NCBI RefSeq assembly: GCF_020037015.1 | Contig: NZ_JAIQDE010000028.1 | Coordinates: forward strand, 62,001 to 126,000 | From: Corallococcus sp. AS-1-6 | GTDB lineage: Bacteria; Myxococcota; Myxococcia; Myxococcales; Myxococcaceae | Reading direction: 5' to 3' | DNA length: 64,000 bases | Part shown: piece after piece, positions 1 through 64,000 of the stretch | Layout of the letters: every line of letters begins with the position of its first letter | Position numbering within the stretch: position 1 is the stretch's first letter | Program-made: the position numbers and the translations under genes | The notes under the pieces: model-generated | Told to the model about the DNA's origin: nothing | The model's input: only the letters and a program-made list of their open reading frames with translations | The model's database searches: none

Positions 1-509
1 GGCAGTCCTGCGGCATTAACCAAATAGAGCCTATCTTCCGACGCAGGTGGTGCGACCGAAGACGGCTTTAGGAGCAGGGCTCCTTCGCGAACTCGATATT
101 TCGCGTTGCCGACCGCGCACTCTTCTTCCTGCACGACATAGTCGCCATGAGAGCGGGCTCCAACGCTGAATGAGAAATGACCGCTAGCCCCATTAGGAAG
201 CTGGAACTCAATGCGAATTCCGAAGTGTGTAGGGTGACCGCTGGATCGGCGCCGCACCTCGTTGACTCCGCCTCGGTCCCTAAGCGCATGGTCCAGGGAG
301 GTTCTTAACGCGTCAGTGATGAGCCTCAATGCGTCCAGGAAGTTGCTCTTTCCCGAGCCATTCGGGCCCACGAGAAATGTCAACGGTCCTAGTCTGACGT
401 CACATGCCTGGATGCTGCGGAAATTACGCAGTACGACCCGGGACAAGAACGGTACCCGGCTCCCAGGCAGGCTGAAGGAGGACTGCCAGGGGCTCTCGGC
501 GGGAGGCAT
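1..509 (-). CDS. AAA/RecF-like ATP-binding protein, 3' part missing (window edge)
   Basis: The first 169 codons of a minus-strand gene are present and the frame stays open to base 1. Translation gives an N-terminus with a short leader, then a strand-like segment (VVLRNFRSIQ) and a Walker A motif GPNGSGKS at residues 48-55, followed by NFLDALRLITDAL. This is the layout of SMC/RecF-like AAA ATPases (AAA_15/AAA_21), whose Walker B and signature motifs would lie beyond the window. The ATG at 509 is preceded by GGAG at a suitable distance. Codon use is more A/T-rich than in the genes to the right, which hints at acquired DNA. Such ATPases occur in anti-phage systems and as stand-alone OLD-like proteins; the missing part decides. 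The function is not assigned. Confidence 0.8.
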   Translation of the reverse strand, partial: MPPAESPWQSSFSLPGSRVPFLSRVVLRNFRSIQACDVRLGPLTFLVGPNGSGKSNFLDALRLITDALRTSLDHALRDRGGVNEVRRRSSGHPTHFGIRIEFQLPNGASGHFSFSVGARSHGDYVVQEEECAVGNAKYRVREGALLLKPSSVAPPASEDRLYLVNAAGL

Positions 510-659
510 CGAGGTTTCTCCAAGGGGGCGCTGAACTGCTCCTACACCCACATCGTGCCAGCAGCCCTGGAGGAGCGATAGAATTGTGCGAGGCGCGTCT
601 CTCCACAGTAGCCTCGCGCCGAGACGTGGTCGTCGGTTTTCGAGCCGGTCGTTCGTCCT

Positions 660-2150
660 ATGCCCATCGTCCACGACTGGCTGGCCCGGCGGGCTTCGCT
701 CGCCCCGGAGCGCACGGCGCTCGTTGATTCGCTCCGGGGTGGGCGGCGCATCTCGTGGGCGGAGTGGCATGACTCCGTCCACCGGACCGCGCTGCTGCTC
801 CGCGGGCTGGGCGTGGGGGTGGGCGACCGCGTCTCCGTCCTGGCCTACAACGGCGTGGAGACGCTGGACCTCGTGTTCGCGTGCGCCAGGCTGGGCGCCG
901 TGCTCCAGCCGCTCAACTGGCGCCTGGGCGTGGAGGAGCTCCACGGACTGCTCTCCGACGCCGCCCCCTCCGTCGTCTGCTTCGGGCCGGAGTTCCGCGC
1001 CCAGGCCGACGCCCTGCGCCCCCGGCTCCCGGCGCACTGGGTGTGCCTGGCGGATCCGCTCTTCTGCTCCCGTGACGGCCTGTCCGGAGCGCTGCCCTCC
1101 ATCGAACTGGAGGCGGATGCTCCCTGGGTGCTGTGCTCCACCGGCGGGAGCACCGGCCTTCCGAAGTCCGCCGTGCTCACGCATGGCTCGCTCACCGCCA
1201 ATGCCGTGAACACCGTCGTCAGTTGGGGCCTCACCCAGGACGACGTGGCGCTGCTCAACGCGCCCCTGTTCCACACCGGCGGCCTCAACGTCTTCACGCT
1301 GCCCCTGGTGTACGTGGGCGGCGCCTCCGTCGTGTGCCGCGCCTTCGACGTGGCGCAGACCCTGGACCTCATCGACTCGGGCGACGTGAACCTCGTGTTC
1401 GGCGTGCCCACCATGTTCATCGAGATGCAGCGGCACCCCCGCTTCGAGGCCGCGGACTTCTCCCGCCTCAAGCTGCTCATCAGCGGCGGCGCCCCCTGTC
1501 CCGCCCCCGTCTTCGAGCGCTTCTTCGCCCGCGGCATCGCCTTCCGCACCGGCTACGGCCTCACCGAGGGCGGCCCCAACAACTTCTTCCTCCCCGACGC
1601 CGTCATGCGCTCCCACGCCGGCTTTGTCGGCGTGCCCCTCTTCCACGTCGAGGCGCGCATCGACGGCGAACAGCGCCCCGGCGACGTGGGCGAGCTGCTC
1701 CTTCGCGGCCCCCACCTGTGCGCCGGCTACTGGCGCCGCCCGGAGGAGACCGCTCGCGCCTTCGTGGACGGCTGGCTCCACACCGGCGACCTGGCCTCCC
1801 GCGACGCCCGGGGCTTCTTCCGCATCGAGGGCCGCGCCAAGGACCTCATCATCTCCGGCGGCGAGAACATCCACCCCTCCGAGGTCGAGAGCGTCCTCGC
1901 CGGCCACCCCGACGTCGCCGAGGTCGCCGTCATCGCCGTCCCCGACCCGAAGTGGGGCGAAGTCCCCCGCGCCCTCGTCGTCCCCCGGCCCGGCGCCATG
2001 CCCACCCTGGAGGCGCTGACGGCCTTCTGCGCGGGCCGGCTCGCCCGCTACAAGCTGCCCCGGACGCTGCGGCTGCTGGAGGCCCTGCCTCGCACCCCGG
2101 CGGGCAAGGTGGACCGGCGGGCGCTCACCCGGCTGCACGGCGAGCCCTGA
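660..2150 (+). CDS. AMP-binding acyl-CoA synthetase / ligase
   Basis: This 496-residue adenylate-forming enzyme activates a carboxylic acid with ATP and transfers it to CoA. The core motifs are visible in order: the phosphate loop [11 protein letters not shown] (about residue 160), YGLTEGGP (A5, about 300), LHTGD (A7, about 375), [16 protein letters not shown] (A8 hinge, about 390-405) and the C-terminal [13 protein letters not shown] with the catalytic lysine (A10). The length fits the medium/long-chain fatty-acyl and aryl-CoA ligases. The substrate cannot be read from sequence. It stands alone, divergent from the ATPase at the left edge and about 165 bases before the two-component system. 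No strong ribosome site precedes the ATG at 660, so the exact start is less certain than the gene. Confidence 0.93.
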
Positions 2151-2209
2151 ATTTCCGTCCGTTGCGGCCGTCCCCCTGACAGCCCCCGGGATGTCCCGCC
2201 GGACCTCCG

Positions 2210-2227
2210 TTCGTAATATTTCGTCAT
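2210..2227 (+). promoter_or_regulatory. Candidate direct-repeat operator upstream of the response regulator
   Basis: Two eight-base direct repeats, TTCGTAAT (2210-2217) and TTCGTCAT (2220-2227), are spaced exactly 10 bases apart, one helical turn, as is common for OmpR-family regulator boxes. They lie 88 bases before the regulator start. The first half recurs just before the efflux genes (4476-4483), which suggests autoregulation plus control of the efflux operon. This is inferred from the pattern only. Confidence 0.4.
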
Positions 2228-2314
2228 GGGCCCGTAGCCCCCTGGAAATGTAGGGGTGGGAGGTTGCAGGTCGCGGCCCGGACGCGGACCGCATCCCTCG
2301 CGGAGACCCGACCC

Positions 2315-3052
2315 ATGGAGACGACCCCACGCCCCACGAGTTCCGAGGAAGCCACCATCCAGGTGCTCCTCGTCGAGGACGATGAGCGCCTGGCGCGGCT
2401 CACCGCCCGCTACCTCCAGGAGCACGGCATCATCGTCACCGTCTCCGCCTCCGGCACCGACGCGCTCCTCCAGACGGCCCGCCACACCTTCGACGTCATC
2501 CTCCTGGACCTCATGCTCCCCGGCCGCGACGGCCTGGAGGTCTGCCGCGAGCTGCGCACCCGCACGGACGTCCCCATCATCATGCTCACCGCGCGCGGCG
2601 AGGAGGCGGACCGCGTCCTGGGTCTGGAGTCCGGCGCGGACGACTACCTGCCCAAGCCCTACTCGTCGCGCGAGCTGCTCGCCCGCATCCGCGCGCAGGT
2701 GCGCCGCGCTCGCGGCAAGGTGGGCCCCACCAGCCACCCCGTGCACGCGGGCCGCCTGGTGCTGGACCCGCGCAGCCTGAGCGCGTCCCTGGACGGCAAG
2801 CCGCTGTCGCTCACCACCTACGAGTTCAGCCTGCTGCGCGTGCTGGCCGAGCGCGCCGGCCGCGTCCTCAGCCGGGAGCAACTGCTCGACCTGGTGAAGG
2901 GCAGCGCGGACGAGGTGTTCGACCGCTCCGTGGACGTGCACATCTTCCGCCTGCGCCAGAAGCTGGAGGTGGACCCCCGCAACCCGCGTCTGCTCAAGAC
3001 GGTCCGCGGCGCCGGTTACATGCTGGCCACCGGGACCGAGGCGGAGCCGTGA
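2315..3052 (+). CDS. OmpR/PhoB-family response regulator
   Basis: This 245-residue two-component regulator has a receiver domain at about residues 15-130, with the acidic pair E21/D22/D23, phospho-acceptor D65 (LLDLMLPG) and the KPY lysine. A winged-helix DNA-binding domain occupies about 145-240 and ends with the usual VRGAGYML. I chose the ATG at 2315 because GGAG precedes it; an in-frame TTG at 2264 would add 17 poorly conserved residues. The stop overlaps the GTG of the kinase gene by four bases, so both are one operon. The downstream MacA/MacB/TolC-like genes make an envelope-stress or antimicrobial-response role likely, similar in layout to CpxR-type systems. Confidence 0.93.
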   Translation: METTPRPTSSEEATIQVLLVEDDERLARLTARYLQEHGIIVTVSASGTDALLQTARHTFDVILLDLMLPGRDGLEVCRELRTRTDVPIIMLTARGEEADRVLGLESGADDYLPKPYSSRELLARIRAQVRRARGKVGPTSHPVHAGRLVLDPRSLSASLDGKPLSLTTYEFSLLRVLAERAGRVLSREQLLDLVKGSADEVFDRSVDVHIFRLRQKLEVDPRNPRLLKTVRGAGYMLATGTEAEP

Positions 3053-4482
3053 GGTTCTTCCGCCTCCCCATGGGCCTGCTCCCCCGCATCTACCTGGTGG
3101 GGGTCATCCAGATCGTCCTCGTGGGCGTGTCGCTCATGCTCGCGCGCGACCTCTTGCGCAACGAGTCCTGGCGCAACCGCTTCGACGACGAGCTGTCCTA
3201 CTTCGTCGACGAGTGGTCCACCCTGCGCGACCACCCCGCCGCGCTCCAGGCGTCGCTCGACCGCGCCCAGCAGCGCATGGGCATGCGCGTCACCCTGCGC
3301 GCCGCGGACGGCACGCTGCTCGGCAACACGCGGCCGGACCCCGCGCCCCCGGTGGGCCCCGAGGAGCTCGCCGCCATCACCTCGCGCGTCACCCGCAGCG
3401 GCCCGCGCGGCCCGTTCCCCGGCCCCGGTGGCCCGGGCCGCATGCTGGTGGTGAGCCCCTTCCCGGGCCCCGTCCAGGTCTACGCCGCCGTGTCCCTGCC
3501 GCCTCCGCCGCCCCCGCCGGACGGCGACCGGCAGACGGCCATCATCGTGGGGCTCGTGCTGGCGTGCACCGCCATCACCTCCGTCGCCTTCGCGCGCACG
3601 CTCGCGGGCCCGCTGGAGAAGCTGGCCAGCGCGGCGCGCGCGTTCGGCGCCGGGCGGCTGGATGTTCGCGCGGGCCTGCGCCGCAAGGACGAGCTGGGCC
3701 TGGTGTCCGAGGCCTTCGACGAGATGGCCGGCCGCATCACCCAGCTCCTGCGCTCGCAGAAGGAGCTGCTCGCCAACGTGTCCCACGAGCTGCGCACGCC
3801 CCTGTCCCGCATCCGCGTGGCGCTGGACCTGGCCGCGGAGGGCGACGCGCAGACCGCGCGCGAGCTGCTGCCCGACATCACCGAGGACCTGTCGGAGCTG
3901 GAGCGCCTGGTGTCCGACGTGCTCACCACGTCCCGCCTGGAGCTGGTGACGGACGGCGCGAGCGGCGTGCCCCCCCTGCGCCTGGAGCGCGTGGACGCGA
4001 ACGCGCTGCTGGACAAGGCCGCCGCCCGCTTCCACACCGCCCGGCCGAAGCACCGGCTGGAGGTCCAGGTGGACGGCACGCTGCCCGCGCTGGAGGCGGA
4101 CCCGGTGCTGCTGCGGCGCGTGTTGGACAACCTGCTCGACAACGCGGGGAAGTACTCGGAGCCCGGCACCACGGTGACGCTGCACGCCCGGGCGGTGGGG
4201 GACAGCCTCCAGGTGGACATCCAGGACCAGGGCATCGGCATCGAGGCGCAGGACCTGTCGCGCGTGGGCACGCCCTTCTTCCGCACCGACCGCAGCCGCG
4301 CCCGCACCACCGGCGGCGTGGGCCTGGGGCTGGCGCTGGTGCGCCGCATCCTGGAGGCCCACCACGGCCGCCTCACGCTGGAGAGCCAGCCGGGGCAGGG
4401 CACCACCGCGCGCGTCGTGCTCCCCGGAGCGGGGGCGGCGGACACGGCGGAGGGCCGCCTCGCCGCGGGTCATCTTTCGTAA
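3049..4482 (+). CDS. Sensor histidine kinase, HAMP type, partner of the upstream regulator
   Basis: This 477-residue inner-membrane kinase has TM1 at about residues 13-33, a periplasmic sensor of about 130 residues ending in a Pro/Gly-rich stretch, TM2 at about 162-182 and a HAMP linker. The dimerisation helix has H246 in ANVSHELRTP, and the HATPase domain has an N-box (NLLDNAGKY), a G1 box (DQGIGIE) and a G2 box (GVGLGLAL). It starts at a GTG overlapping the regulator stop. The sensor loop has no recognised ligand fold and is unusually rich in proline and glycine. It would phosphorylate the regulator encoded just upstream. The gene ends inside the candidate regulatory motif that precedes the efflux genes. 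Confidence 0.93.
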   Translation: MRFFRLPMGLLPRIYLVGVIQIVLVGVSLMLARDLLRNESWRNRFDDELSYFVDEWSTLRDHPAALQASLDRAQQRMGMRVTLRAADGTLLGNTRPDPAPPVGPEELAAITSRVTRSGPRGPFPGPGGPGRMLVVSPFPGPVQVYAAVSLPPPPPPPDGDRQTAIIVGLVLACTAITSVAFARTLAGPLEKLASAARAFGAGRLDVRAGLRRKDELGLVSEAFDEMAGRITQLLRSQKELLANVSHELRTPLSRIRVALDLAAEGDAQTARELLPDITEDLSELERLVSDVLTTSRLELVTDGASGVPPLRLERVDANALLDKAAARFHTARPKHRLEVQVDGTLPALEADPVLLRRVLDNLLDNAGKYSEPGTTVTLHARAVGDSLQVDIQDQGIGIEAQDLSRVGTPFFRTDRSRARTTGGVGLGLALVRRILEAHHGRLTLESQPGQGTTARVVLPGAGAADTAEGRLAAGHLS

Positions 4483-4483
4483 T
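4466..4483 (+). promoter_or_regulatory. Candidate regulator box before the efflux genes
   Basis: A perfect TTCGTAAT at 4476-4483 repeats the motif found before the response-regulator gene. A weaker half (CGGGTCAT) sits ten bases earlier. The site overlaps the kinase stop codon and lies 45 bases before the MacA-like gene, so it could drive the efflux genes separately. An A/T-rich stretch follows at 4500-4515. No clear -10/-35 pair was found. Confidence 0.3.
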
Positions 4484-4527
4484 AGAGACGAGATTCGCCG
4501 AAACATTTCAAAACGTAGAGAAGGGGC

Positions 4528-5859
4528 ATGAAGGCCTTGAGCGAGATGCCGCGGGAAGCGCCGGCCCTGGCGCCGGTGGAGCTGGATGAGGACGCGGGGC
4601 GCAAGCGCGGCGTTCCGCGCTGGGCCTGGGTCCTGGCCATCCTGGTGGTGGTGGGCGCGGGGGTGTTCTGGCGCATGCGCGCCGGCAACCCGGCGAACGC
4701 CATCACCTACGAGACGACCCCCGCCGAGGCCCGGAAGCTCACGGCCAAGGTGACGGCCACCGGCACCGTGGCGGCGCTGGTGACGGTGCAGGTCGGCAGC
4801 CAGGTCTCCGGGCGCATCCAGGAGCTGATGGTCGACTACAACTCGCAGGTGAAGAAGGGGCAGGTCATCGCCCGCATCGACCCGCAGTTGGTGCAGGCCG
4901 CGCTGGACCGGGCGAAGGCGAACATGACGGCCTCTCGCGCGAACCTCCAGAAGGCGCGCGTCAACGCGGACGTGGCCAAGAAGCAGGCGGAGCGCTCGCG
5001 CGAGCTGCGCGCCCAGCAGTTCATCTCCCAGTCCGAGCTGGAGACGGCGGAGTCCGCCGCCGCCAGCGGGCAGGCCGAGGTCACGGCCGCGGAGGGCGCG
5101 GTGGCCCAGGCGCAGGCCGCGCTCAACGAGGCGCAGGTGAACCTCAAGTACACGACCATCGTGTCGCCCACGGACGGCATCGTCATCTCGCGCAGCGTGG
5201 ACGTGGGCCAGACGGTGGCCGCGTCCCTCCAGGCGCCCGTGCTCTTCACCATCGCGGAGGACCTGCGCAAGATGCAGGTCAACACCAGCATCGCGGAAGC
5301 GGACGTGGGCAAGCTGCGGCCCGGCCAGAAGGCCACCTTCACCGTGGACGCCTTCCCGGGGGAGACCTTCGAGGGCACCATCCGGCAGATCCGCAACGAG
5401 GCCATCACCGTGCAGAACGTGGTGACCTACCTGGCCGTCATCGACGTGCCGAACCCGGACCTGAAGCTCAAGCCGGGCATGACGGCCAACGTGACCATCG
5501 TCACGCAGCAGAAGGACCAGGCCCTGTCCGTGCCCAACACGGCCTTGCGCTACCGCCCCGCGCCGTCTCCGGACGCGCCCGCGCAGGCCCCGGCCCCGGC
5601 CGGCATGCGCACCGTCTATGTGCTGCGCCGCCAGCCGGAGCAGAAGCCGCGACCCGTCGCGGTGAACGTGCGCACCGGCATGACGGACGGCACGTACACG
5701 GAGGTGGTGGAGGGTGGATTGAAGGCCGGCGACCGCGTCATCACCGCGGCGAACGCGCCCGCGGGCTCGACGTCACCGGGGGCCTCGGGCGGCAGCCCCA
5801 TGGGCGGGCCGGGCGGCGGCCGGGGCATGGGTGGCGGCATGCGCCGGGGCCCGTTCTAG
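4528..5859 (+). CDS. MacA/HlyD-like periplasmic adaptor of a tripartite efflux pump
   Basis: This 443-residue membrane fusion protein links an inner-membrane ABC transporter to a TolC-type channel. A cytosolic N-terminus is followed by one membrane segment at about residues 32-52 (WVLAILVVVGAGVFW). A biotinyl-lipoyl half-motif (GSQVSGRIQELMVDYNSQVKKGQ) precedes a long coiled-coil hairpin (about 110-205), the second lipoyl half (IVSPTDGIVISR) and beta-barrel/membrane-proximal domains. The C-terminus is a Gly/Met-rich tail of low complexity, also seen in other MacA-like proteins. It is followed after 70 bases by the ABC ATPase. Substrates of such pumps include macrolides, peptides and lipoproteins; none can be chosen here. 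Confidence 0.92.
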   Translation: MKALSEMPREAPALAPVELDEDAGRKRGVPRWAWVLAILVVVGAGVFWRMRAGNPANAITYETTPAEARKLTAKVTATGTVAALVTVQVGSQVSGRIQELMVDYNSQVKKGQVIARIDPQLVQAALDRAKANMTASRANLQKARVNADVAKKQAERSRELRAQQFISQSELETAESAAASGQAEVTAAEGAVAQAQAALNEAQVNLKYTTIVSPTDGIVISRSVDVGQTVAASLQAPVLFTIAEDLRKMQVNTSIAEADVGKLRPGQKATFTVDAFPGETFEGTIRQIRNEAITVQNVVTYLAVIDVPNPDLKLKPGMTANVTIVTQQKDQALSVPNTALRYRPAPSPDAPAQAPAPAGMRTVYVLRRQPEQKPRPVAVNVRTGMTDGTYTEVVEGGLKAGDRVITAANAPAGSTSPGASGGSPMGGPGGGRGMGGGMRRGPF

Positions 5860-5929
5860 GCCCGGGCGCGCTCCCATCACGTTCGGCACACAGGCACCGA
5901 GGGCAGGGGAAGGGACGGAAGGCAGACCG

Positions 5930-6672
<743 letters not shown>

Positions 6673-6676
<4 letters not shown>

Positions 6677-7905
6677 ACATCCTGGAGACGCTCGTCCTGG
6701 CGCTGCGCGCGCTGTTGCGCAGCAAGACGCGCTCGGTGCTCACCGCGCTGGGCATCATCATCGGCGTGGGCGCGGTCATCGCCATGGTGGCCATTGGCGA
6801 CGGGGCGAAGGCCAGCGTGCAGAAGGTCTTCGACTCCATGGGCACCAACCTGCTCATCATCCTGCCGGGCTCGTCCCGGTCCGGCGGCGCGCGCGGCGGC
6901 TTCGGCAGCCAGCCCACCATCACCTGGGACGACCTGGAGGCGGTGCGCACGCAGGTGTCCAGCGTGCGCGGCGCGGCGCCGGAGATGCGCTCCAACGCGC
7001 AGGTGTTCAGCGAGGACCAGAACTGGAACACCAGCATCATCGGCACCACGACGGACTACTTCACCGTGCGCAGTTGGACCATGGCCCACGGCGCGCACTT
7101 CACGGACGCGGACAACGAGGCGGGCGCGAAGGTGGCGGTGCTGGGCCAGACGGTGGTGGACAACCTCTACGGCAAGGGCTTCAACCCCGTGGGGCAGGTC
7201 ATCCGCATCAACAAGACGCCCTTCACCGTGATGGGGGTGACGGCGCCCAAGGGCCAGTCGCCCGTGGGCCAGGACTTCGACAACACGGTGTTCGTGCCGG
7301 CCACCACGTTCAAGCGGCAGGTGCAGGCGCAGAGCCTGGGCGCGTACATCACCGGCGCGGTGTTCGTGCAGGCGGTGAGCGCGGACCTCACCGCCAAGGC
7401 CCAGGCGGACGTGACGAACCTGCTGCGCGAGCGGCACCGGCTGGGCGAGGACGACGCCAACGACTTCGACGTGCGCAACCTGGCGGAGGTGGCCAGCGGT
7501 CAGCAGCAGAGCACGGAGACGCTGAGCCTGCTGCTCGCGGCCATCGCGGCGGTGTCGCTGGTGGTGGGCGGTATCGGCATCATGAACATCATGCTGGTGA
7601 GCGTCACAGAGCGGACGCGCGAGATTGGCGTGCGCGTGGCGGTGGGCGCCCGGCCGCGGGACATCCTGGCGCAGTTCCTCATCGAGGCGCTGACGCTGGC
7701 GGTGCTGGGCGGCATCATCGGCGCGGCCGTGGGGCTGGGCGTGGCGAAGCTGCTCGCCGCGCAGTTCGGCTGGCCCATGCTGGTCCGTCCCGACGTCGCG
7801 CTGCTGGCCATCGGGTTCAGCGGCCTGGTCGGGGTCGTCTTCGGGCTGTACCCGGCGCGCAAGGCGAGCCTGTTGGATCCCATCGATGCCCTGAGGTACG
7901 AGTGA
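6673..7905 (+). CDS. ABC transporter permease, MacB/FtsX type
   Basis: This 410-residue permease has the MacB topology: TM1 near residues 20-42 (SVLTALGIIIGVGAVIAMVAIG), a large periplasmic domain (about 45-285) and three C-terminal membrane helices at about 288-312, 335-360 and 370-395. The conserved cytoplasmic loop VTERTREIGVRVAVGARPRDI and the ending YPARKASLLDPIDALRYE are typical. It overlaps the ATPase gene (ATGA) and its stop overlaps the start of the TolC-like gene by one base, showing tight coupling. These permeases drive the pump by mechanotransmission across the periplasm rather than by moving substrate through the membrane core. Confidence 0.95.
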
Positions 7906-9260
7906 TGCGGTCGCTTCCGTTGACGCTGTCGTTGTGGGTCCTGCCCCTGGCCGTTGGGGCCCAGACGGCCCCGGCCGCCCCGCTCCAGGACGCGGCCGAG
8001 GGGCGCGTCATCACCCTGGCGGACGCGGAGGCCGCGGCGCGCCAGCACCAGCCGTCGCTGCGCTCGGCGCAGGCGAGCACCGACGCGGCGTACGCCCGGG
8101 TGGACCAGTCCTTCTCCAGCTTCCTGCCGCAGGTGAGCGCGAACGCCGGCTACACGCTGGGCACCAGCAACCGGGCGGTCATCCAGAACGTGCCGGGCAG
8201 CGACACCGGCGTGGTGTCCAACTCCACGCGGCGCTTCAGCGGCAGCATCGCCGCCAGCCAGCTCATCTACGACTTCGGCAGGACGAAGGGCCGCTACACC
8301 GCGTCCAGGGAGTCCGCGGGCGCGCAGGAGGACTCTCAGCAGCAGGTGCTCCAGGACGCGCTGCGCGACGTGCGCGCCGCGTACTTCAACGTCCTCACGC
8401 AGAAGGCCCTGCTGGGCGTGGCGCGCGAGACGCTCCAGAGCGAGGAGGCGCGGCTCAACCAGGTGAACGCGTCCGTGCAGGTGGGCTCGCGGCCGGAGAT
8501 CGACCTGCTCCAGCAGCGCACCGCGAAGGCCAACGCGCAGGTGGCGCTCATCCGCGCGCAGAACGCGTACGCCACCGCGAAGGCGCAGCTCAACCAGACC
8601 ATGGGCGTGGAGACGGCCACCGACTACACCGTGCAGGACGTGACGGTGGCGGCCGTGGCGGGCGAGGACGAGGTGCTGGACGCGCTGGTGAAGCGCGCGC
8701 TGGAGGCCCGCCCGGACGTCGCCGCGCGCGAGCGGCAGATCTCCGCCCAGGAGTCCCAGGTGAAGGTGACGAAGGCCGGCCACCTGCCCGCCTTGAGCGC
8801 CACGGGCAACCTGTCCGACGTGGGGGAGAACCCGTTCAACGGCGCCACGCTGAGCGCGCAGGGCGGCGTCCAGTTGAGCTGGGCGCTGTTCCAGGGCGGG
8901 CTCGTCAACGCGCAGACGCGCGAGGCCCAGGCCAACCTGCGCGACCTCCAGGCGCAGAAGGACGCGCTCCGGCAGCAGGTGCGGCTGCAGGTGGAGCAGG
9001 CCCGGCTCAACGTGGTGGCCACGCGCGAGGCGCTCACCGCCGCGGAGGAGGCGCGGGTGAACGCGCGCGAGCGGCTGCGGCTGGCCGAGGGGCGCTACCG
9101 CGCGGGCGTGGGCAACATCATCGAGGTGAGCGACGCGCAGGTGGCCTTCACCAACGCCGCCGCGCAGCAGGTGCAGGCGACGTACGAGCTGGCCACCTCC
9201 CGCGCGGAGCTGGCGCGCGCCCTGGGCACGGTGGAGTTGACCACCCTGGCCTCGCGGTAG
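7905..9260 (+). CDS. TolC-family outer-membrane efflux channel
   Basis: This 451-residue protein has a signal peptide (MRSLPLTLSLWVLPLAVGAQT) and two OEP repeats. Both show the TolC pattern of long alpha-helical coiled coils separated by short beta segments. The start at 7905 overlaps the permease stop, and the in-frame upstream extension in the same frame is only a shadow of the permease gene. It completes the tripartite pump with the adaptor, ATPase and permease. A short inverted repeat (CCCGC-GGC-GCGGG) follows the stop near 9264 but lacks a T-run, so termination there is uncertain. Confidence 0.93.
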   Translation: MRSLPLTLSLWVLPLAVGAQTAPAAPLQDAAEGRVITLADAEAAARQHQPSLRSAQASTDAAYARVDQSFSSFLPQVSANAGYTLGTSNRAVIQNVPGSDTGVVSNSTRRFSGSIAASQLIYDFGRTKGRYTASRESAGAQEDSQQQVLQDALRDVRAAYFNVLTQKALLGVARETLQSEEARLNQVNASVQVGSRPEIDLLQQRTAKANAQVALIRAQNAYATAKAQLNQTMGVETATDYTVQDVTVAAVAGEDEVLDALVKRALEARPDVAARERQISAQESQVKVTKAGHLPALSATGNLSDVGENPFNGATLSAQGGVQLSWALFQGGLVNAQTREAQANLRDLQAQKDALRQQVRLQVEQARLNVVATREALTAAEEARVNARERLRLAEGRYRAGVGNIIEVSDAQVAFTNAAAQQVQATYELATSRAELARALGTVELTTLASR

Positions 9261-9303
9261 GCGCCCCGCGGCGCGGGTGTATCAGGCGACACTGAAAACA
9301 CGA

Positions 9304-9492
9304 GCCAACCCTGAAGGGTGGCAGTGGCGGCAGGACGCTCGAACACCGTAGGAAACGGCGGCTCCAACGTCCTGGGTCACCTCCGGACAAGCCCGGAAAC
9401 GCGCGGGAGTGCACCCGCCGGAGGCCGTTTCCAGAGGGCGCTCCGTCTCAAAAGAGCCATGGGTGTCGGGGTTGCCCGGACTCCGAAAGTCC
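9304..9492 (+). ncRNA. Possible structured RNA in the 311-base gap before the XRE gene
   Basis: The gene-free stretch 9261-9571 holds several hairpins in a row. They are 9304-9322 (GCC-A-ACCC, loop TGAA, GGGT-GGC); 9331-9374 (arms CAGGACG/CGTCCTG) with an inner hairpin CCGT/ACGG at 9346-9358; 9380-9424 (arms CCTCCGG/CCGGAGG) with an inner CCCG/CGGG; and 9478-9492 (GGACT/AGTCC). High GC alone makes some pairing likely, so this is tentative. I could not match it to RNase P, tmRNA, SRP RNA, GEMM, TPP or cobalamin riboswitch consensus sequences. It could be a leader of the XRE gene that starts at 9572, or an independent small RNA. Confidence 0.3.
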
Positions 9493-9571
9493 ACCTCCCG
9501 CGCAGCGACCCTATGGGTGAACAATGGGAGGCTGACCCGGCAAGTTCTGTCTGTCTGCCTCTATACGTCCT

Positions 9572-9976
9572 ATGCCGTCGGCCAAACGTTTCGGGTCGGC
9601 AAGCAAAGGCATGGACAAGAAACTCGCAACCACCATCGGCGCATCCGCACGGGTCGCCCGGGGCCGCATGGAGCTTACGCAGGCCGACGTGGCCGAGCGA
9701 ATCGACGTGGCCACGGAAGTGTACGGCCGCTTGGAACGCGGCGGCATGCTCCCCAGCGTCCAGACCCTGCTGAAGCTGTGCCACGAGCTGCACGTCTCCG
9801 CGGACGAGCTGCTGGGACTCGCGGCGCAGGGCGCTCCGCCGTCGCGCACCAGCGAGGCCCCGCCGCCCACGCCGGAGCGTCCGGAGGTGCGCCGGCTGTT
9901 GCGCAGCGTGCGTCAACTGGACCCCGCCCAGGTGAAGCTGCTGGGCCTGGTGGCCAACGCGCTGACGCGGCGGTAG
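9572..9976 (+). CDS. XRE-family helix-turn-helix regulator
   Basis: This is a small cytoplasmic DNA-binding protein of 134 residues. The lambda-repressor-like HTH covers about residues 18-75 (ELTQADVAERIDVATEVYGRLERG), followed by a Pro-rich linker and a short helical C-terminus (RLLRSVRQLDPAQVKLLGLVANAL). ATG 9572 and ATG 9611 are both possible starts; neither has a strong ribosome site, and the shorter form (MDKKLATTIG) keeps the full HTH. The gene is monocistronic and ends 18 bases before the converging hybrid-kinase gene. It uses the more A/T-tolerant start region of the preceding gap. Targets are unknown. Confidence 0.88.
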   Translation: MPSAKRFGSASKGMDKKLATTIGASARVARGRMELTQADVAERIDVATEVYGRLERGGMLPSVQTLLKLCHELHVSADELLGLAAQGAPPSRTSEAPPPTPERPEVRRLLRSVRQLDPAQVKLLGLVANALTRR

Positions 9977-9994
9977 CCACCTCTCCTCCCGCTT

Positions 9995-11527
9995 TCAGAG
10001 GTTCGACAGGACGCGGTCCAGGTCCGCGGGCCGCACCGGCTTGGTGAGGTGCACGTCGAACCCGGCCTTCAGGGCCTGCTGGTAGGTGTCCGCGTCGCCG
10101 TAGCCGCTGAGCGCCACCAGCCGCAGGTTCTGCCCCACGCGCGCGCGCAGCGTCCGCGCCACCTGGAAGCCGTCCAGCCCCGGCAGGCCAATGTCCACCA
10201 GCGCCAGGTCCGGCGCGTGCTCCATGGCCAGCTCCACGCCCCGCACGCCGTCCTGGGCCACCGCCACCTGGTGACCCCACAGCTCCAGCAGGTCGCGCAT
10301 GGACTGGCGCGCGTCCGAGTTGTCCTCCACCAGGAGGATGCGCCGCGCGCGCCGCGCGTCCAGCAGGTTCGTCCCCGTCACCTGGGGGACCCGGTCCGCG
10401 GGGAGCAGGGGCAGCCGCACGACGAACTCGCTGCCCTGGCCCGGGCCGCCGCTGGCCGCCTCCACGCTGCCGCCGTGCATCCGCACCAGCGTGCGCACCA
10501 GCGTGAGGCCAATGCCCAGCCCCCCGCGCGAGCGCTCCAGCGAGGTGTCCGCCTGGGCGAACAGCTCGAACATGGCGGGCAGCTTCTCCGGCGAGATACC
10601 GATGCCGGTGTCCTTCACCCGCAGCACCGCCTGCGCGTTGCCGTCCACGCCCTCCTGGAACAGGTCGATGGTGACGCTGCCCTCGTCCGTGTACTTGGCC
10701 GCGTTGTCCACCAGGTTGGTGAAGACCTGCTCCAGGCGCGTGGCGTCTCCCTCCAGCCACAGCGGCGCGCGGGGCAGGTGGACCTCCAGCTTCAGGCCGC
10801 GCGACTCCACGCGGGGGCGCAGGATGGCGAGGAGCTGCTGGAAGGTGGCCGTCAGGCTCACCGGCTCCTTGCGCAGCTCCACCTTGCCCCGGGTGATGCG
10901 GCTGACGTCCAGCAGGTCATCCACCAGCCGCGCCAGGTGGTGCGTCTGGCGCTGGATGATGCCGTGCATCCGCGCCTCCTTGGTGTCCGAGGGCGCCTTG
11001 CGCTCCAGGATGCCAATGGCCGTCATGATGGCGGCCAGCGGGTTGCGCAGCTCGTGGGCCAGCATGGCCAGGAACTCGTCCTTGCGCCGGTCCATCTCGA
11101 TGAGCTGATCCGTGCGCAGCCGGGCCTGCTGCTCCGCGTGGCGCAGGCGCAGCAGCGAGCGCACCGTGGCGATGAGCTCCGACGGCTCGTAGGGCTGGGT
11201 GAGGTACGCGTCCGCGCCGCCCTCCAGGCCCTGCACCTTCTTGTCCGGCGTGACGAACGTCGCGGACGTGTGCATCACCGCGATGGAGGCCGTGGCCGAG
11301 TTGGCCCTCAGCCGCGCGCAGACCTCATAGCCGCTGATGTCCGGCAGCTTCACGTCCAGGACGATGACGTCCGGGCGGTGCTCCTCGGCGATGAGGAGCG
11401 CCGCCATGCCGGTGGCCGCCTCCAGCACGTGGTAGCCGGACATCTCCAGGATGCGGTTGACCAGGTAGCGGTTGGCCTCGTCGTCGTTGACGTTGAGGAC
11501 CGTCGCCAGACGCGCCTCCTCAGCCAC
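9995..11527 (-). CDS. Hybrid histidine kinase: receiver-HisKA-HATPase-receiver
   Basis: This 510-residue soluble kinase has an N-terminal receiver (about 5-125, phospho-acceptor D58), a HisKA domain with H158 in LAMLAHELRNP, an HATPase domain (about 265-380: NLVDNAAKY, DTGIGI, GLGIGL) and a C-terminal receiver (about 395-508, ALVDIGLPG). The first receiver is atypical: the conserved lysine before the YxP turn is glutamine (YLTQPYEP, Q111), so it may respond weakly or not at all to phosphorylation. No membrane segment is present. It is the last gene of a four-gene operon and overlaps the preceding hybrid-kinase gene by eight bases, implying translational coupling and a shared phosphorelay. Confidence 0.92.
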   Translation of the reverse strand: MAEEARLATVLNVNDDEANRYLVNRILEMSGYHVLEAATGMAALLIAEEHRPDVIVLDVKLPDISGYEVCARLRANSATASIAVMHTSATFVTPDKKVQGLEGGADAYLTQPYEPSELIATVRSLLRLRHAEQQARLRTDQLIEMDRRKDEFLAMLAHELRNPLAAIMTAIGILERKAPSDTKEARMHGIIQRQTHHLARLVDDLLDVSRITRGKVELRKEPVSLTATFQQLLAILRPRVESRGLKLEVHLPRAPLWLEGDATRLEQVFTNLVDNAAKYTDEGSVTIDLFQEGVDGNAQAVLRVKDTGIGISPEKLPAMFELFAQADTSLERSRGGLGIGLTLVRTLVRMHGGSVEAASGGPGQGSEFVVRLPLLPADRVPQVTGTNLLDARRARRILLVEDNSDARQSMRDLLELWGHQVAVAQDGVRGVELAMEHAPDLALVDIGLPGLDGFQVARTLRARVGQNLRLVALSGYGDADTYQQALKAGFDVHLTKPVRPADLDRVLSNL

Positions 11528-13568
11528 GGGGGTTCACCTCGCGCACGTCCCGGTTCCCCAGCCCCGCCTTGGACAGGGCGTCGCGGATGCGGGTGATGGC
11601 CACCTCCCGGCTGAGCGTGTGCTTGGCCAGGATGGCGGAGGTCTCACGCGCCAGCCGCTGGCGCTCCGCCTCCTGCAACTGGTGGGAGGTGTGCAGGATG
11701 ATGGGGATGTCGCGCGTGCGCGGGTCCGCCTTCAGCTCGTCCAGCACGTCGAAGGCGGTGATGTCCGGCAGCACGAAGTCCAGGAGGATGAGGTGCGGGG
11801 CGTTCTCACGGGCGATGCGGACGCCCTCGCGGCCGTTGGACGCCTCCAGCAGGTGGAAGGGCGTGTCCTTGAGCAGTTGCTTGAGCAGGTAGCGGTGCAC
11901 GTCGTCGTCGTCGATGATGAGCAGCCGCTCCACCGGCCCGGTGCGCGCCATGGCGGCCAGCTTCTTCTGCAGGCGCACCTCGTCCACGGGCTTGAGCCAG
12001 AACTCGTCCGCGCCCAGGGCGCGCGCCTTCTGCTCGCGGTCCGTCACGGTGACGACGAGGATGGGGATGTCGCGCGTCTGCTCCCCGTTCTTCATCTCCG
12101 CGAGGAAGCTCCAGCTCGTCTCGCCCTCCAGCATCACGTCCAGCACCATGGCCGCGGGGCGCACGCGCTGCATCACCTTGCGCGCGTCCTCCACGCTGCG
12201 CACGGGCAGCACCTGGAAGCCGGAGCGCGCCAGGTACTTCTCGTAGAGGAAGAGCGTCTGGCGGTCGTCCTCCAGCACCAGCACCGGGGCGCGCGAGGGG
12301 TCCAGCTTCTCGCTGCGCTGGGTGAGCCCCGTCATCTCCGAGACCTCCGGGTGGACGCGCGGCAGGGTGATGACGAAGGTGGAGCCCTCCCCCAGCCGGC
12401 TCTGCACGGTGAGCGTGCCGCCCAAAAGCTCCGTCAGCTTGCGCGCCAGGGGCAGGCCCAGGCCGGTGCCCTTCACGCGCCGCTGCAGGGGGCTGTCCAC
12501 CTGGATGAACTCCTCGAAGACGCGGTCGTGGTTCTCCGGCGCGATGCCGATGCCCGTGTCCTTCACGGTGAACACCACCGTGTCGCGCGGGCCCGGGGCC
12601 GCGGACACCGTGACGGCGCCGGACTCGGTGAACTTGAGCGCGTTGGAGATGAGGTTGCGCATCACCTGGCTGAGCTTGGCCTCGTCCGTCTCCAGCTCCA
12701 GGGGCTCCGCCGGCTCCACGAAGTCGAGCGCCACCGTCGAGTCCGGCGGCAGCAGGGGCCGCGTCATGCCGCGCAGCGCGCTGATGAGGTCGGACGCGAC
12801 GAAGCGGCTGTGGCGCAGCGTCGTCTTGCCGGACTCCACCTTGGACAGGTCCAGGAGGTCGTTGACCAGCTCGAAGAGGGCCTCCGCGGAGCCGCGGATG
12901 AACTGGACCTGCTTCTCCTGCTCCGGCGCGAGGCTGCCGTTGAGCGGGTTGAGCAGCACCTTGGACAGCCCGAGGATGGAGTGCAGCGGCGTGCGGAACT
13001 CGTGGCTCACGTTGGCCACCACGCGGCTCTTGATTTCGGACGCGCGCAGGAGGCTCTCCGCCTTCTCGTCCAGGGCGGCGTGCAGGCTGCGCACGCCCTT
13101 GTTGGACTCCTCCAGCTCGCGGTTGAGGCGGGCCAGCTCCTCCGCGCGGCGCTTGAGTTCGTGCTGCTGGCGCTCCGTCTCGCGGTGGAGCGCGGACAGC
13201 TCTCCCAGGGTGGTGCTCACCTGGGTGAGCGCGGCGCCGTAGTCCTCCGGCACCAGGCTGCCCACCAGCGCGATGCCGCCCTCGTGCGGCCGGGCGCGGA
13301 AGGCGAACGCCGCGGGCTGGTGCTGGCTCTGGAGGATGAGCTCCCAGCCGTCCACGGCCTCGTCGCGCGCCTGCACGAGCAGCTTCTCCACCTTGCTCTC
13401 GCTGCCGGGGCTCGCCAGGTCCTTCAGCGCCTGTCCGGGCTTGACGCCCAGGATGCGCGCGGCGCGCTCATCGCGCCAGACGACCGTCCCTTGCGCATCG
13501 CAGGCCAACGCCAGCTCGCGGCTGAGGGATTCGAAGATCCCGGAGGCGCGGTCATCTTCCTTCATCAT
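11520..13568 (-). CDS. Hybrid histidine kinase: PAS-like, coiled coil, HisKA, HATPase, two receivers
   Basis: The protein has 682 residues. A PAS-like sensor covers about residues 8-110, a coiled coil 120-180 and HisKA has H189 (VANVSHEFRTP). The HATPase domain (about 295-415) is followed by two receivers, one at about 435-555 (VLEDDRQ, MVLDVMLEG, LKPVDE) and one at about 560-680 (LIIDDDD, LLDFVLPD, AKH in place of the usual KP). The ATG at 13568 forms an ATGA overlap with the upstream gene, and an in-frame ORF start at 13736 lies inside that gene and is rejected. It is soluble and receives its signal through the PAS-like region or from partner proteins of the operon. Tandem receivers suggest a multistep relay. 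Confidence 0.92.
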   Translation of the reverse strand: MMKEDDRASGIFESLSRELALACDAQGTVVWRDERAARILGVKPGQALKDLASPGSESKVEKLLVQARDEAVDGWELILQSQHQPAAFAFRARPHEGGIALVGSLVPEDYGAALTQVSTTLGELSALHRETERQQHELKRRAEELARLNRELEESNKGVRSLHAALDEKAESLLRASEIKSRVVANVSHEFRTPLHSILGLSKVLLNPLNGSLAPEQEKQVQFIRGSAEALFELVNDLLDLSKVESGKTTLRHSRFVASDLISALRGMTRPLLPPDSTVALDFVEPAEPLELETDEAKLSQVMRNLISNALKFTESGAVTVSAAPGPRDTVVFTVKDTGIGIAPENHDRVFEEFIQVDSPLQRRVKGTGLGLPLARKLTELLGGTLTVQSRLGEGSTFVITLPRVHPEVSEMTGLTQRSEKLDPSRAPVLVLEDDRQTLFLYEKYLARSGFQVLPVRSVEDARKVMQRVRPAAMVLDVMLEGETSWSFLAEMKNGEQTRDIPILVVTVTDREQKARALGADEFWLKPVDEVRLQKKLAAMARTGPVERLLIIDDDDVHRYLLKQLLKDTPFHLLEASNGREGVRIARENAPHLILLDFVLPDITAFDVLDELKADPRTRDIPIILHTSHQLQEAERQRLARETSAILAKHTLSREVAITRIRDALSKAGLGNRDVREVNPRG

Positions 13569-14269
13569 GAGTGCGTCTCCTCCCACGAATCGGGCATCCG
13601 CGCGAGCAGCGTCCGCGCTTCGGGGGGGCCGTCCCGCAGGGCTGCCCTCAGGGCGTCCAGGAGGTGTGCAAGGTTCAGGGGAGACAAACCCCGTTGGGGC
13701 CAGAAGCCCTCGTACCAACGCAGATGCGCATGCCACAGGTCGTCACGGCCCAGGGCGAGCGCATCCGCGAGGTAGGACAACTGGAGGCGCACCTCTTGTT
13801 CCAGGCGGGGGCGGCTTCCGGGGGGCAGCGGACCCTCCGTCCGCCGCACGACCGCGCTGATGATGGCGGCGGCGTCCGCCTCCACGGCGTGTGCGGGGCC
13901 GTCCTTGTAGCGAAGCGCCTGGCGGGCGGACTGGACGTACGCGTGGGGCAGCGAGTCCGGGCCGAAGCCCTCCGCCTGGAGCGCGCGGTCGAGCCCTTCG
14001 AAGTGTTGGTCCAGGTGCAGCGAGCACATGCCTCGCGTGACGAGCAGGGTGCGCAGCCAGCGCGCGTAGTCCTCCAGGATGGCGGGGCGCTCCGCGTCCA
14101 GGGCCTGGACGAGGTAGCGCACGTGGAAGACGGCGTCCTCGTCCCCGAAGCGGCGGGCGCGCGGGAGTCCGTAGCGCGCGGCCCAGAACGGATCCTCGTA
14201 CAAAGCTTGAACGGAAGCGGAAGCGAGCGGCGTGGTCCGCGCTTCCACCTGGAGGCTCACGTGCGACAT
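13565..14269 (-). CDS. Unknown helical protein between B12 module and hybrid kinase
   Basis: I do not recognise this 234-residue protein. It looks soluble and almost entirely alpha-helical, with no signal peptide, membrane helix or cysteine cluster. A conserved-looking segment around residues 78-100 (TRGMCSLHLDQHFEGLDRAL) contains two histidines that might bind a metal or cofactor. Its start is four bases after the B12-module gene ends, and its stop overlaps the hybrid-kinase start by four bases, so the three proteins are made together. By position it could transmit the state of the B12 module to the kinases. That role is inferred from context only. Confidence 0.8.
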   Translation of the reverse strand: MSHVSLQVEARTTPLASASVQALYEDPFWAARYGLPRARRFGDEDAVFHVRYLVQALDAERPAILEDYARWLRTLLVTRGMCSLHLDQHFEGLDRALQAEGFGPDSLPHAYVQSARQALRYKDGPAHAVEADAAAIISAVVRRTEGPLPPGSRPRLEQEVRLQLSYLADALALGRDDLWHAHLRWYEGFWPQRGLSPLNLAHLLDALRAALRDGPPEARTLLARMPDSWEETHS

Positions 14270-14273
14270 GGCG

Positions 14274-15005
14274 TCAGACTCCCAGGATGCGGCAGGTGGA
14301 GGCGACCAGCTCGCGGACGCTCTTGCCGAAGAAGGACACGGCCAGTTCCTCTTCGAGCACGGGGCCCCAGTCGAAGGCGAGTCCGCCCACGGCGATGGGC
14401 AGGGCCGGAGACACCTCGCGCACCTTGCGCACGGCCTCGCGGACCTGGGGCATGTGGAAGGGCATGGTGACGGAGAGGGCCAGCAGGTCGGGCGGGGACT
14501 CGCGCACCATGCGGGCCAGGTGGTCCGCGGGCACGTTGGCGCCGAGGAAGCGCACGTCGAAGCCGGCCATCTCCAGGAAGTCGCTGGCCATGCGCGCGCC
14601 CACTTCGTGAAGTTCGCGCTCCACGCACGCCATCATCACGATCTTCCCGTTGGACGGGTCGCGGGGCAGGTGGCGGTACAGGTGGGCCAGGACGTACTGG
14701 GAGATGGCGGTGGCCAGGTGCTCCTGGGCCACGGAGATGACGTTCTCCTGCCAGAGCCGGCCGATTTCGTACTGGGCCCCCTGGATGACATCCAGGTGGA
14801 GCTCCTGGAGGGGGACGCCGCACAGCAGGCCCTCGTCCACGAGCAGGCGCAGCGCTTCCTGGCGGTTGCCGGAGAGCTGCGCGGCCAGGTACCGCGCCCG
14901 CAGCGAGTCGATGGCAGGGGTCGTTTGGATCACGTGAGCCGGTAGCGGAAGGGGCAGGGTAGAGACGTTCCAGCTTCCGTTAAACCCCGGAGCGCTCTCC
15001 CGCAT
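14274..15005 (-). CDS. Free-standing cobalamin-binding (CarH-like sensory) protein
   Basis: The 243-residue protein has a four-helix B12-binding cap (about 32-112) and a Rossmann-like B12-binding domain (about 118-240). The cap carries W85, nine residues, then E95-H96, the W-x9-EH arrangement of the CarH/LitR adenosylcobalamin photoreceptors. The Rossmann domain has E131-L-H133-E-V-G136, matching the ExHxxG lower-ligand motif, and a later GG pair. Unlike CarH there is no MerR DNA-binding domain, and the residue after the tryptophan is Gln rather than the His that ligates cobalt after illumination in CarH. The start at 15005 has no clear ribosome site; an in-frame GTG about 24 codons later is an alternative. 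It heads the operon with two hybrid kinases. Confidence 0.88.
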   Translation of the reverse strand: MRESAPGFNGSWNVSTLPLPLPAHVIQTTPAIDSLRARYLAAQLSGNRQEALRLLVDEGLLCGVPLQELHLDVIQGAQYEIGRLWQENVISVAQEHLATAISQYVLAHLYRHLPRDPSNGKIVMMACVERELHEVGARMASDFLEMAGFDVRFLGANVPADHLARMVRESPPDLLALSVTMPFHMPQVREAVRKVREVSPALPIAVGGLAFDWGPVLEEELAVSFFGKSVRELVASTCRILGV

Positions 15006-15221
15006 CCGGAATCGAACAGTCCCCAGTCCCGAGGAGCGAACGGTTGTTTTTCTGCTTGCAGGTCAAGCGAACTCCCGGGTGGGGCGCACGGAAGCCGGGA
15101 ATTCCCGGCCCGGGGTGGCCGGGGTGGGTGGAAACGGGGTAGGGACGCCGCTTTCGTCAAAGGGCCGGTGACAGATTTCCGGGGCACCGGTGTTCCCCTG
15201 GCCAACCGGGAGGCGTGCGCG

Positions 15222-15701
15222 GTGTCCGTCGATGTGGAGGCCTATTACCGACGCTATGGGCCCCAGGTGCTCCGGCGCTGCCGCTTCCTGCTGCGCGACG
15301 AGGAACAGGCCGTGGACGCCATGCATGACGTGTTCGTTCAACTGCTGCGCTACCAGGCCGCGCTGAAGGACGCCGGGCCCTCCAGCCTGCTGCATCAGAT
15401 CGCCACCCGCGTGTGCCTCAACCGCCTCCGCGGCGCGAAGCGGCGCCCCGAGGACCGCGACGATGAGCTGGTGCTCCGCATCGCCGCGTCCGGCGACACC
15501 GAGGCGCGCACCGCCGCCCGGGGCCTCCTGGACCGCCTCTTCGGCCGCGTCCCCGCGTCCAGCCGCGACATCGCCGTGCTCCACCTGGTGGACGGCATGA
15601 CGCTGGAGGAGACCGCCCGCGAGGTGGGCCTGTCCGTGTCCGGAGTGCGCAAGCGCCTCCGGGCCCTGTCCGCTGTCCTGCAGGAGCTGGAGGCCGCATG
15701 A
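15222..15701 (+). CDS. ECF-type RNA polymerase sigma factor
   Basis: This 159-residue sigma-70-family factor has region 2 at about residues 5-70 (YYRRYGPQVLRRCRFLLRD, AVDAMHDVFVQLLR) and region 4 at about 100-155 (LDRLFGRVPASSRDIAVLHLVDGMTLEETAREVGLSVSGVRKRL). GTG 15222 is chosen because GGGAGG lies eight bases upstream; an in-frame GTG at 15168 would add 18 residues. The next gene overlaps its stop by four bases and encodes a membrane protein with an anti-sigma layout, so the factor is probably held inactive until an envelope signal arrives. The third gene is an exported caspase-like protease, a probable target of the regulon and part of the same transcript. Confidence 0.92.
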   Translation: MSVDVEAYYRRYGPQVLRRCRFLLRDEEQAVDAMHDVFVQLLRYQAALKDAGPSSLLHQIATRVCLNRLRGAKRRPEDRDDELVLRIAASGDTEARTAARGLLDRLFGRVPASSRDIAVLHLVDGMTLEETAREVGLSVSGVRKRLRALSAVLQELEAA

Positions 15702-16540
15702 CGTCCCCCCACCGCACCCCGGACTGGCTGCTGGAGCGAATCGCCCTGGGAGAGCTGCCCCCGGACGAGCTCGCCGCCGCCCGCGACCGCCTGTCCCGCG
15801 AACCGGACGGCCCCGCCCGCCTCGCCGCCCTGGAGGCCGACTCGCGCGCCACCCTGGAGGCCCTGCCCCCTGACCGCGTCGCCCGCGAGGTGCAGGCCCG
15901 CTTCGCCCGCGCCGGCTCGCCCGCCGCCACGCCCCGCGCCGAGGCCCCTCCGTCGCGCCCTTCCTGGCGCTTCCTGCCCGCCCTGGTGCCGGTGCTCGCC
16001 GCCGCGACCCTCGTCGTCCTCGTGCGGCCGGGGGCGTCGTCCCAGCAGCAGGAGGCGCGCGACCCCTGGGCGGCGACGGGCACCCCCGGCGTCCTGGAGC
16101 CCACGCGCAGCAAGGGGCTTCAGCCCCGGCTCGACGTGCACCGCCAGGCCGGCACCCGCACCGAGCACCTCACCGACGGCGCCCCCGCCCAGGCCGGTGA
16201 CGTGGTGCAGTTGTCGTACACCGCCGCCGGCCACGCCCACGGCGTCATCCTCTCCGTGGATGGCCGGGGCACCGTCACCCCGCACCTGCCCGCGCTGGGG
16301 GACACGTCCGCGCCCCTGGAGCGCGGCGGCTCGCACCTCCTGCCCCGCGCCTACGAGCTGGACGACGCCCCCGGCTTCGAGCGCTTCTTCCTCGTCACCT
16401 CGGACGCCGCCTTCGACCTGGAGGGCGTGATGGCCGCCGCGCGCGTGCTCGCCGCGTCCCCCGAGGCGCGCACCGCGCCGCTGACCCTGCCCGCGGGCCT
16501 GGGCCAGACCTCCTTCCTGCTGGAGAAGCCCTCCCCATGA
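15698..16540 (+). CDS. Putative anti-sigma factor with periplasmic DUF4384-like domain
   Basis: This 280-residue protein begins with a helical cytosolic segment (about 1-75; PDWLLERIALGELPPDE resembles zinc-less anti-sigma N-termini). A Pro-rich linker and one membrane helix at about 92-110 (FLPALVPVLAAATLVVLV) follow. The C-terminal periplasmic domain, about 135-275, has the AGDVVQLSY, HGVILSVDGRGTVTPHLP and LPRAYELDDAPGFERFFLVTS segments characteristic of DUF4384. DUF4384 is often found with caspase-like domains. Here it sits between the sigma factor and the caspase gene with four-base overlaps on both sides. The likely job is to sequester the sigma factor and sense the envelope. It lacks the HxxxCxxC zinc motif of ZAS anti-sigma factors. 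Confidence 0.8.
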   Translation: MTSPHRTPDWLLERIALGELPPDELAAARDRLSREPDGPARLAALEADSRATLEALPPDRVAREVQARFARAGSPAATPRAEAPPSRPSWRFLPALVPVLAAATLVVLVRPGASSQQQEARDPWAATGTPGVLEPTRSKGLQPRLDVHRQAGTRTEHLTDGAPAQAGDVVQLSYTAAGHAHGVILSVDGRGTVTPHLPALGDTSAPLERGGSHLLPRAYELDDAPGFERFFLVTSDAAFDLEGVMAAARVLAASPEARTAPLTLPAGLGQTSFLLEKPSP

Positions 16541-18801
16541 GAGCGCTCGTCATCCTCCTGTTCACGCTGGGCGCGGCCACCCCCGCGCGCGCCGCCGAGG
16601 CCGCGCCCGTGCGCCGGCTGGCCCTGCTCGTGGGCGTCAACGACGGCGGCCCGGAGCGCGTGCGGCTGCGCTACGCGGAGACGGACGCGAAGGCCTTCTC
16701 CACGGTGCTGTCAGAGCTGGGCGGCGTGCTGCCCCAGGACCGCGTGCTCCTCACGGACGTGGACCGCGCGGGCGTGCTCGCCGGCTTCGACCGCGTGCGC
16801 CGCCTGGCGGAGGGCGTCCGCACCGCGGGGGCCCGCCGCGTGGAGGTGCTGCTGTACTACTCCGGCCACTCGGACGACGAGGGGCTGCTGCTCAAGGGCC
16901 AGCGCCTGGACTACGGCGAGCTGCGCCGCTCACTGGAGGGGCTGCCCGCGGACGTGCGCATCGCGGTGCTGGACTCGTGCGCGTCCGGCGCGTTCGCGCG
17001 CAAGAAGGGCGGCGTCTCGCGGCCCGCGTTCCTGGTGGACTCCGCCATCCAGGTGAAGGGCCACGCCATCCTCACCTCGTCCAGCGCGGACGAGGCGTCG
17101 CAGGAGTCGGACCGGCTGGGCGGCTCGTTCTTCACGCACCACCTGCTGTCCGGCCTGCGAGGCGCCGCGGACGTCACCCACGACGGCCGCGTCACCCTCA
17201 CGGAGGCCTACCAGTTCGCCTTCCACGAGACGCTCTCGCGCACCGAGCGCACGCAGGGCGGCGCGCAGCACCCCAACTACGACATCGAGCTCGCCGGCAC
17301 CGGCGACCTGGTGATGACCGACCTGCGCGCCACCACCGCGGGCCTGGTCCTCACCGAGCCGCTGGAGGGCCGCCTGTATGTTCGCGACGCGGTGGGCACG
17401 CTGGTGGTGGAGGTGCAGAAGCAGTCCGGCCGCGCCACCGAGCTGGGCCTGGCCCCCGGCGCCTACCGCGCCCGGCGCGAGTGGGACGGCGGCGTGTCCG
17501 AGGCGGCCTTCACGCTGAAGGAGGGCATGCGCACGCCGCTCGCGCCCGGCGACTTCCTGGGCGTGGGCCACGAGGCCACCGTGATGCGCGGCGGTGGCGG
17601 CGGCATGTCCTTGTCTCCGCAGGGGCGCGTCCAACTGCCGGTGAACCTGAGCCTGGTGCCGTCGATGAGCACCAACACGCTGCGGGCGGGCCGCGCGCCG
17701 GTGGAGAACCGCTTCGCGCTGGGCATCGTCAACGGCGGCGCGGCGCTGGGCGGCGGCCTGGCGCTGGGCCTGGCGGGCAACGTGTACGACGCGGAGGTGG
17801 CCGGCCTGGCGCTGGCGCTGGGCTTCAACACGTCCGGCGGCGACGTGGACGGCGGCCAGTTGTCGCTGGTCACCAACGTGGCGGGCGGCGCGGTGCGCGG
17901 TGCCCAGGCGTCGCTGGGGCTCAACGTGGCCAACGGGGACGTGGACGGTATCGGGCAGTGGGCCCTGGGCGCCAACGTGGCGCGCGGCGCGCTGGGCGGC
18001 GTGCAGGCGGCGCTGGGCGCCAACGTCACCACGGTGGACGCCACCGGGGTGCAGTTGTCACTGGGTGTCAATCACGCCAACGGCACCCTGAAGGGCGTGC
18101 AGTTCACGCTGGGCGCCAACTCCGTGACGACGGCCGCGCGGGGCATCCAGGGGGCGGTGCTGCTCAACCGCGCGCCGTCCCTCACCGGCATGCAGTTGGG
18201 GTTGATCAACGTGGGCGGCGACGTGTCCGGCATGCAGTTGGGGTTGATCAACGTCGCGGACACGGTGCACGGCATGCAGTTGGGGCTGGTCAACGTCTCC
18301 GACGAGGTGAGCGGCGTGCCGGTGGGCCTGGTCTCCTACGAGAAGAAGGGCCAACTGCACCTGGAGCTGTTCGGCAGCGACGTGCAGCTCACCAACCTGG
18401 CGCTGAAGTTCGGCGGCAGGCACTTCTACACGACGCTGCTCGCGGGCATCGGCCCGGACGACCGCTTCCAGCGCTTCAGCCTGGGGCTGGGCCTGGGCGG
18501 GCACATCCCGCTGGGCTCGCGCTTCTGGGTGGACGTGGACGTCGCGGCCAGCCAGGTGCTGTCCACGCGGGATCCGTTCTCCAGCGCGTCCAACACCCTG
18601 CTGTCCCAGGCGCGCGCCATGCTGGGCTTCCAGGTGATGCCCCGGCTGGCCGTGTTCGCCGGCCCCACCTACAACGTGGCCTTCGCCTGGGGCACGCCGG
18701 AGTTCGCGAAGCTGACCACGCTGCCGGTGCGCTCGCACACCCTGGGCACGGACACGCGCATGCAGCGCTGGCCCGGCTTCCAGGTGGGCGTGCGGCTCTG
18801 A
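16537..18801 (+). CDS. Exported caspase-fold (C14) protease fused to surface-repeat domain
   Basis: The protein has 754 residues. A signal peptide (cleavage near ARA-AEA, residue 20) leads into a caspase-like domain at about 25-265, with the catalytic histidine H111 (YYSGHSDDEG) and cysteine C148 (LDSCASGAF), both intact. A beta-rich linker (about 265-390) is followed by about 230 residues of short repeats of the form GxQxxLGxNxxxGxxx. These resemble the LA_2272-type surface repeats and probably form a beta-solenoid. The C-terminal 120 residues (HFYTTLLAGIGPDDRF to VGVRL) look like outer-membrane beta strands. An exported, envelope-bound caspase contrasts with the usual cytosolic ones. It is co-transcribed with the sigma/anti-sigma pair. 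The substrate is unknown. Confidence 0.85.
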   Translation: MRALVILLFTLGAATPARAAEAAPVRRLALLVGVNDGGPERVRLRYAETDAKAFSTVLSELGGVLPQDRVLLTDVDRAGVLAGFDRVRRLAEGVRTAGARRVEVLLYYSGHSDDEGLLLKGQRLDYGELRRSLEGLPADVRIAVLDSCASGAFARKKGGVSRPAFLVDSAIQVKGHAILTSSSADEASQESDRLGGSFFTHHLLSGLRGAADVTHDGRVTLTEAYQFAFHETLSRTERTQGGAQHPNYDIELAGTGDLVMTDLRATTAGLVLTEPLEGRLYVRDAVGTLVVEVQKQSGRATELGLAPGAYRARREWDGGVSEAAFTLKEGMRTPLAPGDFLGVGHEATVMRGGGGGMSLSPQGRVQLPVNLSLVPSMSTNTLRAGRAPVENRFALGIVNGGAALGGGLALGLAGNVYDAEVAGLALALGFNTSGGDVDGGQLSLVTNVAGGAVRGAQASLGLNVANGDVDGIGQWALGANVARGALGGVQAALGANVTTVDATGVQLSLGVNHANGTLKGVQFTLGANSVTTAARGIQGAVLLNRAPSLTGMQLGLINVGGDVSGMQLGLINVADTVHGMQLGLVNVSDEVSGVPVGLVSYEKKGQLHLELFGSDVQLTNLALKFGGRHFYTTLLAGIGPDDRFQRFSLGLGLGGHIPLGSRFWVDVDVAASQVLSTRDPFSSASNTLLSQARAMLGFQVMPRLAVFAGPTYNVAFAWGTPEFAKLTTLPVRSHTLGTDTRMQRWPGFQVGVRL
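18187..18312 (+). repeat. Three tandem 42-bp repeats inside the caspase-repeat gene
   Basis: Three consecutive 42-base units begin GGCATGCAGTTGGGG and encode GMQLGLINVGGDVS, GMQLGLINVADTVH and GMQLGLVNVSDEVS. The first 25 bases of units one and two are nearly identical, so they reflect recent duplication within the longer, more diverged repeat array (protein residues about 430-600). A degenerate fourth unit (GVPVGLVSYE) follows. Copy number here could change by slippage without breaking the frame. Confidence 0.85.
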
Positions 18802-18809
18802 GCTTCGCG

Positions 18810-18834
18810 CGGGACCGCGTGGGACGCGGTCCCG
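18810..18834. terminator. Bidirectional hairpin between converging genes
   Basis: A perfect stem (arms 18810-18820 and 18824-18834, GGGACCGCGT core, three-base loop) sits in the 43-base gap between the caspase gene and the converging lipoprotein gene. It has no T-run, so it would act as a symmetrical stem-loop terminator or RNA stabiliser for both transcripts. Confidence 0.6.
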
Positions 18835-18844
18835 GGGAGGCGCC

Positions 18845-19348
18845 TCAGCCGACGATGCGGGTGGCGCGCAGGACGATGGCGTCGCCCGCGGGGCCGGCCT
18901 TGAGCCGCTTGTCCAGGGAGCCCTCCACCTTGAGGCCGGGGCCGCCCTTGGAGGCGCGCTGCATGAGCTCCCCCAGCTTCGCGTCGTCCCCGCCGGTGAT
19001 GGCCGTCAGGTCGATTTCATGGATGGACTGGAGCTTCTTGTCCGGCGCGTCCGCGCTGAACAGGTCGTAGTGGTCGCAGGGCGGCGCGAAGCAGCGCTTC
19101 CCGTTGTCCTTGATGATGTAGACGGTGCTGGGGCTCATGGTGGCGTCTCCGGGTGAGGGGGAGGGGGCGGCCGTGCCGGGCTCGTTGGCGGCGCCCGAGG
19201 GTGCGTCCGCCCCGGTCCGCTTCAGCTCGGTGGGGGCCTCCGCGCCGGACACGTCGCCGGACGGCTGCGCGGTGGGGGAGGACGGCGTGCTGCACGCCAC
19301 CGGGCCGAGCACGAGCACGGCGGACAGGATCAGGGAGCGGGCGTTCAT
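18845..19348 (-). CDS. Small lipoprotein, DUF6748-like
   Basis: This is a 167-residue predicted lipoprotein with a signal peptide and lipobox (LGPVACS, lipidated Cys at residue 19). A Ser/Pro/Ala-rich linker of about 50 residues leads to a C-terminal domain with VYIIKDNGKRCFAPPCDHYDLF. The RC-x3-PC-x-HY arrangement resembles the paired-cysteine motif of DUF6748 proteins, which are common in myxobacteria and of unknown function; the cysteines may form a disulfide. It converges on the caspase gene and is not part of that operon. GGAG lies just before the start on the minus strand. No role can be assigned. Confidence 0.85.
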   Translation of the reverse strand: MNARSLILSAVLVLGPVACSTPSSPTAQPSGDVSGAEAPTELKRTGADAPSGAANEPGTAAPSPSPGDATMSPSTVYIIKDNGKRCFAPPCDHYDLFSADAPDKKLQSIHEIDLTAITGGDDAKLGELMQRASKGGPGLKVEGSLDKRLKAGPAGDAIVLRATRIVG

Positions 19349-19611
19349 GGCGACTCCAGAAGGAGGACGGGGTGCCCTCCTTCAACGCGGGAGGTGCACG
19401 GCCGGGTCCACTCTGCCCGGCCGCGCGCCCGCCTGCCAGGGCGACAGGGGCGATTTTCCTCCATGTCCTACATGGCCCCCCGGAGAGTCCGGAAGAGGGC
19501 GAAGCCGGCCGCGAAAGGGCAAGCAAGACGGTGGAAGGGCCCCCCCGTTCGTTGTACACCCGCGCCCCAAGAGATCGGCCTCCGGGGCCGTGACCTGTAA
19601 GGACGCCCACG

Positions 19612-20718
19612 ATGGAATTCCGCATCGCCGCCGACGAGCTGAAGAAGGCCCTCTACCGCGCCCAGGGCATCGTGGAGCGCAAGACGACGATGCCCATCCT
19701 CGCCAACGTGCTGCTCACGGCGAACAAGGGCAGCATCACGGTCACGGCCTTCGACCTGGACATCGGCATCGTGTCCGAGCACGCGGCGGACGTGTCCAAG
19801 CCGGGCGCCGTCACGCTGAGCGCGAAGTACGTCTTCGACATCGTCCAGAACCTCCCGGACGCGGAGGTCACGCTCAAGAAGCTGGCGAACAACTACGTCG
19901 ACATCTCCTCCGGCTCCGCGCACTTCAAGATCGTCGGCATGGCCGCCGAGGAGTACCCGAAGCTGCCCAAGGAGGAGAACGCTCCCCTGGTGCAGATCTC
20001 CGGCAACGTGCTGCTGGAGATGATCAAGAAGACCCAGTTCGCCATCTCCAGCGACGAGACGCGCTACATCCTCAACGGCGTCTTCTTCGAGCCGCAGCAG
20101 AGCGGCAAGGTCCGCATGGTGGCGACGGACGGCCACCGGCTGTCGCTCATCGAGCGCGAGATGTCCGGCGACTTCAAGCTCAAGAGCGGCGTCATCATCC
20201 CGCGCAAGGGCCTGATGGAGCTCAAGCGCCTGCTGGACGAGGCCCCGGACGCGGAGTGCCACCTGGGGTTCGCGGAGAACTCGGCGCTGTTCAAGAAGCC
20301 GGGCCTCACCATGGTGATGCGCCTCATCGACGGGCAGTTCCCCGAGTACCAGCGCGTCATCCCCAAGGAGGGCGAGAAGGTCGTCCTCGTGCCCAAGGTG
20401 CGCCTGCTGGAGGGCCTCAAGCGCATCGCGCTGCTGTCCGCGGACAAGAGCAACGCCATCCGCATCGGCCTGGAGAAGGGCAAGCTGCTCATCACCGCCA
20501 GCAACCCGGACCTGGGTGAAGCGCGCGACGCGCTGGACGTGGACTACAAGGGCAACGACATCACCATCGGCTTCAACGCCCGTTACCTCATGGACGTCCT
20601 GGGCGTGACGGAGACGGACGAGGTCAGCTTCGAGCTGGGTGACGAGCACAGCCCGGGCGTGCTGCACGGCCCCGGCGACCGCAGCTTCACGGCCGTGGTC
20701 ATGCCCATGCGCGTCTGA
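19612..20718 (+). CDS. dnaN: DNA polymerase III sliding clamp (beta subunit)
   Basis: This 368-residue clamp has the three-domain length of bacterial beta subunits. It opens with MEFRIAADELKKAL and has TTMPILANVLL, GHRLSLIER (end of domain 2) and the closing FTAVVMPMRV, matching the family's usual VVMPMR(V/L) C-terminus. It encircles DNA and tethers polymerase III. AAGGA precedes the ATG. The 263-base region upstream (19349-19611) has a palindrome CCATGT-CCT-ACATGG at 19461-19475 but no DnaA box that I could find. recF, usually next to dnaN, lies almost 4 kb downstream here, with four unrelated genes between. Confidence 0.97.
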   Translation: MEFRIAADELKKALYRAQGIVERKTTMPILANVLLTANKGSITVTAFDLDIGIVSEHAADVSKPGAVTLSAKYVFDIVQNLPDAEVTLKKLANNYVDISSGSAHFKIVGMAAEEYPKLPKEENAPLVQISGNVLLEMIKKTQFAISSDETRYILNGVFFEPQQSGKVRMVATDGHRLSLIEREMSGDFKLKSGVIIPRKGLMELKRLLDEAPDAECHLGFAENSALFKKPGLTMVMRLIDGQFPEYQRVIPKEGEKVVLVPKVRLLEGLKRIALLSADKSNAIRIGLEKGKLLITASNPDLGEARDALDVDYKGNDITIGFNARYLMDVLGVTETDEVSFELGDEHSPGVLHGPGDRSFTAVVMPMRV

Positions 20719-20830
20719 GCCGACGCGGTCGTCCAACTTCCCACGTCGGCGGGACGCCACCGTTCCAAGTCCGACGCTCCGCGCCGTGGGGAGGCCTGCG
20801 CCCGGCGTGGGGGGCCCTTATGATGAGGGC

Positions 20831-22048
20831 GTGGCCACCCGTCCAGACGACCTGAGAGCGCGGCTGGAGGACCGGGCGGACCTCCTGGAGGCCACGCGCC
20901 TGCGCTACCGCGCGCTCAAGGGGGTGCTGGAGTCCTTCTTCTGGAAGGACCGGCTCCGCAACCACTTCGAGCTCTTGCGCGAGGTGGCCGCCGACCAGCC
21001 GGAGGTGGACGCGACGCTGGCCGCGATGCGCCGCCGCGTGGAGGCGGAGGGCTGGCCGCGAGACGCCGCCCCCGTCCGGTTGATGCACGAGGTGGAGCGC
21101 CTGCGCGAGGCGGTGGAGCGCGCGGCGGAGCGGCGGCTGTCCGCCAGCGCCTCACCGGCTTCCGACGCGGAGGACGCAGGGCCCGCGACGCTGGGAGCGC
21201 GGCTGCTGCGCCTGGAGGCGGAGGTGCTGGACGCGGCGCCCTTCCTGGGCGGCCGGGTGTGGGCCCAGGCGGTGGAGCTGTTGCCGCGCAACCTGCCGGA
21301 GCTGCGCGCCGCGTGCGCCGCGGGCGAGGTGTTCGAGCGGGTGTTCAAGCGCCCGGTGACGGAAGGGGCGCCGGCCTTCTCCGACGACGAGGCGCGGGAG
21401 CTGGCCCGGGCGCTGCCCCTGGGCGCCGCCGCGCTGGTGGCGCTGTGGGAGCGGCTGGAGCGGTATGACAGCCGGGGGCGGGTGAAGGACTTCCTCCAGC
21501 GGCGCATGCGCCGGGCGCCGACGCGGGTGGCGCGAAGCGGGCCGGAGCTGTTGTTGCACGCGGCCTTCTGGCACGACGTGGCGCGGGTGCGGGTGCGCGC
21601 GGTGCTGGAGGCGGAGCTGGCGCCGGTGGTGCCGCGCGAGGCGGAGCTGCCCGCGCTGCTGTCCTGGAGGGCCGCGCTGTCGGAGGACCCGGCGCTGCGG
21701 CTGTCCGCGAGGAGCGTCTTCACGGAGGGGCGCGCGGGCCTGGTGGAGACGGCGGCGGCGCTGGCGGCCCTGTCTCGCGAGCGGCCCCGGGGCGCGTGGA
21801 GCGAAGAGGTGGCGTGGTCGCGGCTGGAGCAGGCCGCGCTGAGGGCGCGCGCGGAGGACGGGCCGGAGGCGGAGGCCCTGCGGGACGCCCTGCGCCTCTT
21901 CGTGATGCTGCGAGGCCAGGCGCGCACGCCCGCGCGGCTGTTCTCACCGGAGCACGCGAAGCCCGCCGGGGGAGACGTGGCGAAGAACAGGGACCTGGTG
22001 GCGCTGGTCCAGGCGGCGCGGCACGCGGCGCTGAAGCAGGGCGGCTGA
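20831..22048 (+). CDS. Unknown large helical protein
   Basis: This 405-residue protein is extremely rich in Ala, Arg, Leu and Glu, predicted to be almost wholly alpha-helical, and shows no signal peptide or membrane segment. I see no catalytic motif. The N-terminal stretch (about 5-110: LRARLEDRADLLEATRLRYRALKGVLESFFWKDRLRNHFELL) may form a coiled coil. GTG 20831 is selected because GAGG lies directly upstream; the longer in-frame ORF would extend into the dnaN gene. It follows dnaN after 112 bases and may share its transcript. It is probably a real gene because its third-position GC pattern follows this frame. Confidence 0.7.
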   Translation: MATRPDDLRARLEDRADLLEATRLRYRALKGVLESFFWKDRLRNHFELLREVAADQPEVDATLAAMRRRVEAEGWPRDAAPVRLMHEVERLREAVERAAERRLSASASPASDAEDAGPATLGARLLRLEAEVLDAAPFLGGRVWAQAVELLPRNLPELRAACAAGEVFERVFKRPVTEGAPAFSDDEARELARALPLGAAALVALWERLERYDSRGRVKDFLQRRMRRAPTRVARSGPELLLHAAFWHDVARVRVRAVLEAELAPVVPREAELPALLSWRAALSEDPALRLSARSVFTEGRAGLVETAAALAALSRERPRGAWSEEVAWSRLEQAALRARAEDGPEAEALRDALRLFVMLRGQARTPARLFSPEHAKPAGGDVAKNRDLVALVQAARHAALKQGG

Positions 22049-22129
22049 AGACAGACACCGGTTTGGGGACGGTGCGAGGCTTCTGTTAGGTTGGCAGGGC
22101 TGATTGCATTCCCGGCCGACATCCTGCCC

Positions 22130-22849
22130 ATGACCCAGCCTGTTCCTCCTCGGTCCGCGGACGCGGCGCCGCTCCCGTCCGACCGCGCCGGGCTCACCGA
22201 AGCGCCTCCAGCGACGAAGTGCACTGGCTGCGAGTGCGCCATCCAGAGCGTCTATTACGAACTGAACCAGCGCCCGCTGTGCCCCGCGTGCCGCGAGGAA
22301 CTCGGGGAGGCGATGAAGGGCGGCTCGAAGTCGTCGCGCTTCCTGACGGCGACGATGTCTGGCTTTGGCGCGGCCATCGTGGGGGCGCTCATCTACTGTG
22401 GGGTGGGGCTGACGGGCATCCGCATCGGCTTCAGCGCCATCCTGTCTGGGTGGTTGGTGGGGACGGCGGTGTTCATGGGCTCGGACTCGCGCGGCGGGCG
22501 AGGCTACCATGCGCTCGCGGTGGTGCTGACGTACCTGTCGGTGTCCGCGTCGCTGTCACCGGAGCTGTTCAAGGCGTTGAAGGAGCGGGAGGACTTCAAG
22601 GCCTTCCATGCGGCGTCGCACTCGCTGGGCTCCTCGCAGGTGGAGCCGCCGGATGTGGTGGCCCAGGCGTTCGTCGCGGCGGTGAAGACCGCGGGGTTGG
22701 CTCCGGTCATGCCGGTGGCCATGGGTGTTGATCAGCCGCTGTCGGCGCTCAGCTACGGCGTTGCCCTGTTCGTGGCGTGGTTCCGCAACCGGAAGGCGAA
22801 GCTGAACATCGCGGGGCCGTTCAAGCGGCTGGAGACGCCGGCCGAATGA
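22130..22849 (+). CDS. Membrane protein with N-terminal zinc ribbon
   Basis: The protein has 239 residues. A treble-clef/LIM-like zinc ribbon is seen at about residues 30-60 (CTGCECAIQSVYYELNQRP then CPAC: two CxxC pairs about 20 residues apart). It is followed by four predicted membrane helices at about 70-92, 97-120, 130-150 and 205-225. ATG 22130 is chosen over an upstream in-frame TTG. The stop is 13 bases before the lipoprotein-toxin gene, so it may be co-transcribed with the toxin-immunity pair and help its export or localisation, but similar proteins also occur alone. The function is unknown. Base composition begins to drop in GC from here to 24562. Confidence 0.8.
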   Translation: MTQPVPPRSADAAPLPSDRAGLTEAPPATKCTGCECAIQSVYYELNQRPLCPACREELGEAMKGGSKSSRFLTATMSGFGAAIVGALIYCGVGLTGIRIGFSAILSGWLVGTAVFMGSDSRGGRGYHALAVVLTYLSVSASLSPELFKALKEREDFKAFHAASHSLGSSQVEPPDVVAQAFVAAVKTAGLAPVMPVAMGVDQPLSALSYGVALFVAWFRNRKAKLNIAGPFKRLETPAE

Positions 22850-22862
22850 CGGCGGCACTGTG

Positions 22863-23657
22863 ATGAACGCGACGGTGAAGCTGTGTGCGGCCGTGGCGTT
22901 GCTCACGGCCTGCGCTGGTGGAAGCGCACGGCGCTCCTCGCACGGGGACCTGCGCTTCGTGGACACGGAGACAGCCGCGAGGCTGCGCTATGCGGCCGTG
23001 GTGGCGGAGCAGGGCGCCCCTGCCACCACGGCCTCCGTCCTGGTCCAGGCCGCCCCGGTCATCCTCGGCTTGATGCAACAGGACCACTCCGCGGATGAGT
23101 TGGAAGAACGGCTCGCGGAATGCGCCGTCCAGGCCGAGCGCCAGGGCAACGCGCGTTTCTTCCAGAACCGTCCGCCGACACAGAAGGAGTGCCGCGAGGT
23201 GGTGGGGCGCGACCGTTGCGGCAACCCCATCACGCGGGCCATGCAGCTCGGAAAGCAGAAGCACGTCCTGGTCCTCCAGTGCGCGGAGGAGGTGCTCAAG
23301 GAGCTATGGGCCGCGCCCTACAGCATCGAGCAGCGCTATCGCTACTATCCGAATGCCCGATTCGTGGAGACCATCAGCCGGGAGAAAGAAGCGCGGATGC
23401 TTGCCGAGGGCTGCACCGATGAACTCCGGGGCACCATCAAGCCGGACCTTGTGCTTCATGCGGACCGCAATCTGCTCGAGTCCGCGCTCACCTTGGACTT
23501 CAAGTTCCCCTGCCCTGAGGACAACCCACCTCGGTGGTCACCCTATGGGGATGGCAGTCCCTACAAGGGACAAACGCAAGGAGAGGTCTACGAGGATGCG
23601 CTGGGTGGGAGGGCCCTGCTCGTTTCTCCTCGCCGTGGAGTGGTGACCCGGCCATGA
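22863..23657 (+). CDS. SitA-like lipoprotein toxin with PD-(D/E)xK nuclease domain
   Basis: The protein has 264 residues with a signal peptide and lipobox LLTAC (lipidated Cys17). A linker region (about 20-95) precedes a C-terminal domain with FFQNRPPTQKECREVV, RCGNPITRAMQLGKQKHV, then KPDLVLH and LDFKFPCP, followed by QGEVYEDALGG. P194-D195, D212-x-K214 and E241 fit a PD-(D/E)xK endonuclease active site. Lipoproteins carrying C-terminal nuclease toxins with a downstream immunity gene are the SitA/SitI kin-discrimination system, delivered by outer-membrane exchange in Myxococcus. The next gene starts inside this stop (ATGA) and encodes a DUF3396 immunity-type protein. The nuclease assignment is from motifs and has not been tested. 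Confidence 0.78.
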   Translation: MNATVKLCAAVALLTACAGGSARRSSHGDLRFVDTETAARLRYAAVVAEQGAPATTASVLVQAAPVILGLMQQDHSADELEERLAECAVQAERQGNARFFQNRPPTQKECREVVGRDRCGNPITRAMQLGKQKHVLVLQCAEEVLKELWAAPYSIEQRYRYYPNARFVETISREKEARMLAEGCTDELRGTIKPDLVLHADRNLLESALTLDFKFPCPEDNPPRWSPYGDGSPYKGQTQGEVYEDALGGRALLVSPRRGVVTRP

Positions 23658-24562
23658 GCGCGAACCTCCCCACCCTTCGTCGCCATCACAGGGACGGCGC
23701 GCTAGCGGCCCGCGACGGTGTCTCGGTCTCGTTCTTCATGCCTCATGACCACAGCATCGTGGCGCAGGCATGCTGGCGGGCCTTGCAGGCCTACGTTCGA
23801 ACTCTCCCGCCTCAGTCGCTGAACTGGTACGGCGCGGACGATGGGGATGTCCTGGAGCTGGATGAAGACGGATGGGAAGTCATTCGCAAGCGGATGGTGG
23901 ATCAGCCCTCCCGCCTGGCCTGGCACGTCGAGTTGTTCGACCTTCCTGGAGGAACTGGCGGGTACCAGTTCGAGTATCACAGCAACCGGATCGTGCGCCC
24001 GCTCTGCATTGGGTCCAGCACCGCGATGTCTTTCTCGTTCCCGACCGAGTTCCTTCTGGAACAGGGCCCCCAGCGGATGCGTGCCCTGGTGTTGGAGTTG
24101 GCTCGGGAACTGCCCTTTCATTTCGGCTACGCGAGCTTCGCCCTTGTCCCGCCAGATGGCTCCTGGTCCGCTGGAAAGTGGCAGGTCCTGGATGAATACT
24201 TCGCGCGCTATCTAGGCTTGGACCTGTCCTCGACCGCCAGGATCGGTTCCGTCATCGGGCTCCACGCCCTGGGCGCGCACTGGCTCACCTTCCTGGGCCC
24301 GCCGCTGCTGGAGCGGATGGGAGGCACCGAAGCGCTGCGGCAGGCACTGCCGTTCCCGGAGGTCTCCCTCCTCCCCATGGAACAGGAGCGCCTGCTGGTC
24401 ACCCTGAGCGAATGGCCCCAGGCCATCGACATCGAGCAGGAACCCATTCCGCCCCAATACCGCGCACTGGCCTGCTTCCTGAAACCCTTCATGTACACGT
24501 CAGGAGAGGACGCCGGGATCGGGAACTACCTGGACCGCTGGCGGCGACGGCTCTGTCCGTGA
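23654..24562 (+). CDS. DUF3396-family immunity protein for the preceding toxin
   Basis: This 302-residue soluble protein belongs by pattern to the DUF3396 (type VI immunity) family: an N-terminal VSFFMPHD segment, a central QFEYHSNR and SMSFSFPTEFL-like strand, ELARELPFHFGYASFA, and a C-terminal GIGNYLDRWRRRL. Members neutralise polymorphic toxins and are frequent in myxobacteria. The ATG at 23654 overlaps the toxin stop by four bases; the longer in-frame ORF start lies within the toxin gene and is rejected. It should bind the cognate nuclease in the cytoplasm and protect the producer. GC content is visibly lower than in dnaN and recF on either side, consistent with a mobile or fast-evolving cassette. 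Confidence 0.82.
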   Translation: MSANLPTLRRHHRDGALAARDGVSVSFFMPHDHSIVAQACWRALQAYVRTLPPQSLNWYGADDGDVLELDEDGWEVIRKRMVDQPSRLAWHVELFDLPGGTGGYQFEYHSNRIVRPLCIGSSTAMSFSFPTEFLLEQGPQRMRALVLELARELPFHFGYASFALVPPDGSWSAGKWQVLDEYFARYLGLDLSSTARIGSVIGLHALGAHWLTFLGPPLLERMGGTEALRQALPFPEVSLLPMEQERLLVTLSEWPQAIDIEQEPIPPQYRALACFLKPFMYTSGEDAGIGNYLDRWRRRLCP

Positions 24563-24660
24563 CGCCCCCGCGCCCACCAGCCAGGCGTCAGCCGCTGAAT
24601 CCCGCGCCCCGCCGGCCGCCGCATCTGTAGTACGAAGGTCGGCCCCTTCACGGTGACGCT

Positions 24661-25791
24661 GTGCGCCTCCTCTCGCTCCAGGTCCAGGACTTCCGCAACC
24701 TCCCGGCGGTGCAGCTCGCGCCCAGCCCCCACTCGACCATCGCCGTGGGCCAGAACGGGCAGGGGAAGACCAACCTCCTGGAGGCGCTCTACTTCCTCGC
24801 CACCCTCAAGCCCCTGCGCGCCGGCCGCCTCTCCGAACTCGTCCGCTGGGGCTCCCAGGCCGCTCGCGTCACCGGCCGCTTCCTCCTCAAGGGCGCCGAG
24901 CGCGAAATCTCCGTCGAGGTCGGCGGCGGCACCCGCCAGGCCCTCGTGGACGGCAAGAAGGCCGCCAGCCTCGAGGACTACTTCGGCGGCGTCTCCGTCG
25001 TCGCCTTCACGCCCGATGACCTGGAGGTCATCAAGGGCGGCCCCGACGCGCGCCGCGCCTTCCTCGACCGCGCCGTCTTCAACCGCTTCCCCGCCTTCCT
25101 CAAGGAGAGCCGCGAGTACGCCCGCGCCCTCAAGAACCGCAACCGCCTGCTGCGTGAGGGCGCCACCGTCGACGCCGCGTACCTGGACGCCTACGACGAG
25201 ACGCTCGCCCGCGCGGGCGCACGCCTCTACGCCCGCCGCCGCGCCCTGATGGCCGAGCTCGCGCCCCGCGCCCAGGCCACCTTCGCGTCCATCGGCCGCA
25301 CCGCCGACCCCGCCGTCTACGGCTACCACCCCGCGCACCTCGGCGCCGACTTCGCCCACGCCGACGAGGCCGCCCTCGCCACCGCCCTGCGCGAGGCCCT
25401 CTCCGCGCGCCTGCGCCGCGACCTGGACCGCGGCTTCACCTCCGTGGGCCCGCACGTGGACGACGTGTCCGTGACGCTCGGCGGACGCAGCGCGCGCGCC
25501 TACGCGAGCCAGGGCCAGCAGCGCGCCCTGGTGCTCGGCTGGAAGATCGCGGAGATCGAAAACCTGGAGGCGGCCATGGGCTTCCTCCCCCTGCTGCTCC
25601 TGGATGACGTCTCCAGCGAGCTGGACCCCGAGCGCAATGCCTATCTCATGGGCTACCTCGCCCGGAGCGGCGCGCAGGTCTTCCTCACCACCACCGACGC
25701 GGGGCTCGTCCGGGCCGCCGCCGCCAGTGACACCCTCTGGCTCACCGTCCACGCGGGACAGGTGGCCACCGAGTCCCCGTCACAACCCTAG
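24661..25791 (+). CDS. recF: DNA repair and replication protein RecF
   Basis: The protein has 376 residues and is a single-strand-gap repair ATPase that loads RecA with RecO and RecR. Walker A is GQNGQGKTNLLEALYFL (about residues 31-47), the ABC-like signature region is YASQGQQRALVLGWK and Walker B is LLLLDDVSSELDPERN, all canonical for RecF. The gene starts at GTG 24661 (MRLLSLQVQDFRN). Its stop overlaps the end of the converging membrane-protein gene by four bases. It lies about 3.9 kb after dnaN and 15 kb before gyrB, an opened-up version of the usual dnaN-recF-gyrB cluster. Confidence 0.96.
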   Translation: MRLLSLQVQDFRNLPAVQLAPSPHSTIAVGQNGQGKTNLLEALYFLATLKPLRAGRLSELVRWGSQAARVTGRFLLKGAEREISVEVGGGTRQALVDGKKAASLEDYFGGVSVVAFTPDDLEVIKGGPDARRAFLDRAVFNRFPAFLKESREYARALKNRNRLLREGATVDAAYLDAYDETLARAGARLYARRRALMAELAPRAQATFASIGRTADPAVYGYHPAHLGADFAHADEAALATALREALSARLRRDLDRGFTSVGPHVDDVSVTLGGRSARAYASQGQQRALVLGWKIAEIENLEAAMGFLPLLLLDDVSSELDPERNAYLMGYLARSGAQVFLTTTDAGLVRAAAASDTLWLTVHAGQVATESPSQP

Positions 25792-26171
25792 TGCACCCGC
25801 CGCCGGTGCCAGGGCCAGTGCACCGACCGCCGATGCGTGTGCTGTGGCAACTCCTGCCGCGTCACGTGCCCGAAGTACTCGAAGCGGAACTCCGCCCAGA
25901 GCAGCCCGAACGCCACCGCGAACAGGAACACCGCCAGCGTCAGCCACCACACGGTGCCCACGGCCAGCGCGGCGATGAACAACACCCCCAGCACCGCGGC
26001 GATCCCCAGCGACAGGTCCCGCAGGCGCTTCGACTCGCTGAACGCCATTCCCATGGCCAGCATGGAGATGGCCAGCAGCGGCCATGCCAGCCAGTACGCC
26101 GTGCGCGCGTACAGGGAGGCAATCGACAGCATGAACAACCCGAATCCGAATATCGCCAGTCCGCCGTCCAT
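25788..26171 (-). CDS. Small multi-pass membrane protein
   Basis: This 127-residue protein has about four membrane helices (residues 3-20, 25-45, 54-72 and 75-93) and a His/Arg-rich cytosolic tail (HTHRRSVHWPWHRRRVH). The tail could bind metal or nucleic acid, but no known family is recognised. It is transcribed towards recF, with a four-base overlap of stop codons. The ATG has GGAGGA close upstream on the minus strand. The 236 bases between its start and the divergent lipoprotein gene (26408) hold both promoters; I saw no clear motif there. Confidence 0.8.
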   Translation of the reverse strand: MDGGLAIFGFGLFMLSIASLYARTAYWLAWPLLAISMLAMGMAFSESKRLRDLSLGIAAVLGVLFIAALAVGTVWWLTLAVFLFAVAFGLLWAEFRFEYFGHVTRQELPQHTHRRSVHWPWHRRRVH

Positions 26172-26407
26172 CGAATCCTCCTCCTGAGAATCCCCCCGGC
26201 TCCCGGCTGAACATGCGCCCTCCGCGAGGCCGGGGGCACCCCGCCTCTGCCTTCCGTCCGGAGCCCGTTCAGGGCGGCGGGCCCTCGGCGGGCGCGCGTC
26301 CGTGAGTCGACGTTCGCTCCGACGAAGTGCTTGCGGACCCGGCGGGCGTGCACCATGACCATGCCCGCCGTCCCACCGGGCGGACCCGGGACGAACGAAA
26401 TGGTGCC

Positions 26408-26914
26408 ATGTCGCGCTTGCTGCTGACGCTCGTGCTGTCCGCCCTCCTCGCGGGGTGTCACCGCGCGACGTTCGAGGACTCGGTGCTCCAGAAGTCCGAC
26501 GTGAAGTACCGCGTCGGCCCGCTGTCCAACGACGTCTGGGAGCGCCGCGGCTTCGCCGACAACGACCTCGCCTTCGTGGAGCGCGGCGACACCGGCCGCG
26601 TCATCGCCACCAACGCCACCTGCCGGGACCATGACGACCCGTCCCTCCAGGTCCTCACGAAGCACCTGCTCATGGGCTTCACCGAGCGCCAGGACCTGGG
26701 CCAGCGCTCCTTCACCCTGGACGGCCGCGAGGCGCTCCGGAGCCGCTACGTCGCGAAGCTCGACGGCGTGCCCGTCTCCCTGGAGCTCGTGGTGGTGAAG
26801 AAGGACAACTGCGTCTTCGACTTCAGCTACGTCGCCCCCGTGGGCACCGCCGACGCGCGCATGGCGGACTTCGAGAGCCTCTTCCAGGGCTTCCACGCGG
26901 AGCGCCAGCGATGA
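26408..26914 (+). CDS. Lipoprotein preceding the Mla lipid transport genes
   Basis: This 168-residue protein has a signal peptide and lipobox (SALLAGC, lipidated Cys near residue 17). The mature part is a single mixed alpha/beta domain with two more cysteines (TNATCRDHDDPS, KKDNCVFDFSY) that may pair. ATG 26408 is preferred over an earlier in-frame start because it begins the signal peptide. The MlaE gene overlaps its stop (ATGA), so it is the first gene of the mla operon. It may act as an outer-membrane or periplasmic accessory of the lipid pathway, in the place MlaA or MlaC would occupy, though it does not resemble either. Confidence 0.82.
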   Translation: MSRLLLTLVLSALLAGCHRATFEDSVLQKSDVKYRVGPLSNDVWERRGFADNDLAFVERGDTGRVIATNATCRDHDDPSLQVLTKHLLMGFTERQDLGQRSFTLDGREALRSRYVAKLDGVPVSLELVVVKKDNCVFDFSYVAPVGTADARMADFESLFQGFHAERQR

Positions 26915-27705
26915 TGCCCGAGGCGAAGCTCTTCGCCGGCGGCCCCAAGCTCAAGGAGCGCCTGCGCGAGCGCATGGAGTCCCTGGGCGCGCTGTCCGTC
27001 ATGACGGGCCAGGTGTTCAGCCGCGCCGTGCGCCCTCCCTACGACCTGGCCGGGCTCATCTTCCACACGGAGTCGCTGGGCGTGCGCTCGCTGCCCATCG
27101 CGCTGCTCACCGCGACGTTCGCGGGGCTCGTCATCTCCCTGCAGTTCGGCTACTTCCTCGCCCGCTTCGGCGTGCAGTACACCGTGGGCCGCGTGGTCAT
27201 CCTCACGCTGTTCCGGGAGCTGGCCCCCGTGCTCACCGCCCTCACCGTGGGCGCGCGCATCGGGTCCGGCATCGCCGCGGAGCTGGGCTCCATGACCGTG
27301 ACGGAGCAGGTGGACGCCATCCGCGCGCTGGGCGCGGACCCCTTGCGCAAGCTGGTGGTGCCGCGCGTGTTCGCGTGCCTCCTCGTGCTGCCGGTGCTCA
27401 CCGTGTTCTCGGACGTGGTGGGCCTGGTGGGCGGCGCGCTGGTGGTGAAGTCCCAGTACGGCATCTCCCTGGACCAGTTCTTCCAGGGCGCGCTGGACGC
27501 CGTGCTGATGGGCGACTTCGTCTCCGGCGTCATCAAGGGCGCCGTGTTCGGGCTCATCATCGGCCTGGTGGGGTGCTTCAAGGGGCTGGCGGTGGAGGGC
27601 GGCACGGAGGGCGTGGGCCGCGCCACCACGCAGACGGTGGCCATCACCTCCGTCACCGTGTGCCTGGCGGACTTCTTCATCACGAAAATCACGCTCTACT
27701 TCTGA
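26911..27705 (+). CDS. mlaE: MlaE-family ABC permease of the lipid transport system
   Basis: This 264-residue inner-membrane permease has five to six membrane helices. The family signature is present: FRELAPVLTALTVGARIGSGIAAELGSMTVTEQVDAIRALG (about residues 100-140) with the conserved glutamates and the EQVDA coupling helix. MlaE with MlaF moves phospholipids between the membranes, with MlaD as the substrate-binding hexamer. It overlaps the lipoprotein gene and is followed 13 bases later by MlaF. Confidence 0.94.
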   Translation: MMPEAKLFAGGPKLKERLRERMESLGALSVMTGQVFSRAVRPPYDLAGLIFHTESLGVRSLPIALLTATFAGLVISLQFGYFLARFGVQYTVGRVVILTLFRELAPVLTALTVGARIGSGIAAELGSMTVTEQVDAIRALGADPLRKLVVPRVFACLLVLPVLTVFSDVVGLVGGALVVKSQYGISLDQFFQGALDAVLMGDFVSGVIKGAVFGLIIGLVGCFKGLAVEGGTEGVGRATTQTVAITSVTVCLADFFITKITLYF

Positions 27706-27718
27706 AGCCTCCCGCACC

Positions 27719-28552
27719 ATGCGCAAGGCCCGCCACCACCACCACCGCGACCCCGCCGTCCCGTTCCGCTTCCGCAAGCCCACGCCGGGCGAGGAGCTCA
27801 TCCGGTTCGACGGGCTCATGAAGCAGTTCGGCCCCAAGCGCATCTACGACGGCGTGGACCTGGACGTGCGCGCCGGGGAGACGCTGGTGGTGCTGGGCGG
27901 CTCCGGCGTGGGCAAGAGCGTGCTGCTCAAGTGCCTCATCGGCCTCCTGCACCCGGACGGCGGCAGCATCCTCTTCGAAGGCTACGACCTGGCGAAGTTC
28001 TCCGAGGAGCAGTTCCTGGAGGTCCGCAAGCACGTGGCCATGGTGTTCCAGGGCGCGGCGCTGTTCGACTCGCTCAGCGTGGCGGACAACGTGGCGTACC
28101 CGTTGCGCGAACACTTCCCCACCATGTCCCGCGCGGAGATTCAAAAGCGCGTGGCGGAGAAGCTGGAGCTGGTGGACCTGCCGAACACGGAGAAGCTGAT
28201 GCCGTCGGACCTGTCCGGCGGCATGCGCAAGCGCGTGGGCCTGGCGCGCGCCATCGCCACGGAGCCGGAGGTCATCCTCTGGGACGAGCCCACGACGGGC
28301 CTGGACCCCGTCACCACGCAGACCATCAACGAGCTGATTGATTCGATGAAGCAGCGCCTGGGCGCCACGTCCATTGTCGTCACGCACGACATGGTGAGCG
28401 CCTTCGTGCTGGCGGACCGGATGGCCATGCTGGCCAACCGGAAGATCGTCCAGGTGGGCACCCCGGAGGAGATGCGCCGCTCCCAGGTGCCGGAGGTGCG
28501 CGCCTTCATCGACGCGCGCCGCCTGGAGCTGAACCCCCGGGGAACACCATGA
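27719..28552 (+). CDS. mlaF: MlaF-family ABC ATPase
   Basis: This 277-residue ATPase has Walker A GGSGVGKSVLLK (about 60-71), the Q-loop MVFQGAALFDS, the signature LSGGMRKRVGLARA, Walker B VILWDEPTTGLDP and the H-loop VTHDMVSAF. The VGKSVLLK and GAALFDSLSV segments are typical of MlaF. The N-terminus carries a short His-rich stretch (KARHHHHRDPAVPFRF) before the ATPase core. Its stop overlaps the MlaD-like gene by four bases. Confidence 0.94.
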   Translation: MRKARHHHHRDPAVPFRFRKPTPGEELIRFDGLMKQFGPKRIYDGVDLDVRAGETLVVLGGSGVGKSVLLKCLIGLLHPDGGSILFEGYDLAKFSEEQFLEVRKHVAMVFQGAALFDSLSVADNVAYPLREHFPTMSRAEIQKRVAEKLELVDLPNTEKLMPSDLSGGMRKRVGLARAIATEPEVILWDEPTTGLDPVTTQTINELIDSMKQRLGATSIVVTHDMVSAFVLADRMAMLANRKIVQVGTPEEMRRSQVPEVRAFIDARRLELNPRGTP

Positions 28553-29721
28553 GTCTCTTCACGTCGACCTCGAAGGAGAAGCGCCTGGCCGTGAGGGCCG
28601 GCCTCTTCGTCGCCGTTGGCCTCGCCGTGGCCGGCGTCGTCGTCTTCTTCATCGGCCGCGAGTCCAATCTCTTCCAACGCCAGGTCGTCTTCCACGCCTA
28701 CTTCAGCAGCGTGGACGGCCTGAGCGACCAGTCCCCCGTGTGGATTGGCGGCCTGAAGGTGGGCCGCGTGAACAGCGTGGCCTTCTCCCAGGACCTGAGG
28801 GACAGCCGCCTGCAGGTGGAGCTCCAGGTGGCCAGCACCTACGCCAACCGCGTCCGCAAGGACTCCGTGGCCAAGCTCACCAGCATGGGCGTGCTGGGCG
28901 ACAAGGCGGTGGACATCTCCCTGGGCAGCGCGGACCAGCCCGCCGTGGAGCCCGGCGGCGTCATCCAGTCCAGCAGCGGCGGGGACCTGTCCAAGCTGAT
29001 GAGCAGCGCCAGCCGCGTCATGGACAACTCCGTTGAAATCAGCGAGTCCCTCAAGGACGCCGTGAAGGCCTACGCGAACCCGGACCTGACGCGGGACCTG
29101 GCCAAGAGCGTCGCGTCGCTGCGCGCCATCATGGAGGAGGTGGAGAAGGGCAACGGCACCCTGCACGCGCTCATCTACGACCCGCGCATGGGCCGGGAGG
29201 TGAGCACGCTGCTCACCAACGCGTCCGGCGCCGCGAAGCGCATGGACGGGGCCCTGGGCCACGTGGAGGCCATCCTGGGCGAGGTGCGCCGCGGCGACGG
29301 CACCGCGCACGCGCTCATCTACGGCCAGGACGGCGCGGTGGCCCTGCGGGAATTGGGCGAGGCCGCCGGCCAGCTCGCGGGCCTGCTGGAGGACGCGAAG
29401 AAGAGCCCCAACGGCGCCGTGCACCAGCTCGTCTACGGCGACGCCAAGGGCATGTTCGCGGACCTGGGCAGCGCCGCCGCGGACATCAAGACCATCACCG
29501 CCACCGTGGCCAGGGGCGACGGCACCCTGGGCGCGCTCGTCAACGACCCCACCGTCTACGACGACCTGCGCGAGGTGCTGGGCAACGTGAAGCGCAACCG
29601 CATCCTGCGCGCCCTGGTGCGCTTCTCCGTCAGCAACCGCGAGTCCCTGGAGCAGGTGGGCGCCCCGCAGACGGCGCCCACCCCGCTCACGCCCGCCCCG
29701 GCCCCCGCCTCGACGCCCTGA
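28549..29721 (+). CDS. mlaD: MCE/MlaD-like lipid-binding protein
   Basis: This 390-residue protein is anchored by one N-terminal helix (about 16-38) and has an MCE domain at about 44-125 (FSSVDGLSDQSPVWIGGLKVGRVNSVAF; SMGVLGDKAVDISLG). A long helical C-terminus carries four spaced copies of a DGTxHALIYD-like motif near residues 200, 255, 290 and 325. Such extended MCE proteins can form hexameric tubes. A Pro/Ala tail ends the protein. It completes the operon lipoprotein-mlaE-mlaF-mlaD; no mlaC or mlaB follows. Confidence 0.92.
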   Translation: MSLFTSTSKEKRLAVRAGLFVAVGLAVAGVVVFFIGRESNLFQRQVVFHAYFSSVDGLSDQSPVWIGGLKVGRVNSVAFSQDLRDSRLQVELQVASTYANRVRKDSVAKLTSMGVLGDKAVDISLGSADQPAVEPGGVIQSSSGGDLSKLMSSASRVMDNSVEISESLKDAVKAYANPDLTRDLAKSVASLRAIMEEVEKGNGTLHALIYDPRMGREVSTLLTNASGAAKRMDGALGHVEAILGEVRRGDGTAHALIYGQDGAVALRELGEAAGQLAGLLEDAKKSPNGAVHQLVYGDAKGMFADLGSAAADIKTITATVARGDGTLGALVNDPTVYDDLREVLGNVKRNRILRALVRFSVSNRESLEQVGAPQTAPTPLTPAPAPASTP

Positions 29722-29761
29722 GCCAGCCGGCCGCGTCAGGGATTGGCGGGGTGCGAAACGC

Positions 29762-29788
29762 CTTCCGGGTGAAGATGACACCCGGAGG
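29762..29788 (+). terminator. Stem-loop after the mla operon
   Basis: Arms 29762-29771 and 29779-29788 (CCGGGTG/CACCCGG core, ten pairs with one G-T) enclose a seven-base loop. There is no T-run after it. It lies 40 bases after the MlaD stop and may end that transcript. Confidence 0.4.
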
Positions 29789-29853
29789 CTTCACGCGGTG
29801 AGACATCGTACGAGTTCGTAAGGATTTGCTTTGTTTCCAAGTCTGTCCGTGTA

Positions 29854-29883
29854 TTGACTCTCAAGTCGATAAAAGCGTATTCC
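29854..29883 (+). promoter_or_regulatory. Sigma-A-like promoter of the first M43 protease gene
   Basis: TTGACT (29854-29859) and TATTCC (29878-29883) are separated by 18 bases, inside an A/T-rich patch that is unusual for this genome. The same arrangement, TTGACT-18-TATCAA, precedes the paralogous gene at 30982-31011. The gene start follows 33 bases later with a CTAGGAG ribosome site. Confidence 0.55.
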
Positions 29884-29916
29884 CGTTCCCCCCTACTTTT
29901 CTAGGAGTTGGGAACA

Positions 29917-30816
29917 ATGCTTCGTCACGTCGCGCAGCGCAGTGGCCGTGTCGCGGTGGTCCTTGGCACCCTGATGTCCCTGGCGGGCTGTAGCAGCAAC
30001 GCCCCGGCCCCCGAGGAGCAGACCCCCGCTCCCACGGAGGAGACCACCACGCAGGCCATCCCGCACCGCGGCTGCGCGACCATCGAGCCGTCCGCCGATG
30101 AGAAGCTGGAGATCGAAGCGGCGATCGCGGGCCGCGTGCAGGCCAAGCGCGCCGTGGGCTCCGTGAACGTGCCCGTGTACTTCCACGTCATCAACAAGGG
30201 CACGGGCATCGCCAACGGCGACATCCCGGACTCGCAGATCACCGCGCAGATGAACGTGCTGAACGCGGCGTACGCGAACACGCCGTTCAAGTTCACGCTG
30301 GCCGGCACGGACCGCACGACCAACTCGTCCTGGTTCGCCCTGTCGCAGGGCAGCACCAACGAGAAGAACATGAAGAACGCCCTGCGCAAGGGCGGCAAGG
30401 AGTCGCTGAACATCTACACCGCGAACCTCAGCGGTGGCCTGCTGGGCTGGGCGACCTTCCCCTCCAGCTACACCAGCCAGCCGAAGATGGACGGCGTGGT
30501 CATGCTCTACAGCAGCGTCCCCGGCGGCACCGCGTCCCCCTACAACCTGGGCGACACGGGCACGCACGAGGTGGGTCACTGGGTGGGCCTGTACCACACG
30601 TTCCAGGGCGGCTGCGCCAGCCCGGGTGACTCCGTCAGCGACACGCCGCCGGAGGCCTCGCCCGCGTACGGCTGCCCCGCCGGCCGTGACACCTGCTCCG
30701 GTGGCGGCGCGGACCCCATCTACAACTTCATGGACTACACCGACGATAGCTGCATGAACCAGTTCACCGCGGGCCAGAGCGCCCGCGCGGACAGCCTCAC
30801 CGCCACGTACCGCTAG
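29917..30816 (+). CDS. M43 (pappalysin-type) zinc metalloprotease, lipoprotein, copy 1
   Basis: The protein has 299 residues with a signal peptide and lipobox SLAGC (Cys25). A Pro/Thr-rich spacer is followed by a propeptide-like region and a metzincin domain. The zinc site is [11 protein letters not shown] (H217, E218, H221, H227), with the Met-turn FMDY at about 271-274, and cysteines likely pair near the site. This matches M43 cytophagalysin/pappalysin proteases, which degrade extracellular protein, fitting a predatory myxobacterium. ATG 29917 follows CTAGGAG by nine bases. The paralogue 230 bases downstream is very similar over its whole length, with nearly identical DNA in the signal-peptide and active-site regions, so this is a recent tandem duplication. 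Confidence 0.92.
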
Positions 30817-30848
30817 AAAAATCACGCAGGCCTGTGGCCGATGTCCGG

Positions 30849-30886
30849 ATGCCGGGGTCCCCGTCCAGGGGGCTCCGGCATTTTCC
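30849..30886 (+). terminator. Intrinsic terminator after M43 copy 1
   Basis: A 14-pair stem (arms 30849-30862 and 30868-30881, two G-T pairs, five-base loop) is followed directly by TTTTCC. A very similar terminator ends copy 2, suggesting that the whole unit including promoter and terminator was duplicated. Confidence 0.8.
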
Positions 30887-30981
30887 ATTTCCAGGCGCAT
30901 TCACGGACAGGCCGTCTCCCGGCCCTGTGACGCTTGGTCTGTCTCCAGGTTTTTACCAGGAGTTCAATTTTCGCGCGTCAT

Positions 30982-31011
30982 TTGACTTTGGCTACTTCGA
31001 CCGCGTATCAA
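30982..31011 (+). promoter_or_regulatory. Sigma-A-like promoter of the second M43 protease gene
   Basis: TTGACT (30982-30987) and TATCAA (31006-31011) are 18 bases apart, the same spacing and hexamer as upstream of copy 1. Start and ribosome site (GAGGAG) follow within 35 bases. Flanking bases between the two promoters differ, so the conserved hexamers look selected. Confidence 0.55.
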
Positions 31012-31045
31012 TGTTTCACCCCTTATTTGAGGAGTTGGGAGACAC

Positions 31046-31948
31046 ATGCTTCGTCACGTCGCGCAGCGCAGCGGTCGTATCGCGGTGGTCGTTGGCACCC
31101 TGATGTCCCTGGCGGGCTGCAGCAGCAACGCCCCGGCCCCCGAGGAGCAGACCCCCGCTCCCACGGAGGAGACCACCACGCAGGCCGTCCCTCACCGTGG
31201 CTGCGCGACGGTCGAGCTGACCGCCGATGAGAAGCTCGAGGTCGACGCGGCGATCGCGGCCCGCGGCGTCAGCGCCAAGCGCGCGGTGGGCTCCGTGAAC
31301 GTGCCCGTGTACTTCCACGTCATCCGCCAGGGCACGGGCATCGCCAACGGCGACATCCCGGACTCGCAGATCACCGCGCAGATGAACGTGCTGAACGCGG
31401 CGTACGCGGGCACGCCGTTCAAGTTCACGCTGGCCGGCACGGACCGCACCACGAACAGCACCTGGTACAACCTGCGCAGCGGCTCGGCGGCGGAGAAGAA
31501 GATGAAGTCCGCGCTGCGCAAGGGCGGCCCGGAGACGCTGAACATCTACTCGGCGAACCTGTCCGGCGGCCTGCTGGGCTGGGCGACCTTCCCCTCCAGC
31601 TACACCAGCCAGCCGAAGATGGACGGCGTGGTCATCCTCTACAGCAGCGTCCCCGGCGGCACGGCGTCCCCCTACAACGAGGGTGACACGGGCACGCACG
31701 AGGTCGGCCACTGGCTGGGCCTGTACCACACGTTCCAGGGCGGTTGTAACAACCCGGGCGACTCCGTCAGCGACACGCCGCCGGAGGCCTCGCCCGCGTA
31801 CGGCTGCCCCGCCGGCCGTGACACCTGCTCCGGTGGCGGCGCGGACCCCATCTACAACTTCATGGACTACACCGACGACAACTGCATGAACACGTTCACC
31901 GCCGGCCAGGTGGCCCGCGCGGACAGCGTGACCGCGACGTACCGCTAG
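31046..31948 (+). CDS. M43 (pappalysin-type) zinc metalloprotease, lipoprotein, copy 2
   Basis: This 300-residue tandem paralogue of the preceding gene has the same lipobox SLAGC and the same [11 protein letters not shown] zinc motif and FMDY Met-turn. Differences concentrate in the region before the catalytic domain (about residues 56-80) and around residues 135-170, so substrate preference may differ. The ATG follows GAGGAG. Each copy has its own promoter and terminator, so they can be regulated independently. It is expected to be exported and lipid-anchored at the envelope or released. Confidence 0.92.
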
Positions 31949-31974
31949 TCCTCGGCTTCGCTTCCTGACGTTCC

Positions 31975-32018
31975 AGACGCCGGAGTCCCCGCCGCAGGGG
32001 GCTCCGGCGTCTTCCTTT
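31975..32018 (+). terminator. Intrinsic terminator after M43 copy 2
   Basis: A 16-pair stem (arms 31975-31990 and 31997-32012, one G-T, six-base loop) is followed by TCCTTTTCC. It resembles the terminator of copy 1 in sequence (GCCGGAGTCCCC versus GCCGGGGTCCCC). Confidence 0.8.
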
Positions 32019-32106
32019 TCCAGCGTGGACAAGCCGGGCCCGCGCTGGCCACAGTGGGGGACCGCCCTCCGTCTGTCCGGAGGGGGCCTTCAGGAGGAGT
32101 GGCGCC

Positions 32107-33270
32107 GTGAGAGACCTGTTGATGATTCCCGGGCCGGTGGACGTGGACGCGGACGTGTTGCAGGCCCTGTCCGGGCCGGTGCCCGGGCACCTGGACGCGG
32201 GCTTCATCGCCACCTTCGGCCGGGCCCTCCAGCGCCTGCGCGAGGTGTCGCTCGCGCCGGGCGCCCAGCCCTTCGTCGTCTCCGGCAGCGGCACCCTGGC
32301 CATGGAGCTCGCCGTGGCCAACCTCGTCGAGCCCGGCGACCGCGCCCTGGTGGTGAACACCGGCTACTTCAGCGACCGCATGGCCCACATCCTGGAGCGC
32401 CACGGCGCGAAGGTGACGCACGTGCGCGCGGCCAGCGTGGGCGGCGCCCCGGACGTGGCCCAGGTGGAGGCGGAGCTGCGCGGCGGCGGCTTCAAGCTGA
32501 TGACCGTCACCCACGTGGACACCTCCACCGCGGTGCTCGCGCCCGTGGAGCCGCTGGTGAAGGCCGCGCGCCAGGCCGGCGTGCTGGCCGTGGTGGACGG
32601 CGTGTGCGCCACCGCCGGCGAGGCCTTCCACCAGGACGCGTGGGGCGCGGACGTGTACCTCACCGCCAGCCAGAAGGCGGTGGGCGTGCCGCCGGGCCTG
32701 GCGCTCCTCACGGTGAGCCCCCGCGCCATCGCCGCGTGGAAGGCGCGCAAGGCGCCCGTCGCCAGCGTGTACGCGGACTGGGCCGAGTGGCTCCCGGTGA
32801 TGGAGGCCTACGAAGCCGGCAAGCCCGCCTACTTCGCCACCCCGCCCACGTCCCTGGTGCGCGCGCTGGACGTCAGCCTGGGACAGATTCTGGCCGAGGG
32901 CATGGAGGCCCGCTTCGAGCGCCACCGCCGCATGGCCCGCGCCTTCCGCGCCGCCTGGGGCGCGCTGGGCCTGCGGCCCGTCCCCACCTCCGAGGCCGTG
33001 GCCGCCAACACGCTGAGCGCCGTGTACTACCCGGACGGCGTGGACGCCTCGCTCGTGGGCCGCGTGAAGGCGCAGGGGGTGGCCATCGCCGGCGGCCTCC
33101 ACCCTGAAATCAAGACGCGCTACTTCCGCGTGGGCCACATGAACCGCGTCAGCCCCGGGGACGTGCTCGTCACCGTGGGCGCCATCGAGCGCGCCCTCCA
33201 CGCCGCCGGCCACCGCGCCGCCGCCGCCGGCAACGCCGTCGCGGCCGCACAGTCAGCCCTCTCCGGGTAG
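32107..33270 (+). CDS. Class V aminotransferase (alanine-glyoxylate type)
   Basis: This 387-residue PLP enzyme opens with LLMIPGPVDVDADVLQA, the family's GP(T/V) start. It has SGSGTLAMELAVANL for phosphate binding, D164 (VVDGVCAT) and the PLP lysine K190 (TASQKAVGVPPG), and ends with GHMNRVSPGDVL, matching alanine-glyoxylate/serine-pyruvate aminotransferases. GTG 32107 is preceded by AGGAGGAG. It is monocistronic. The exact amino donor cannot be read. A short Ala-rich tail extends beyond the usual end. Confidence 0.92.
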   Translation: MRDLLMIPGPVDVDADVLQALSGPVPGHLDAGFIATFGRALQRLREVSLAPGAQPFVVSGSGTLAMELAVANLVEPGDRALVVNTGYFSDRMAHILERHGAKVTHVRAASVGGAPDVAQVEAELRGGGFKLMTVTHVDTSTAVLAPVEPLVKAARQAGVLAVVDGVCATAGEAFHQDAWGADVYLTASQKAVGVPPGLALLTVSPRAIAAWKARKAPVASVYADWAEWLPVMEAYEAGKPAYFATPPTSLVRALDVSLGQILAEGMEARFERHRRMARAFRAAWGALGLRPVPTSEAVAANTLSAVYYPDGVDASLVGRVKAQGVAIAGGLHPEIKTRYFRVGHMNRVSPGDVLVTVGAIERALHAAGHRAAAAGNAVAAAQSALSG

Positions 33271-33301
33271 GACCCGGAGTGTGGAGCCCGCCCCTCACTC
33301 T

Positions 33302-33369
33302 TTTCTTGGAGGACAAGAAACTCCGACCGCGCCCCCATTAGGTTTGTGTAAGCTGCCAGATAATGGCAG
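33302..33369 (+). promoter_or_regulatory. Two palindromes in the 274-base gap before the TIGR02265 gene
   Basis: TTTCTTG-GAGGA-CAAGAAA (33302-33320) and CTGCCA-GATAA-TGGCAG (33353-33369) are perfect inverted repeats with five-base spacers, in an A/T-rich patch. The first could end the aminotransferase transcript; the second overlaps a GATAAT that might be a -10 element and so could be an operator. No assigned regulator. Confidence 0.3.
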
Positions 33370-33544
33370 GTACTTCCGGGCTTACGGGTATTTCTTGCCG
33401 TTCTGGTGAAATTGTGTGAATTGGCTGCACGGTGTGAGCGGGGCGTGGGCCCCGGCACCTGTGAGGGGGAAGGGCTGCGCTGGCGGATGGACCCACGAAA
33501 CGGGGGGGCCGATTCCAGCGCCTGAGGTGGAAGTGGAGGTCGGT

Positions 33545-34174
33545 ATGGATCGCGGACCGGTGGAAGGTTCGACGAGGGCGGCGGGCTGGGCGGAGCAGTA
33601 CGCGGCGTGGCACCTGACGGAGCGGTGCCTGGCCGCGACCCCGGAGGACGGGGCGCGCGGGATGTTCTTCCAGGGCGTGGTGGGGGTGGTGAAGTTCCTC
33701 CAGGGGGAAGAGGCCGGGGCGAAGTGCCTGGCGGCGTCCGGCCTGAAGGAGCTGAACGCCGCGGAGCTGTACCCGGTGACGCGCTTCCTGGAGATGTCCG
33801 CGGAGGCGACGCGGCTGTTGCGCCCGCAGTTGGGCGACTGGGAGCAGGCGCTGCGGTACATCGGGACGCAGGCCACGGTGGACTTCCTGGCCTCCATGTT
33901 CGGCCGGGACCTGATGCAGGCGGCCGGGCGCAACCCCCGGAAGATGCTTCACCACATGATCGAGAACTACCGCGTCGCGGTGAGCTACGGCGAGCGCAGC
34001 GTCCTCTGGACGGGCGACCACAGCGCCCGCTTCGTGATGCGCCGGGACTTCATGCCCGCGCCGTACCACGAGGGCGTGCTCCAGGCCGCCCTGGAGGCCG
34101 TGGGCGCCCAGGACGTCCAGGTGCACGGGCGCCAGGTGTCCCTGCTGGATACCGAGTACGACGTTTCCTGGTAA
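33545..34174 (+). CDS. TIGR02265 / DUF2378 family protein
   Basis: The 209-residue protein belongs by pattern to the TIGR02265 (DUF2378) family, expanded in myxobacteria with many paralogues per genome. Seen are the N-terminal GMFFQGVVGVVKFLQ, a central VTRFLEMSAEATRLL, and a C-terminal region with GRNPRKMLHHMIENYR and a beta-rich close (SARFVMRRDFMPAPYHEGVLQAAL). The cysteines are not in pairs. The family's function is unknown; the fold resembles heme- or ligand-binding sensory domains in the C-terminal half, which is inference. GGAGG lies six bases before ATG 33545. It is monocistronic. Confidence 0.82.
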   Translation: MDRGPVEGSTRAAGWAEQYAAWHLTERCLAATPEDGARGMFFQGVVGVVKFLQGEEAGAKCLAASGLKELNAAELYPVTRFLEMSAEATRLLRPQLGDWEQALRYIGTQATVDFLASMFGRDLMQAAGRNPRKMLHHMIENYRVAVSYGERSVLWTGDHSARFVMRRDFMPAPYHEGVLQAALEAVGAQDVQVHGRQVSLLDTEYDVSW

Positions 34175-34403
34175 TCCAGGGTTGCCGCGCCCGGGAGCAC
34201 CGGGCGCCGGCGCGGGACGTTCACCAGCCAGCGCTCGGTGCTGAACGTCCGCCATTTCTCCCGCTGGCGTGACAGGGAGGGCCACTAGCATGTGCTGAAC
34301 GAGGCCCACACCCGACGGGAGGAGCAACGCGAATGGATGCAGCACGAGGCTCCCGGCCGCAGGGGCGTTGTCCGGCCCCGGGGCTGACGGGCGGGGCCCG
34401 GGC

Positions 34404-36035
34404 ATGACGCCCTTCCGGCTGTTGCTGGTGGAGGACAGCGTCAACGACGCGGCGCTGGTGACGGCGGAGCTGGTGCAGGCGGGCTACCAGCCCACGGCCC
34501 GGCGCGTGGAGACGCTGGAGGCGCTGCGGGACGCGCTGGCCACCGGCGGTCCGTGGGACCTGGTGCTGTGTGACTACCGGCTGCCGCGCTTCAACGCGCT
34601 GGACGTGCTGGCGCTGCTGCACGCGCAGGGGCGGGACGTGCCCCTCATCGTGCTGTCCAGCCAGTTGAGCGAGGACCAGGCCGTCACGCTGATGAAGGCG
34701 GGCGCGCGCGACTGCTTCTCCAAGGACCGGCTGGCCCGGCTGGGGCCGGCGGTGGCGCGCGAGCTGGAGGAGACGCGCGTGCGGCGCGAGCGCGCGCGGG
34801 CGGAGGTGGACCGGGACATCCTGGCCCGGGCCAGCGAGCTGCTCACCGCGTCCCTGGAGCAGGCGGCGCGGCTGGACCAACTGGTGCAACTGCTGGTGCC
34901 CCGGGTGGCGGACTGGTGCGCCTTCTTCCTCCAGGACCCGGACCAGGGCGGCCTGCGGCTGGTGGCGCTGGCGCACCCGGACGCGGAGCGGCGCGCCCAC
35001 GCCTGGAAGCTGGACCAGCGCTTCCCGCTGGACCCCCTGGCCGCCGCGGGGCCCTCGCACGTGCTGCGCACCGGCCAGCCGGAGTTCATGCCGGACGTGC
35101 GCCAGCGCCCGGTGCCCATCACGAAGGACGCGGCGCACCAGCGCGCCATCGAGGGGCTGGGGCTGCGCTCGGTGGTGAACGTGCCCCTGCCCGGCAACGA
35201 GGGCCGGCTGGGGGTGCTGTCCATGGGCACGCTGGGCGAGCGCACGCTGGCGCCGGTGGACCTGGCGCTGGCGCAGGAGCTGGCGCGCAGGACGGGGCTG
35301 GTGCTGGAGAACGCGCGGCTCTTCCAGGAGGCGCGTGAGGCGGTGCGCCTGCGCGACGAGTTCCTCACCGTGGCCGCGCACGAGCTGCGCACGCCGCTCA
35401 CCACGCTGCGGCTGCAACTGGGCACGCTGTTGCAGCGCTCGGAGGCGCACAAGCTGGAGCCGGAGGTGGTGACGCGCCTGGAGCGCAGCGTGCGCCAGGT
35501 GCGCCGGCTGGGCACGCTGGTGGAGGGGCTGCTGGACGTGTCGCAGTTGTCCAGCGGCGAGCTGTCCCTCATGCCCGAGCGCTTCGACGTGGAGGAGCTG
35601 GTCGCGGAGGTGCTGGAGCGCTACCAGGCGGAGGCCCGCGCGGCCGGGTGCGAGCTGCGCCAGTCCCCCCGGCGCGGGCTCTGGGGGACGTGGGACCGGC
35701 TCCGGGTGGACCAGGCGGTGGCGGCGTTGATATCCAACGCGCTCAAGTTCGGTCCGGGGCGGCCGGTGGAGGTGGACGTGGGGCGGGAAGGCGGCTTCGC
35801 GCGCATCCAGGTGCGCGACCGGGGCATCGGCGTGCCCGTGGACCAGGTGGAGCGCATCTTCGAGCGCTTCGGCCGCGCGGTCAGCTCGCATTCGTACGGG
35901 GGCCTGGGCCTGGGGCTCTACCTGGCCCGCCGCGCCGCGGAGGCGCACGGCGGCCGGGCCTGGGCGGAGCCCGCCACGGGAGAGGGCGCGCGCTTCACGC
36001 TGGAGCTGCCGTTGGAGAAGGAGTCTCGCGAGTGA
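34404..36035 (+). CDS. Receiver-GAF-histidine kinase
   Basis: The 543-residue soluble protein has an N-terminal receiver (residues 3-120, acceptor D57 in LVLCDYRLP), a GAF-like sensor (about 155-300) and HisKA with H326 in VAAHELRTPLTTL. The HATPase domain is about 430-540 (LISNALKFG, DRGIGVP, GLGLGLYLARR). ATG 34404 begins right at the receiver; a longer frame adds 12 residues. The next gene overlaps it (GTGA) and is a lone receiver, probably its output partner. The signal for the GAF domain is not evident. Confidence 0.93.
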   Translation: MTPFRLLLVEDSVNDAALVTAELVQAGYQPTARRVETLEALRDALATGGPWDLVLCDYRLPRFNALDVLALLHAQGRDVPLIVLSSQLSEDQAVTLMKAGARDCFSKDRLARLGPAVARELEETRVRRERARAEVDRDILARASELLTASLEQAARLDQLVQLLVPRVADWCAFFLQDPDQGGLRLVALAHPDAERRAHAWKLDQRFPLDPLAAAGPSHVLRTGQPEFMPDVRQRPVPITKDAAHQRAIEGLGLRSVVNVPLPGNEGRLGVLSMGTLGERTLAPVDLALAQELARRTGLVLENARLFQEAREAVRLRDEFLTVAAHELRTPLTTLRLQLGTLLQRSEAHKLEPEVVTRLERSVRQVRRLGTLVEGLLDVSQLSSGELSLMPERFDVEELVAEVLERYQAEARAAGCELRQSPRRGLWGTWDRLRVDQAVAALISNALKFGPGRPVEVDVGREGGFARIQVRDRGIGVPVDQVERIFERFGRAVSSHSYGGLGLGLYLARRAAEAHGGRAWAEPATGEGARFTLELPLEKESRE

Positions 36036-36409
36036 GTCGCCCGGTGTTGGTGGTGGATGACGACACGGACCTGCGGGAGGCGCTGGAGGAGGTGCTGCGC
36101 GACGCGGGCTACATCGTGTTCGGCGCGGGCAACGGCCTGCAGGCGCTGGAGGTCCTCCGCCGGGAGCCGGTGCTGCCGTCCCTGGTCCTGCTGGACATGA
36201 TGATGCCGGTGATGGACGGCGCCACCTTCGGCCGGCAGATGCGCCAGGTGGAGGCGTGGCGGGACATCCCCGTGCTCGTCTTCTCCGCCTCCGCCAACGC
36301 GCGCCAGGTCGCCGAGGAGATGGGCGCCTGCGGCTACCTGCGCAAGCCGGTGGACGTGGAGACGCTCCTCAGGTCCGTGGCGGCCAACAAGGCCCCCGAA
36401 GCGCCCTGA
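36032..36409 (+). CDS. Single-domain response regulator
   Basis: This is a 125-residue free receiver domain with the acidic cluster DDD (10-12), acceptor D in LVLLDMMMPVMDG (about 53), the T/S position and the lysine in LRKPVDVE. There is no output domain, so it acts as a phospho-relay or protein-binding switch. The GTG at 36032 overlaps the kinase stop by four bases. The kinase has its own receiver as well, so this pair is a small relay. Confidence 0.92.
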   Translation: MSRPVLVVDDDTDLREALEEVLRDAGYIVFGAGNGLQALEVLRREPVLPSLVLLDMMMPVMDGATFGRQMRQVEAWRDIPVLVFSASANARQVAEEMGACGYLRKPVDVETLLRSVAANKAPEAP

Positions 36410-36512
36410 CGCGTTGTGTCGCCCACGCGGGCGGCCGTCCCCGGCCGGGTTGACGCTGCGCGAGATGCCTTGGTAAGTGCATCCTTAACACTTCTCCAGC
36501 GAGGCCTGTCCG

Positions 36513-38705
36513 ATGAATCCCCACATGCTCGCCCAGCTCCTGGTCCAACTCATCGTCATCATCTCGGTGTCCCGGCTGATTGGCCGGGGCGCGCGCTGGC
36601 TGGGGCAGCCCCTGGTCATCGCGGAGGTGGTGGCGGGCATCGCGTTGGGCCCGTCGCTGCTGGGCTGGCTGGCGCCGGACGCCATGCGCTGGCTGTTCCC
36701 GCCGGAGTCCATGCCGTTCCTGAAGATGCTGGCCGAGGTCGGCCTGGTGCTCTTCATGTTCCTCATCGGCCTGGAGCTGGACCCCAAGCTGTTGAAGGGG
36801 CGGGGCCACGCGTCGGTGGCCATCAGCCACTCCAGCATCGTCGTCCCGTTCGCCCTGGGCGCGGTGGCTGGCGCGCTGTGGCTCTACAAGTCGCTGTCCA
36901 GCCCGGACGTGCCGTTCTCCTCGTTCGTGCTGTTCATGGGCGTGTCCATGAGCATCACGGCCTTCCCGGTGCTGGCGCGCATCCTCACGGAGCGCGGGCT
37001 GATGCAGTCGAAGCTGGGCGCCATCGCCATCGCGTGCGCGGCGGTGGATGACGTGACGGCGTGGTGCATCCTGGCGTTCGTGGTGTCGCTGGTGCGCGCG
37101 TCGGACCTGGCGCAGGCGGGGCTCACCACGGTGTTCGCGCTGCTCTACATCGCCTTCATGCTGCTGCTGGTGAAGCCGTTCCTCGCCCGGCTGGGCGCGC
37201 GCGTGGCCAACCGCGAGGGGCTCACCCAGAACGTGGTGGCCATCACGCTGGTGCTGCTGCTCGGCTCCGCGTGGACCACGGAATACATCGGCATCCACTC
37301 GCTCTTCGGCGCCTTCATGTTCGGCGCGGTGATTCCCAAGGAGGGCGGGCTGGCGGCGGCGCTGGCGGAGAAGCTGGAGGACGTGGCCGTGGTGCTGCTG
37401 TTGCCCGTGTTCTTCGCCTTCAGCGGCCTGCGCACGCAGGTGGGCCTCCTGGACACGCCGGAGGCGTGGCTCACGTGCGGCGCCATCATCGTCCTGGCGT
37501 GCCTGGGCAAGTTCGGCGGCAGCGCGGTGGCCGCGCGCCTCACCGGCCTGCGGTGGCGGGAGGCGGGCGCCATCGGCATCCTGATGAACACGCGCGGCCT
37601 GATGGAGCTCATCGTGCTCAACCTGGGCCTGGACCTGGGCGTCATCTCGCCCACGCTCTTCACGATGATGGTCATCATGGCGCTGGTCACGACCTTCATG
37701 ACCACGCCGTTCCTGCGCCTGCTGTATTCGCCGGAGGAGCAGGCGCGCGAAAAGCTGATGCAGGTGTCGGAGCCGCCGCTGCCGGCCTCCGCGTACACGG
37801 TGCTGCTGTGCGTGTCGCACGGGCAGGCCGGCCCGGGCATGGCGGTGCTGTCGCGCGCGCTGTCGGGCGAGCGCAACGAGGCGAACCTCTACGCGCTGCA
37901 CCTGCTGTCCCCGGACCGCGCGCTCAAGGCCCGCGCGGACGAGGCGCTGGACCCGTCCGCCGCGTCCGGCGGCGCGCTGGCGCCCCTGGTGGGCCGCGCG
38001 GAGAAGCTGGGGCTGTCCGTGCGCACGCTGTCGTTCGTGTCGTCGGAGCCCGCGCGGGACATCTGCCGCACGGCGCAGGCGAAGCGCGCGGACCTGGTGC
38101 TGCTGGGCTGGCACAAGCCGCTGTTCAGCCAGACGGTGCTGGGCGGCACGGTGCATGAGGTGATGCAGGAGGCGGGCGGCACGGTGGCGGTGCTGGTGGA
38201 CCGGGGCCTGTCGCAGGTGCGCCGGGTGCTGGTGCCCTTCGTGGGCAGCCCGCATGACCGGGCGGCGCTGGGGCTGGCGCGGCGGCTGGTGAAGCAGGCC
38301 GGCGCGGAGGTGACGGTGCTGCACGTGACGTCTCCCAGGGGCCCGGACGCGGGCGCGGGCGCGGGCCGCGCGCAGGTGGAGGAGCTGTTCCCCTCGGACG
38401 AGGGCGCCTCCGTGAAGCTCAAGGTGGTGCGCCACGCGTCTCCGGAGGAGGCGGCGCTGGAGGAGGCGAAGGCGGGTTACGACCTCGTGGTGGTGGGCCT
38501 GGGGACCGAATGGGGCCTGGAAGACCGGTGGTTCGGCGTGCAGCGCGAGCGCATCGTCCGCGACGCGCCCGCCTCGCTGCTGCTCGTGCGCCACCCGGAG
38601 GCGGCGACGGTGCTGGCCCGGACCCCGGAGGAGCAGGCCCGGACGCGGCAGGACCCGGCGACGGACGCGACGCGGACGGCGCGGCCGCTCGGCGCGCGGA
38701 GCTGA
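36513..38705 (+). CDS. KefB-like cation:proton antiporter with universal-stress domains
   Basis: This 730-residue CPA2 antiporter has about 12 membrane helices over residues 1-410 (EVVAGIALGPSLLG, MFLIGLELDPKLL, GAFMFGAVIPKEG, NTRGLMELIVLNLGLDLG). Two tandem Usp-like domains cover about 425-700 (VLLCVSHGQAGPGM; VLVPFVGSPHDRAALGLARRL). The second Usp part holds VVVGLGTEWGLEDRWFG, a nucleotide-binding-type stretch. KTN/TrkA domains, usual in KefB, are absent; the stress domains replace them. The next gene, a regulator fused to PTS-EIIA, starts five bases after the stop and is likely co-transcribed. It probably handles K+ or Na+ against protons under stress. Confidence 0.92.
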   Translation: MNPHMLAQLLVQLIVIISVSRLIGRGARWLGQPLVIAEVVAGIALGPSLLGWLAPDAMRWLFPPESMPFLKMLAEVGLVLFMFLIGLELDPKLLKGRGHASVAISHSSIVVPFALGAVAGALWLYKSLSSPDVPFSSFVLFMGVSMSITAFPVLARILTERGLMQSKLGAIAIACAAVDDVTAWCILAFVVSLVRASDLAQAGLTTVFALLYIAFMLLLVKPFLARLGARVANREGLTQNVVAITLVLLLGSAWTTEYIGIHSLFGAFMFGAVIPKEGGLAAALAEKLEDVAVVLLLPVFFAFSGLRTQVGLLDTPEAWLTCGAIIVLACLGKFGGSAVAARLTGLRWREAGAIGILMNTRGLMELIVLNLGLDLGVISPTLFTMMVIMALVTTFMTTPFLRLLYSPEEQAREKLMQVSEPPLPASAYTVLLCVSHGQAGPGMAVLSRALSGERNEANLYALHLLSPDRALKARADEALDPSAASGGALAPLVGRAEKLGLSVRTLSFVSSEPARDICRTAQAKRADLVLLGWHKPLFSQTVLGGTVHEVMQEAGGTVAVLVDRGLSQVRRVLVPFVGSPHDRAALGLARRLVKQAGAEVTVLHVTSPRGPDAGAGAGRAQVEELFPSDEGASVKLKVVRHASPEEAALEEAKAGYDLVVVGLGTEWGLEDRWFGVQRERIVRDAPASLLLVRHPEAATVLARTPEEQARTRQDPATDATRTARPLGARS

Positions 38706-38710
38706 GCGCC

Positions 38711-39529
38711 ATGCACCTGGGAGCCACACTGCGTTTGTTGCGCGTGGACGCGGGCCTGTCCCTGCGCGACCTGGCCCGGCGCATCGGCGTGTCCAGCGCG
38801 TACCTGAGCCGCGTGGAGAACGGCGTGGACGCGCCGCCCACGCAGGAGCGGCTGACGGCCATCGCCCGGGAGCTGGACGTGCCCCCGGCGCTGCTCATGG
38901 ACGTGGCCAACCGGGTGAGCCCGTACGTGGCGGGCTACCTGGAGGACGTGCCCGCGGCGGGGACGCTGCTGCTGGACATCGCGCGCAGGAAGCTCACCGG
39001 CGCCCAGTTGGCGCGCGTGCGGGCCTTCCTGGACGCGGAGTTCCCCCTGCGCGAGGTGCGCGGCGACGAGCCCGTGCCCCCGCTGGCGCCGCTCCTGAGC
39101 GCGGAGCGGGTGGTGGTGCAGCTCTCCTGCGGGGACTACGAGGACGCGCTGGACGTGGCGGCCGGGCGGCTGGCGGCGGCCCTGCCCGGCGTGGACGCGG
39201 CGGCGCTCGCGGAGGGCCTGCGCCGGCGCGAGGTCGAGACCCCGTCCCAGGTGGGCAACGGCGTGGCGGTGCCGCACGCGTTCGTGGCCGGCGCGGCCCC
39301 GGTGGCGGCGCTGGTGACGCTGGCCCGGCCCCTGAAGACGGACGCGCCGGACGGCCAGCCCCTGCGGCTGGTGGTGGCGCTGGTGGACGGCCACGTGGGC
39401 CGCGCGCGGCTGATGCGGCTGGCGCACGTGGCCCGGCTCGCCGGGCGCGGGCTGGCGGACCGGCTCCACGGCCTGGAGGAGCCCCAGCGGGTGCTGGAGA
39501 CGCTGGAGGAGCTGGAGGCGCTGCGCTGA
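38711..39529 (+). CDS. XRE HTH fused to PTS fructose-type EIIA domain
   Basis: The 272-residue protein has an XRE helix-turn-helix at residues 4-60 (LRDLARRIGVSSAYLSRVENGVDAP) and a PtsN-like EIIA domain at about 125-265, with phospho-acceptor H189 in VGNGVAVPHAF. This would couple DNA binding to phosphorylation by the nitrogen-PTS chain. PtsN regulates potassium transport in enterobacteria, and here the regulator follows directly after a cation antiporter. ATG 38711 was chosen; the long in-frame ORF overlapping the antiporter gene is rejected. Confidence 0.9.
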   Translation: MHLGATLRLLRVDAGLSLRDLARRIGVSSAYLSRVENGVDAPPTQERLTAIARELDVPPALLMDVANRVSPYVAGYLEDVPAAGTLLLDIARRKLTGAQLARVRAFLDAEFPLREVRGDEPVPPLAPLLSAERVVVQLSCGDYEDALDVAAGRLAAALPGVDAAALAEGLRRREVETPSQVGNGVAVPHAFVAGAAPVAALVTLARPLKTDAPDGQPLRLVVALVDGHVGRARLMRLAHVARLAGRGLADRLHGLEEPQRVLETLEELEALR

Positions 39530-39553
39530 GGTCCGCGCGCCTTCAGCGCCCCG

Positions 39554-40309
39554 TCAGGACCTCCTTGGGGGCACCCAGTGCTCCCAGGGGCCCAGGTCGC
39601 GGTAGCCCAGGTGGCGGTACACGCGCAGGCCCGCCGGGGTGGACTGGAGCACCGTCGCGGTGCACCCGCGCTGGCGCGCATGGGCGATGATTCCGCGCAT
39701 CACCGCCGACGCGAGCCCCAGCCCCCGGGCCTCCGGGTGGGTGGCCACCAGGTACACGCCCGCCGTGTCCGCCACGTCCACCGCCAGCCCGCAGGACAGC
39801 GCCCGGCCGTGCTCGCGCGCCACCACGGTGTGCACCGGCAGGCGGGGCGGCCGCTGCCACACGGAGAGGATGTCCCGCCACTCCGGGCCGTAGGTGTGGA
39901 CGTTGATGTCCACCAGCTCGGTCATGTCCTCCACGGTCTCCACCGGCACCCCGGGCGCCGCGTCCGGCAGCTCGTGCATCCAGGCCCCCATGGCCACCAC
40001 GGTGAAGTCCGGCCGGTAGCCCGCGGCGCCCAGCACCCGCGCCGCGTCCCGCTGCCCCGGCGTCAGGGTCACCCGCCAGCGCGTGAGCCCCTGTCCCCGG
40101 TAGAAGTCCGCGACGGCCGGCAGCGCCGCCGCCAGCGCGTCCGCGTCCGTGAAGAGGACCTGCTGGAAGTGCGCGTCCTGGTAGCCGGGGAGCGCGAACG
40201 TGTCCACCCCGGGCAGGTGCAGGTGGCGCAGCGGGCCGCGCTCGGCTTGCAGGCGCTTGAAGGCGATGAGGTTGGTGTGAAGTCGAGAGGTGAGTTCGGC
40301 ATCCGTCAT
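39554..40309 (-). CDS. GNAT-family N-acetyltransferase
   Basis: The 251-residue protein has a helical N-terminal half and a C-terminal GNAT fold (about 120-250): GVYLVATHPEARGLGLASAVMRGIIAHARQRGC is the acetyl-CoA-binding motif A (Q/R-x-x-G-x-G/A region) and YRHLGYRDLG the closing motif B. ATG 40309 is selected over a TTG 12 codons earlier. The substrate is unknown. It is convergent to the EIIA regulator gene, with stops 24 bases apart. Confidence 0.88.
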   Translation of the reverse strand: MTDAELTSRLHTNLIAFKRLQAERGPLRHLHLPGVDTFALPGYQDAHFQQVLFTDADALAAALPAVADFYRGQGLTRWRVTLTPGQRDAARVLGAAGYRPDFTVVAMGAWMHELPDAAPGVPVETVEDMTELVDINVHTYGPEWRDILSVWQRPPRLPVHTVVAREHGRALSCGLAVDVADTAGVYLVATHPEARGLGLASAVMRGIIAHARQRGCTATVLQSTPAGLRVYRHLGYRDLGPWEHWVPPRRS

Positions 40310-40425
40310 GCGGGCCGGCAGCCTAGGCACGGGGACGACGGCCAAAGAACAGCCCTGGAGGAAAGGGCGCGCACACCGTGCGCCAGGAGGTTAGGTTTCC
40401 ACCCCTTCTGGGCCCGCCCGCCAAC

Positions 40426-43457
<3,032 letters not shown>

Positions 43458-43471
43458 GCGGCAGAAAGACC

Positions 43472-43509
43472 CGTGGGCCCGGTGCCGTTTTTCCGGCTCC
43501 GCGCCCACG
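43472..43509. terminator. Possible terminator hairpin between gyrB and converging gene
   Basis: CGTGGGC (43472-43478) and GCCCACG (43503-43509) form seven pairs around an inner CCGG/CCGG that encloses a T-run. It is a weak structure and its role is uncertain. Confidence 0.3.
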
Positions 43510-43569
43510 TGCCCTTCCCATCCTCATCGAGCCGGGCCGCGGGTGAAGCGTGGCGGCCCCCGTGAGCCC

Positions 43570-44127
43570 TTACGGAAGGAACCTGGCGACCAGTGACCAG
43601 CGCGAGGACGCCCCCGCGCGCATGTTGAGGATGGCCGTGATGCCGATGACGCCCGCCATGGCGGCGAGGTTCGCGATGCCGCCCGCGTCCAGCGCCCGCA
43701 TCGTCTTCGCGGCCTTCTCCGGCGTGCCCACGGTGGGCGTCAGGCCCGTCTCCACCGGGACGGCGCCCTCCGGCGCCTGCTTCGCCAGGTAGGCCCCGCC
43801 GAAGATGTTGGCCGCGCCCAGCGCCACGGTGGCGCCCAGCAGCACGTCCTTCGCGATGACGAGCCCGCGCGTGGTGCGGTCAATCTCCCGGCCCGTCAGC
43901 CGCGAGCGGCCCACCAGCCAGGTGATGGCCGCCAGCCCCACGGACGCGGCGTTGACGATGTTGAAGCCGTTCCACGCGGCGTTCACCACCTGACCTCGCT
44001 CCGCGTGGGAGCCAATCACCTTCACCGCGGGGTTGAGGGCCACCTTGCCGAAGAGCGAACCGCCGAACCCGGCGGCGAGCCCCAGGTTGTGCAGCACCAG
44101 GCCGGTGGAGGACAGGACGGGCATCAT
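43570..44127 (-). CDS. Four-helix membrane protein of unknown function
   Basis: This 185-residue protein has about four hydrophobic segments (residues 5-30, 50-72, 85-112 and 150-170). The N-terminal region LSSTGLVLHNLGLAAGFGGSLFGKVALNPAVK is typical of a myxobacterial membrane family I recognise only as unnamed. ATG 44127 (MMPVLSST) is preceded by a GGAG-type site. It ends converging on gyrB with a 112-base gap. A 148-base gap separates it from the kinase gene upstream, with no clear promoter. Confidence 0.8.
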   Translation of the reverse strand: MMPVLSSTGLVLHNLGLAAGFGGSLFGKVALNPAVKVIGSHAERGQVVNAAWNGFNIVNAASVGLAAITWLVGRSRLTGREIDRTTRGLVIAKDVLLGATVALGAANIFGGAYLAKQAPEGAVPVETGLTPTVGTPEKAAKTMRALDAGGIANLAAMAGVIGITAILNMRAGASSRWSLVARFLP

Positions 44128-44275
44128 GGACGGACTCCAGAAGAGAAGAAGTGGATGTCCGTGAGGGTAGGCACTGCCCCCTCGCGCGGGAGCAGCGCGT
44201 CAGGGCGGCACGGGGAGTGGATCAGACGCCCGCCTGCTGGACGTGCTCCCGGGCGTGGGCCCGGGTGCCCGTCCG

Positions 44276-47152
44276 CTACCGCTCGGAGCGCTTGGCGCCG
44301 CGCAGCGCCTCCGCGCGCTCCTTGCGGGACATGTTCGTCACGTCGACGATGTCGAAGTCGAGCGCGCCCTGGTTGTCCCCCAACTGCAGGTCCGGGAAGA
44401 GGCAGCGGAGGTCCTGCACGCCGGACACCTGGTAGCGCTTGCCCGTCTCGAAGAGGCGGTGCGTGCCGCGCACGGACCCGGCCTGGGGGCCCTTCTCCAC
44501 GCACAGCACCGTGTGCACGCGGCCCAGGGCGCCGGAGCGCACCTCCGCGAAGTCGTCGCGCACGGTGAAGGCGTAGGTGGAGCGGGGGTTGAGGCCGCGC
44601 AGCAGCATCTGGTGCTGGGGCTTCACGTTCAGCGCGTTCTTCTCCGGCTCGAACATCACGGAGCGGGGCGGGATGTACGCGGACTGCCGCAGGTGCACGC
44701 GGATGGAGCCCCGGTTGTCCTCGGGGCCGGTGTCGTCCAGGGCGAAGAAGTGGAGCTTCTTCGCGCCCTTGATGGTGCGCGGCGCGCTGCTGACGAAGCC
44801 CACGGCGTTGTCCGCCGGCAGGTCGCCCTCCGCGTAGTAGACGAGCGTGCCGGACGCGGTGCCGTCGCCCTCCGCGAACGCCGCGCTGCCCTCGGTCCAC
44901 ACGGAGTAGGCGGCGCCGGGCGACACGTCGATGGTGGCCGTGGGGTACTCGGGCAGCGGCAGCGCGTTGTACATGGGCCGCAGCACCAGCAGGCGCGTGG
45001 GGTAGTCCATGCGCCGCATCTCGCGGTCCTTGTCGTTCGCCAGCGGATCCGCGTCGGACCCGGTGGCCACGGCGGCCCCCGTGCCCGCGTCCGCGGAGGC
45101 CAGGCCTCCGTCCACATCCAGGGCGCTGCCCGCGTCCGCGCCAGGGTCCACGGCGGCGGCGGCGATGGCGCCCGTGCCCGCGTCCGGGGCCGGGGCGCCC
45201 GCGTCGAGCGCGGTGGAGGTGGGGATCTCCGACGCCATCTGCGTGGTGCCGGGCGCCACCTCCAGCTCCGCCTTGAGGTGGAACTCCGACTGGTTGGGCG
45301 TGAAGCGCCGCGTCCAGGCGCGGTAGCCCGGCTTGGTGACGACGATGGTGTGGGACGTCCGTTGATCCGCGCCGATGATGCGGTTGGGCGTGGTCCCCAC
45401 CGGCCGGCCGTTGACGACGACGGCGGCCCCCTCCGGCTTGGAGGTGATCCACAGGACGACGGGCTCGTTGGAGACCTCGCCCTCCTCGGCCGGGGACAGG
45501 AAGTGGAACAGCAGGCCGATGACGAGCAGCACGCCGGTGAGGCCGAACACCACCATGCTCAACTGGCGCACCTGCTTCGTGCGCTTCTGCTCGCGCTCGG
45601 CGGCCTCGGCGGCCAGCTTCTCGCGCGCGTCGTCCGCGGTGGTGCGGGCGCGCGGGGCCGGCTTCTCCTCCGGCTCGGGCGCCTCGGGCGGCTCCCTCGG
45701 CTCGGGCGCGATGGCCGTCTCCACCGGCGTGTCGTGCGGCGCGGCCAGCGTGGGCAGCCGGGGCATCGCCGTGGGCTCCGTGCCCCCGTCGGTGTCCGGC
45801 TCGGCGGCGAGCTCGGGCGGCAGGGGGCGGCGGCCGGTGCCGGTGTTCTCGCGGGTGCCCCCCGGCGTCACGCGGCGCGCGCCCGTGGTGCTCTTGCGCA
45901 CGGCGGTGGCCTGGGTGGCCGAGCGGCGCGGGGCGCCATCCGTCAAGGGGCGCAGGCCGGGCGCGCTGCCGGAGGCGCGCACGCCGGGGCTGGAGGGCCG
46001 CGCCACGCCCGGGCTGGACGCGCGGGCCACGCCGGGGCTGCCGGGGCTGGATGACCGGCCGTTGCTGGACGGCATCCGCGCGCGCCCCTGCGAAGGCTCC
46101 GACGACGGCGACTGCCACGCGGCCAGTTGCTCCTTGAAGCCGGGCGGCAGCTCCACCTTGCGTCCCTCGGCGGCCAGCTCCTCCGCGAAGAGGTACGTCA
46201 TGAGCTGGCTCAGCATCGTGGGCGTGAAGCGCGGCGTGTCCCGGTAGAGCAGCTCCACCGCGGACTCGCTCAGGTCCTTCGCCGTCTGGTAGCGCGCCTC
46301 GCGGTCCACCGCCATGGCGTGCGCGACGATGCTCTCCAGGTCCTCGCCGATGGCCGGGTTGATGGCGGACGGGGGCAGGCAGTCGCCGGTGATGATGCGG
46401 GGCAGCACGGTGACGAACTCGCCCTCGAAGGGGCGCCGGCCGCAGAGCATCTCGTAGAGGACCACGCCCGCCGCGTACACGTCCGTGCGCGCGTCCAGGT
46501 CCTGCCGGCCCTGCGCCTGCTCCGGGGAGAAGTACGGGTACTTGCCCTTGAGCGTGCCCGGAGACGTCCGGGCCTCCACGGCGCTCGTGGCCTTGGCGAT
46601 GCCGAAGTCGATGACCTTGACCTCGCCCTCGTAGGAGATGAGGACGTTGTCCGGGGACACGTCGCGGTGGACCAGGCCCAGCGGCTGGCCGTCCTCGCCC
46701 ACGTGGCGGTGCGCGTAGTCCAGGCCCTCGCACAGCTTGCTGGCGATGTGCAGCGCCAGCGGCTGCGGGAAGAACCCGACGCCCGCCCGCGACGCGCGCC
46801 GCAGCACCTTCGACAGGGGCTGGCCGTGCACCAGCTCCATGGCGATGAAGTACTGCCCGTCCACCTCACCGAAGTCGAAGATCTGCGCGATGTTCCCGTG
46901 CGTCAGGCCCGCCACCAGGCGCGCCTCGCTGATGAACATCTCCACGAAGTCGTGGTCGTCCACGAAGTGCGGGAGGATCTGCTTGATGACGCAGGGCTTG
47001 GTGACGCCCATCGCGCCCGTCATGCGCGCGCGGTAGGTGACCGCCATGCCCCCCGCGGCAAGCTTGGAGACCAGGACGTACTTGCCGAATTGCTGGGGAC
47101 TGGGTTCTGCCACGGGCGGGAGGCGGGGCCGGGATTGGGGAAGGCCCAGCAT
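44276..47152 (-). CDS. Serine/threonine protein kinase with PEGA and extracytosolic domain
   Basis: The 958-residue protein has a eukaryotic-like kinase domain (about 23-290) with a Gly-loop KLAAGGMA, K57 (VIKQI), catalytic HRDVSPDN (162-169), DFG (182-184) and SPEQAQG. A Ser/Pro-rich low-complexity linker (about 390-520) and one membrane helix (about 530-555) precede a PEGA domain (GAAVVVNGRPVGTTPNRI, about 560-640). A Asp-Ala-Gly-rich linker then leads to a C-terminal ligand-like region to 958. ATG 47152 starts right before the kinase core; a longer frame extends 58 codons upstream. It likely senses the envelope and phosphorylates cytosolic targets. It is divergent from the envelope gene at 47447. 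Confidence 0.9.
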   Translation of the reverse strand: MLGLPQSRPRLPPVAEPSPQQFGKYVLVSKLAAGGMAVTYRARMTGAMGVTKPCVIKQILPHFVDDHDFVEMFISEARLVAGLTHGNIAQIFDFGEVDGQYFIAMELVHGQPLSKVLRRASRAGVGFFPQPLALHIASKLCEGLDYAHRHVGEDGQPLGLVHRDVSPDNVLISYEGEVKVIDFGIAKATSAVEARTSPGTLKGKYPYFSPEQAQGRQDLDARTDVYAAGVVLYEMLCGRRPFEGEFVTVLPRIITGDCLPPSAINPAIGEDLESIVAHAMAVDREARYQTAKDLSESAVELLYRDTPRFTPTMLSQLMTYLFAEELAAEGRKVELPPGFKEQLAAWQSPSSEPSQGRARMPSSNGRSSSPGSPGVARASSPGVARPSSPGVRASGSAPGLRPLTDGAPRRSATQATAVRKSTTGARRVTPGGTRENTGTGRRPLPPELAAEPDTDGGTEPTAMPRLPTLAAPHDTPVETAIAPEPREPPEAPEPEEKPAPRARTTADDAREKLAAEAAEREQKRTKQVRQLSMVVFGLTGVLLVIGLLFHFLSPAEEGEVSNEPVVLWITSKPEGAAVVVNGRPVGTTPNRIIGADQRTSHTIVVTKPGYRAWTRRFTPNQSEFHLKAELEVAPGTTQMASEIPTSTALDAGAPAPDAGTGAIAAAAVDPGADAGSALDVDGGLASADAGTGAAVATGSDADPLANDKDREMRRMDYPTRLLVLRPMYNALPLPEYPTATIDVSPGAAYSVWTEGSAAFAEGDGTASGTLVYYAEGDLPADNAVGFVSSAPRTIKGAKKLHFFALDDTGPEDNRGSIRVHLRQSAYIPPRSVMFEPEKNALNVKPQHQMLLRGLNPRSTYAFTVRDDFAEVRSGALGRVHTVLCVEKGPQAGSVRGTHRLFETGKRYQVSGVQDLRCLFPDLQLGDNQGALDFDIVDVTNMSRKERAEALRGAKRSER

Positions 47153-47446
47153 ACTCGTCTTCCATTGAAAGTCCCGGGCGCGCTCGCATGGCATGCGAAG
47201 ATTTCGCTCCGGGTGCTGCCCGGGCCAGCGCGGGCGTCCTGGTGGGTCGGAAAGGCCCTCGGAAGTGACGCGATGTCCCAGGTGGGGAGTGCGGGGGGCG
47301 TGAGGCGGACTGTTGCGCCGGTTCACACTTCTTCACGCTGCTTCGTTCAGCGCATTCCGGGGGCGGGGTTATCTCCTGCGCCATTCCGGGCCTCGGGCCG
47401 GGTGGGAGGGGTGGAAGGCCGCTCCCAGGGAAGCGAGACGACGGCC

Positions 47447-48796
47447 ATGGGGTATGGGCGCCCGGTGTGGAGTGCGCGAGCCACCTTCGCGGTGGTGTTG
47501 GGGCTCTGGCTGGCCTCGGGGGCCGCGCGGGCGCAGGACGGCGGCTGGCGGTCCGCCTTCGAGCTGCTGGCGAGCGGCCCCGAGCTGGGCGGAAGCGACA
47601 TCCCCCGGGACGTGCCGAAGCGCCGGGGTTCGGACGCGTCGGTGGTGCCGCCGGAGGTGATGGCCCGGGTGCTGACGGAGGAGGGGCCCCGGCCGGTGCC
47701 CACGGCGTCCGCGGCGGAGTCCGGTCCGGTGGTGGCGCCGGAGGCCCCGGAGGGCGGCCGGGTGTCGGAGCCGCGCGTGCGCCTGACGGAGGACGCGCCG
47801 AGGCCGCCGTTCAAGCCGCTGCCGGTGGCGGTCGCGGTGGTGCCGGGGTTGCTGCTGCACGGGCTGGGGGCGTGGGCGGCGGGGGACCCCGTGACGGCGC
47901 GGGGGCTGTTCGCGGCGGAGGCGACGGGGCTGGGGCTCATCGCCGCGGGGCTGGTGCCCATCGCGTTGACGGGCGCGTCGCGAAAGACCATCGGGCCGCT
48001 GTACGCGGTGACGCTGACGGGGGCGGGGGTGTTCTCGCTGTCGATGCTGGCGAACCTGTACGCGGTGACGTCGCCGGCGTTCGACCCGGGGCGGGTGCCG
48101 GACACGCTGCCGCCGCTGGAGCTGGACCTGGGCTACCAGTACGTGCACGACGCCTCGGCGGACTACCGGAACTTCTTCGCGCTGGGCGCGGTGGCGCGCC
48201 TGTCGAAGGTGCGGCTCCAGGCCTCCGCGCGGCTGGCGCCGGAGGAAGGCAACGCGTTGATCCGCGCGGGCGTGGCGTACCGGCTGTGGGGCGCGCCGGA
48301 GCGGACGCTGGGGCTGGGGGACGGGACGGCGTTGGACGTGGAGGGCGTCGCGACCTACCACCGCTACCCGACGGAGGGCTTCACGCTGGGCGGCGGCGAG
48401 GTGTCGCTCAAGGGCCGCTACGCGATGGAGCGCTTCGGGCCGCGCTTCGCGGGCGCGTTCGTGGAGGGCGGCGTGGGGCTGTCCGCGCAGGCCTACAGCT
48501 ACCCGGGGCGCGTGGAGGACGACAACCTGTATGGCCAGTTGCTCTACACGTTCGGCTACGGCGTGTGGCTGGGGCGGGGCGGGCCGCTGAGGGGCGAGGC
48601 AGTGCTCTTCTACGACCACCGCAAGGACGGGCTGGTGGGCGGGCTGCGGGGCCGGGGCGGCGGCATGGTGGGGTCGTTCGGTCTGAAGGGGCGCGTGCTG
48701 CTGACGGAGCGCTGGGGCGTGGCGGCGGAGGCGCAGGCGGGGGGCGCGCTGATGGGGCGGCTGTCGCTGGTGTACGCGGTGGGAGGTGACACGTGA
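47447..48796 (+). CDS. Exported membrane-associated protein, unknown
   Basis: The 449-residue protein has a signal peptide (cleavage near ARAQDGG, about residue 29), a linker, two hydrophobic helices (about 135-160 and 170-205) and a C-terminal half rich in beta strands that could form an outer-membrane barrel (LDLGYQYVHDASADYRNFFALG to SLVYAVGG). No catalytic motif is visible. ATG 47447 has GGGAAGCGAG upstream; the much longer open frame before it is a shadow of the divergent kinase. Its stop overlaps the metallophosphoesterase gene (GTGA). The 294-base gap before it holds both divergent promoters. Confidence 0.78.
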   Translation: MGYGRPVWSARATFAVVLGLWLASGAARAQDGGWRSAFELLASGPELGGSDIPRDVPKRRGSDASVVPPEVMARVLTEEGPRPVPTASAAESGPVVAPEAPEGGRVSEPRVRLTEDAPRPPFKPLPVAVAVVPGLLLHGLGAWAAGDPVTARGLFAAEATGLGLIAAGLVPIALTGASRKTIGPLYAVTLTGAGVFSLSMLANLYAVTSPAFDPGRVPDTLPPLELDLGYQYVHDASADYRNFFALGAVARLSKVRLQASARLAPEEGNALIRAGVAYRLWGAPERTLGLGDGTALDVEGVATYHRYPTEGFTLGGGEVSLKGRYAMERFGPRFAGAFVEGGVGLSAQAYSYPGRVEDDNLYGQLLYTFGYGVWLGRGGPLRGEAVLFYDHRKDGLVGGLRGRGGGMVGSFGLKGRVLLTERWGVAAEAQAGGALMGRLSLVYAVGGDT

Positions 48797-49986
48797 GCGG
48801 GACGCGTGAGGGCGCGGTGGGCGCGCGTGAGGCGGAGCGGGCGCTCGGAGGCGCGGGGCGCGGATCCGCGCGGTCCCGGCGCGTCCTGGGCGTGATGGGG
48901 CTGACGGCGGCGCTGCTGTCCACGGGCTGCACGCGCCCCGGCGAGGACCGCGCGGTGCGGGACACGCGCGTGGGGCAGGCGGAGGCGGACGCGCTGAAGG
49001 TGGAGGTGGAGGGCGGGCTCGCGTCGGTGCGGACGCTGGCGTCGGGGACGCTGGAGCTGTGGGGGCAGGCGCCGGTGTTCACCACGCGCGTCACCGCGGG
49101 CGCGGAGGCGCGGACGGACTGGCTGTTCATGGTGCACAACGCGATGCCGGACGCGGTGCTGGACGCCGTGGACGCAGCGGGCTCTCCGCTGGACGTGGTG
49201 GCGATGCCGGACGCGCACCCGACGGTGAAGGCGTGGCGCGTGGCCCTGCGGCCGGGGACGGAGATGCGGCTGACGGTGGCGCCGCCGGACTGGGACGCGC
49301 GGCAGCCGTTCCGGTTCGCGGCGCTGGCGGACGTTCAGGAGGCGCTGTCGAAGGTGGGGGACATCTACGCGAAGCTGAACGAGGACCCCTCGTTGCGCTT
49401 CATCTTCTTCGCGGGGGACCTGACGGAGTTCGGGACGCGCGAGCAACTGGAGGAGTTCCAGCAGCGGCTGGAGGCGGACTCGCGGATTCCGCTGTACGCG
49501 ACGCTGGGCAACCACGAGACCTTCACGGACGACGCGCGCGAGTACCAGCGGCTGGTGGGCCGGGGCAGCCAGCACTTCACCTTCCACGGCGTGCACTTCA
49601 GCCTGGTGGACTCCGGCAGCAGCACGGTGGATCCGCTGGTGGAGGAGGCGCTGGACGGCTGGCTGGAGGAGGCGCGCGACGCGGTGCACGTGGTGGCGAT
49701 GCACATCCCGCCGTTGGATCCGATTGGCGTCCGGGGCGGCGGCTTCGCGGTGCGCAACGAGGCGGCGGGGCTGGTGGGGAAGATGGCGCGGGCGGGGGTG
49801 GACCTGACGCTCTACGGCCACATCCACAGCTACTACTCGTTCTCCAACGCGGGCATCCCGGCGTTCATCTCCGGAGGCGGCGGGGCCATCCCGGAGCGCT
49901 TCGACGGTGTGGGCCGGCACTTCCTGGCGGTGGACGTGGATCCGTCGGCGGGGGTGCGAGGGGTGGGACTGGTGCGGGTGGATTGA
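48793..49986 (+). CDS. Calcineurin-like metallophosphoesterase, lipoprotein
   Basis: The 397-residue lipoprotein has signal LGVMGLTAALLSTGC (lipobox STGC, about residue 47). The metallophosphoesterase domain is about 165-395 with ALADVQEA, FFAGDLTEFG, LGNHETF, MHIPP and YGHIHSY, the D-x-(H/Q), GDxxD/G, GNHE, H and GHxH metal-site motifs in the usual order (first motif ADVQ). A beta-rich domain precedes it (about 65-160), like purple acid phosphatase N-domains. It is exported and probably acts on phosphate esters at the envelope. It starts inside the preceding gene's stop, so the two form an operon. Confidence 0.88.
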   Translation: MSGTREGAVGAREAERALGGAGRGSARSRRVLGVMGLTAALLSTGCTRPGEDRAVRDTRVGQAEADALKVEVEGGLASVRTLASGTLELWGQAPVFTTRVTAGAEARTDWLFMVHNAMPDAVLDAVDAAGSPLDVVAMPDAHPTVKAWRVALRPGTEMRLTVAPPDWDARQPFRFAALADVQEALSKVGDIYAKLNEDPSLRFIFFAGDLTEFGTREQLEEFQQRLEADSRIPLYATLGNHETFTDDAREYQRLVGRGSQHFTFHGVHFSLVDSGSSTVDPLVEEALDGWLEEARDAVHVVAMHIPPLDPIGVRGGGFAVRNEAAGLVGKMARAGVDLTLYGHIHSYYSFSNAGIPAFISGGGGAIPERFDGVGRHFLAVDVDPSAGVRGVGLVRVD

Positions 49987-50088
49987 TCAGCGCCGACTTT
50001 CCGGCCGTTTAGCAGACCCCCTTGAAAGGACACTGAACATCTGGGCAGATAGGCGCCATCCAACGACGCCTTGTGAGGAGGCCTGTCC

Positions 50089-50583
50089 ATGTTCGAAACC
50101 CCCGAGAACGATTCCATCTCCCCCGCGCTGCGCGCGCTGCTCGAGCTGTTCGCCACGGACCTGGCGGACGTGAAGTTCCCGGACGTGGACACGGCGGTGC
50201 TGGGCGAGTCCGCGGCGCACGTGCGAGAGAAGGCGGAGGCGGTGGCCCGGGCGCAGGCGGCGCTGGACGCGGCGAGGCAGGCGCTGAACGAGAGCCAGGA
50301 GTCGCTGCTCCAGAAGGGCCAGCGCGCGCTGGCGTACGCGAAGGTGTTCGCGGAGGACGACGGGGAGCTGGGCGCGAAGCTGGAGGCCATCCACCTGCCG
50401 CGTCCGGTGCGCAAGGGCGGCCAGGCGCAGGTGGATCCGGTGGGAGCCGCGCCGGGCAACGACGACAACGCCCCGCGCCGCCGCGGCCGTCCCCCCAAGC
50501 TGCGCCCGGTGGCCAACCTCTTCACGGACGGCAGCGGTCCGGACTCCGCGCAGGACGAGGCGCCGGCGAGCCTCCAGTCGTAG
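50089..50583 (+). CDS. Coiled-coil protein with AT-hook
   Basis: The 164-residue protein has a helical N-terminal half (about 10-95) that looks like a coiled coil (EKAEAVARAQAALDAARQAL), a linker, and a single AT-hook (RRRGRPPK, about 125-132), a minor-groove DNA-binding motif. No other domain. GAGGAGG precedes the ATG at 50089 strongly. It is monocistronic, between the phosphoesterase and the ATPase-HNH pair, ended by a good terminator. It may be a small nucleoid or regulatory protein. Confidence 0.8.
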   Translation: MFETPENDSISPALRALLELFATDLADVKFPDVDTAVLGESAAHVREKAEAVARAQAALDAARQALNESQESLLQKGQRALAYAKVFAEDDGELGAKLEAIHLPRPVRKGGQAQVDPVGAAPGNDDNAPRRRGRPPKLRPVANLFTDGSGPDSAQDEAPASLQS

Positions 50584-50600
50584 CTGGCCCCCTGGCCTCC

Positions 50601-50643
50601 GGCCCGGCGCTCCTGCGAGGGAGTGTCGGGCCGTGTTGTTTGC
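50601..50643 (+). terminator. Intrinsic terminator after the AT-hook gene
   Basis: A 13-pair stem (arms 50601-50613 and 50620-50632, two G-T pairs, six-base loop) is followed by GTGTTGTTT. It isolates the ATPase-HNH operon that begins downstream. Confidence 0.7.
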
Positions 50644-50695
50644 GGAGGGGTGCTGAACTGGGGCGGAGCCTCGAAGTTGAAGTAAGGAGGCATCC

Positions 50696-50728
50696 ATGAT
50701 GCCGAAGGCGGAGGCCCAGGATGCTTGA
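50696..50728 (+). CDS. Ten-codon leader ORF overlapping the ATPase start
   Basis: A start at 50696, preceded by AAGGAGG, encodes MMPKAEAQDA and stops at 50728, eight bases into the ATPase gene. It could couple translation of the ATPase, but the ATPase ATG at 50721 has its own GGAGG. Whether the peptide is made is unknown. Confidence 0.25.
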   Translation: MMPKAEAQDA

Positions 50729-51959
50729 GCGGTTGGAGATGGAGGGGGTGGGGCCCAGCCCGCACCTCTCGTTCGAGTTCGCTCCGCGCCTCAACCTGCT
50801 GACCGGCGACAACGGGCTTGGGAAGACGTTCGTCCTTGAACTCGCTTGGTGGGCACTGACGCGGCACTGGGATGAAGCCCCATCGCTACGTAGGGCTGGC
50901 TGGAAGGGACGGTCCTTCGTTGCGGCTGAGATCCGGGGCGTGAACAGTCGGACTCACATCCATCACGAGGTCGGAACGGGGCTGGAGGTACAGATGTTCG
51001 TTCCTCCCGAGAACGGATTGACCGTCTACGCGCGGGTCGATGGAAGCTTTTCCCTCTGGGACCGAATCCGAAATGGACGACGGGACGGGCACTCGATGGT
51101 GCCCAGTCTGCCTGCATACGACTTCACCCCAGATGAACTGTGGAACCGCCTGGAAAAGGATGGGCGCACGCTCTGTAACGGCCTGATCCAGGATTGGGTG
51201 GCATGGCAGATCAAGGACGCCGAGCCCTTTCAACGGTTGAAGAGAGTTCTCGCCGCGCTCTCACCAGGTGCTTCCGAGACATTGGTCCCAGGTGAACCTA
51301 CGCGTATCAGCTTGGACGATGTCCGTGACATCCCGACCTTGCGGATGCCCTATGGGCTGGTCCCTTTGACCCATGCTTCCGCAGCGGTAAAGCGGATCGT
51401 CGGACTTGCATACCTATTGGTCTGGGCCTGGGAAGAGCATGTCCGTGCGGCGGAGTTCCGTAAGGAGCCCGTGACGGACCACATCGTACTGCTGGTCGAC
51501 GAACTGGAGTCCCACCTCCATCCCCGTTGGCAGCGGCTCATTCTCCCTTCGCTGCTCGAAGTCGTCCGGGCCCTTCGCGAGGACGTGAAGGTCCAGGTGA
51601 TTGCCGTGACGCATTCACCTCTGGTTCTCGCCTCCGCCGAGCCCCTGTTCGATGAAGCACAGGATGCGCTCTTCATGTTCGACCTGGTCGACAGGGAAGT
51701 GCAGGTCACGAAGGCGAAGTGGCGCCCTCGGGGAGACGCCAACGCGTGGCTCACCTCTGAAGTCTTCGACCTGAAGGAGCCGCGCTCCGTGGAGGCCGAG
51801 CAGGTCATCACAGCGGCGAAGGCCGCGCTCAAGGACCCGAATCTCCCCATCGAAGAGGTCCGCCGCATCCACAACGAGCTCTACCGGGTGCTCCGGGACA
51901 CGGACCCCTTCTGGCCACGCTGGCTTGCGCGCGCGGAGGCCGCTGGCATCGACCCATGA
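50721..51959 (+). CDS. AAA ATPase of a Septu-like (PtuA) defence pair
   Basis: The 412-residue protein has Walker A GDNGLGKT at residues 29-36, Walker B LLVDELESHLHP (about 255-266) and a closing VIAVTHSPLVLASAE. This is the SMC-like single-domain ATPase architecture of PtuA, RecF-like and OLD-related proteins. It partners with the HNH gene that starts inside its stop codon (ATGA). In Septu systems PtuA binds ATP and forms a complex with the PtuB nuclease that responds to phage. Length and gene order fit; other ATPase-HNH systems (for example retron-associated) cannot be excluded. The codon use is less GC-rich than the neighbours, suggesting transfer. Confidence 0.85.
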   Translation: MLERLEMEGVGPSPHLSFEFAPRLNLLTGDNGLGKTFVLELAWWALTRHWDEAPSLRRAGWKGRSFVAAEIRGVNSRTHIHHEVGTGLEVQMFVPPENGLTVYARVDGSFSLWDRIRNGRRDGHSMVPSLPAYDFTPDELWNRLEKDGRTLCNGLIQDWVAWQIKDAEPFQRLKRVLAALSPGASETLVPGEPTRISLDDVRDIPTLRMPYGLVPLTHASAAVKRIVGLAYLLVWAWEEHVRAAEFRKEPVTDHIVLLVDELESHLHPRWQRLILPSLLEVVRALREDVKVQVIAVTHSPLVLASAEPLFDEAQDALFMFDLVDREVQVTKAKWRPRGDANAWLTSEVFDLKEPRSVEAEQVITAAKAALKDPNLPIEEVRRIHNELYRVLRDTDPFWPRWLARAEAAGIDP

Positions 51960-52528
51960 TCCACGTCGAGCCACAGCCGGAACCCGCCGACTTCGATGCC
52001 CGGGTTCGTCAGAAGGGATTGGAAGACCTCCAGGGCGCGGACGAACTTCGTCCCCATTGGAGGCACTGCATCCCCCAGCTCTGGCAGGCCTACCGAGGCA
52101 TCTGCGCCTACTCCTGCCTCCACATTCCGCGTGGGACGGGAGCCATGTCCGTCGACCACCTGCTACCCAAGTCGAAACAGCGCGCACTGGCCTACGAGTG
52201 GAGCAACTACCGGCTCGCATGCAGCCGGATGAACGCGCGCAAGAACGCCTTCGAGGACGTGCTCGACCCGTTCGAAGTGCAGGACGGCTGGTTCTCACTC
52301 GACCTGTCCACGTTGCAGGTCACGCCTGGCGCTGGACTGGCGGCTCCAGTCCAGCAGCGAGTCCAGGACACCATCGATCGCCTCGACCTCAACGACGATG
52401 AGTTCATCACCGCGAGGACGGCGTACTACGACAGCTATCGAGATGGCGACCTGACCTTCCGCCACCTGCGGAAGCACTTCCCCTTCCTGGCCATGGAACT
52501 CCTCCGCCAGGGACTGGCCCAACCGTAG
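51956..52528 (+). CDS. HNH endonuclease of a Septu-like (PtuB) pair
   Basis: This 190-residue nuclease has an HNH motif at about 50-97: C50-AYS-C54, then VDHLLPKSK (D67-H68), WSNYRLAC (N84) and SRMNARKN (N93). The usual second CxxC pair of zinc-containing HNH proteins is missing, while the D-H/N/N core is present. The preceding ATPase overlaps by four bases. A helical C-terminus follows. It is predicted to cut nucleic acid as the effector of the pair. Confidence 0.85.
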   Translation: MIHVEPQPEPADFDARVRQKGLEDLQGADELRPHWRHCIPQLWQAYRGICAYSCLHIPRGTGAMSVDHLLPKSKQRALAYEWSNYRLACSRMNARKNAFEDVLDPFEVQDGWFSLDLSTLQVTPGAGLAAPVQQRVQDTIDRLDLNDDEFITARTAYYDSYRDGDLTFRHLRKHFPFLAMELLRQGLAQP

Positions 52529-52536
52529 AAAAGAAG

Positions 52537-52575
52537 ACCGCGTGCCCCCGGACGGCGTTGCCGGGAGCACGCGGT
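52537..52575 (-). terminator. Terminator for the TonB-locus lipoprotein (minus), also facing the HNH gene
   Basis: Arms 52537-52551 and 52561-52575 (ACCGCGTGC core, one mismatch, nine-base loop) form a strong stem in the gap between converging genes. On the minus strand it is followed by TCTTCTTTTC, a good T-run. Confidence 0.8.
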
Positions 52576-52593
52576 CCTGTGTTCACCGAAGGG

Positions 52594-53967
52594 CTAGTTC
52601 TTCGGGAACGCAGTCCAGCCGGCCAGCCAGTTGCTGGTGCCCACCGCGCCGACGAAGCGCGCGCTGGTGTCGAAGCCCGCGCCCGGGGTGGCCGCGTTGT
52701 CCGGGTTCAGCGCCGGGGAGCCCGCCGCCGGGGCGAAGTCCGGGGCCTCCAGGTTCGTCGCCGCCGTCAGTTTCGCGTCCACGACCTTGTTGTTCAGGCC
52801 CGTGGCCAGCACCTTCTCCGCCTCCGCGAACTTACTCCCGTCCGGATCCGTCACCGCGCCCGACGCGTCCTTCTTCGGGTTCGGCGCGTTCGGGATGGAG
52901 ACCGTGTCACCCTTGTTGTTCCAGAAGAACGTGTTCTGGAGGGAGAGCTCCGGGGTGGCCGCGTTCCACAGCGCCGCGGACGCCGTGCCGTCCACGTCGA
53001 CCGCCTTGTCCGCGAAGTTCGCCACGATGACGTTGCGCAGCAGGCCGCCCGCGCCCGTGTTGAACACCAGGCCCTCCTGCGCCGGCGTCGTGCCCGCCGC
53101 GCGGCCGGAGCCGATGAACGTCGCGTTCCAGATCTCCGGCACCGTGTGCGGCTGCGCGGCGTTGTCGTTCTTGTTGCCGGACGCCTCGATGCCGCGGTTG
53201 CCCACGACGGCGTTCTGCTGCACCACCAGGAACTGCACCTTGCCGCGCCAGCCCAGGTCGTAGTCCAGGCCGTCGTCGTCCGGCTGGCTGATGACGATGT
53301 GCTTCAGGCCCGCCGTGCCGCCGAACATCTCCACGCCGTCGTCGGCGCCCTTGTGCACCTGCACGTAGTCGATGTCCGTCGCGCTGCCGCACGCGCCCGT
53401 CGTCAGGCCGTTGAGCTCGTTGTCCTCGGCCAGCTCGTAGCCCGCGAACTCGATGCGCGCGTACTTCAGCTTGCCGCAGTCGTGCGCGTCGTCCTGGCCG
53501 CCGTACTTCGTGCGCGTGTCACCGCTGGTGGCGAAGAAGCCCTCGATGGTGTTCTCACCGCCGGCCACGTTGATGCGCGCCTTGCCCAGCAGCACCACGC
53601 CGCCCCAGTCACCGGCCGCGCGCGTGCCCGCGGGCTGCGCGCTGGTGAAGACGATGGGCTTCTCCGCCGTGCCCACCGCGTTCAGCTTCGCCTCGCGGGT
53701 GATGACCAGCGCGCTGCCCTGCTCGCCCAGGATGGTGACGCCCGGCTCGATGGTGAGCGTGCCGCTCTCCACGAACACGTAGTCCTTCAGGGTGTACGTC
53801 GTGCCGGCCTTCCACGTCGTGTCGCCCTGGATGCTGCCGGACACGTCCTGCGCGGTGGCCTGCGGATCACCGCCGCCGTCCGGGGTGTTGTTGGGCGCGT
53901 CGTCGCCGCAGCCGGAGAGCAGCGCGAGGCCGGACAGCGTGAGGACGGAGGCAAAGAGGCTCTTCAT
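52594..53967 (-). CDS. Surface lipoprotein, right-handed beta-helix type
   Basis: The 457-residue protein has a lipobox LLSGC (Cys20), an Asp/Pro-rich spacer, and a repeated beta-strand pattern ([57 protein letters not shown]) characteristic of parallel beta-helices (pectate-lyase-like fold). No clear catalytic Asp/Arg set is seen, so ligand binding is as likely as hydrolysis. It is encoded 33 bases after the TonB-dependent receptor and probably binds the substrate at the surface, playing the part SusD plays for SusC. It is exported to the outer membrane. Confidence 0.82.
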
Positions 53968-54000
53968 GTCGGTGCGTCCTTTCAGGGGAAATGGGAGGAG

Positions 54001-56982
54001 CTACAGGGCCCAGCCGAGCGACGCGGTGAACGCCACGCCGGGCTTGTACGTCTGCACCGTCACGTCCCCCTGGCGGAGGGTGACGGACGCGTTGAGGAGG
54101 TTCGCGGCGGTCAGCTTCAACTGCGTCGCGCCGAGCTTCTGCGTGAGGCTGAGGTCCACGCGGTGGAAGGGCCGCTCGTACACGTCCGGCAGGCCCTGCA
54201 CGCCGACCTCGCTGATGCGCTGGCCGTACACGTTGTAGAGCACGGCCACTTCCGTGCCGCTCTCCGGCCGCTCGTAGCCCACGTTCACGTTGACCACGTA
54301 GGGGGACTGGCCCTGGAGCGGGCGGTCCTTGTTCGTCTGCGCGCCCAGCGCGGCGTCACCCAGGTCCACCCGTGACTGGATGAGCGTCAGGTTCGCGCCC
54401 ACGCGCACCGGGCGCAGCGCGGGGCTGAAGCGCGCCAGCGACGTGCGCGCCTCCAGCTCCACGCCGTAGCTGTCCGCGCCCGCGGCGTTCTCGAAGCCCA
54501 GGTCGCCCGAGTCCGGGTTGCGGATGACGCGCTCGATGGGGTTCTGGAAGCGCTTGTAGAAGGCGCTCGCGGCCAGCACGTCGTTCTCACCGACGAACCA
54601 CTCGGCGCGCACGTCCACGTTGTGGATGCGCGTCTCCAGCAGGTCGGGGTTGCCGGACACGTTCCGGCGGCGCACGAAGTCGAAGAAGATGAACGGCGCC
54701 AGCTCGCGGAAGGTGGGCCGCGCCAGCGTGTAGCTGTAGCCCGCGCGCAGGTTCACCTCCGGAGCCAGCGCGTAGGTCGCGTTGAGCGACGGGAGCACGT
54801 CCAGGTAGCGCTGGTCCGCGCCGCCGTTGTCGCTCTCCACGCCGGTGAACGGGTCCTCGAGCGTCAGTTGCTGGTTGGACGCCTCCAGGCGCACGCCGCC
54901 CACCAGGCGCAGCGGCTCCACGGGCTTGTAGTCCGCGGACACGTAGCCGGCGTAGATGCCCAGGAAGGCGTTGTAGGCGTCATCCGCGCGCGTCGTCTCG
55001 CGCACGGTGATGGCGGTGCCCACGTTGTCCGGCGAGAAGAGCTGCTCGGGGGACTGGGTGCGGTCCACCGGCTCGTCGGTGAGCAGGTAGCGGAAGCGGC
55101 GCGCGTTGAAGTCCCGGAAGGACACCTGGGTGAGGCCGCCCACCTTCACGCGCAAATCGGAGGTGAAGGGCAGGGTGAGGTTGAGGCTGCCGCCGGTGGA
55201 CGTCTCGCCCAGCTCCGCGAAGAAGCGCTCTCCGCTGTTGGGCTGGTTGGGGAAGGAGAGCTGCGCGTCCGGGGTGCTGAGGGCGGCGCTGTAGAGCGTG
55301 TCGCGCGTGTCGGGCTCGTCGCGGTCCACGCGGGAGACGTTGGCCTGCCAGTCCACCTCCGAGTCGCCCAGGAGGCCCAGGCGGTGGAAGCCTCGAAGCT
55401 GCGTGAAGGACAGCGCGCGGGTGATGAACTGGAGGCGGGTGCTGGCGTAGGTGTCACCGCGCACGTTGTTGTTGCCGTTGGCGGTGTACGTGCGCGTGTC
55501 GGTGCCGCGCGTGTAGAGGCTGAAGAGGGTCAGCTCGTTGTCGCGGTCGAACTGGTAGCCCACGCTGGCCAGGCCGCTGAGGTTCGCGGTGGAGAAGCCC
55601 TGCGTGGTGCGCGCGACGTCCTGGGAGATGAGGCTGCCGGACTCGTCGCGGGCGGCGCGGGCGAAGTCCCCCGTCTGCACGCCGTCGCGGTGGCCGTAGT
55701 TGACGGTGGCCAGGTAGCCCAGGCGCTGGTTGCCGAAGCGCAGCGTGTCACCCAGGGACGCGCCCAGGCCCAGGTTGGGGGCGGCGCGCGTGGTGCGCCT
55801 CTCCCAGATGTTGGAGAAGCTCTCCCACTGGCTCTCCAACTGCTGCGCGGACTCGCCGCCCGCGCCCAGGCGGTGGTCGCGGGGGAGCGCGGAGGGCAGG
55901 GAGCGGTCGGAGGAGGCGAAGCCCAGCGTCTCACCGAAGCCGCCCTGCGCCTGCGCGTTGCGCTCGCGGAAGGTGGTGACGGTGTCGCCGCCCAGGGTGA
56001 GGCGCGGCTTGAACTCGAACTGGGAGGGGTAGGTGTTGGTCTCGATGAGCAGCGTGCCGCCGCCGAAGGTGCCCGGCAGGTCCGGCGTGTAGCTCTTCAC
56101 GACGTTGAGGTTGGCGAGCAGGCTGGTGGGGAACAGGTCCAGCGGCACGCTGGGCTCGTCCGGCTCCGGGCTGGGCAGGAGCGCGCCGTTGAGGAGCGTG
56201 GTGGCGTAGCGGCCACCCAGGCCGCGCAGGAGCACGTAGCGGCCGTCCACCACGGTGGCGCTGACCACGCGCTTCACGGCGTCACCGGCGCTGGAGTCCG
56301 GCGTGCGGGCGATCTCCTGCGCGCTGATGGCGTCGGAGACGGCGGCGGCCTTCTTGCGGTCCTGGAGCAGGGCGCCCTCCGCGCGGCGGTCGGAGCGGGC
56401 CTCGACGACGACCTCCTGCACCGCGCCCACGTCCGCGCTGAGCGCGACGTCCAGCTTCGTGGCCTTGCCCTGGGTGACGACGACGCCCGTGATGCGGCGG
56501 CCCTGGTACACGTCGTAGAAGGCGCGCAGGTCGTACTTGCCCGGCGGCAGCGCCAGCCGGTAGTTGCCGTCCAGGTCGGTGAGGGCCTGCTTGCCGGCGC
56601 CCGTCACGACCTTCACGGTGGCCTCGATGAGGCCTTCACCGTTGGCCTCGTCCGTCAGCCGGCCGTAGATGCCGGTGAAGCCCGGGGGCGGCGCGGCGGA
56701 CTCGGCCAGGGCCTCAGCGCCCATGGCCGCTTCATCGGAGGCCGTGGCCTCGGAGAGAGTGGCACCGTCGGCCGGAGCCGGCTGCGCGGCCTGCGACGGA
56801 TCCGCGGGCGCGCTGCCCGGCGGGGGCGGAAGCTCCCCGGCCGGCTGCTGGCCCGGGGTGGCGGAGGGCGAAGGCGCGGCGGGCGCGGGGGAGTCCGCGC
56901 CGGGCGCCTGCGCGAAGGCAGGCAGGGTGATGAGCACGAGTGACGCGACGAAGGCGCGCACGAAGCTTGAGGAAGACAACAC
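54001..56982 (-). CDS. TonB-dependent outer-membrane receptor with CarboxypepD-like N-domain
   Basis: The 993-residue receptor begins with a signal peptide, a Pro/Ala-rich segment (about 25-95) and a carboxypeptidase-like regulatory domain (about 105-190: GIYGRLTDEANGEGLIEATVKV). A TonB-box-like VQEVVVEA leads into the plug (about 205-320: SAQEIARTPDSSAGDAVKRV, YVLLRGLGGRY) and a 22-strand barrel to the terminal aromatic-ended strand (AFTASLGWAL). GTG 56982 is chosen because AAGGAG lies four bases upstream; the TTG just after is possible. The receptor imports a large ligand with energy from the ExbB/ExbD/TonB proteins encoded next door. The ligand is unknown. Confidence 0.93.
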   Translation of the reverse strand: MLSSSSFVRAFVASLVLITLPAFAQAPGADSPAPAAPSPSATPGQQPAGELPPPPGSAPADPSQAAQPAPADGATLSEATASDEAAMGAEALAESAAPPPGFTGIYGRLTDEANGEGLIEATVKVVTGAGKQALTDLDGNYRLALPPGKYDLRAFYDVYQGRRITGVVVTQGKATKLDVALSADVGAVQEVVVEARSDRRAEGALLQDRKKAAAVSDAISAQEIARTPDSSAGDAVKRVVSATVVDGRYVLLRGLGGRYATTLLNGALLPSPEPDEPSVPLDLFPTSLLANLNVVKSYTPDLPGTFGGGTLLIETNTYPSQFEFKPRLTLGGDTVTTFRERNAQAQGGFGETLGFASSDRSLPSALPRDHRLGAGGESAQQLESQWESFSNIWERRTTRAAPNLGLGASLGDTLRFGNQRLGYLATVNYGHRDGVQTGDFARAARDESGSLISQDVARTTQGFSTANLSGLASVGYQFDRDNELTLFSLYTRGTDTRTYTANGNNNVRGDTYASTRLQFITRALSFTQLRGFHRLGLLGDSEVDWQANVSRVDRDEPDTRDTLYSAALSTPDAQLSFPNQPNSGERFFAELGETSTGGSLNLTLPFTSDLRVKVGGLTQVSFRDFNARRFRYLLTDEPVDRTQSPEQLFSPDNVGTAITVRETTRADDAYNAFLGIYAGYVSADYKPVEPLRLVGGVRLEASNQQLTLEDPFTGVESDNGGADQRYLDVLPSLNATYALAPEVNLRAGYSYTLARPTFRELAPFIFFDFVRRRNVSGNPDLLETRIHNVDVRAEWFVGENDVLAASAFYKRFQNPIERVIRNPDSGDLGFENAAGADSYGVELEARTSLARFSPALRPVRVGANLTLIQSRVDLGDAALGAQTNKDRPLQGQSPYVVNVNVGYERPESGTEVAVLYNVYGQRISEVGVQGLPDVYERPFHRVDLSLTQKLGATQLKLTAANLLNASVTLRQGDVTVQTYKPGVAFTASLGWAL

Positions 56983-57128
56983 GGCTCTCCTTGCCGACAG
57001 CGACGCGCACTCAACGCGACGCCCGTGGCATTGGGATGAAGGGTTTGTGACGTCTGTGGCGGCGGCGGGAAAACTCGGCGTCACGAACCGCGCGCGGCTT
57101 CACGGAGCCGCGCGCGGGGCGCCTGGAG

Positions 57129-57560
57129 TCAGTCCGCCAGTCGTTCCGGCAGCACGGCGACGGTGATGTTCCCGCCCCGCGCCAGGTCCAGCACTTCCAT
57201 GGCACTTCCGTACGGCACCGCGTCGCCCGCGTCGAAGAAGACGATCTTGTCCGCGCGCGCGTTGAGCATCCGTTGCAGCCGCGCCACCACCTGGTCGCGA
57301 GGAACCTCCTCGCGGTTGATGCGCAGCGTGCCGGCCTTGTCCACCGTGAGCACCACCGGCGGCTTCGCGTCCGGAGGCGGAGGCGTGGCCTCCTCCTTCT
57401 TGTCCGGCTTCGCGGGCACGTTCATCCACAGGTTCTTGGTCATCAGCGGCGTGACGACCATGAAGATGATGAGGAGGACCAACACCACGTCCACCAGGGG
57501 CGTCACGTTCATCGTGGGGCGGACGCCGCCGCCCTTGTTGCCACCGACGTCGAAAGCCAT
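57129..57560 (-). CDS. exbD: ExbD/TolR-family proton-channel component, copy 2
   Basis: The 143-residue protein has one N-terminal membrane helix (about 20-42, VDVVLVLLIIFMVVTP) carrying the essential Asp (PLVDVVLVL) and a periplasmic domain to the end. It belongs to the ExbD/TolR family. A Lys/Glu/Pro-rich linker (KPDKKEEATPPPPDAKPPV) is longer than usual. It follows the first exbD by 16 bases. Two ExbD proteins per system occur in myxobacteria and Bacteroidetes. Confidence 0.92.
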   Translation of the reverse strand: MAFDVGGNKGGGVRPTMNVTPLVDVVLVLLIIFMVVTPLMTKNLWMNVPAKPDKKEEATPPPPDAKPPVVLTVDKAGTLRINREEVPRDQVVARLQRMLNARADKIVFFDAGDAVPYGSAMEVLDLARGGNITVAVLPERLAD

Positions 57561-57576
57561 GGCGCGTGCCTCCCCT

Positions 57577-57984
57577 TCAGTGCTTCTTCCGGTCGATGAC
57601 CTGGAGACTGATGCCCGGGAACCCGATGTCCTGCATCGCCTTGAACACGCCGCGCACCTGCGCGTACGCCACGCCCTTGTCCGCCTTGAGCACCACGGGC
57701 GCGTCCGGCTTCGCCTGGTGCAGCGCCTTCAGCTCCACCACCAGCGCGTCCCGGTTGAGCTGCTTGCGGTCCAGGTAGAACGCCCCGTTGGCCGCCAGGC
57801 TCACCGTGGTGGGCTCCAGGTTCTTGTTCTCCGCGTCCGGGTTCATCGCCGCGGGCAGGTCCACCGCGGCGCCGGCCTCCAGTTGCGGCGTGACGACCAT
57901 GAAGATGATCAGGAGGACGAGCACCACGTCCACCAGCGGCGTCACGTTCATCTCAGGCGTGAGGCTCCTACGCGTGGCCGACAT
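57577..57984 (-). CDS. exbD: ExbD/TolR-family proton-channel component, copy 1
   Basis: The 135-residue protein has a membrane helix at about 15-37 with the conserved Asp (PLVDVVLVLLIIFMVV) and a periplasmic domain. Nearly the same membrane segment as the second exbD, but a diverged periplasmic half, so the pair is an ancient duplication. The start overlaps the end of the ExbB-like gene by 17 bases. Confidence 0.92.
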   Translation of the reverse strand: MSATRRSLTPEMNVTPLVDVVLVLLIIFMVVTPQLEAGAAVDLPAAMNPDAENKNLEPTTVSLAANGAFYLDRKQLNRDALVVELKALHQAKPDAPVVLKADKGVAYAQVRGVFKAMQDIGFPGISLQVIDRKKH

Positions 57985-58723
57985 CGCCCGCCTCGGTCCG
58001 CGTGGAGACGACGTCCGTGGCGCCGTGCGAGCCGCCGTGGGCCGCCACCGCGCGCTTGTCGCCGGCCATGTCCTCCAGGTGGTCCATGAACTCGCTGCGG
58101 GCCTGCTCCAGGGACAAGAGCAGCGCGTCCGCGCGGGTGGACAGGAAGTTGAACATCAGCACCGCGGGGATGGCGACCAGCAGGCCCAGCGCCGTGACGA
58201 CGAGCGCCTCCGCGATACCGGCGGACACCGCGCCCAAGCCACCGGAGCCCTCCTTCGCGATGCCGGCGAAGGCCTCGATGATGCCCACCACCGTGCCGAG
58301 CAGCCCGACGAACGGCGCCACCGAGCCCACCGTGGCCAGCACCGACATGCCCCGGCGCACGTCCGCGGTGATGCGCTCGTTGATGCGCACCAGGTCGCGC
58401 CGCGTGAGCTCCACCGCGCCCAGCTTCCCGGCCGGAGCCCGCGACTTCGCGAGGAACGTCTTCATGCCGCCGCCGAGCATCATCGCCAGGTGGCTGCTCT
58501 TATTGCCGTCCGCCTCCTTCACCAGCGCGTCGTGCTGCTGCTGCGCGAGCAGCGGACCGGCGCGGCCCGCGAACTGGCGGGACGCGGCGCGCGAGCGGAA
58601 GAAGACGAAGAGGCGCTCGAAGAACACCGCCAGCGACGCGACCGCGAAGGCGATCAGCGTCCAGGCGATGCCCAGGGCGAAGACGCCCATGTGCGCGTAG
58701 ATTTCCTTGAGATTGAAGTTCAT
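57968..58723 (-). CDS. exbB: ExbB/TolQ-family proton channel
   Basis: The 251-residue protein has three membrane helices (about 12-32, 140-165 and 172-195). The central conserved region LATVGSVAPFVGLLGTVVGIIEAFAGIAKEGSGG and AEALVVTALGLLVAIPAVLMFNFL are hallmark MotA/TolQ/ExbB motifs. ATG 58723 is preferred over an in-frame start at 58879 that overlaps the tonB-like gene. It forms a pentameric proton channel with ExbD. Confidence 0.94.
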   Translation of the reverse strand: MNFNLKEIYAHMGVFALGIAWTLIAFAVASLAVFFERLFVFFRSRAASRQFAGRAGPLLAQQQHDALVKEADGNKSSHLAMMLGGGMKTFLAKSRAPAGKLGAVELTRRDLVRINERITADVRRGMSVLATVGSVAPFVGLLGTVVGIIEAFAGIAKEGSGGLGAVSAGIAEALVVTALGLLVAIPAVLMFNFLSTRADALLLSLEQARSEFMDHLEDMAGDKRAVAAHGGSHGATDVVSTRTEAGDVGHA

Positions 58724-58754
58724 GGCGATGGCTCTCCGAAGGGGGAGGAAGGCG

Positions 58755-59531
58755 TCAGGACTTGAGGCGGAACGGGACCTTGAAGATGCGGAAGACGGCG
58801 GTGGGCTGACCCGACACGACGGCGGGCTTGAAGCGCCACGTGCGCACGGCGGCCAGCGCGGCGCTGGCGAAGGGCTCATCGCCGCGCATCACCTTGAGGC
58901 CGGTGACGCGGCCGTCGACCTCGACGACGCCCTTGAGGATGACCAGCCCCTCCAGCCCCTTGGAGCGGGCGTCGGCGGGGTACTCGGGGATGAGGTTCGC
59001 GGCCAGCGGCTCCGGCGGCGTCCCCGTCTCCGGGAGGTTGATGGGCTGCGCGCGGCCACCGCCAATGGCCATGCCCTCGCCGCTGCCGGTGCCACCCACC
59101 ACACCGCCAGGGACGAGCGTGCCCGTGCCACCGACGGCCATGGGCGCCGCGGCGACGATCTCCTTCTCAGCCTCGGGCGGCTTGTCGAGCGGCACCGCGT
59201 CCGGGGCCTTCAGCGGCGCGGGCGCGACGGTGGGCACCGCCGCGGGCGGAGGCGCGGCCTTCGCGACAGGCGGCGCGGCGCGGGGCGGCGGCTTCGCGAC
59301 GGGAGGCGGCGGCGGGGGCGGCGGCTTCGCCTCCACGACGGGAGGCGGCGGAGGGGGAGGGGGACGGAAGACGACGTCCACCTTCTTCTCCTGGATGACT
59401 TCCTTCACCGTGTTGGCCGCGGTCATCGCCGCCACGGCGATGAGTCCGAAGACGGCGACCGACGCGGTGGTGGAGAGCGCGAACCGCCGGGCGGCGGGGG
59501 CGCTGGAGGCGCTGTCGAACGTTTCGAACAT
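58755..59531 (-). CDS. tonB: TonB-like energy transducer
   Basis: The 258-residue protein has one membrane helix (about 25-48), a very long Pro-rich spanner (runs of PPPPP near 65-95 and 105-140) and a C-terminal TonB domain (about 180-255: YPADARSKGLEGLVILKGVVEVDGRV, AALAAVRTWRFKPAVVSGQP). It transmits proton-motive force from ExbB/ExbD to the receptor. ATG 59531 is taken; an ORF start 33 bases earlier is possible. It is the first gene of the TonB locus on this strand. Confidence 0.92.
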   Translation of the reverse strand: MFETFDSASSAPAARRFALSTTASVAVFGLIAVAAMTAANTVKEVIQEKKVDVVFRPPPPPPPPVVEAKPPPPPPPPVAKPPPRAAPPVAKAAPPPAAVPTVAPAPLKAPDAVPLDKPPEAEKEIVAAAPMAVGGTGTLVPGGVVGGTGSGEGMAIGGGRAQPINLPETGTPPEPLAANLIPEYPADARSKGLEGLVILKGVVEVDGRVTGLKVMRGDEPFASAALAAVRTWRFKPAVVSGQPTAVFRIFKVPFRLKS

Positions 59532-59613
59532 GACGGGGACGCATATAGCGACACCGTGTGTCACGAAGGTTCAGGCTCCGTGACACTTTGCCCCCGGCGA
59601 TGTCTCGATTGGG

Positions 59614-60831
59614 TCACGAACCGCGAGCGTTCAAAAATCCGCGCGGCAGGTGGGTCACGGTCTTGTCGGAAAGCACCGCCGTGGGCGTCCCGTGACGCCG
59701 CGTCTGCCACAACAGCGCGATCAGCAGCGCGGCGTACGCCACCGCGAACGGCCGGAAGAGCGGCACGCGCCGGGCCGGGTCCGCTCCCAACACCGCGTCG
59801 GACACGACCATGCCGATGAGGGCCACGAAGGCCACGCACGCCTGTCCAAGCCGCGAGCGCCCCTCCAGCGCCGCGCGGATCACCGGCCAGGCGAGCAGGT
59901 AGTTCGCGCGCCACGCCAACGGTGACAAGAGCGTGACGCCCAGGCAGCAGAACGCGAGCAGCTCCACCGGACCGGGCCGCGCCCACACGAGCGCACCGAT
60001 GAACAGCCCCAGCGCCACGACCTGCGCCGCGGTCATCGCGCCCGCGGGAGGGATGGACTCCGGCGGCAGCACCAGCGACAGCAGCAGCGTGGGCAGGCCC
60101 TGCGGGTTGTGGCCCAGCGCCCAGGGCGGCGTGGTGCGCGCCAGGGTCTCCGTCCAGTCACGCATCTGTGACAGCGTGCCCGCCCACCCGTAGCGGCCCA
60201 GCGTGGGCAGCACCAGCAGGACGCCGAAGAGGGCGGTGGTCCCCACCACGCGCCAGTGCCGGCGCGCCAGGAAGAACAGCCCCAGGAGCGCGGCCGGAGG
60301 CTTGAGCAGGCACGCCACGGCGAAGGCCGCGCCAGGGCCCCACGTCCGGCCCCGCTCGGCGCCCACGGCCGCGAGCACCGCCAGCCACAGCAGCACGACG
60401 TCCACCTGGCCGTAGAAGAACTCGAAGGAGAACGCGGGCAGCAGCGCGGCGGTGGCGAGCACCGGAGCCCACGGCCACGGCGTCGCCTCTCCAGGCTTGG
60501 GAACCGCGCGGCGCGTGAGCACGGACACGGCGCCGAGCGCGAGCACGGAGCCCAGGTTCCAGAGCGCCACGGCCGCGCGCGGCGGCACGGCGGTGAAGGG
60601 GAGGAACAGGGGCGCGGTGACGGGCGCGTACTTGAACGGCATGGTGCCGTCCTCGGCGCGGTAGAGGTCCGTGCCTTAGCGGAAGCGCTCCGCGGCGGTG
60701 AGGTAGACGCGGAAGTCCGCGCCGCGTCGGGGGTGTTGCCCCACCGCCACGGCCGCCACGGCGAGCACCAGCAACAGCGCCCACTCCACCTTCAGGGATG
60801 CGCGGTGACGGGCGGGCTCAGCGGTGCTCAT
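59614..60831 (-). pseudogene. GT87-like glycosyltransferase gene interrupted by in-frame TAA
   Basis: Translation of 60831 to 59614 on the minus strand gives one continuous homologous-looking protein of 405 codons apart from a single TAA at 60676-60678 (codon 52). Before it lie MSTAEPARHRASL, a first membrane helix and GADFRVYLTAAERFR; after it GTDLYRAEDGTMPFKYAP and about eight further helices, the layout of DUF2029/GT87 lipid-linked glycosyltransferases. The Asp in the first loop (ADFRVY) is the probable catalytic residue and is lost if translation begins at the internal ATG 60642, which has GAGG eight bases upstream. A CAA-to-TAA change is one substitution. This is either a broken gene or a sequencing error. 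Confidence 0.75.
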
Positions 60832-60889
60832 TCACGGACCGGGACACGGAGGGGCGCGCACCATTCCACGCGGGGGCGCCCCGCCGCAA

Positions 60890-62281
60890 TCACAGGCCGT
60901 AGGCTTCCAGCAGCCGCAGCCACACCTCGCTCACGGTGGGGTACGACGGCACCGCGTGCCAGAGCGTGTCCAGCGTCACCTCGCCCGCGACGGCGATGGT
61001 GGCCGCGTGGATCATCTCGCCCACGCCCGGCCCGGTGAACGTGGCGCCCACGATGACCCGGCGCTGCTCGTCCACCACCAGCTTGGCGGTGCCCTTGAGG
61101 TCCTTGCCCATGACGGACGCGCCGGCCACGTCGCCCAGCGCGTACTGCACGGTCTTCACCGGCACGCCCGCCTTGCGCGCCCGCTCCTCGGTGAGGCCCA
61201 CGCTGCCCACCTGCGGGTGCGTGAAGATGACCTGCGGCGTGGCCTTCGCGTCCGCCCACGCCTTCGCGGGCTTGCCCAGCAGGATGTCGCCCAGCAGCCG
61301 CGCCTGGTACTTGCCCATGTGCGTGAGCAGGTTGCGGCCGTTCGCGTCGCCGCACGCGTACAGCCAGCCGCCGTCCACGCCCGTGGCGCGGAGCTGATCA
61401 TCCACCTCGATGGACGCGCCGGGCTTGAGCCCCACCGTGTCCAGCCCCAGGTCGTCCGTGCGCGCGGTGCGGCCCATGGCGACGAGCAGCGCGTCCGCGC
61501 GCAGCGTGTCCCCGCCGGTCAGCGTGATGGTGTACTCGCCCTGGGTGCCGGAGCGCTGCACCTTGGTGGCCTGCGTCTCCAGCAACACGCGCACGCCGGA
61601 GTCGCGCAGCGCCTCGGCCACCTGCTCGCCCACGAAGGGTTCGAAGCGCTTGAGCACGCGCGGCCCGCGCTGCACCAGCGTCACCTCCGAGCCCAGCTCG
61701 CGCCACGCCTGCGCCAGCTCCACCGCCTCCACGCCGCCGCCCAGCACCACCAGCCGGCCCGGCACGGCCTTGGCGCCGGTGCCCTCGCGGTTGTCCCAGG
61801 GCTTGGAGTCCTTGAGCCCCGGGATGTCCGGCAGGCGCGGCTTGCTGCCGGTGGCGATGACGACGGCCTGCTTCACGTCCAGCTCGCGCACCTTGCCGTC
61901 CTTGCCGGTGACGGCCACCTTGCGCGGGCCGGTGAGCCGGCCGTGGCCACGCATCACGGTGAGCTTCGCGCCCTCCGCCCACTTCACCTGGGACCTGTCG
62001 TCGTAGCCGGACACCATCTGGTCGCGGTGCTTGAGCACGGCGTCCGCCTTGAGCGGGCCCTGGATGAGCTCGCGCACGCCGGGCGTGTGCTTCGCGAGCC
62101 ACAGCGCCTCGCCGGGGTGCAGCAGCGCCTTGCTGGGCATGCAGGCCCAGTAGGAGCACTCGCCGCCCAGGAGCTCGTGCTCCACCAGCGCGACCTTCAA
62201 ACCCCCCGCCGCCGCGCGCGCGCCCGCGTTCTCGCCCGCGGGACCCGCCCCAATCACCACCACGTCGAAAGTCTCGGCCAT
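60890..62281 (-). CDS. Pyridine nucleotide-disulfide oxidoreductase (Lpd/MerA-like)
   Basis: The 463-residue flavoprotein has an FAD-binding GAGPAGENAG (residues 11-20), the redox pair C42-SYWA-C47 in GGECSYWACMPSKALL, a second nucleotide motif (VLGGGVEAVELAQAWRELG, about 178-196) and a dimerisation domain to the end. The family's catalytic His (HAHPT) is replaced by Tyr (PSYPTVSE), as in mercuric-reductase relatives, so it is not a standard lipoamide dehydrogenase. The start at 62281 has AGGAGG five bases upstream. It is monocistronic, 58 bases from the interrupted glycosyltransferase gene. Its substrate is unknown. Confidence 0.92.
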   Translation of the reverse strand: MAETFDVVVIGAGPAGENAGARAAAGGLKVALVEHELLGGECSYWACMPSKALLHPGEALWLAKHTPGVRELIQGPLKADAVLKHRDQMVSGYDDRSQVKWAEGAKLTVMRGHGRLTGPRKVAVTGKDGKVRELDVKQAVVIATGSKPRLPDIPGLKDSKPWDNREGTGAKAVPGRLVVLGGGVEAVELAQAWRELGSEVTLVQRGPRVLKRFEPFVGEQVAEALRDSGVRVLLETQATKVQRSGTQGEYTITLTGGDTLRADALLVAMGRTARTDDLGLDTVGLKPGASIEVDDQLRATGVDGGWLYACGDANGRNLLTHMGKYQARLLGDILLGKPAKAWADAKATPQVIFTHPQVGSVGLTEERARKAGVPVKTVQYALGDVAGASVMGKDLKGTAKLVVDEQRRVIVGATFTGPGVGEMIHAATIAVAGEVTLDTLWHAVPSYPTVSEVWLRLLEAYGL

Positions 62282-62684
62282 GACGCCTCCTGCCTCCTGC
62301 TTGCCCCGGGACGGCCCTCCCGCCAATCCGACTGGCGCCGCGCGTCGGCTGGTGGATGGAGCGGCTGGTCACCAGAGGACAGCACCGCCCGTGTCAGGAC
62401 CCGGAAGGCCCCCGCGTCGGGGGACGGTCCGCGCGGTGATTCGCGCGGCGGGAGGTGTGCCATGGGACGTGTCGCCAATGGGGTCTCGGTCCGCTCCGCG
62501 GGGTCGCGCTTCTAGCGTCACCGGCGGCGTCCAGTTCCCGTCCGAAGGCAGCGCCCGTCCGAGCGCTGTCACGGCCGTGTGAGGACGCCTTCGACGTGAG
62601 GTCCAGACGGCGTGTCCGCGCGGTGTCGTTCGCGTGCACACCCGGCCGTGCTCCGGCACGGCCCGCGGGAATCCGTCTTCATTC
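62282..62684. other. 403-base divergent intergenic region
   Basis: No gene is convincing here; the only sizeable frame (minus, 62369-62698) lacks a ribosome site and homology. It holds an inverted repeat CCGCGCG-6-CGCGCGG (62429-62448), a ten-base palindrome CACGGCCGTG (62570-62579) and a perfect eight-pair hairpin (62644-62663) that ends 21 bases before the rbfA start. The promoters of both divergent genes should lie in it. Confidence 0.5.
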
Positions 62685-63089
62685 ATGTCCTCTTCCAAGC
62701 ATCGCCGTCCCCGCGCGTCCCTCCGGCGCTCGGGCTCCTCGCTGTTCCATGCCGAAGCTCCGTCCGCGCGTCACCTGCGCGTCCAGTCCACCCTCTCCGA
62801 GGACGTCTCGCTGCTCTTCCGCAGCGAGCTGTCCGACCCCAGGCTCGAAGGCGTCACGCTGACGTCGTGCGAGCTGTCCCCCGAAGGCCGCACCGTGCGC
62901 ATCGGCTACTCGCTGCCGCACGACGCGGACCCCGCCGCCGTGAAGGAGGCCCTCGCCCGGGCGGAGGGCTTCCTGCGCTCGCGGCTCGCGCAGCACCTGA
63001 ACCTCAAGCGCACCCCGCACCTGCGCTTCGTGCTCGTGGGCACCGCCCCACGCACGGAGCCTGAAGCCTGCGAAGGGGGTGGCGCATGA
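62685..63089 (+). CDS. rbfA: Ribosome-binding factor A-like protein
   Basis: The 134-residue protein is of the RbfA family, a KH-type factor for 16S rRNA 5'-end maturation. Seen are RVQSTLSEDVSLLFRSELSDPRLEGVTLTSCELSPEGRTVRIGYSL and the closing AEGFLRSRLAQHLNLKRTPHLRFVLV. The N-terminus (SSSKHRRPRASLRRSGSS) is unusually basic. It is not in the usual nusA-infB neighbourhood, so it may be a second, specialised RbfA. The stop overlaps the rtcB start by four bases. Confidence 0.9.
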   Translation: MSSSKHRRPRASLRRSGSSLFHAEAPSARHLRVQSTLSEDVSLLFRSELSDPRLEGVTLTSCELSPEGRTVRIGYSLPHDADPAAVKEALARAEGFLRSRLAQHLNLKRTPHLRFVLVGTAPRTEPEACEGGGA

Positions 63090-64000
63090 TGCCCCGCGTC
63101 CTCGAAGTTCCACCGGGCGCGGTGCCCCTCCTCGCCTGGGCGCGCACGGTGCCCCCGGCGGCCCTGAAGCAGCTCCAGCGCCTCGCCGCGCAGCCCTACG
63201 TCACGGAGCACGTGGCGGTGATGCCGGACGTGCACCTCGCGTCGGGCGTGGCGGTGGGCACCGTCTTCGCGACGGAAGCCCACGTCGTGCCCGGCGCGCT
63301 GGGCAACGACCTGGGCTGCGGCGTGAGCGCGCACCGCTTCGCCTTCCCCGCCGCCTCACTCTCGCGCGCGGACCTGGAGCGGGTGCTGTCCCAGCTCGCC
63401 CGGGTCATCCCGGTGGGAGACGCGGTGCACCGGGGACGGGGCCTGCCCCTGCCGCCCGGGCTCGAAGCTCCTCCGCTGTCCACCCAGAAGCTCGCGCATG
63501 CCTGGGAGCGGCTGGCGCCGCGCCACCTGGGCACGCTCGGCGGGGGCAACCACTTCCTGGAGCTGGACCGCGACGGGGCAGGGGACCTCTGGCTGCTCAT
63601 CCACTCCGGCTCGCGGGGCGTGGGGGGCGCCGTGGGGGAACACCACCAGCGCGTGGCCCAGGCGCTCGGACAGGGCGCTCCGCCCGCGCTCGACACCGGC
63701 ACCGAAGCGGGCCGGGCCTGCGTGGATGACCTGGACCTGGCGTGCCGCTTCGCCCGCGCGAACCGCGACCAGCTCGCGGTCCGGGCGCTGGCGGTGCTGG
63801 CGGACGTGCTGGGCCTGGCCCCGGACCCGGGGAGCACCGTGGACGTGCACCACAACCACGTCGCCTCCGAAACGCACTTCGACCGCGCGCTCTGGGTCCA
63901 TCGCAAGGGCGCGGTGGGGCTGGACGCGGGGGCCCGGGGGCTCATCCCCGGCTCCATGGGCACCGCCTCCTACGTCGTCGAGGGACGGGGGGAGCCCCGC
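63086..64000 (+). CDS. rtcB: RNA ligase RtcB, 3' end beyond the window
   Basis: The first 305 residues of RtcB are present. Metal- and guanylylation-site motifs are MPDVHLASG (about 46-54), GNDLGCGV (73-80, Asp75 and Cys78), GGGNHFLEL (152-160), LIHSGSRGVG (171-180) and VDVHHNHV; HRKGAVGLDAGARGLIPGSMG is near the edge. RtcB joins 2',3'-cyclic phosphate and 5'-OH RNA ends using GTP and Mn2+. The ATG at 63086 overlaps the RbfA stop (ATGA). About 70-100 residues are missing on the right. Coupling to an RbfA suggests rRNA or tRNA repair linked to ribosome assembly. Confidence 0.93.
   Translation, partial: MMPRVLEVPPGAVPLLAWARTVPPAALKQLQRLAAQPYVTEHVAVMPDVHLASGVAVGTVFATEAHVVPGALGNDLGCGVSAHRFAFPAASLSRADLERVLSQLARVIPVGDAVHRGRGLPLPPGLEAPPLSTQKLAHAWERLAPRHLGTLGGGNHFLELDRDGAGDLWLLIHSGSRGVGGAVGEHHQRVAQALGQGAPPALDTGTEAGRACVDDLDLACRFARANRDQLAVRALAVLADVLGLAPDPGSTVDVHHNHVASETHFDRALWVHRKGAVGLDAGARGLIPGSMGTASYVVEGRGEPR

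Follow-up and report, generated by a model that had tools for sequence, protein, structure and literature searches.

A conserved myxobacterial operon that may couple a two-subunit photocobilin to two hybrid histidine kinases

INTRODUCTION

What does a B12-binding module with the signature of a photoreceptor do at the head of an operon that ends in two hybrid histidine kinases? The question is raised by four genes of Corallococcus sp. AS-1-6 (genome, 9.5 Mb) within a 64,000-nucleotide stretch of contig NZ_JAIQDE010000028.1, which is referred to as the window. The genes lie on the minus strand between positions 15005 and 9995, in the order B12 module, 234-amino-acid (aa) protein, first kinase (HK1), and second kinase (HK2). 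A preliminary description of this DNA had called the first product CarH-like and the second unknown and had proposed a photosensory or B12-sensing module feeding a phosphorelay. Here, we argue that the operon probably encodes a photocobilin split into two subunits, a B12 protein and a globin, that would control a two-kinase phosphorelay.

RESULTS

Operon layout and gene boundaries

The four genes are as tightly packed as first described (Table 1): 4 nt separate the B12 stop codon from the globin ATG, the globin stop codon and the HK1 ATG (position 13568) overlap by 4 nt, and the HK2 GTG (position 11527) and the end of HK1 (position 11520) overlap by 8 nt. The places assigned to the genes in the operon held, and two starts were revised. 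HK1 starts at 13568. The longest B12 frame opens with an ATG at 15005 and specifies 243 aa, and residue numbers such as W85, H133, and H162 follow this frame; judged from related sequences, the true start is probably the GTG at 14933, which gives 219 aa. The GTG was preferred because each of the 10 Corallococcus-type sequences examined carries a start codon in this position (GTG in 9 and TTG in 1), and several of them have in-frame stops immediately 5′ of it. The operon contains no response regulator gene.

Table 1. Features of the operon in window coordinates, with the evidence for each assignment
Feature	Position	Strand	Evidence
B12 (adenosylcobalamin) module, 219 aa with the probable start	14274..14933	-	Pfam B12-binding_2 and B12-binding; photocobilins nearest among solved structures; conserved start
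W-Q-x8-E-H cap motif (W85, Q86, E95, H96)	14718..14753	-	55/55 operon copies
ELHEVG lower-ligand motif (H133)	14598..14615	-	E131 and H133 in 55/55; G136 in 54/55
H162, equivalent of SasPcob His137 (contacts partner monomer's biliverdin)	14520..14522	-	54/55
Predicted tandem bilin-type globin (BBAG/photoglobin-like), 234 aa	13565..14269	-	AlphaFold2 model; structural match to SasPcob biliverdin domain; family-profile match to 8j2x
N-terminal globin half (residues 1-120; D45, W71, RGMC 79-82)	13910..14269	-	Structure match; alignments
C-terminal globin half (residues 121-234; homologue of N half)	13568..13909	-	hhalign
HK1, 682 aa: N-terminal sensory part, HisKA (H189), HATPase, receivers (D477, D597)	11520..13568	-	Pfam; alignment
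HK2, 510 aa: receiver (D58), HisKA (H158), HATPase, receiver (D445)	9995..11527	-	Pfam; alignment

Divergent from the B12 gene, window positions 15168-18801 (plus strand) carry an ECF sigma factor gene together with genes whose products were labeled by eye as a putative anti-sigma protein and a caspase-like protein. Most loci of the Corallococcus and Myxococcus types have these neighbors beside the operon, and the neighbors persist where the B12 and kinase genes have been lost. A small XRE-type helix-turn-helix (HTH) gene (9572-9976, plus strand) lies tail-to-tail with HK2 and is kept in many loci.

The B12 protein and its nearest relatives

Pfam found B12-binding_2 (41 bits) and B12-binding (71 bits) in the B12 protein and no HTH, in agreement with the earlier observation that a MerR or other DNA-binding domain is missing. 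Both motifs on which the preliminary description relied, W-x9-EH and E-x-H-x-x-G, are present as WQENVISVAQEH and ELHEVG, and the alignment columns of W85, Q86, E95, H96, E131, and H133 are invariant. Residue counts for this protein and for the globin were taken from sets of 55 and 59 rows, respectively, each larger than the corresponding alignment, A3 (38 B12 proteins) or A2 (42 globins); rows shorter than 55% of the window protein's length had been dropped. In a search of solved chains, the B12 protein matched SasPcob (8j2x; E = 4.9e-29), AbPcob (1.2e-24), and CtMerR (5e-23), with CarH at only ~1e-6 and AerR (7te2) a distant match at 1.5e-5. The name CarH-like therefore fits the photoreceptor signature, but the nearest solved relatives are photocobilins.

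The Gln noted at the position of the light-state His ligand of CarH is real and occurs in 55 of 55 operon copies. It had also been taken as a possible sign of altered photochemistry, a suggestion that did not survive comparison with SasPcob, which likewise has WQ and is light-active. The published accounts of SasPcob describe a Gln after the Trp and a light state in which cobalt is ligated by water or hydroxide, without bis-His ligation (PMC10979010, PMC11796333). Because SasPcob has this residue pair and this light state, the Gln is by analogy best read as the normal photocobilin state. A CarH-like repressor was considered and was ruled out by the absent DNA-binding domain, the Gln in place of His, and the far closer photocobilin match.

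The equivalent of H162 is absent from the host's own CarH, which is encoded separately and has WH, from 10 of 10 B12 paralogues compared, and from AbPcob and CtMerR; the sole exception among the operon copies, at locus L051, has Ser. Other W-x9-EH B12 modules adjoin histidine kinase genes at loci L148 to L152, L155, and L156, where this globin and an H162 equivalent are both missing.

A tandem bilin-type globin encoded beside the B12 gene

The 234-aa protein had been placed correctly beside the B12 gene and left as unknown; its predicted identity as a bilin-type globin would make it the second half of the sensor. It had no Pfam match and nothing usable in NCBIfam, and phmmer with the single sequence gave no match in the PDB. 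A family profile (42 members) had its best PDB match in SasPcob (8j2x; E = 5e-4), through the C half, and SasPcob alone fell below E 0.2. An AlphaFold2 model built from 10 sequences reached a pLDDT of 84.9 and a pTM of 0.81. The top row returned for it by a structural aligner was the SasPcob biliverdin domain (Z 16.7; rmsd 1.8 Å over 113 residues; model residues 1-120 to chain residues 227-340), and the remaining rows shown were phycobiliproteins or engineered relatives, one of which bears simply the title "bacterial fluorescent protein." Foldseek gave nothing below E 0.001 for the model (best, 0.3), and the heme globin HBI appeared lower in its list (TM 0.31). By sequence alone, the N half matched SasPcob weakly (E 0.0024). 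The two halves matched each other in hhalign at E = 4e-9 to 8e-10, compared with 0.018 for the best of 40 column shuffles; since the halves are homologous, the protein is a tandem globin, and the profile and the predicted fold mark it as one of bilin type.

Two residues of the N half correspond to chromophore contacts of SasPcob, whose published residue numbers equal the chain index plus 6. D45, kept in 59 of 59 sequences, is the equivalent of Asp270, the main biliverdin contact, and W71, kept in 54 of 59 (4 Ser and 1 gap), is that of Trp296, which touches both biliverdin and corrin; His137, the counterpart of H162 in the B12 protein, contacts the biliverdin bound to the opposite monomer (PMC10979010). 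In the C half, Glu stands at the Asp place in 58 of 59 sequences. The His residues H49 and H85 are invariant or nearly so. The Cys of RGMC varies (44 Cys, 12 Ser, 2 Ala, and 1 gap among 59), and with Cys in only 44 of 59, covalent attachment of a bilin there was ruled out as a requirement.

The two hybrid kinases

Pfam identified HisKA, HATPase, and two receivers in HK1 and two receivers, HisKA, and HATPase in HK2, the domain orders in Table 1 being read from the sequence. The N-terminal region of HK1 had looked PAS-like by eye; Pfam found no PAS match in HK1, and the term is therefore a by-eye label only. Conservation was high in both kinases: in HK1, H189 was kept in 53 of 54 copies, D477 and D597 each in 54 of 54, and N305 (N box) in 52 of 54; in HK2, H158 and N271 (N box) were each kept in 54 of 54, D58 in 53 of 54, and D445 in 52 of 54. 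The first HK2 receiver never has Lys at the conserved-Lys place (43 Gln, 10 Glu, and 1 gap), and the window copy has Gln.

Conservation of the operon across genomes

The globin was found in 60 of the order's 145 genomes (58 of the 115 of good quality), nearly all from one family, and a search of 195 genomes of the phylum with the globin profile found none beyond these 60. With co-occurrence confined almost entirely to one family, these genomes do not count as independent cases. DNA around the globin gene was taken from the other 59 genomes, giving 60 loci because one genome (G068) yielded two contigs. This search for the operon in related genomes, which the preliminary description had suggested, found all four genes in the same order and on the same strand in 52 of 60 loci, including four (L056, L082, L104, and L106) where one gene is broken or shortened or runs off the contig. 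The arrangement is therefore not due to chance, and an order unique to one strain, which would have spoken against the original proposal, is not what the genomes have. Median gaps across loci were 6, -4, and -8 nt, and a TGA stop separates the B12 and globin genes in all nine named relatives that were examined. The genes flanking the operon on either side vary from genus to genus; where genomes are given a genus type here, the label was assigned from kinship and size.

An operon-type B12 protein scoring at least 204 bits was present in 54 of 145 genomes, and a match to the HK1 N terminus was found in those 54 and in no others; genome G123 has a B12 relative only, with no HK1 N-terminus match. 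Outside the 52 loci, four Myxococcus-type genomes have the globin only (L067, L068, L100, and L102), L098 is decaying, HK1 is cut in L096, L110 meets a contig end, and L070 has a decayed globin with the kinases beside it on the other strand. All four W71S globins belong to the four globin-only genomes, which lack the B12 gene and both kinases and may represent one event. Five Myxococcus-type genomes in all retain the globin after loss of the B12 and kinase genes, and for this reason the globin may have another role too.

In the lone globins of the four genomes (G101, G113, G110, and G112), W71S is accompanied by Cys82-to-Ser, and each genome has a single heme oxygenase match rather than two. 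Elsewhere, a genome that also has the split operon (G042) contains a 507-aa globin-B12 fusion frame of the photocobilin type, globin first (L147:5320-6840, plus strand). In G010 (L070:3489-7147), HK1-HK2 lie beside the decayed globin piece and a bilin reductase remnant recognized by eye.

Bilin supply

Heme oxygenase (PF01126) was found in 69 of 145 genomes, comprising every one of the 60 globin genomes and 9 of the 85 that lack the globin. The host genome has two heme oxygenases, one encoded alone and one whose gene overlaps a bacteriophytochrome gene; host heme oxygenase also serves a bacteriophytochrome. At L112:7260-10742 (plus strand) of the same genome, genes for heme oxygenase, a bacteriophytochrome kinase, and a receiver-like protein (the last by eye) lie in a row. 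A search for bilin reductase (PF05996) gave no match in the host genome and matches in 2 of 145 genomes. In the divergent genome G128, a ferredoxin-dependent bilin reductase gene lies between the globin gene and HK1, and the B12, globin, reductase, HK1, and HK2 genes all overlap; this operon joins the published B12-globin-reductase cluster with kinases. In G135 (L144:5662-11250), bilin reductase and heme oxygenase genes are adjacent, with a weak globin-profile match (E 6e-4) on the opposite strand about 3.5 kb away.

DISCUSSION

A split photocobilin and the alternatives

The proposal that a photosensory or B12-sensing module feeds a phosphorelay stands insofar as a module with a photoreceptor signature is joined to kinases in a conserved order; its kinship is with photocobilins rather than with CarH. 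That the operon probably encodes a two-subunit photocobilin in control of the kinases is argued from homology, the predicted globin fold, residue and operon conservation, and bilin-making genes that are present in the genomes and, once, in the operon. From these we infer chromophore binding, docking, which way light acts, an interaction with HK1, and the output, as follows. In the dark, the B12 protein, probably a dimer, would hold adenosylcobalamin base-off/His-on, with H133 below and with W85, E95, and H96 surrounding the adenosyl group. The N half of the globin would carry a biliverdin-type bilin via D45 and W71 and would dock on the B12 protein so that H162 reaches the bilin; a joint fold of the two proteins was a low-confidence model (pLDDT 67; pTM 0.52) that matched SasPcob over both domains at an rmsd of 14.6-16 Å and did not reproduce the SasPcob docking. 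The bilin would be a red-light antenna and the cobalamin would absorb green light, and either route would break the Co-C bond. The adenosyl group would then leave, cobalt would take water and not a second His (Gln being there), and the assembly would rearrange. The rearranged B12-globin complex may bind or release the N-terminal part of HK1, and the altered contact would change H189 autophosphorylation and the flow through the HK1 and HK2 receivers to an unlinked response regulator.

A simpler photoreceptor, in which green light acting on B12 drives HK1 and the globin is a bilin-independent structural adaptor, would accommodate the variable RGMC Cys and the Glu at the Asp place of the C half (58/59). 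In AbDPcob, a weak biliverdin binder, the globin has been suggested to be an adaptor, and the protein works at ~20% biliverdin occupancy (PMC10979010). We nevertheless regard this arrangement as unlikely, given the retention of D45 (59/59), W71 (54/59), and H162 (54/55); in AbPcob, by contrast, both the Asp (PMC10979010) and the His equivalent are lost. Heme oxygenase in every globin genome and bilin reductase within the G128 operon also speak against it. B12 itself is less likely than light to be the signal. Other B12 modules have non-light roles as well, and these, with the Gln in place of the CarH light-state His, are what might favor a sensor of cobalamin or of redox or oxygen status, in which adenosylcobalamin occupancy sets kinase activity. 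Such a sensor is nonetheless quite improbable, since the adenosyl-holding cap motif, invariant in 55 of 55 copies, is the published signature of light response (PMC11796333), SasPcob is light-active with the same Gln, and a bilin-type globin would be needless for pure B12 sensing.

Two further readings have little in their favor. Nearly all cases lie within one family, and the four genes might be together by family history alone; this seems very improbable when the genes are tight or overlapping in 52 of 60 loci, the B12 gene and the HK1 N terminus are both gone in 5 of 5 Myxococcus-type losses, the same order recurs with an extra bilin gene in the divergent G128, and the flanking neighbors vary between genera. 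The chance is slimmer still that the globin, with its fold and its nearly invariant H49 and H85, binds heme or O2 as a heme or gas sensor to which the B12 protein is accessory: the structural matches shown were bilin globins, with HBI lower in the Foldseek list, and the gene is linked to B12, heme oxygenase, and bilin reductase genes.

Within the favored split-photocobilin interpretation, a more specific idea is possible rather than probable: the dedicated bilin protein, a tandem globin with maybe two bilins, would be a separate antenna for the B12 switch; red light would then break the Co-C bond in the neighboring protein and send an irreversible, dose-counting signal into the phosphorelay, and this would be the role of the BBAG globins. 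In the cited papers, the demonstrated outputs of B12 photoreceptors are DNA (CarH) and a diguanylate cyclase (AbDPcob), to which a phosphorelay would be added. If the interpretation is correct, the BBAG globins, bilin-binding proteins described in 2023, would gain a testable function, photocobilins could exist as separate subunits, and split photocobilins would be useful for two-part red/green optogenetic switches.

Comparison with known systems

CarH (PMC9304148; 5c8d) has the W-x9-EH cap and the E-x-H-x-x-G motif in common with the operon B12 protein but differs in its MerR domain, its DNA output, and the His after the Trp, where the operon protein has no MerR domain and a Gln. AerR resembles the operon protein in binding B12 without a DNA-binding domain. 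It is a short protein that acts via partners, and the partner known for it is a transcription factor rather than a globin or a kinase.

Myxococcales globins, some with RGMC, have been associated with B12-binding proteins and with heme oxygenase, the function of BBAGs being given as not known, and two BBAG-2 proteins (RGMC globins) bind biliverdin, the holoproteins alone being photoinert (PMC10151467). The operon globin shares with BBAG-2 and related Myxococcales globins the RGMC motif, a B12-binding neighbor, heme oxygenase in the genome, and an origin in Myxococcales, and, compared by description only, it is very likely of the same family; a bilin reductase gene adjoins those of the tested BBAG-2 proteins and is missing from the window operon. 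The main text of that paper mentions no histidine kinase or response regulator with these globins. The pairing of B12 protein and globin in Myxococcales is thus already published (PMC10151467), and no report linking this pair to kinases was found in searches of openly available papers or in the main texts of PMC10151467, PMC10979010, PMC8156234, and PMC9304148.

The photocobilins SasPcob and AbDPcob share with the operon the W-x9-EH and E/D-x-H motifs and a biliverdin-type globin (PMC10979010), and SasPcob adds Asp270, Trp296, His137, and the Gln at the light-His place, all of which have equivalents in the operon proteins. The candidate output here is a pair of hybrid histidine kinases, whereas the main text of PMC10979010 mentions no kinase; a separate photocobilin can regulate an enzyme via protein contact (PMC10979010). 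The published photocobilins are single chains with one globin domain, whereas in the operon the B12 protein and a tandem globin are encoded by separate genes.

Follow-up and report, generated by a model that had tools for sequence, protein, structure and literature searches.

A conserved operon in which a transmembrane anti-sigma factor and a predicted outer-membrane caspase share a candidate cleavage motif

What does a caspase-fold protease with an export signal do in the same operon as a transcription switch? Bacterial metacaspases and orthocaspases are commonly guessed to act in cell death, and to our knowledge their native substrates are largely unknown. The question is raised by positions 15222–18801 of the window (the whole 64,000-nucleotide stretch of Corallococcus sp. 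AS-1-6 DNA that was analysed), where three genes on the forward strand, on which all features given below also lie, encode an ECF sigma factor (15222–15701, 159 aa), a single-pass anti-sigma factor (15698–16540, 280 aa) and a predicted outer-membrane caspase (16537–18801, 754 aa). The four-base overlaps described in the first-pass annotation are present in the ORF list as ATGA at both junctions (15698–15701 between the sigma and anti-sigma genes, 16537–16540 between the anti-sigma and caspase genes). We preferred GTG 15222 as the sigma start because the start of an alternative, longer ORF, GTG 15168, overlaps the promoter described below; a candidate ribosome-binding site read from the sequence, GGGAGG (15208–15213), lies 8 nt 5′ of the preferred start. 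The assignment of the first gene to the ECF sigma factors was confirmed, with Pfam profile matches to Sigma70_r2 at 5e-9 and r4_2 at 2e-6, and with Pfam and NCBIfam placing the protein in the ECF superfamily as one that has sigma-70 regions 2 and 4 only.

The second gene adjoins the sigma gene, and its product matches the anti-sigma model NF052375 at 2e-7, which is below the cut-off; an alignment of 52 family members was also used in its assignment. The protein has a putative sigma-binding N-terminal region and one transmembrane helix (about residues 92–109, 15971–16024), placed by hydropathy and single in nearly all homologues, and its periplasmic part contains a DUF4384-like domain (16130–16447) delimited by profile matches and the family alignment. 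The single-pass topology proposed earlier therefore stands, while the domain name needs qualification: the match to DUF4384 itself (Pfam PF14326) is 0.047 for the anti-sigma factor in the window, below the cut-off, and 10 of the 52 family members match, the best at 9e-6. Judged from the sequences, the anti-sigma factors that carry this domain form a defined family, marked by a juxtamembrane K-G that is invariant.

The caspase begins with a predicted signal peptide (about residues 1–20, 16537–16596), and a signal-like N-terminus is found in 153 of 160 homologues. It continues into a metacaspase-like catalytic domain (residues 25–262, 16609–17322) that was recognised by Peptidase_C14 (1e-10, Pfam), by profile matches to metacaspases and by its fold, which aligned in a fold search with Arabidopsis MC4 (AtMC4, 6w8r; Z 18.5, rmsd 3.0 over 202). 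The catalytic residues had been called intact, with their loss in homologues named as grounds for rejection; in the homologue alignment, His111 (16867–16869) and Cys148 (16978–16980) are both retained in 161 of 162 distinct homologues. The S1 pocket of TbMCA2 is formed by Asp95 and Asp211 (PMC4357240), and profile alignment equates these with D50 and D146 of the caspase, present in 159 and 160 of 162 homologues, respectively. Because these metacaspase-type S1 acids are conserved, Lys or Arg is expected at P1, and the acids fit the predicted specificity for Lys. The linker, of which residues 155–177 have low pLDDT in the AF2 model, carries the motif R155-K-K157-G-G (16999–17013) as a candidate autoprocessing site, and K-G occurs at Cys+9 in 132 of 134 pairs.

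Since the AF2 model of the whole caspase reached a pTM of only 0.44, the C-terminus was folded separately. It is modelled as a stalk of LA_2272-type repeats (about residues 390–600, 17704–18336; pLDDT 93.6), for which we claim only a beta-solenoid-like structure because the fold-search matches to GlmU and LpxD have an rmsd > 9 Å, and as an 8-stranded outer-membrane beta-barrel (residues 604–754, 18346–18798) that matches the N-domain of OprF (Z 14.1), NspA (13.3) and OmpA (12.8). For the ‘surface-type repeats’ of the first-pass annotation, two stretches resemble the 30-residue LA_2272 repeat model, at 20 bits against a 25-bit cut-off and so below threshold; its ‘beta-rich C-terminus’ is correct as far as it goes and is more exactly a barrel with Z of about 14. 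An export signal and a closed amphipathic C-terminal barrel, as expected of outer-membrane barrel proteins, are both found here. The caspase had also been called secreted; it does appear to be exported, but the modelled barrel predicts a tether in the outer membrane rather than simple secretion, with the catalytic domain probably facing the periplasm.

We then asked how widely this arrangement occurs, as the first-pass annotation had proposed to do across myxobacteria. Every Corallococcus ortholog whose contig is long enough has the trio, as do 56 of the 76 fetched loci for which sufficient upstream sequence was available, across several phyla; the lack of conservation that the first-pass annotation had named as grounds for rejection was thus not observed. 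The gene order, the barrel and both catalytic residues were found again far beyond the myxobacteria, the lineages being Myxococcota, Fibrobacterota, Spirochaetota, Gemmatimonadota and others; the barrel and repeats are conserved together with the trio, and the three trio genes are the only ones repeatedly found in the flanks of the fetched loci. Caspase loci initially counted as sigma-less ‘orphans’ retained, where checked, the anti-sigma gene and the promoter. In Myxococcus, an anti-sigma and caspase pair without a sigma gene stands at one locus and a sigma/anti-sigma operon elsewhere, with one promoter common to both, and sigma/anti-sigma pairs without an adjacent caspase also occur.

The predicted autoregulatory promoter, GTGACAG-N13-CGGTGTT (15168–15194), is a conserved block in the ortholog alignment, with the consensus GTRACAG-N13-CGGTGTT 27 bp upstream of the sigma gene. 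Of 55 distant trios, 39 have it ahead of the sigma gene when up to two mismatches are allowed, where 0.08 would be expected; the motif has three exact matches in the genome, and the reversed control motif had none in 25 genomes. On the question raised earlier, whether the sigma factor transcribes its own operon, this conservation indicates that the operon controls itself, although the pairing of promoter and sigma factor is a prediction and another sigma factor could read the promoter. The promoter also marks a small predicted envelope regulon that includes a caspase-less barrel paralogue; besides the trio, its expected targets are the operon of this paralogue with DUF2807 and a desaturase. 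The region 5′ of the sigma gene was also examined for a generic RpoE-like motif (GGAAC/CGTC), which did no better than chance and was rejected.

A link between the caspase and the anti-sigma factor is offered by the juxtamembrane motif of the latter, T136-R-S-K139-G140 (16103–16117), a candidate cleavage site. K-G, usually in the form TRxKG, lies just outside the membrane in 137 of 137 anti-sigma factors with an adjacent caspase and is missing from 8 of 20 without one; on the tree these absences reduce to three independent losses, every one in a caspase-less lineage, a number with which a sign test is underpowered. Some anti-sigma factors without a neighbouring caspase (L142–L144) retain RIKG. 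The caspases carry the same motif, as TRxKG(G), nine residues past the catalytic Cys, which suggests that the caspase cuts the anti-sigma factor and thereby switches genes on. The residue two before the Lys appeared to covary between anti-sigma and caspase (odds ratio 22, p 8e-8), a signal that was gone in a tree analysis of independent pairs and was discarded.

Our best model is a three-protein signalling module spanning both membranes. The ECF sigma factor would be held at the inner membrane by the single-pass anti-sigma factor, while the 8-stranded barrel would seat the caspase in the outer membrane and the beta-solenoid stalk would extend its metacaspase-type cysteine protease domain into the periplasmic space. 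Activation would come from a signal, either periplasmic or at the outer membrane, upon which the caspase would cut its own linker after Lys157 and, directly beyond the inner membrane, the anti-sigma factor after Lys139. Ordinary intramembrane proteolysis would follow this site-1 cut, freeing the sigma factor to transcribe its own operon and the small envelope regulon from GTRACAG-N13-CGGTGTT promoters. Gene order, cross-phylum conservation, fold, export signal, dyad, promoter with its targets and common motif are computed results, and the wiring of the module is well supported; cleavage, the periplasmic side of the catalytic domain, the pairing of sigma factor with promoter and the signal are inferred. 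We lean slightly towards the view that the caspase cleaves both its linker and the anti-sigma factor at RxK|G and so releases a self-amplifying sigma factor. The broader proposition, that outer-membrane caspases form a widespread, undescribed class of dedicated site-1 proteases of transmembrane anti-sigma factors, using one RxK|G for self-activation and substrate, we regard as evenly balanced.

The caspase could instead be an output of the switch, processing envelope or foreign proteins while another site-1 protease frees the sigma factor. Its gene stands last in an autoregulated operon, and the split Myxococcus arrangement and the sigma/anti-sigma pairs without an adjacent caspase would fit such a role. 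This is possible but doubtful: it leaves unexplained both the T-R-x-K-G common to anti-sigma and caspase linker and the limitation of K-G loss to anti-sigma factors without an adjacent caspase, and the split loci use one promoter, so that the caspase can act in trans. Alternatively, the periplasmic caspase domain might bind the anti-sigma factor and protect or expose it in the manner of FecA or FoxA, with RxKG docking in the active site as an uncut pseudosubstrate. The order and topology of sigma factor, anti-sigma factor and outer-membrane transducer match, and a precedent for such contact exists in the Fox system, whose transducer uses its signalling domain to shield the anti-sigma factor from proteolysis (PMC11637429); we nonetheless think it unlikely, since binding alone would not require the almost invariant dyad.

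The K-G could also be merely structural, and its resemblance to the caspase linker due to chance: the DUF4384-like domain begins its first strand directly after the K-G, which some orphan anti-sigma factors keep. This seems quite unlikely given that K-G is retained even in very divergent zinc-finger-type anti-sigma factors and that T and R occupy identical two upstream positions in both proteins. Lysis is a known behaviour of myxobacteria, and with the caspase fold it would suit a death circuit that uses the exported caspase to kill the cell itself or its neighbours in development or predation. Surface fratricide has likewise been proposed for exported metacaspases (PMC3501461). We hold such a circuit to be highly improbable, as the trio is also conserved in Fibrobacter, Spirochaetes and Gemmatimonadetes and a PADLOC defence search gave no match for caspase or anti-sigma. 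The predicted regulon, in which lytic genes were not found, looks like envelope remodelling, and the lysis role raised in the first-pass annotation is not supported. A role in anti-phage defence was also rejected, the sigma factor giving only a weak sub-domain match in PADLOC.

The preferred reading, cleavage of the anti-sigma factor by the caspase, has parallels in known systems. Like FecI-FecR-FecA and FoxI-FoxR-FoxA, the operon combines an ECF sigma factor, a single-pass anti-sigma factor and an outer-membrane barrel with an N-terminal periplasmic domain, and is predicted to switch on its own outer-membrane gene. However, the Fec/Fox barrel is a 22-stranded TonB receptor rather than 8-stranded, its periplasmic domain is an STN signalling domain rather than a metacaspase, and the anti-sigma periplasmic domain is FecR-type rather than DUF4384-like; Pfam scans of the trio proteins and the anti-sigma family gave no TonB-receptor, STN or FecR match. 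We therefore do not file the trio as FecIRA-type signalling, though it may work similarly. In RseA/DegS and RsiW-type systems an envelope protease makes a site-1 cut outside the inner membrane, as proposed here, whereas the present protease is a caspase-fold cysteine enzyme, encoded in the sigma operon and predicted to be anchored in the outer membrane.

A 2012 survey (Asplund-Samuelsson, PMC3501461) reported that, of the five metacaspase operons of M. xanthus, four contain sigma factors, and that the same holds for operons of Anaeromyxobacter, Haliangium, Sorangium, Ralstonia and Fibrobacter. The text of that survey has no anti-sigma factor, barrel, promoter, common motif or mechanism, and we found no description of the anti-sigma factor, barrel, promoter or common motif. 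Control of an ECF sigma factor by a neighbouring caspase-fold protease has been proposed for ECF54, which has CHAT/subtilase neighbours (PMC8999054), but without an anti-sigma factor, in contrast to the dedicated one here. In CASP/Craspase (Cas7-11, Csx29, Csx30, CASP-sigma), an ECF sigma factor is freed when a protease of caspase fold cleaves the protein that inhibits it (PMC10028731). That protease is a cytosolic, CRISPR-RNA-triggered CHAT enzyme, whereas the trio caspase is of C14 metacaspase type, exported and without CRISPR; the Pfam scan gave no CHAT match, and the recurrent flanking genes included none of its parts. If the proposed cleavage is correct, the trio would be parallel to, but separate from, these cytosolic CRISPR-linked systems, caspase proteolysis would drive transcriptional signalling across the envelope in several phyla, and the native substrate of a metacaspase could be read from the genome. 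From the module one can name a particular candidate for the substrate, for its cleavage site, for the promoter and for the regulon, all addressable in culturable myxobacteria.

On the forward strand of the window, ORF and domain analysis places the ECF sigma factor gene at 15222-15701, the anti-sigma-like membrane protein gene at 15698-16540 and the caspase protein gene at 16537-18801. Successive genes share four bases at each junction, and the coordinates and both overlaps read in the first-pass annotation were thus recovered, including its sigma gene start. GTG 15222 is a better start than the alternative GTG 15168, since the latter codon falls inside the trio promoter (window copy GTGACAG-N13-CGGTGTT, 15168..15194) and GGGAGG sits eight bases upstream of 15222. 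The window belongs to a Corallococcus genome, and the best named matches in a scan of genome contigs were Corallococcus exercitus, terminator and llansteffanensis. The genome carrying the window holds at least five further sigma/anti-sigma/caspase sets (L038, L040, L041, L042 and L044; L numbers denote compared loci) that differ in their caspase C-termini, those of L041 and L042 being lipoprotein-like in appearance with barrel-like ends.

In the AF2 model of the full-length third protein, the caspase domain spans residues 22-265 and has Arabidopsis metacaspase 4 as its top structural match (Z 18.5, rmsd 3.0 over 202 residues); metacaspases were also the sole meaningful matches in profile searches. 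The His111/Cys148 dyad, noted as intact on first reading, is retained at both positions in 161 of 162 distinct homologues, at identities down to 27%. The S1 pocket acids of the metacaspase TbMCA2, Asp95 and Asp211 (PMC4357240), align by profile with the conserved D50 and D146, and cleavage after Lys or Arg would therefore be expected. Folded again separately with 48 homologues, the C-terminal 400 residues reached a pLDDT of 93.6; in the model the repeats build a beta-solenoid (residues about 390-600) and residues 604-754 an 8-stranded outer-membrane barrel, with structural matches to the OprF N-domain (Z 14.1), NspA (13.3) and OmpA (12.8). The protein carries a signal peptide, and a barrel of this kind has both its ends facing inward; by analogy with OmpA topology, the predicted place of the caspase domain is therefore in the periplasm.

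The trio is kept in every Corallococcus ortholog whose contig is long enough. Of 538 relatives in the scan of genome contigs, the 80 best were retained; they include Myxococcota, Fibrobacterota, Spirochaetota, Gemmatimonadota, Aminicenantes, Fermentibacteria, Goldiibacteriota and others. Among these, an ECF sigma gene lies 0.2-1.2 kb upstream of the caspase gene in 56 of the 76 loci with enough upstream sequence, so the gene order, for which a search among myxobacteria had been suggested, extends to several phyla. Nearly all of the sigma-bearing loci have an anti-sigma gene in between, most with identical 4-base overlaps; the repeat-plus-barrel C-terminus is kept along with the trio, and only the sigma, anti-sigma and caspase genes recur across phyla. 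Caspase loci without a sigma gene are mostly from Myxococcaceae. Those checked (L059, L062-L065, L067 and L068) retain promoter, anti-sigma and caspase, and such genomes carry separate sigma/anti-sigma operons elsewhere with the same promoter (L197, L205 and L210), which looks like a split form of the same system. Two loci, L065 and L085, are labelled Comamonas sp. KCTC 72670, yet their gene order and sequence look like those of Myxococcus, and the record name is probably wrong. Some Corallococcus (L142-L144) have a trio-family anti-sigma alone, without sigma or caspase, at a position corresponding to a full trio (L045) in the Archangium-like genome G022.

Alignment of ortholog upstream DNA revealed a single conserved block, GTRACAG-N13-CGGTGTT, 27 bases upstream of the sigma start, which we infer to be read by the trio sigma factor. 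The whole 9.5 Mb genome contains three exact copies: one before the trio operon, one before a gene for a caspase-less repeat-barrel paralogue (470 aa if its likely start is used) with a DUF2807 lipoprotein gene behind it (L039 5458-8385, C43, and L225), and one 48 bases before the start of a fatty acid desaturase gene (L226 1501-2769, C65:249230), a hint that the sigma factor may adjust membrane lipids. Each of 15/15 Corallococcus genomes has 2-6 copies, a reversed control pattern had no occurrence in 25 genomes, and seven other Myxococcaceae gave 20 promoter copies versus one control match. With up to two mismatches and the same spacing, the motif also precedes the sigma gene in 39 of 55 distant trios (0.08 expected by chance from shuffled sequence). 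By far the simplest reading of these sequence patterns is that the trio is an autoregulated ECF operon. Nearly all sites with an assigned gene lie within about 120 bases of its start (most at 11-76), and most of their targets are genes for exported or envelope proteins, among them repeat-barrel proteins, DUF2807 lipoproteins, an alpha/beta hydrolase that is putatively exported, a protein containing TonB_C and Plug domains, and an ExbB adjoining a sigma-less caspase gene. At L052 (5388-12275) and L243, ExbB/ExbD and more genes resembling a TonB system lie downstream of a sigma-less caspase-barrel gene, and the trio promoter stands between the caspase and ExbB genes. The lysis role that the first-pass annotation had offered as one option finds no support in this predicted regulon.

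The arrangement of a sigma factor, an inner-membrane anti-sigma and an outer-membrane barrel protein with a periplasmic N-terminal domain resembles FecI-FecR-FecA signalling, except that here the N-terminal domain is a protease whose active site is intact, and that the anti-sigma shares a motif with the caspase linker. In the most economical model, the caspase would act as site-1 protease of its own operon's anti-sigma. A precedent is CASP, in which a caspase-fold protease acts on a sigma inhibitor, although that system is cytosolic and CRISPR-driven (PMC10028731); ECF54 is another sigma case with proposed protease control (PMC8999054). Asplund-Samuelsson and colleagues reported sigma-70 genes in 4/5 Myxococcus xanthus metacaspase operons and in a few other genera, including Fibrobacter, in a text where the word anti-sigma is absent (PMC3501461). 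No paper covered by our literature search describes the promoter or the shared motif, and none describes this anti-sigma family or an outer-membrane caspase of this architecture, though the main ECF classification may contain a group assignment.

Across the 52 aligned anti-sigma family members, whose mean column identity is 32%, the sole invariant dipeptide is K139-G140, which lies some 30 residues past the membrane helix and usually takes the form TRxKG. The identical motif occurs in the caspase's own linker, as T/A-R-x-K-G-G at Cys+9, where a poorly ordered stretch begins. Caspases activate themselves by cutting the intersubunit linker, and the Cys+9 motif is comparable in location to that linker. 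RxKG is also found just outside the membrane in divergent anti-sigmas of the zinc-finger type that are encoded in other caspase operons. When the survey was widened, 137/137 anti-sigmas beside a caspase had K-G, and 8/20 without one lacked it (scoring the misplaced KG of L187 as absent); after clustering at 50% identity, it was present in 58/58 versus 4/8 (p about 1e-4). The tree places three K-G losses, all in lineages without an adjacent caspase, a smaller number of events than a formal test would need. The main rival to the site-1 protease model is that the caspase is instead an output of the sigma factor; a pseudosubstrate form of contact signalling is also possible, as is a purely structural role for K-G. 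Anti-sigma/caspase covariation at the residue two before the Lys was dropped as evidence because its signal was lost in a tree test. K-G is lost in L151, L159, L160 and L162 and in L150 and L161, sigma-paired anti-sigmas for which no caspase was found and which may be regulated by a different protease.
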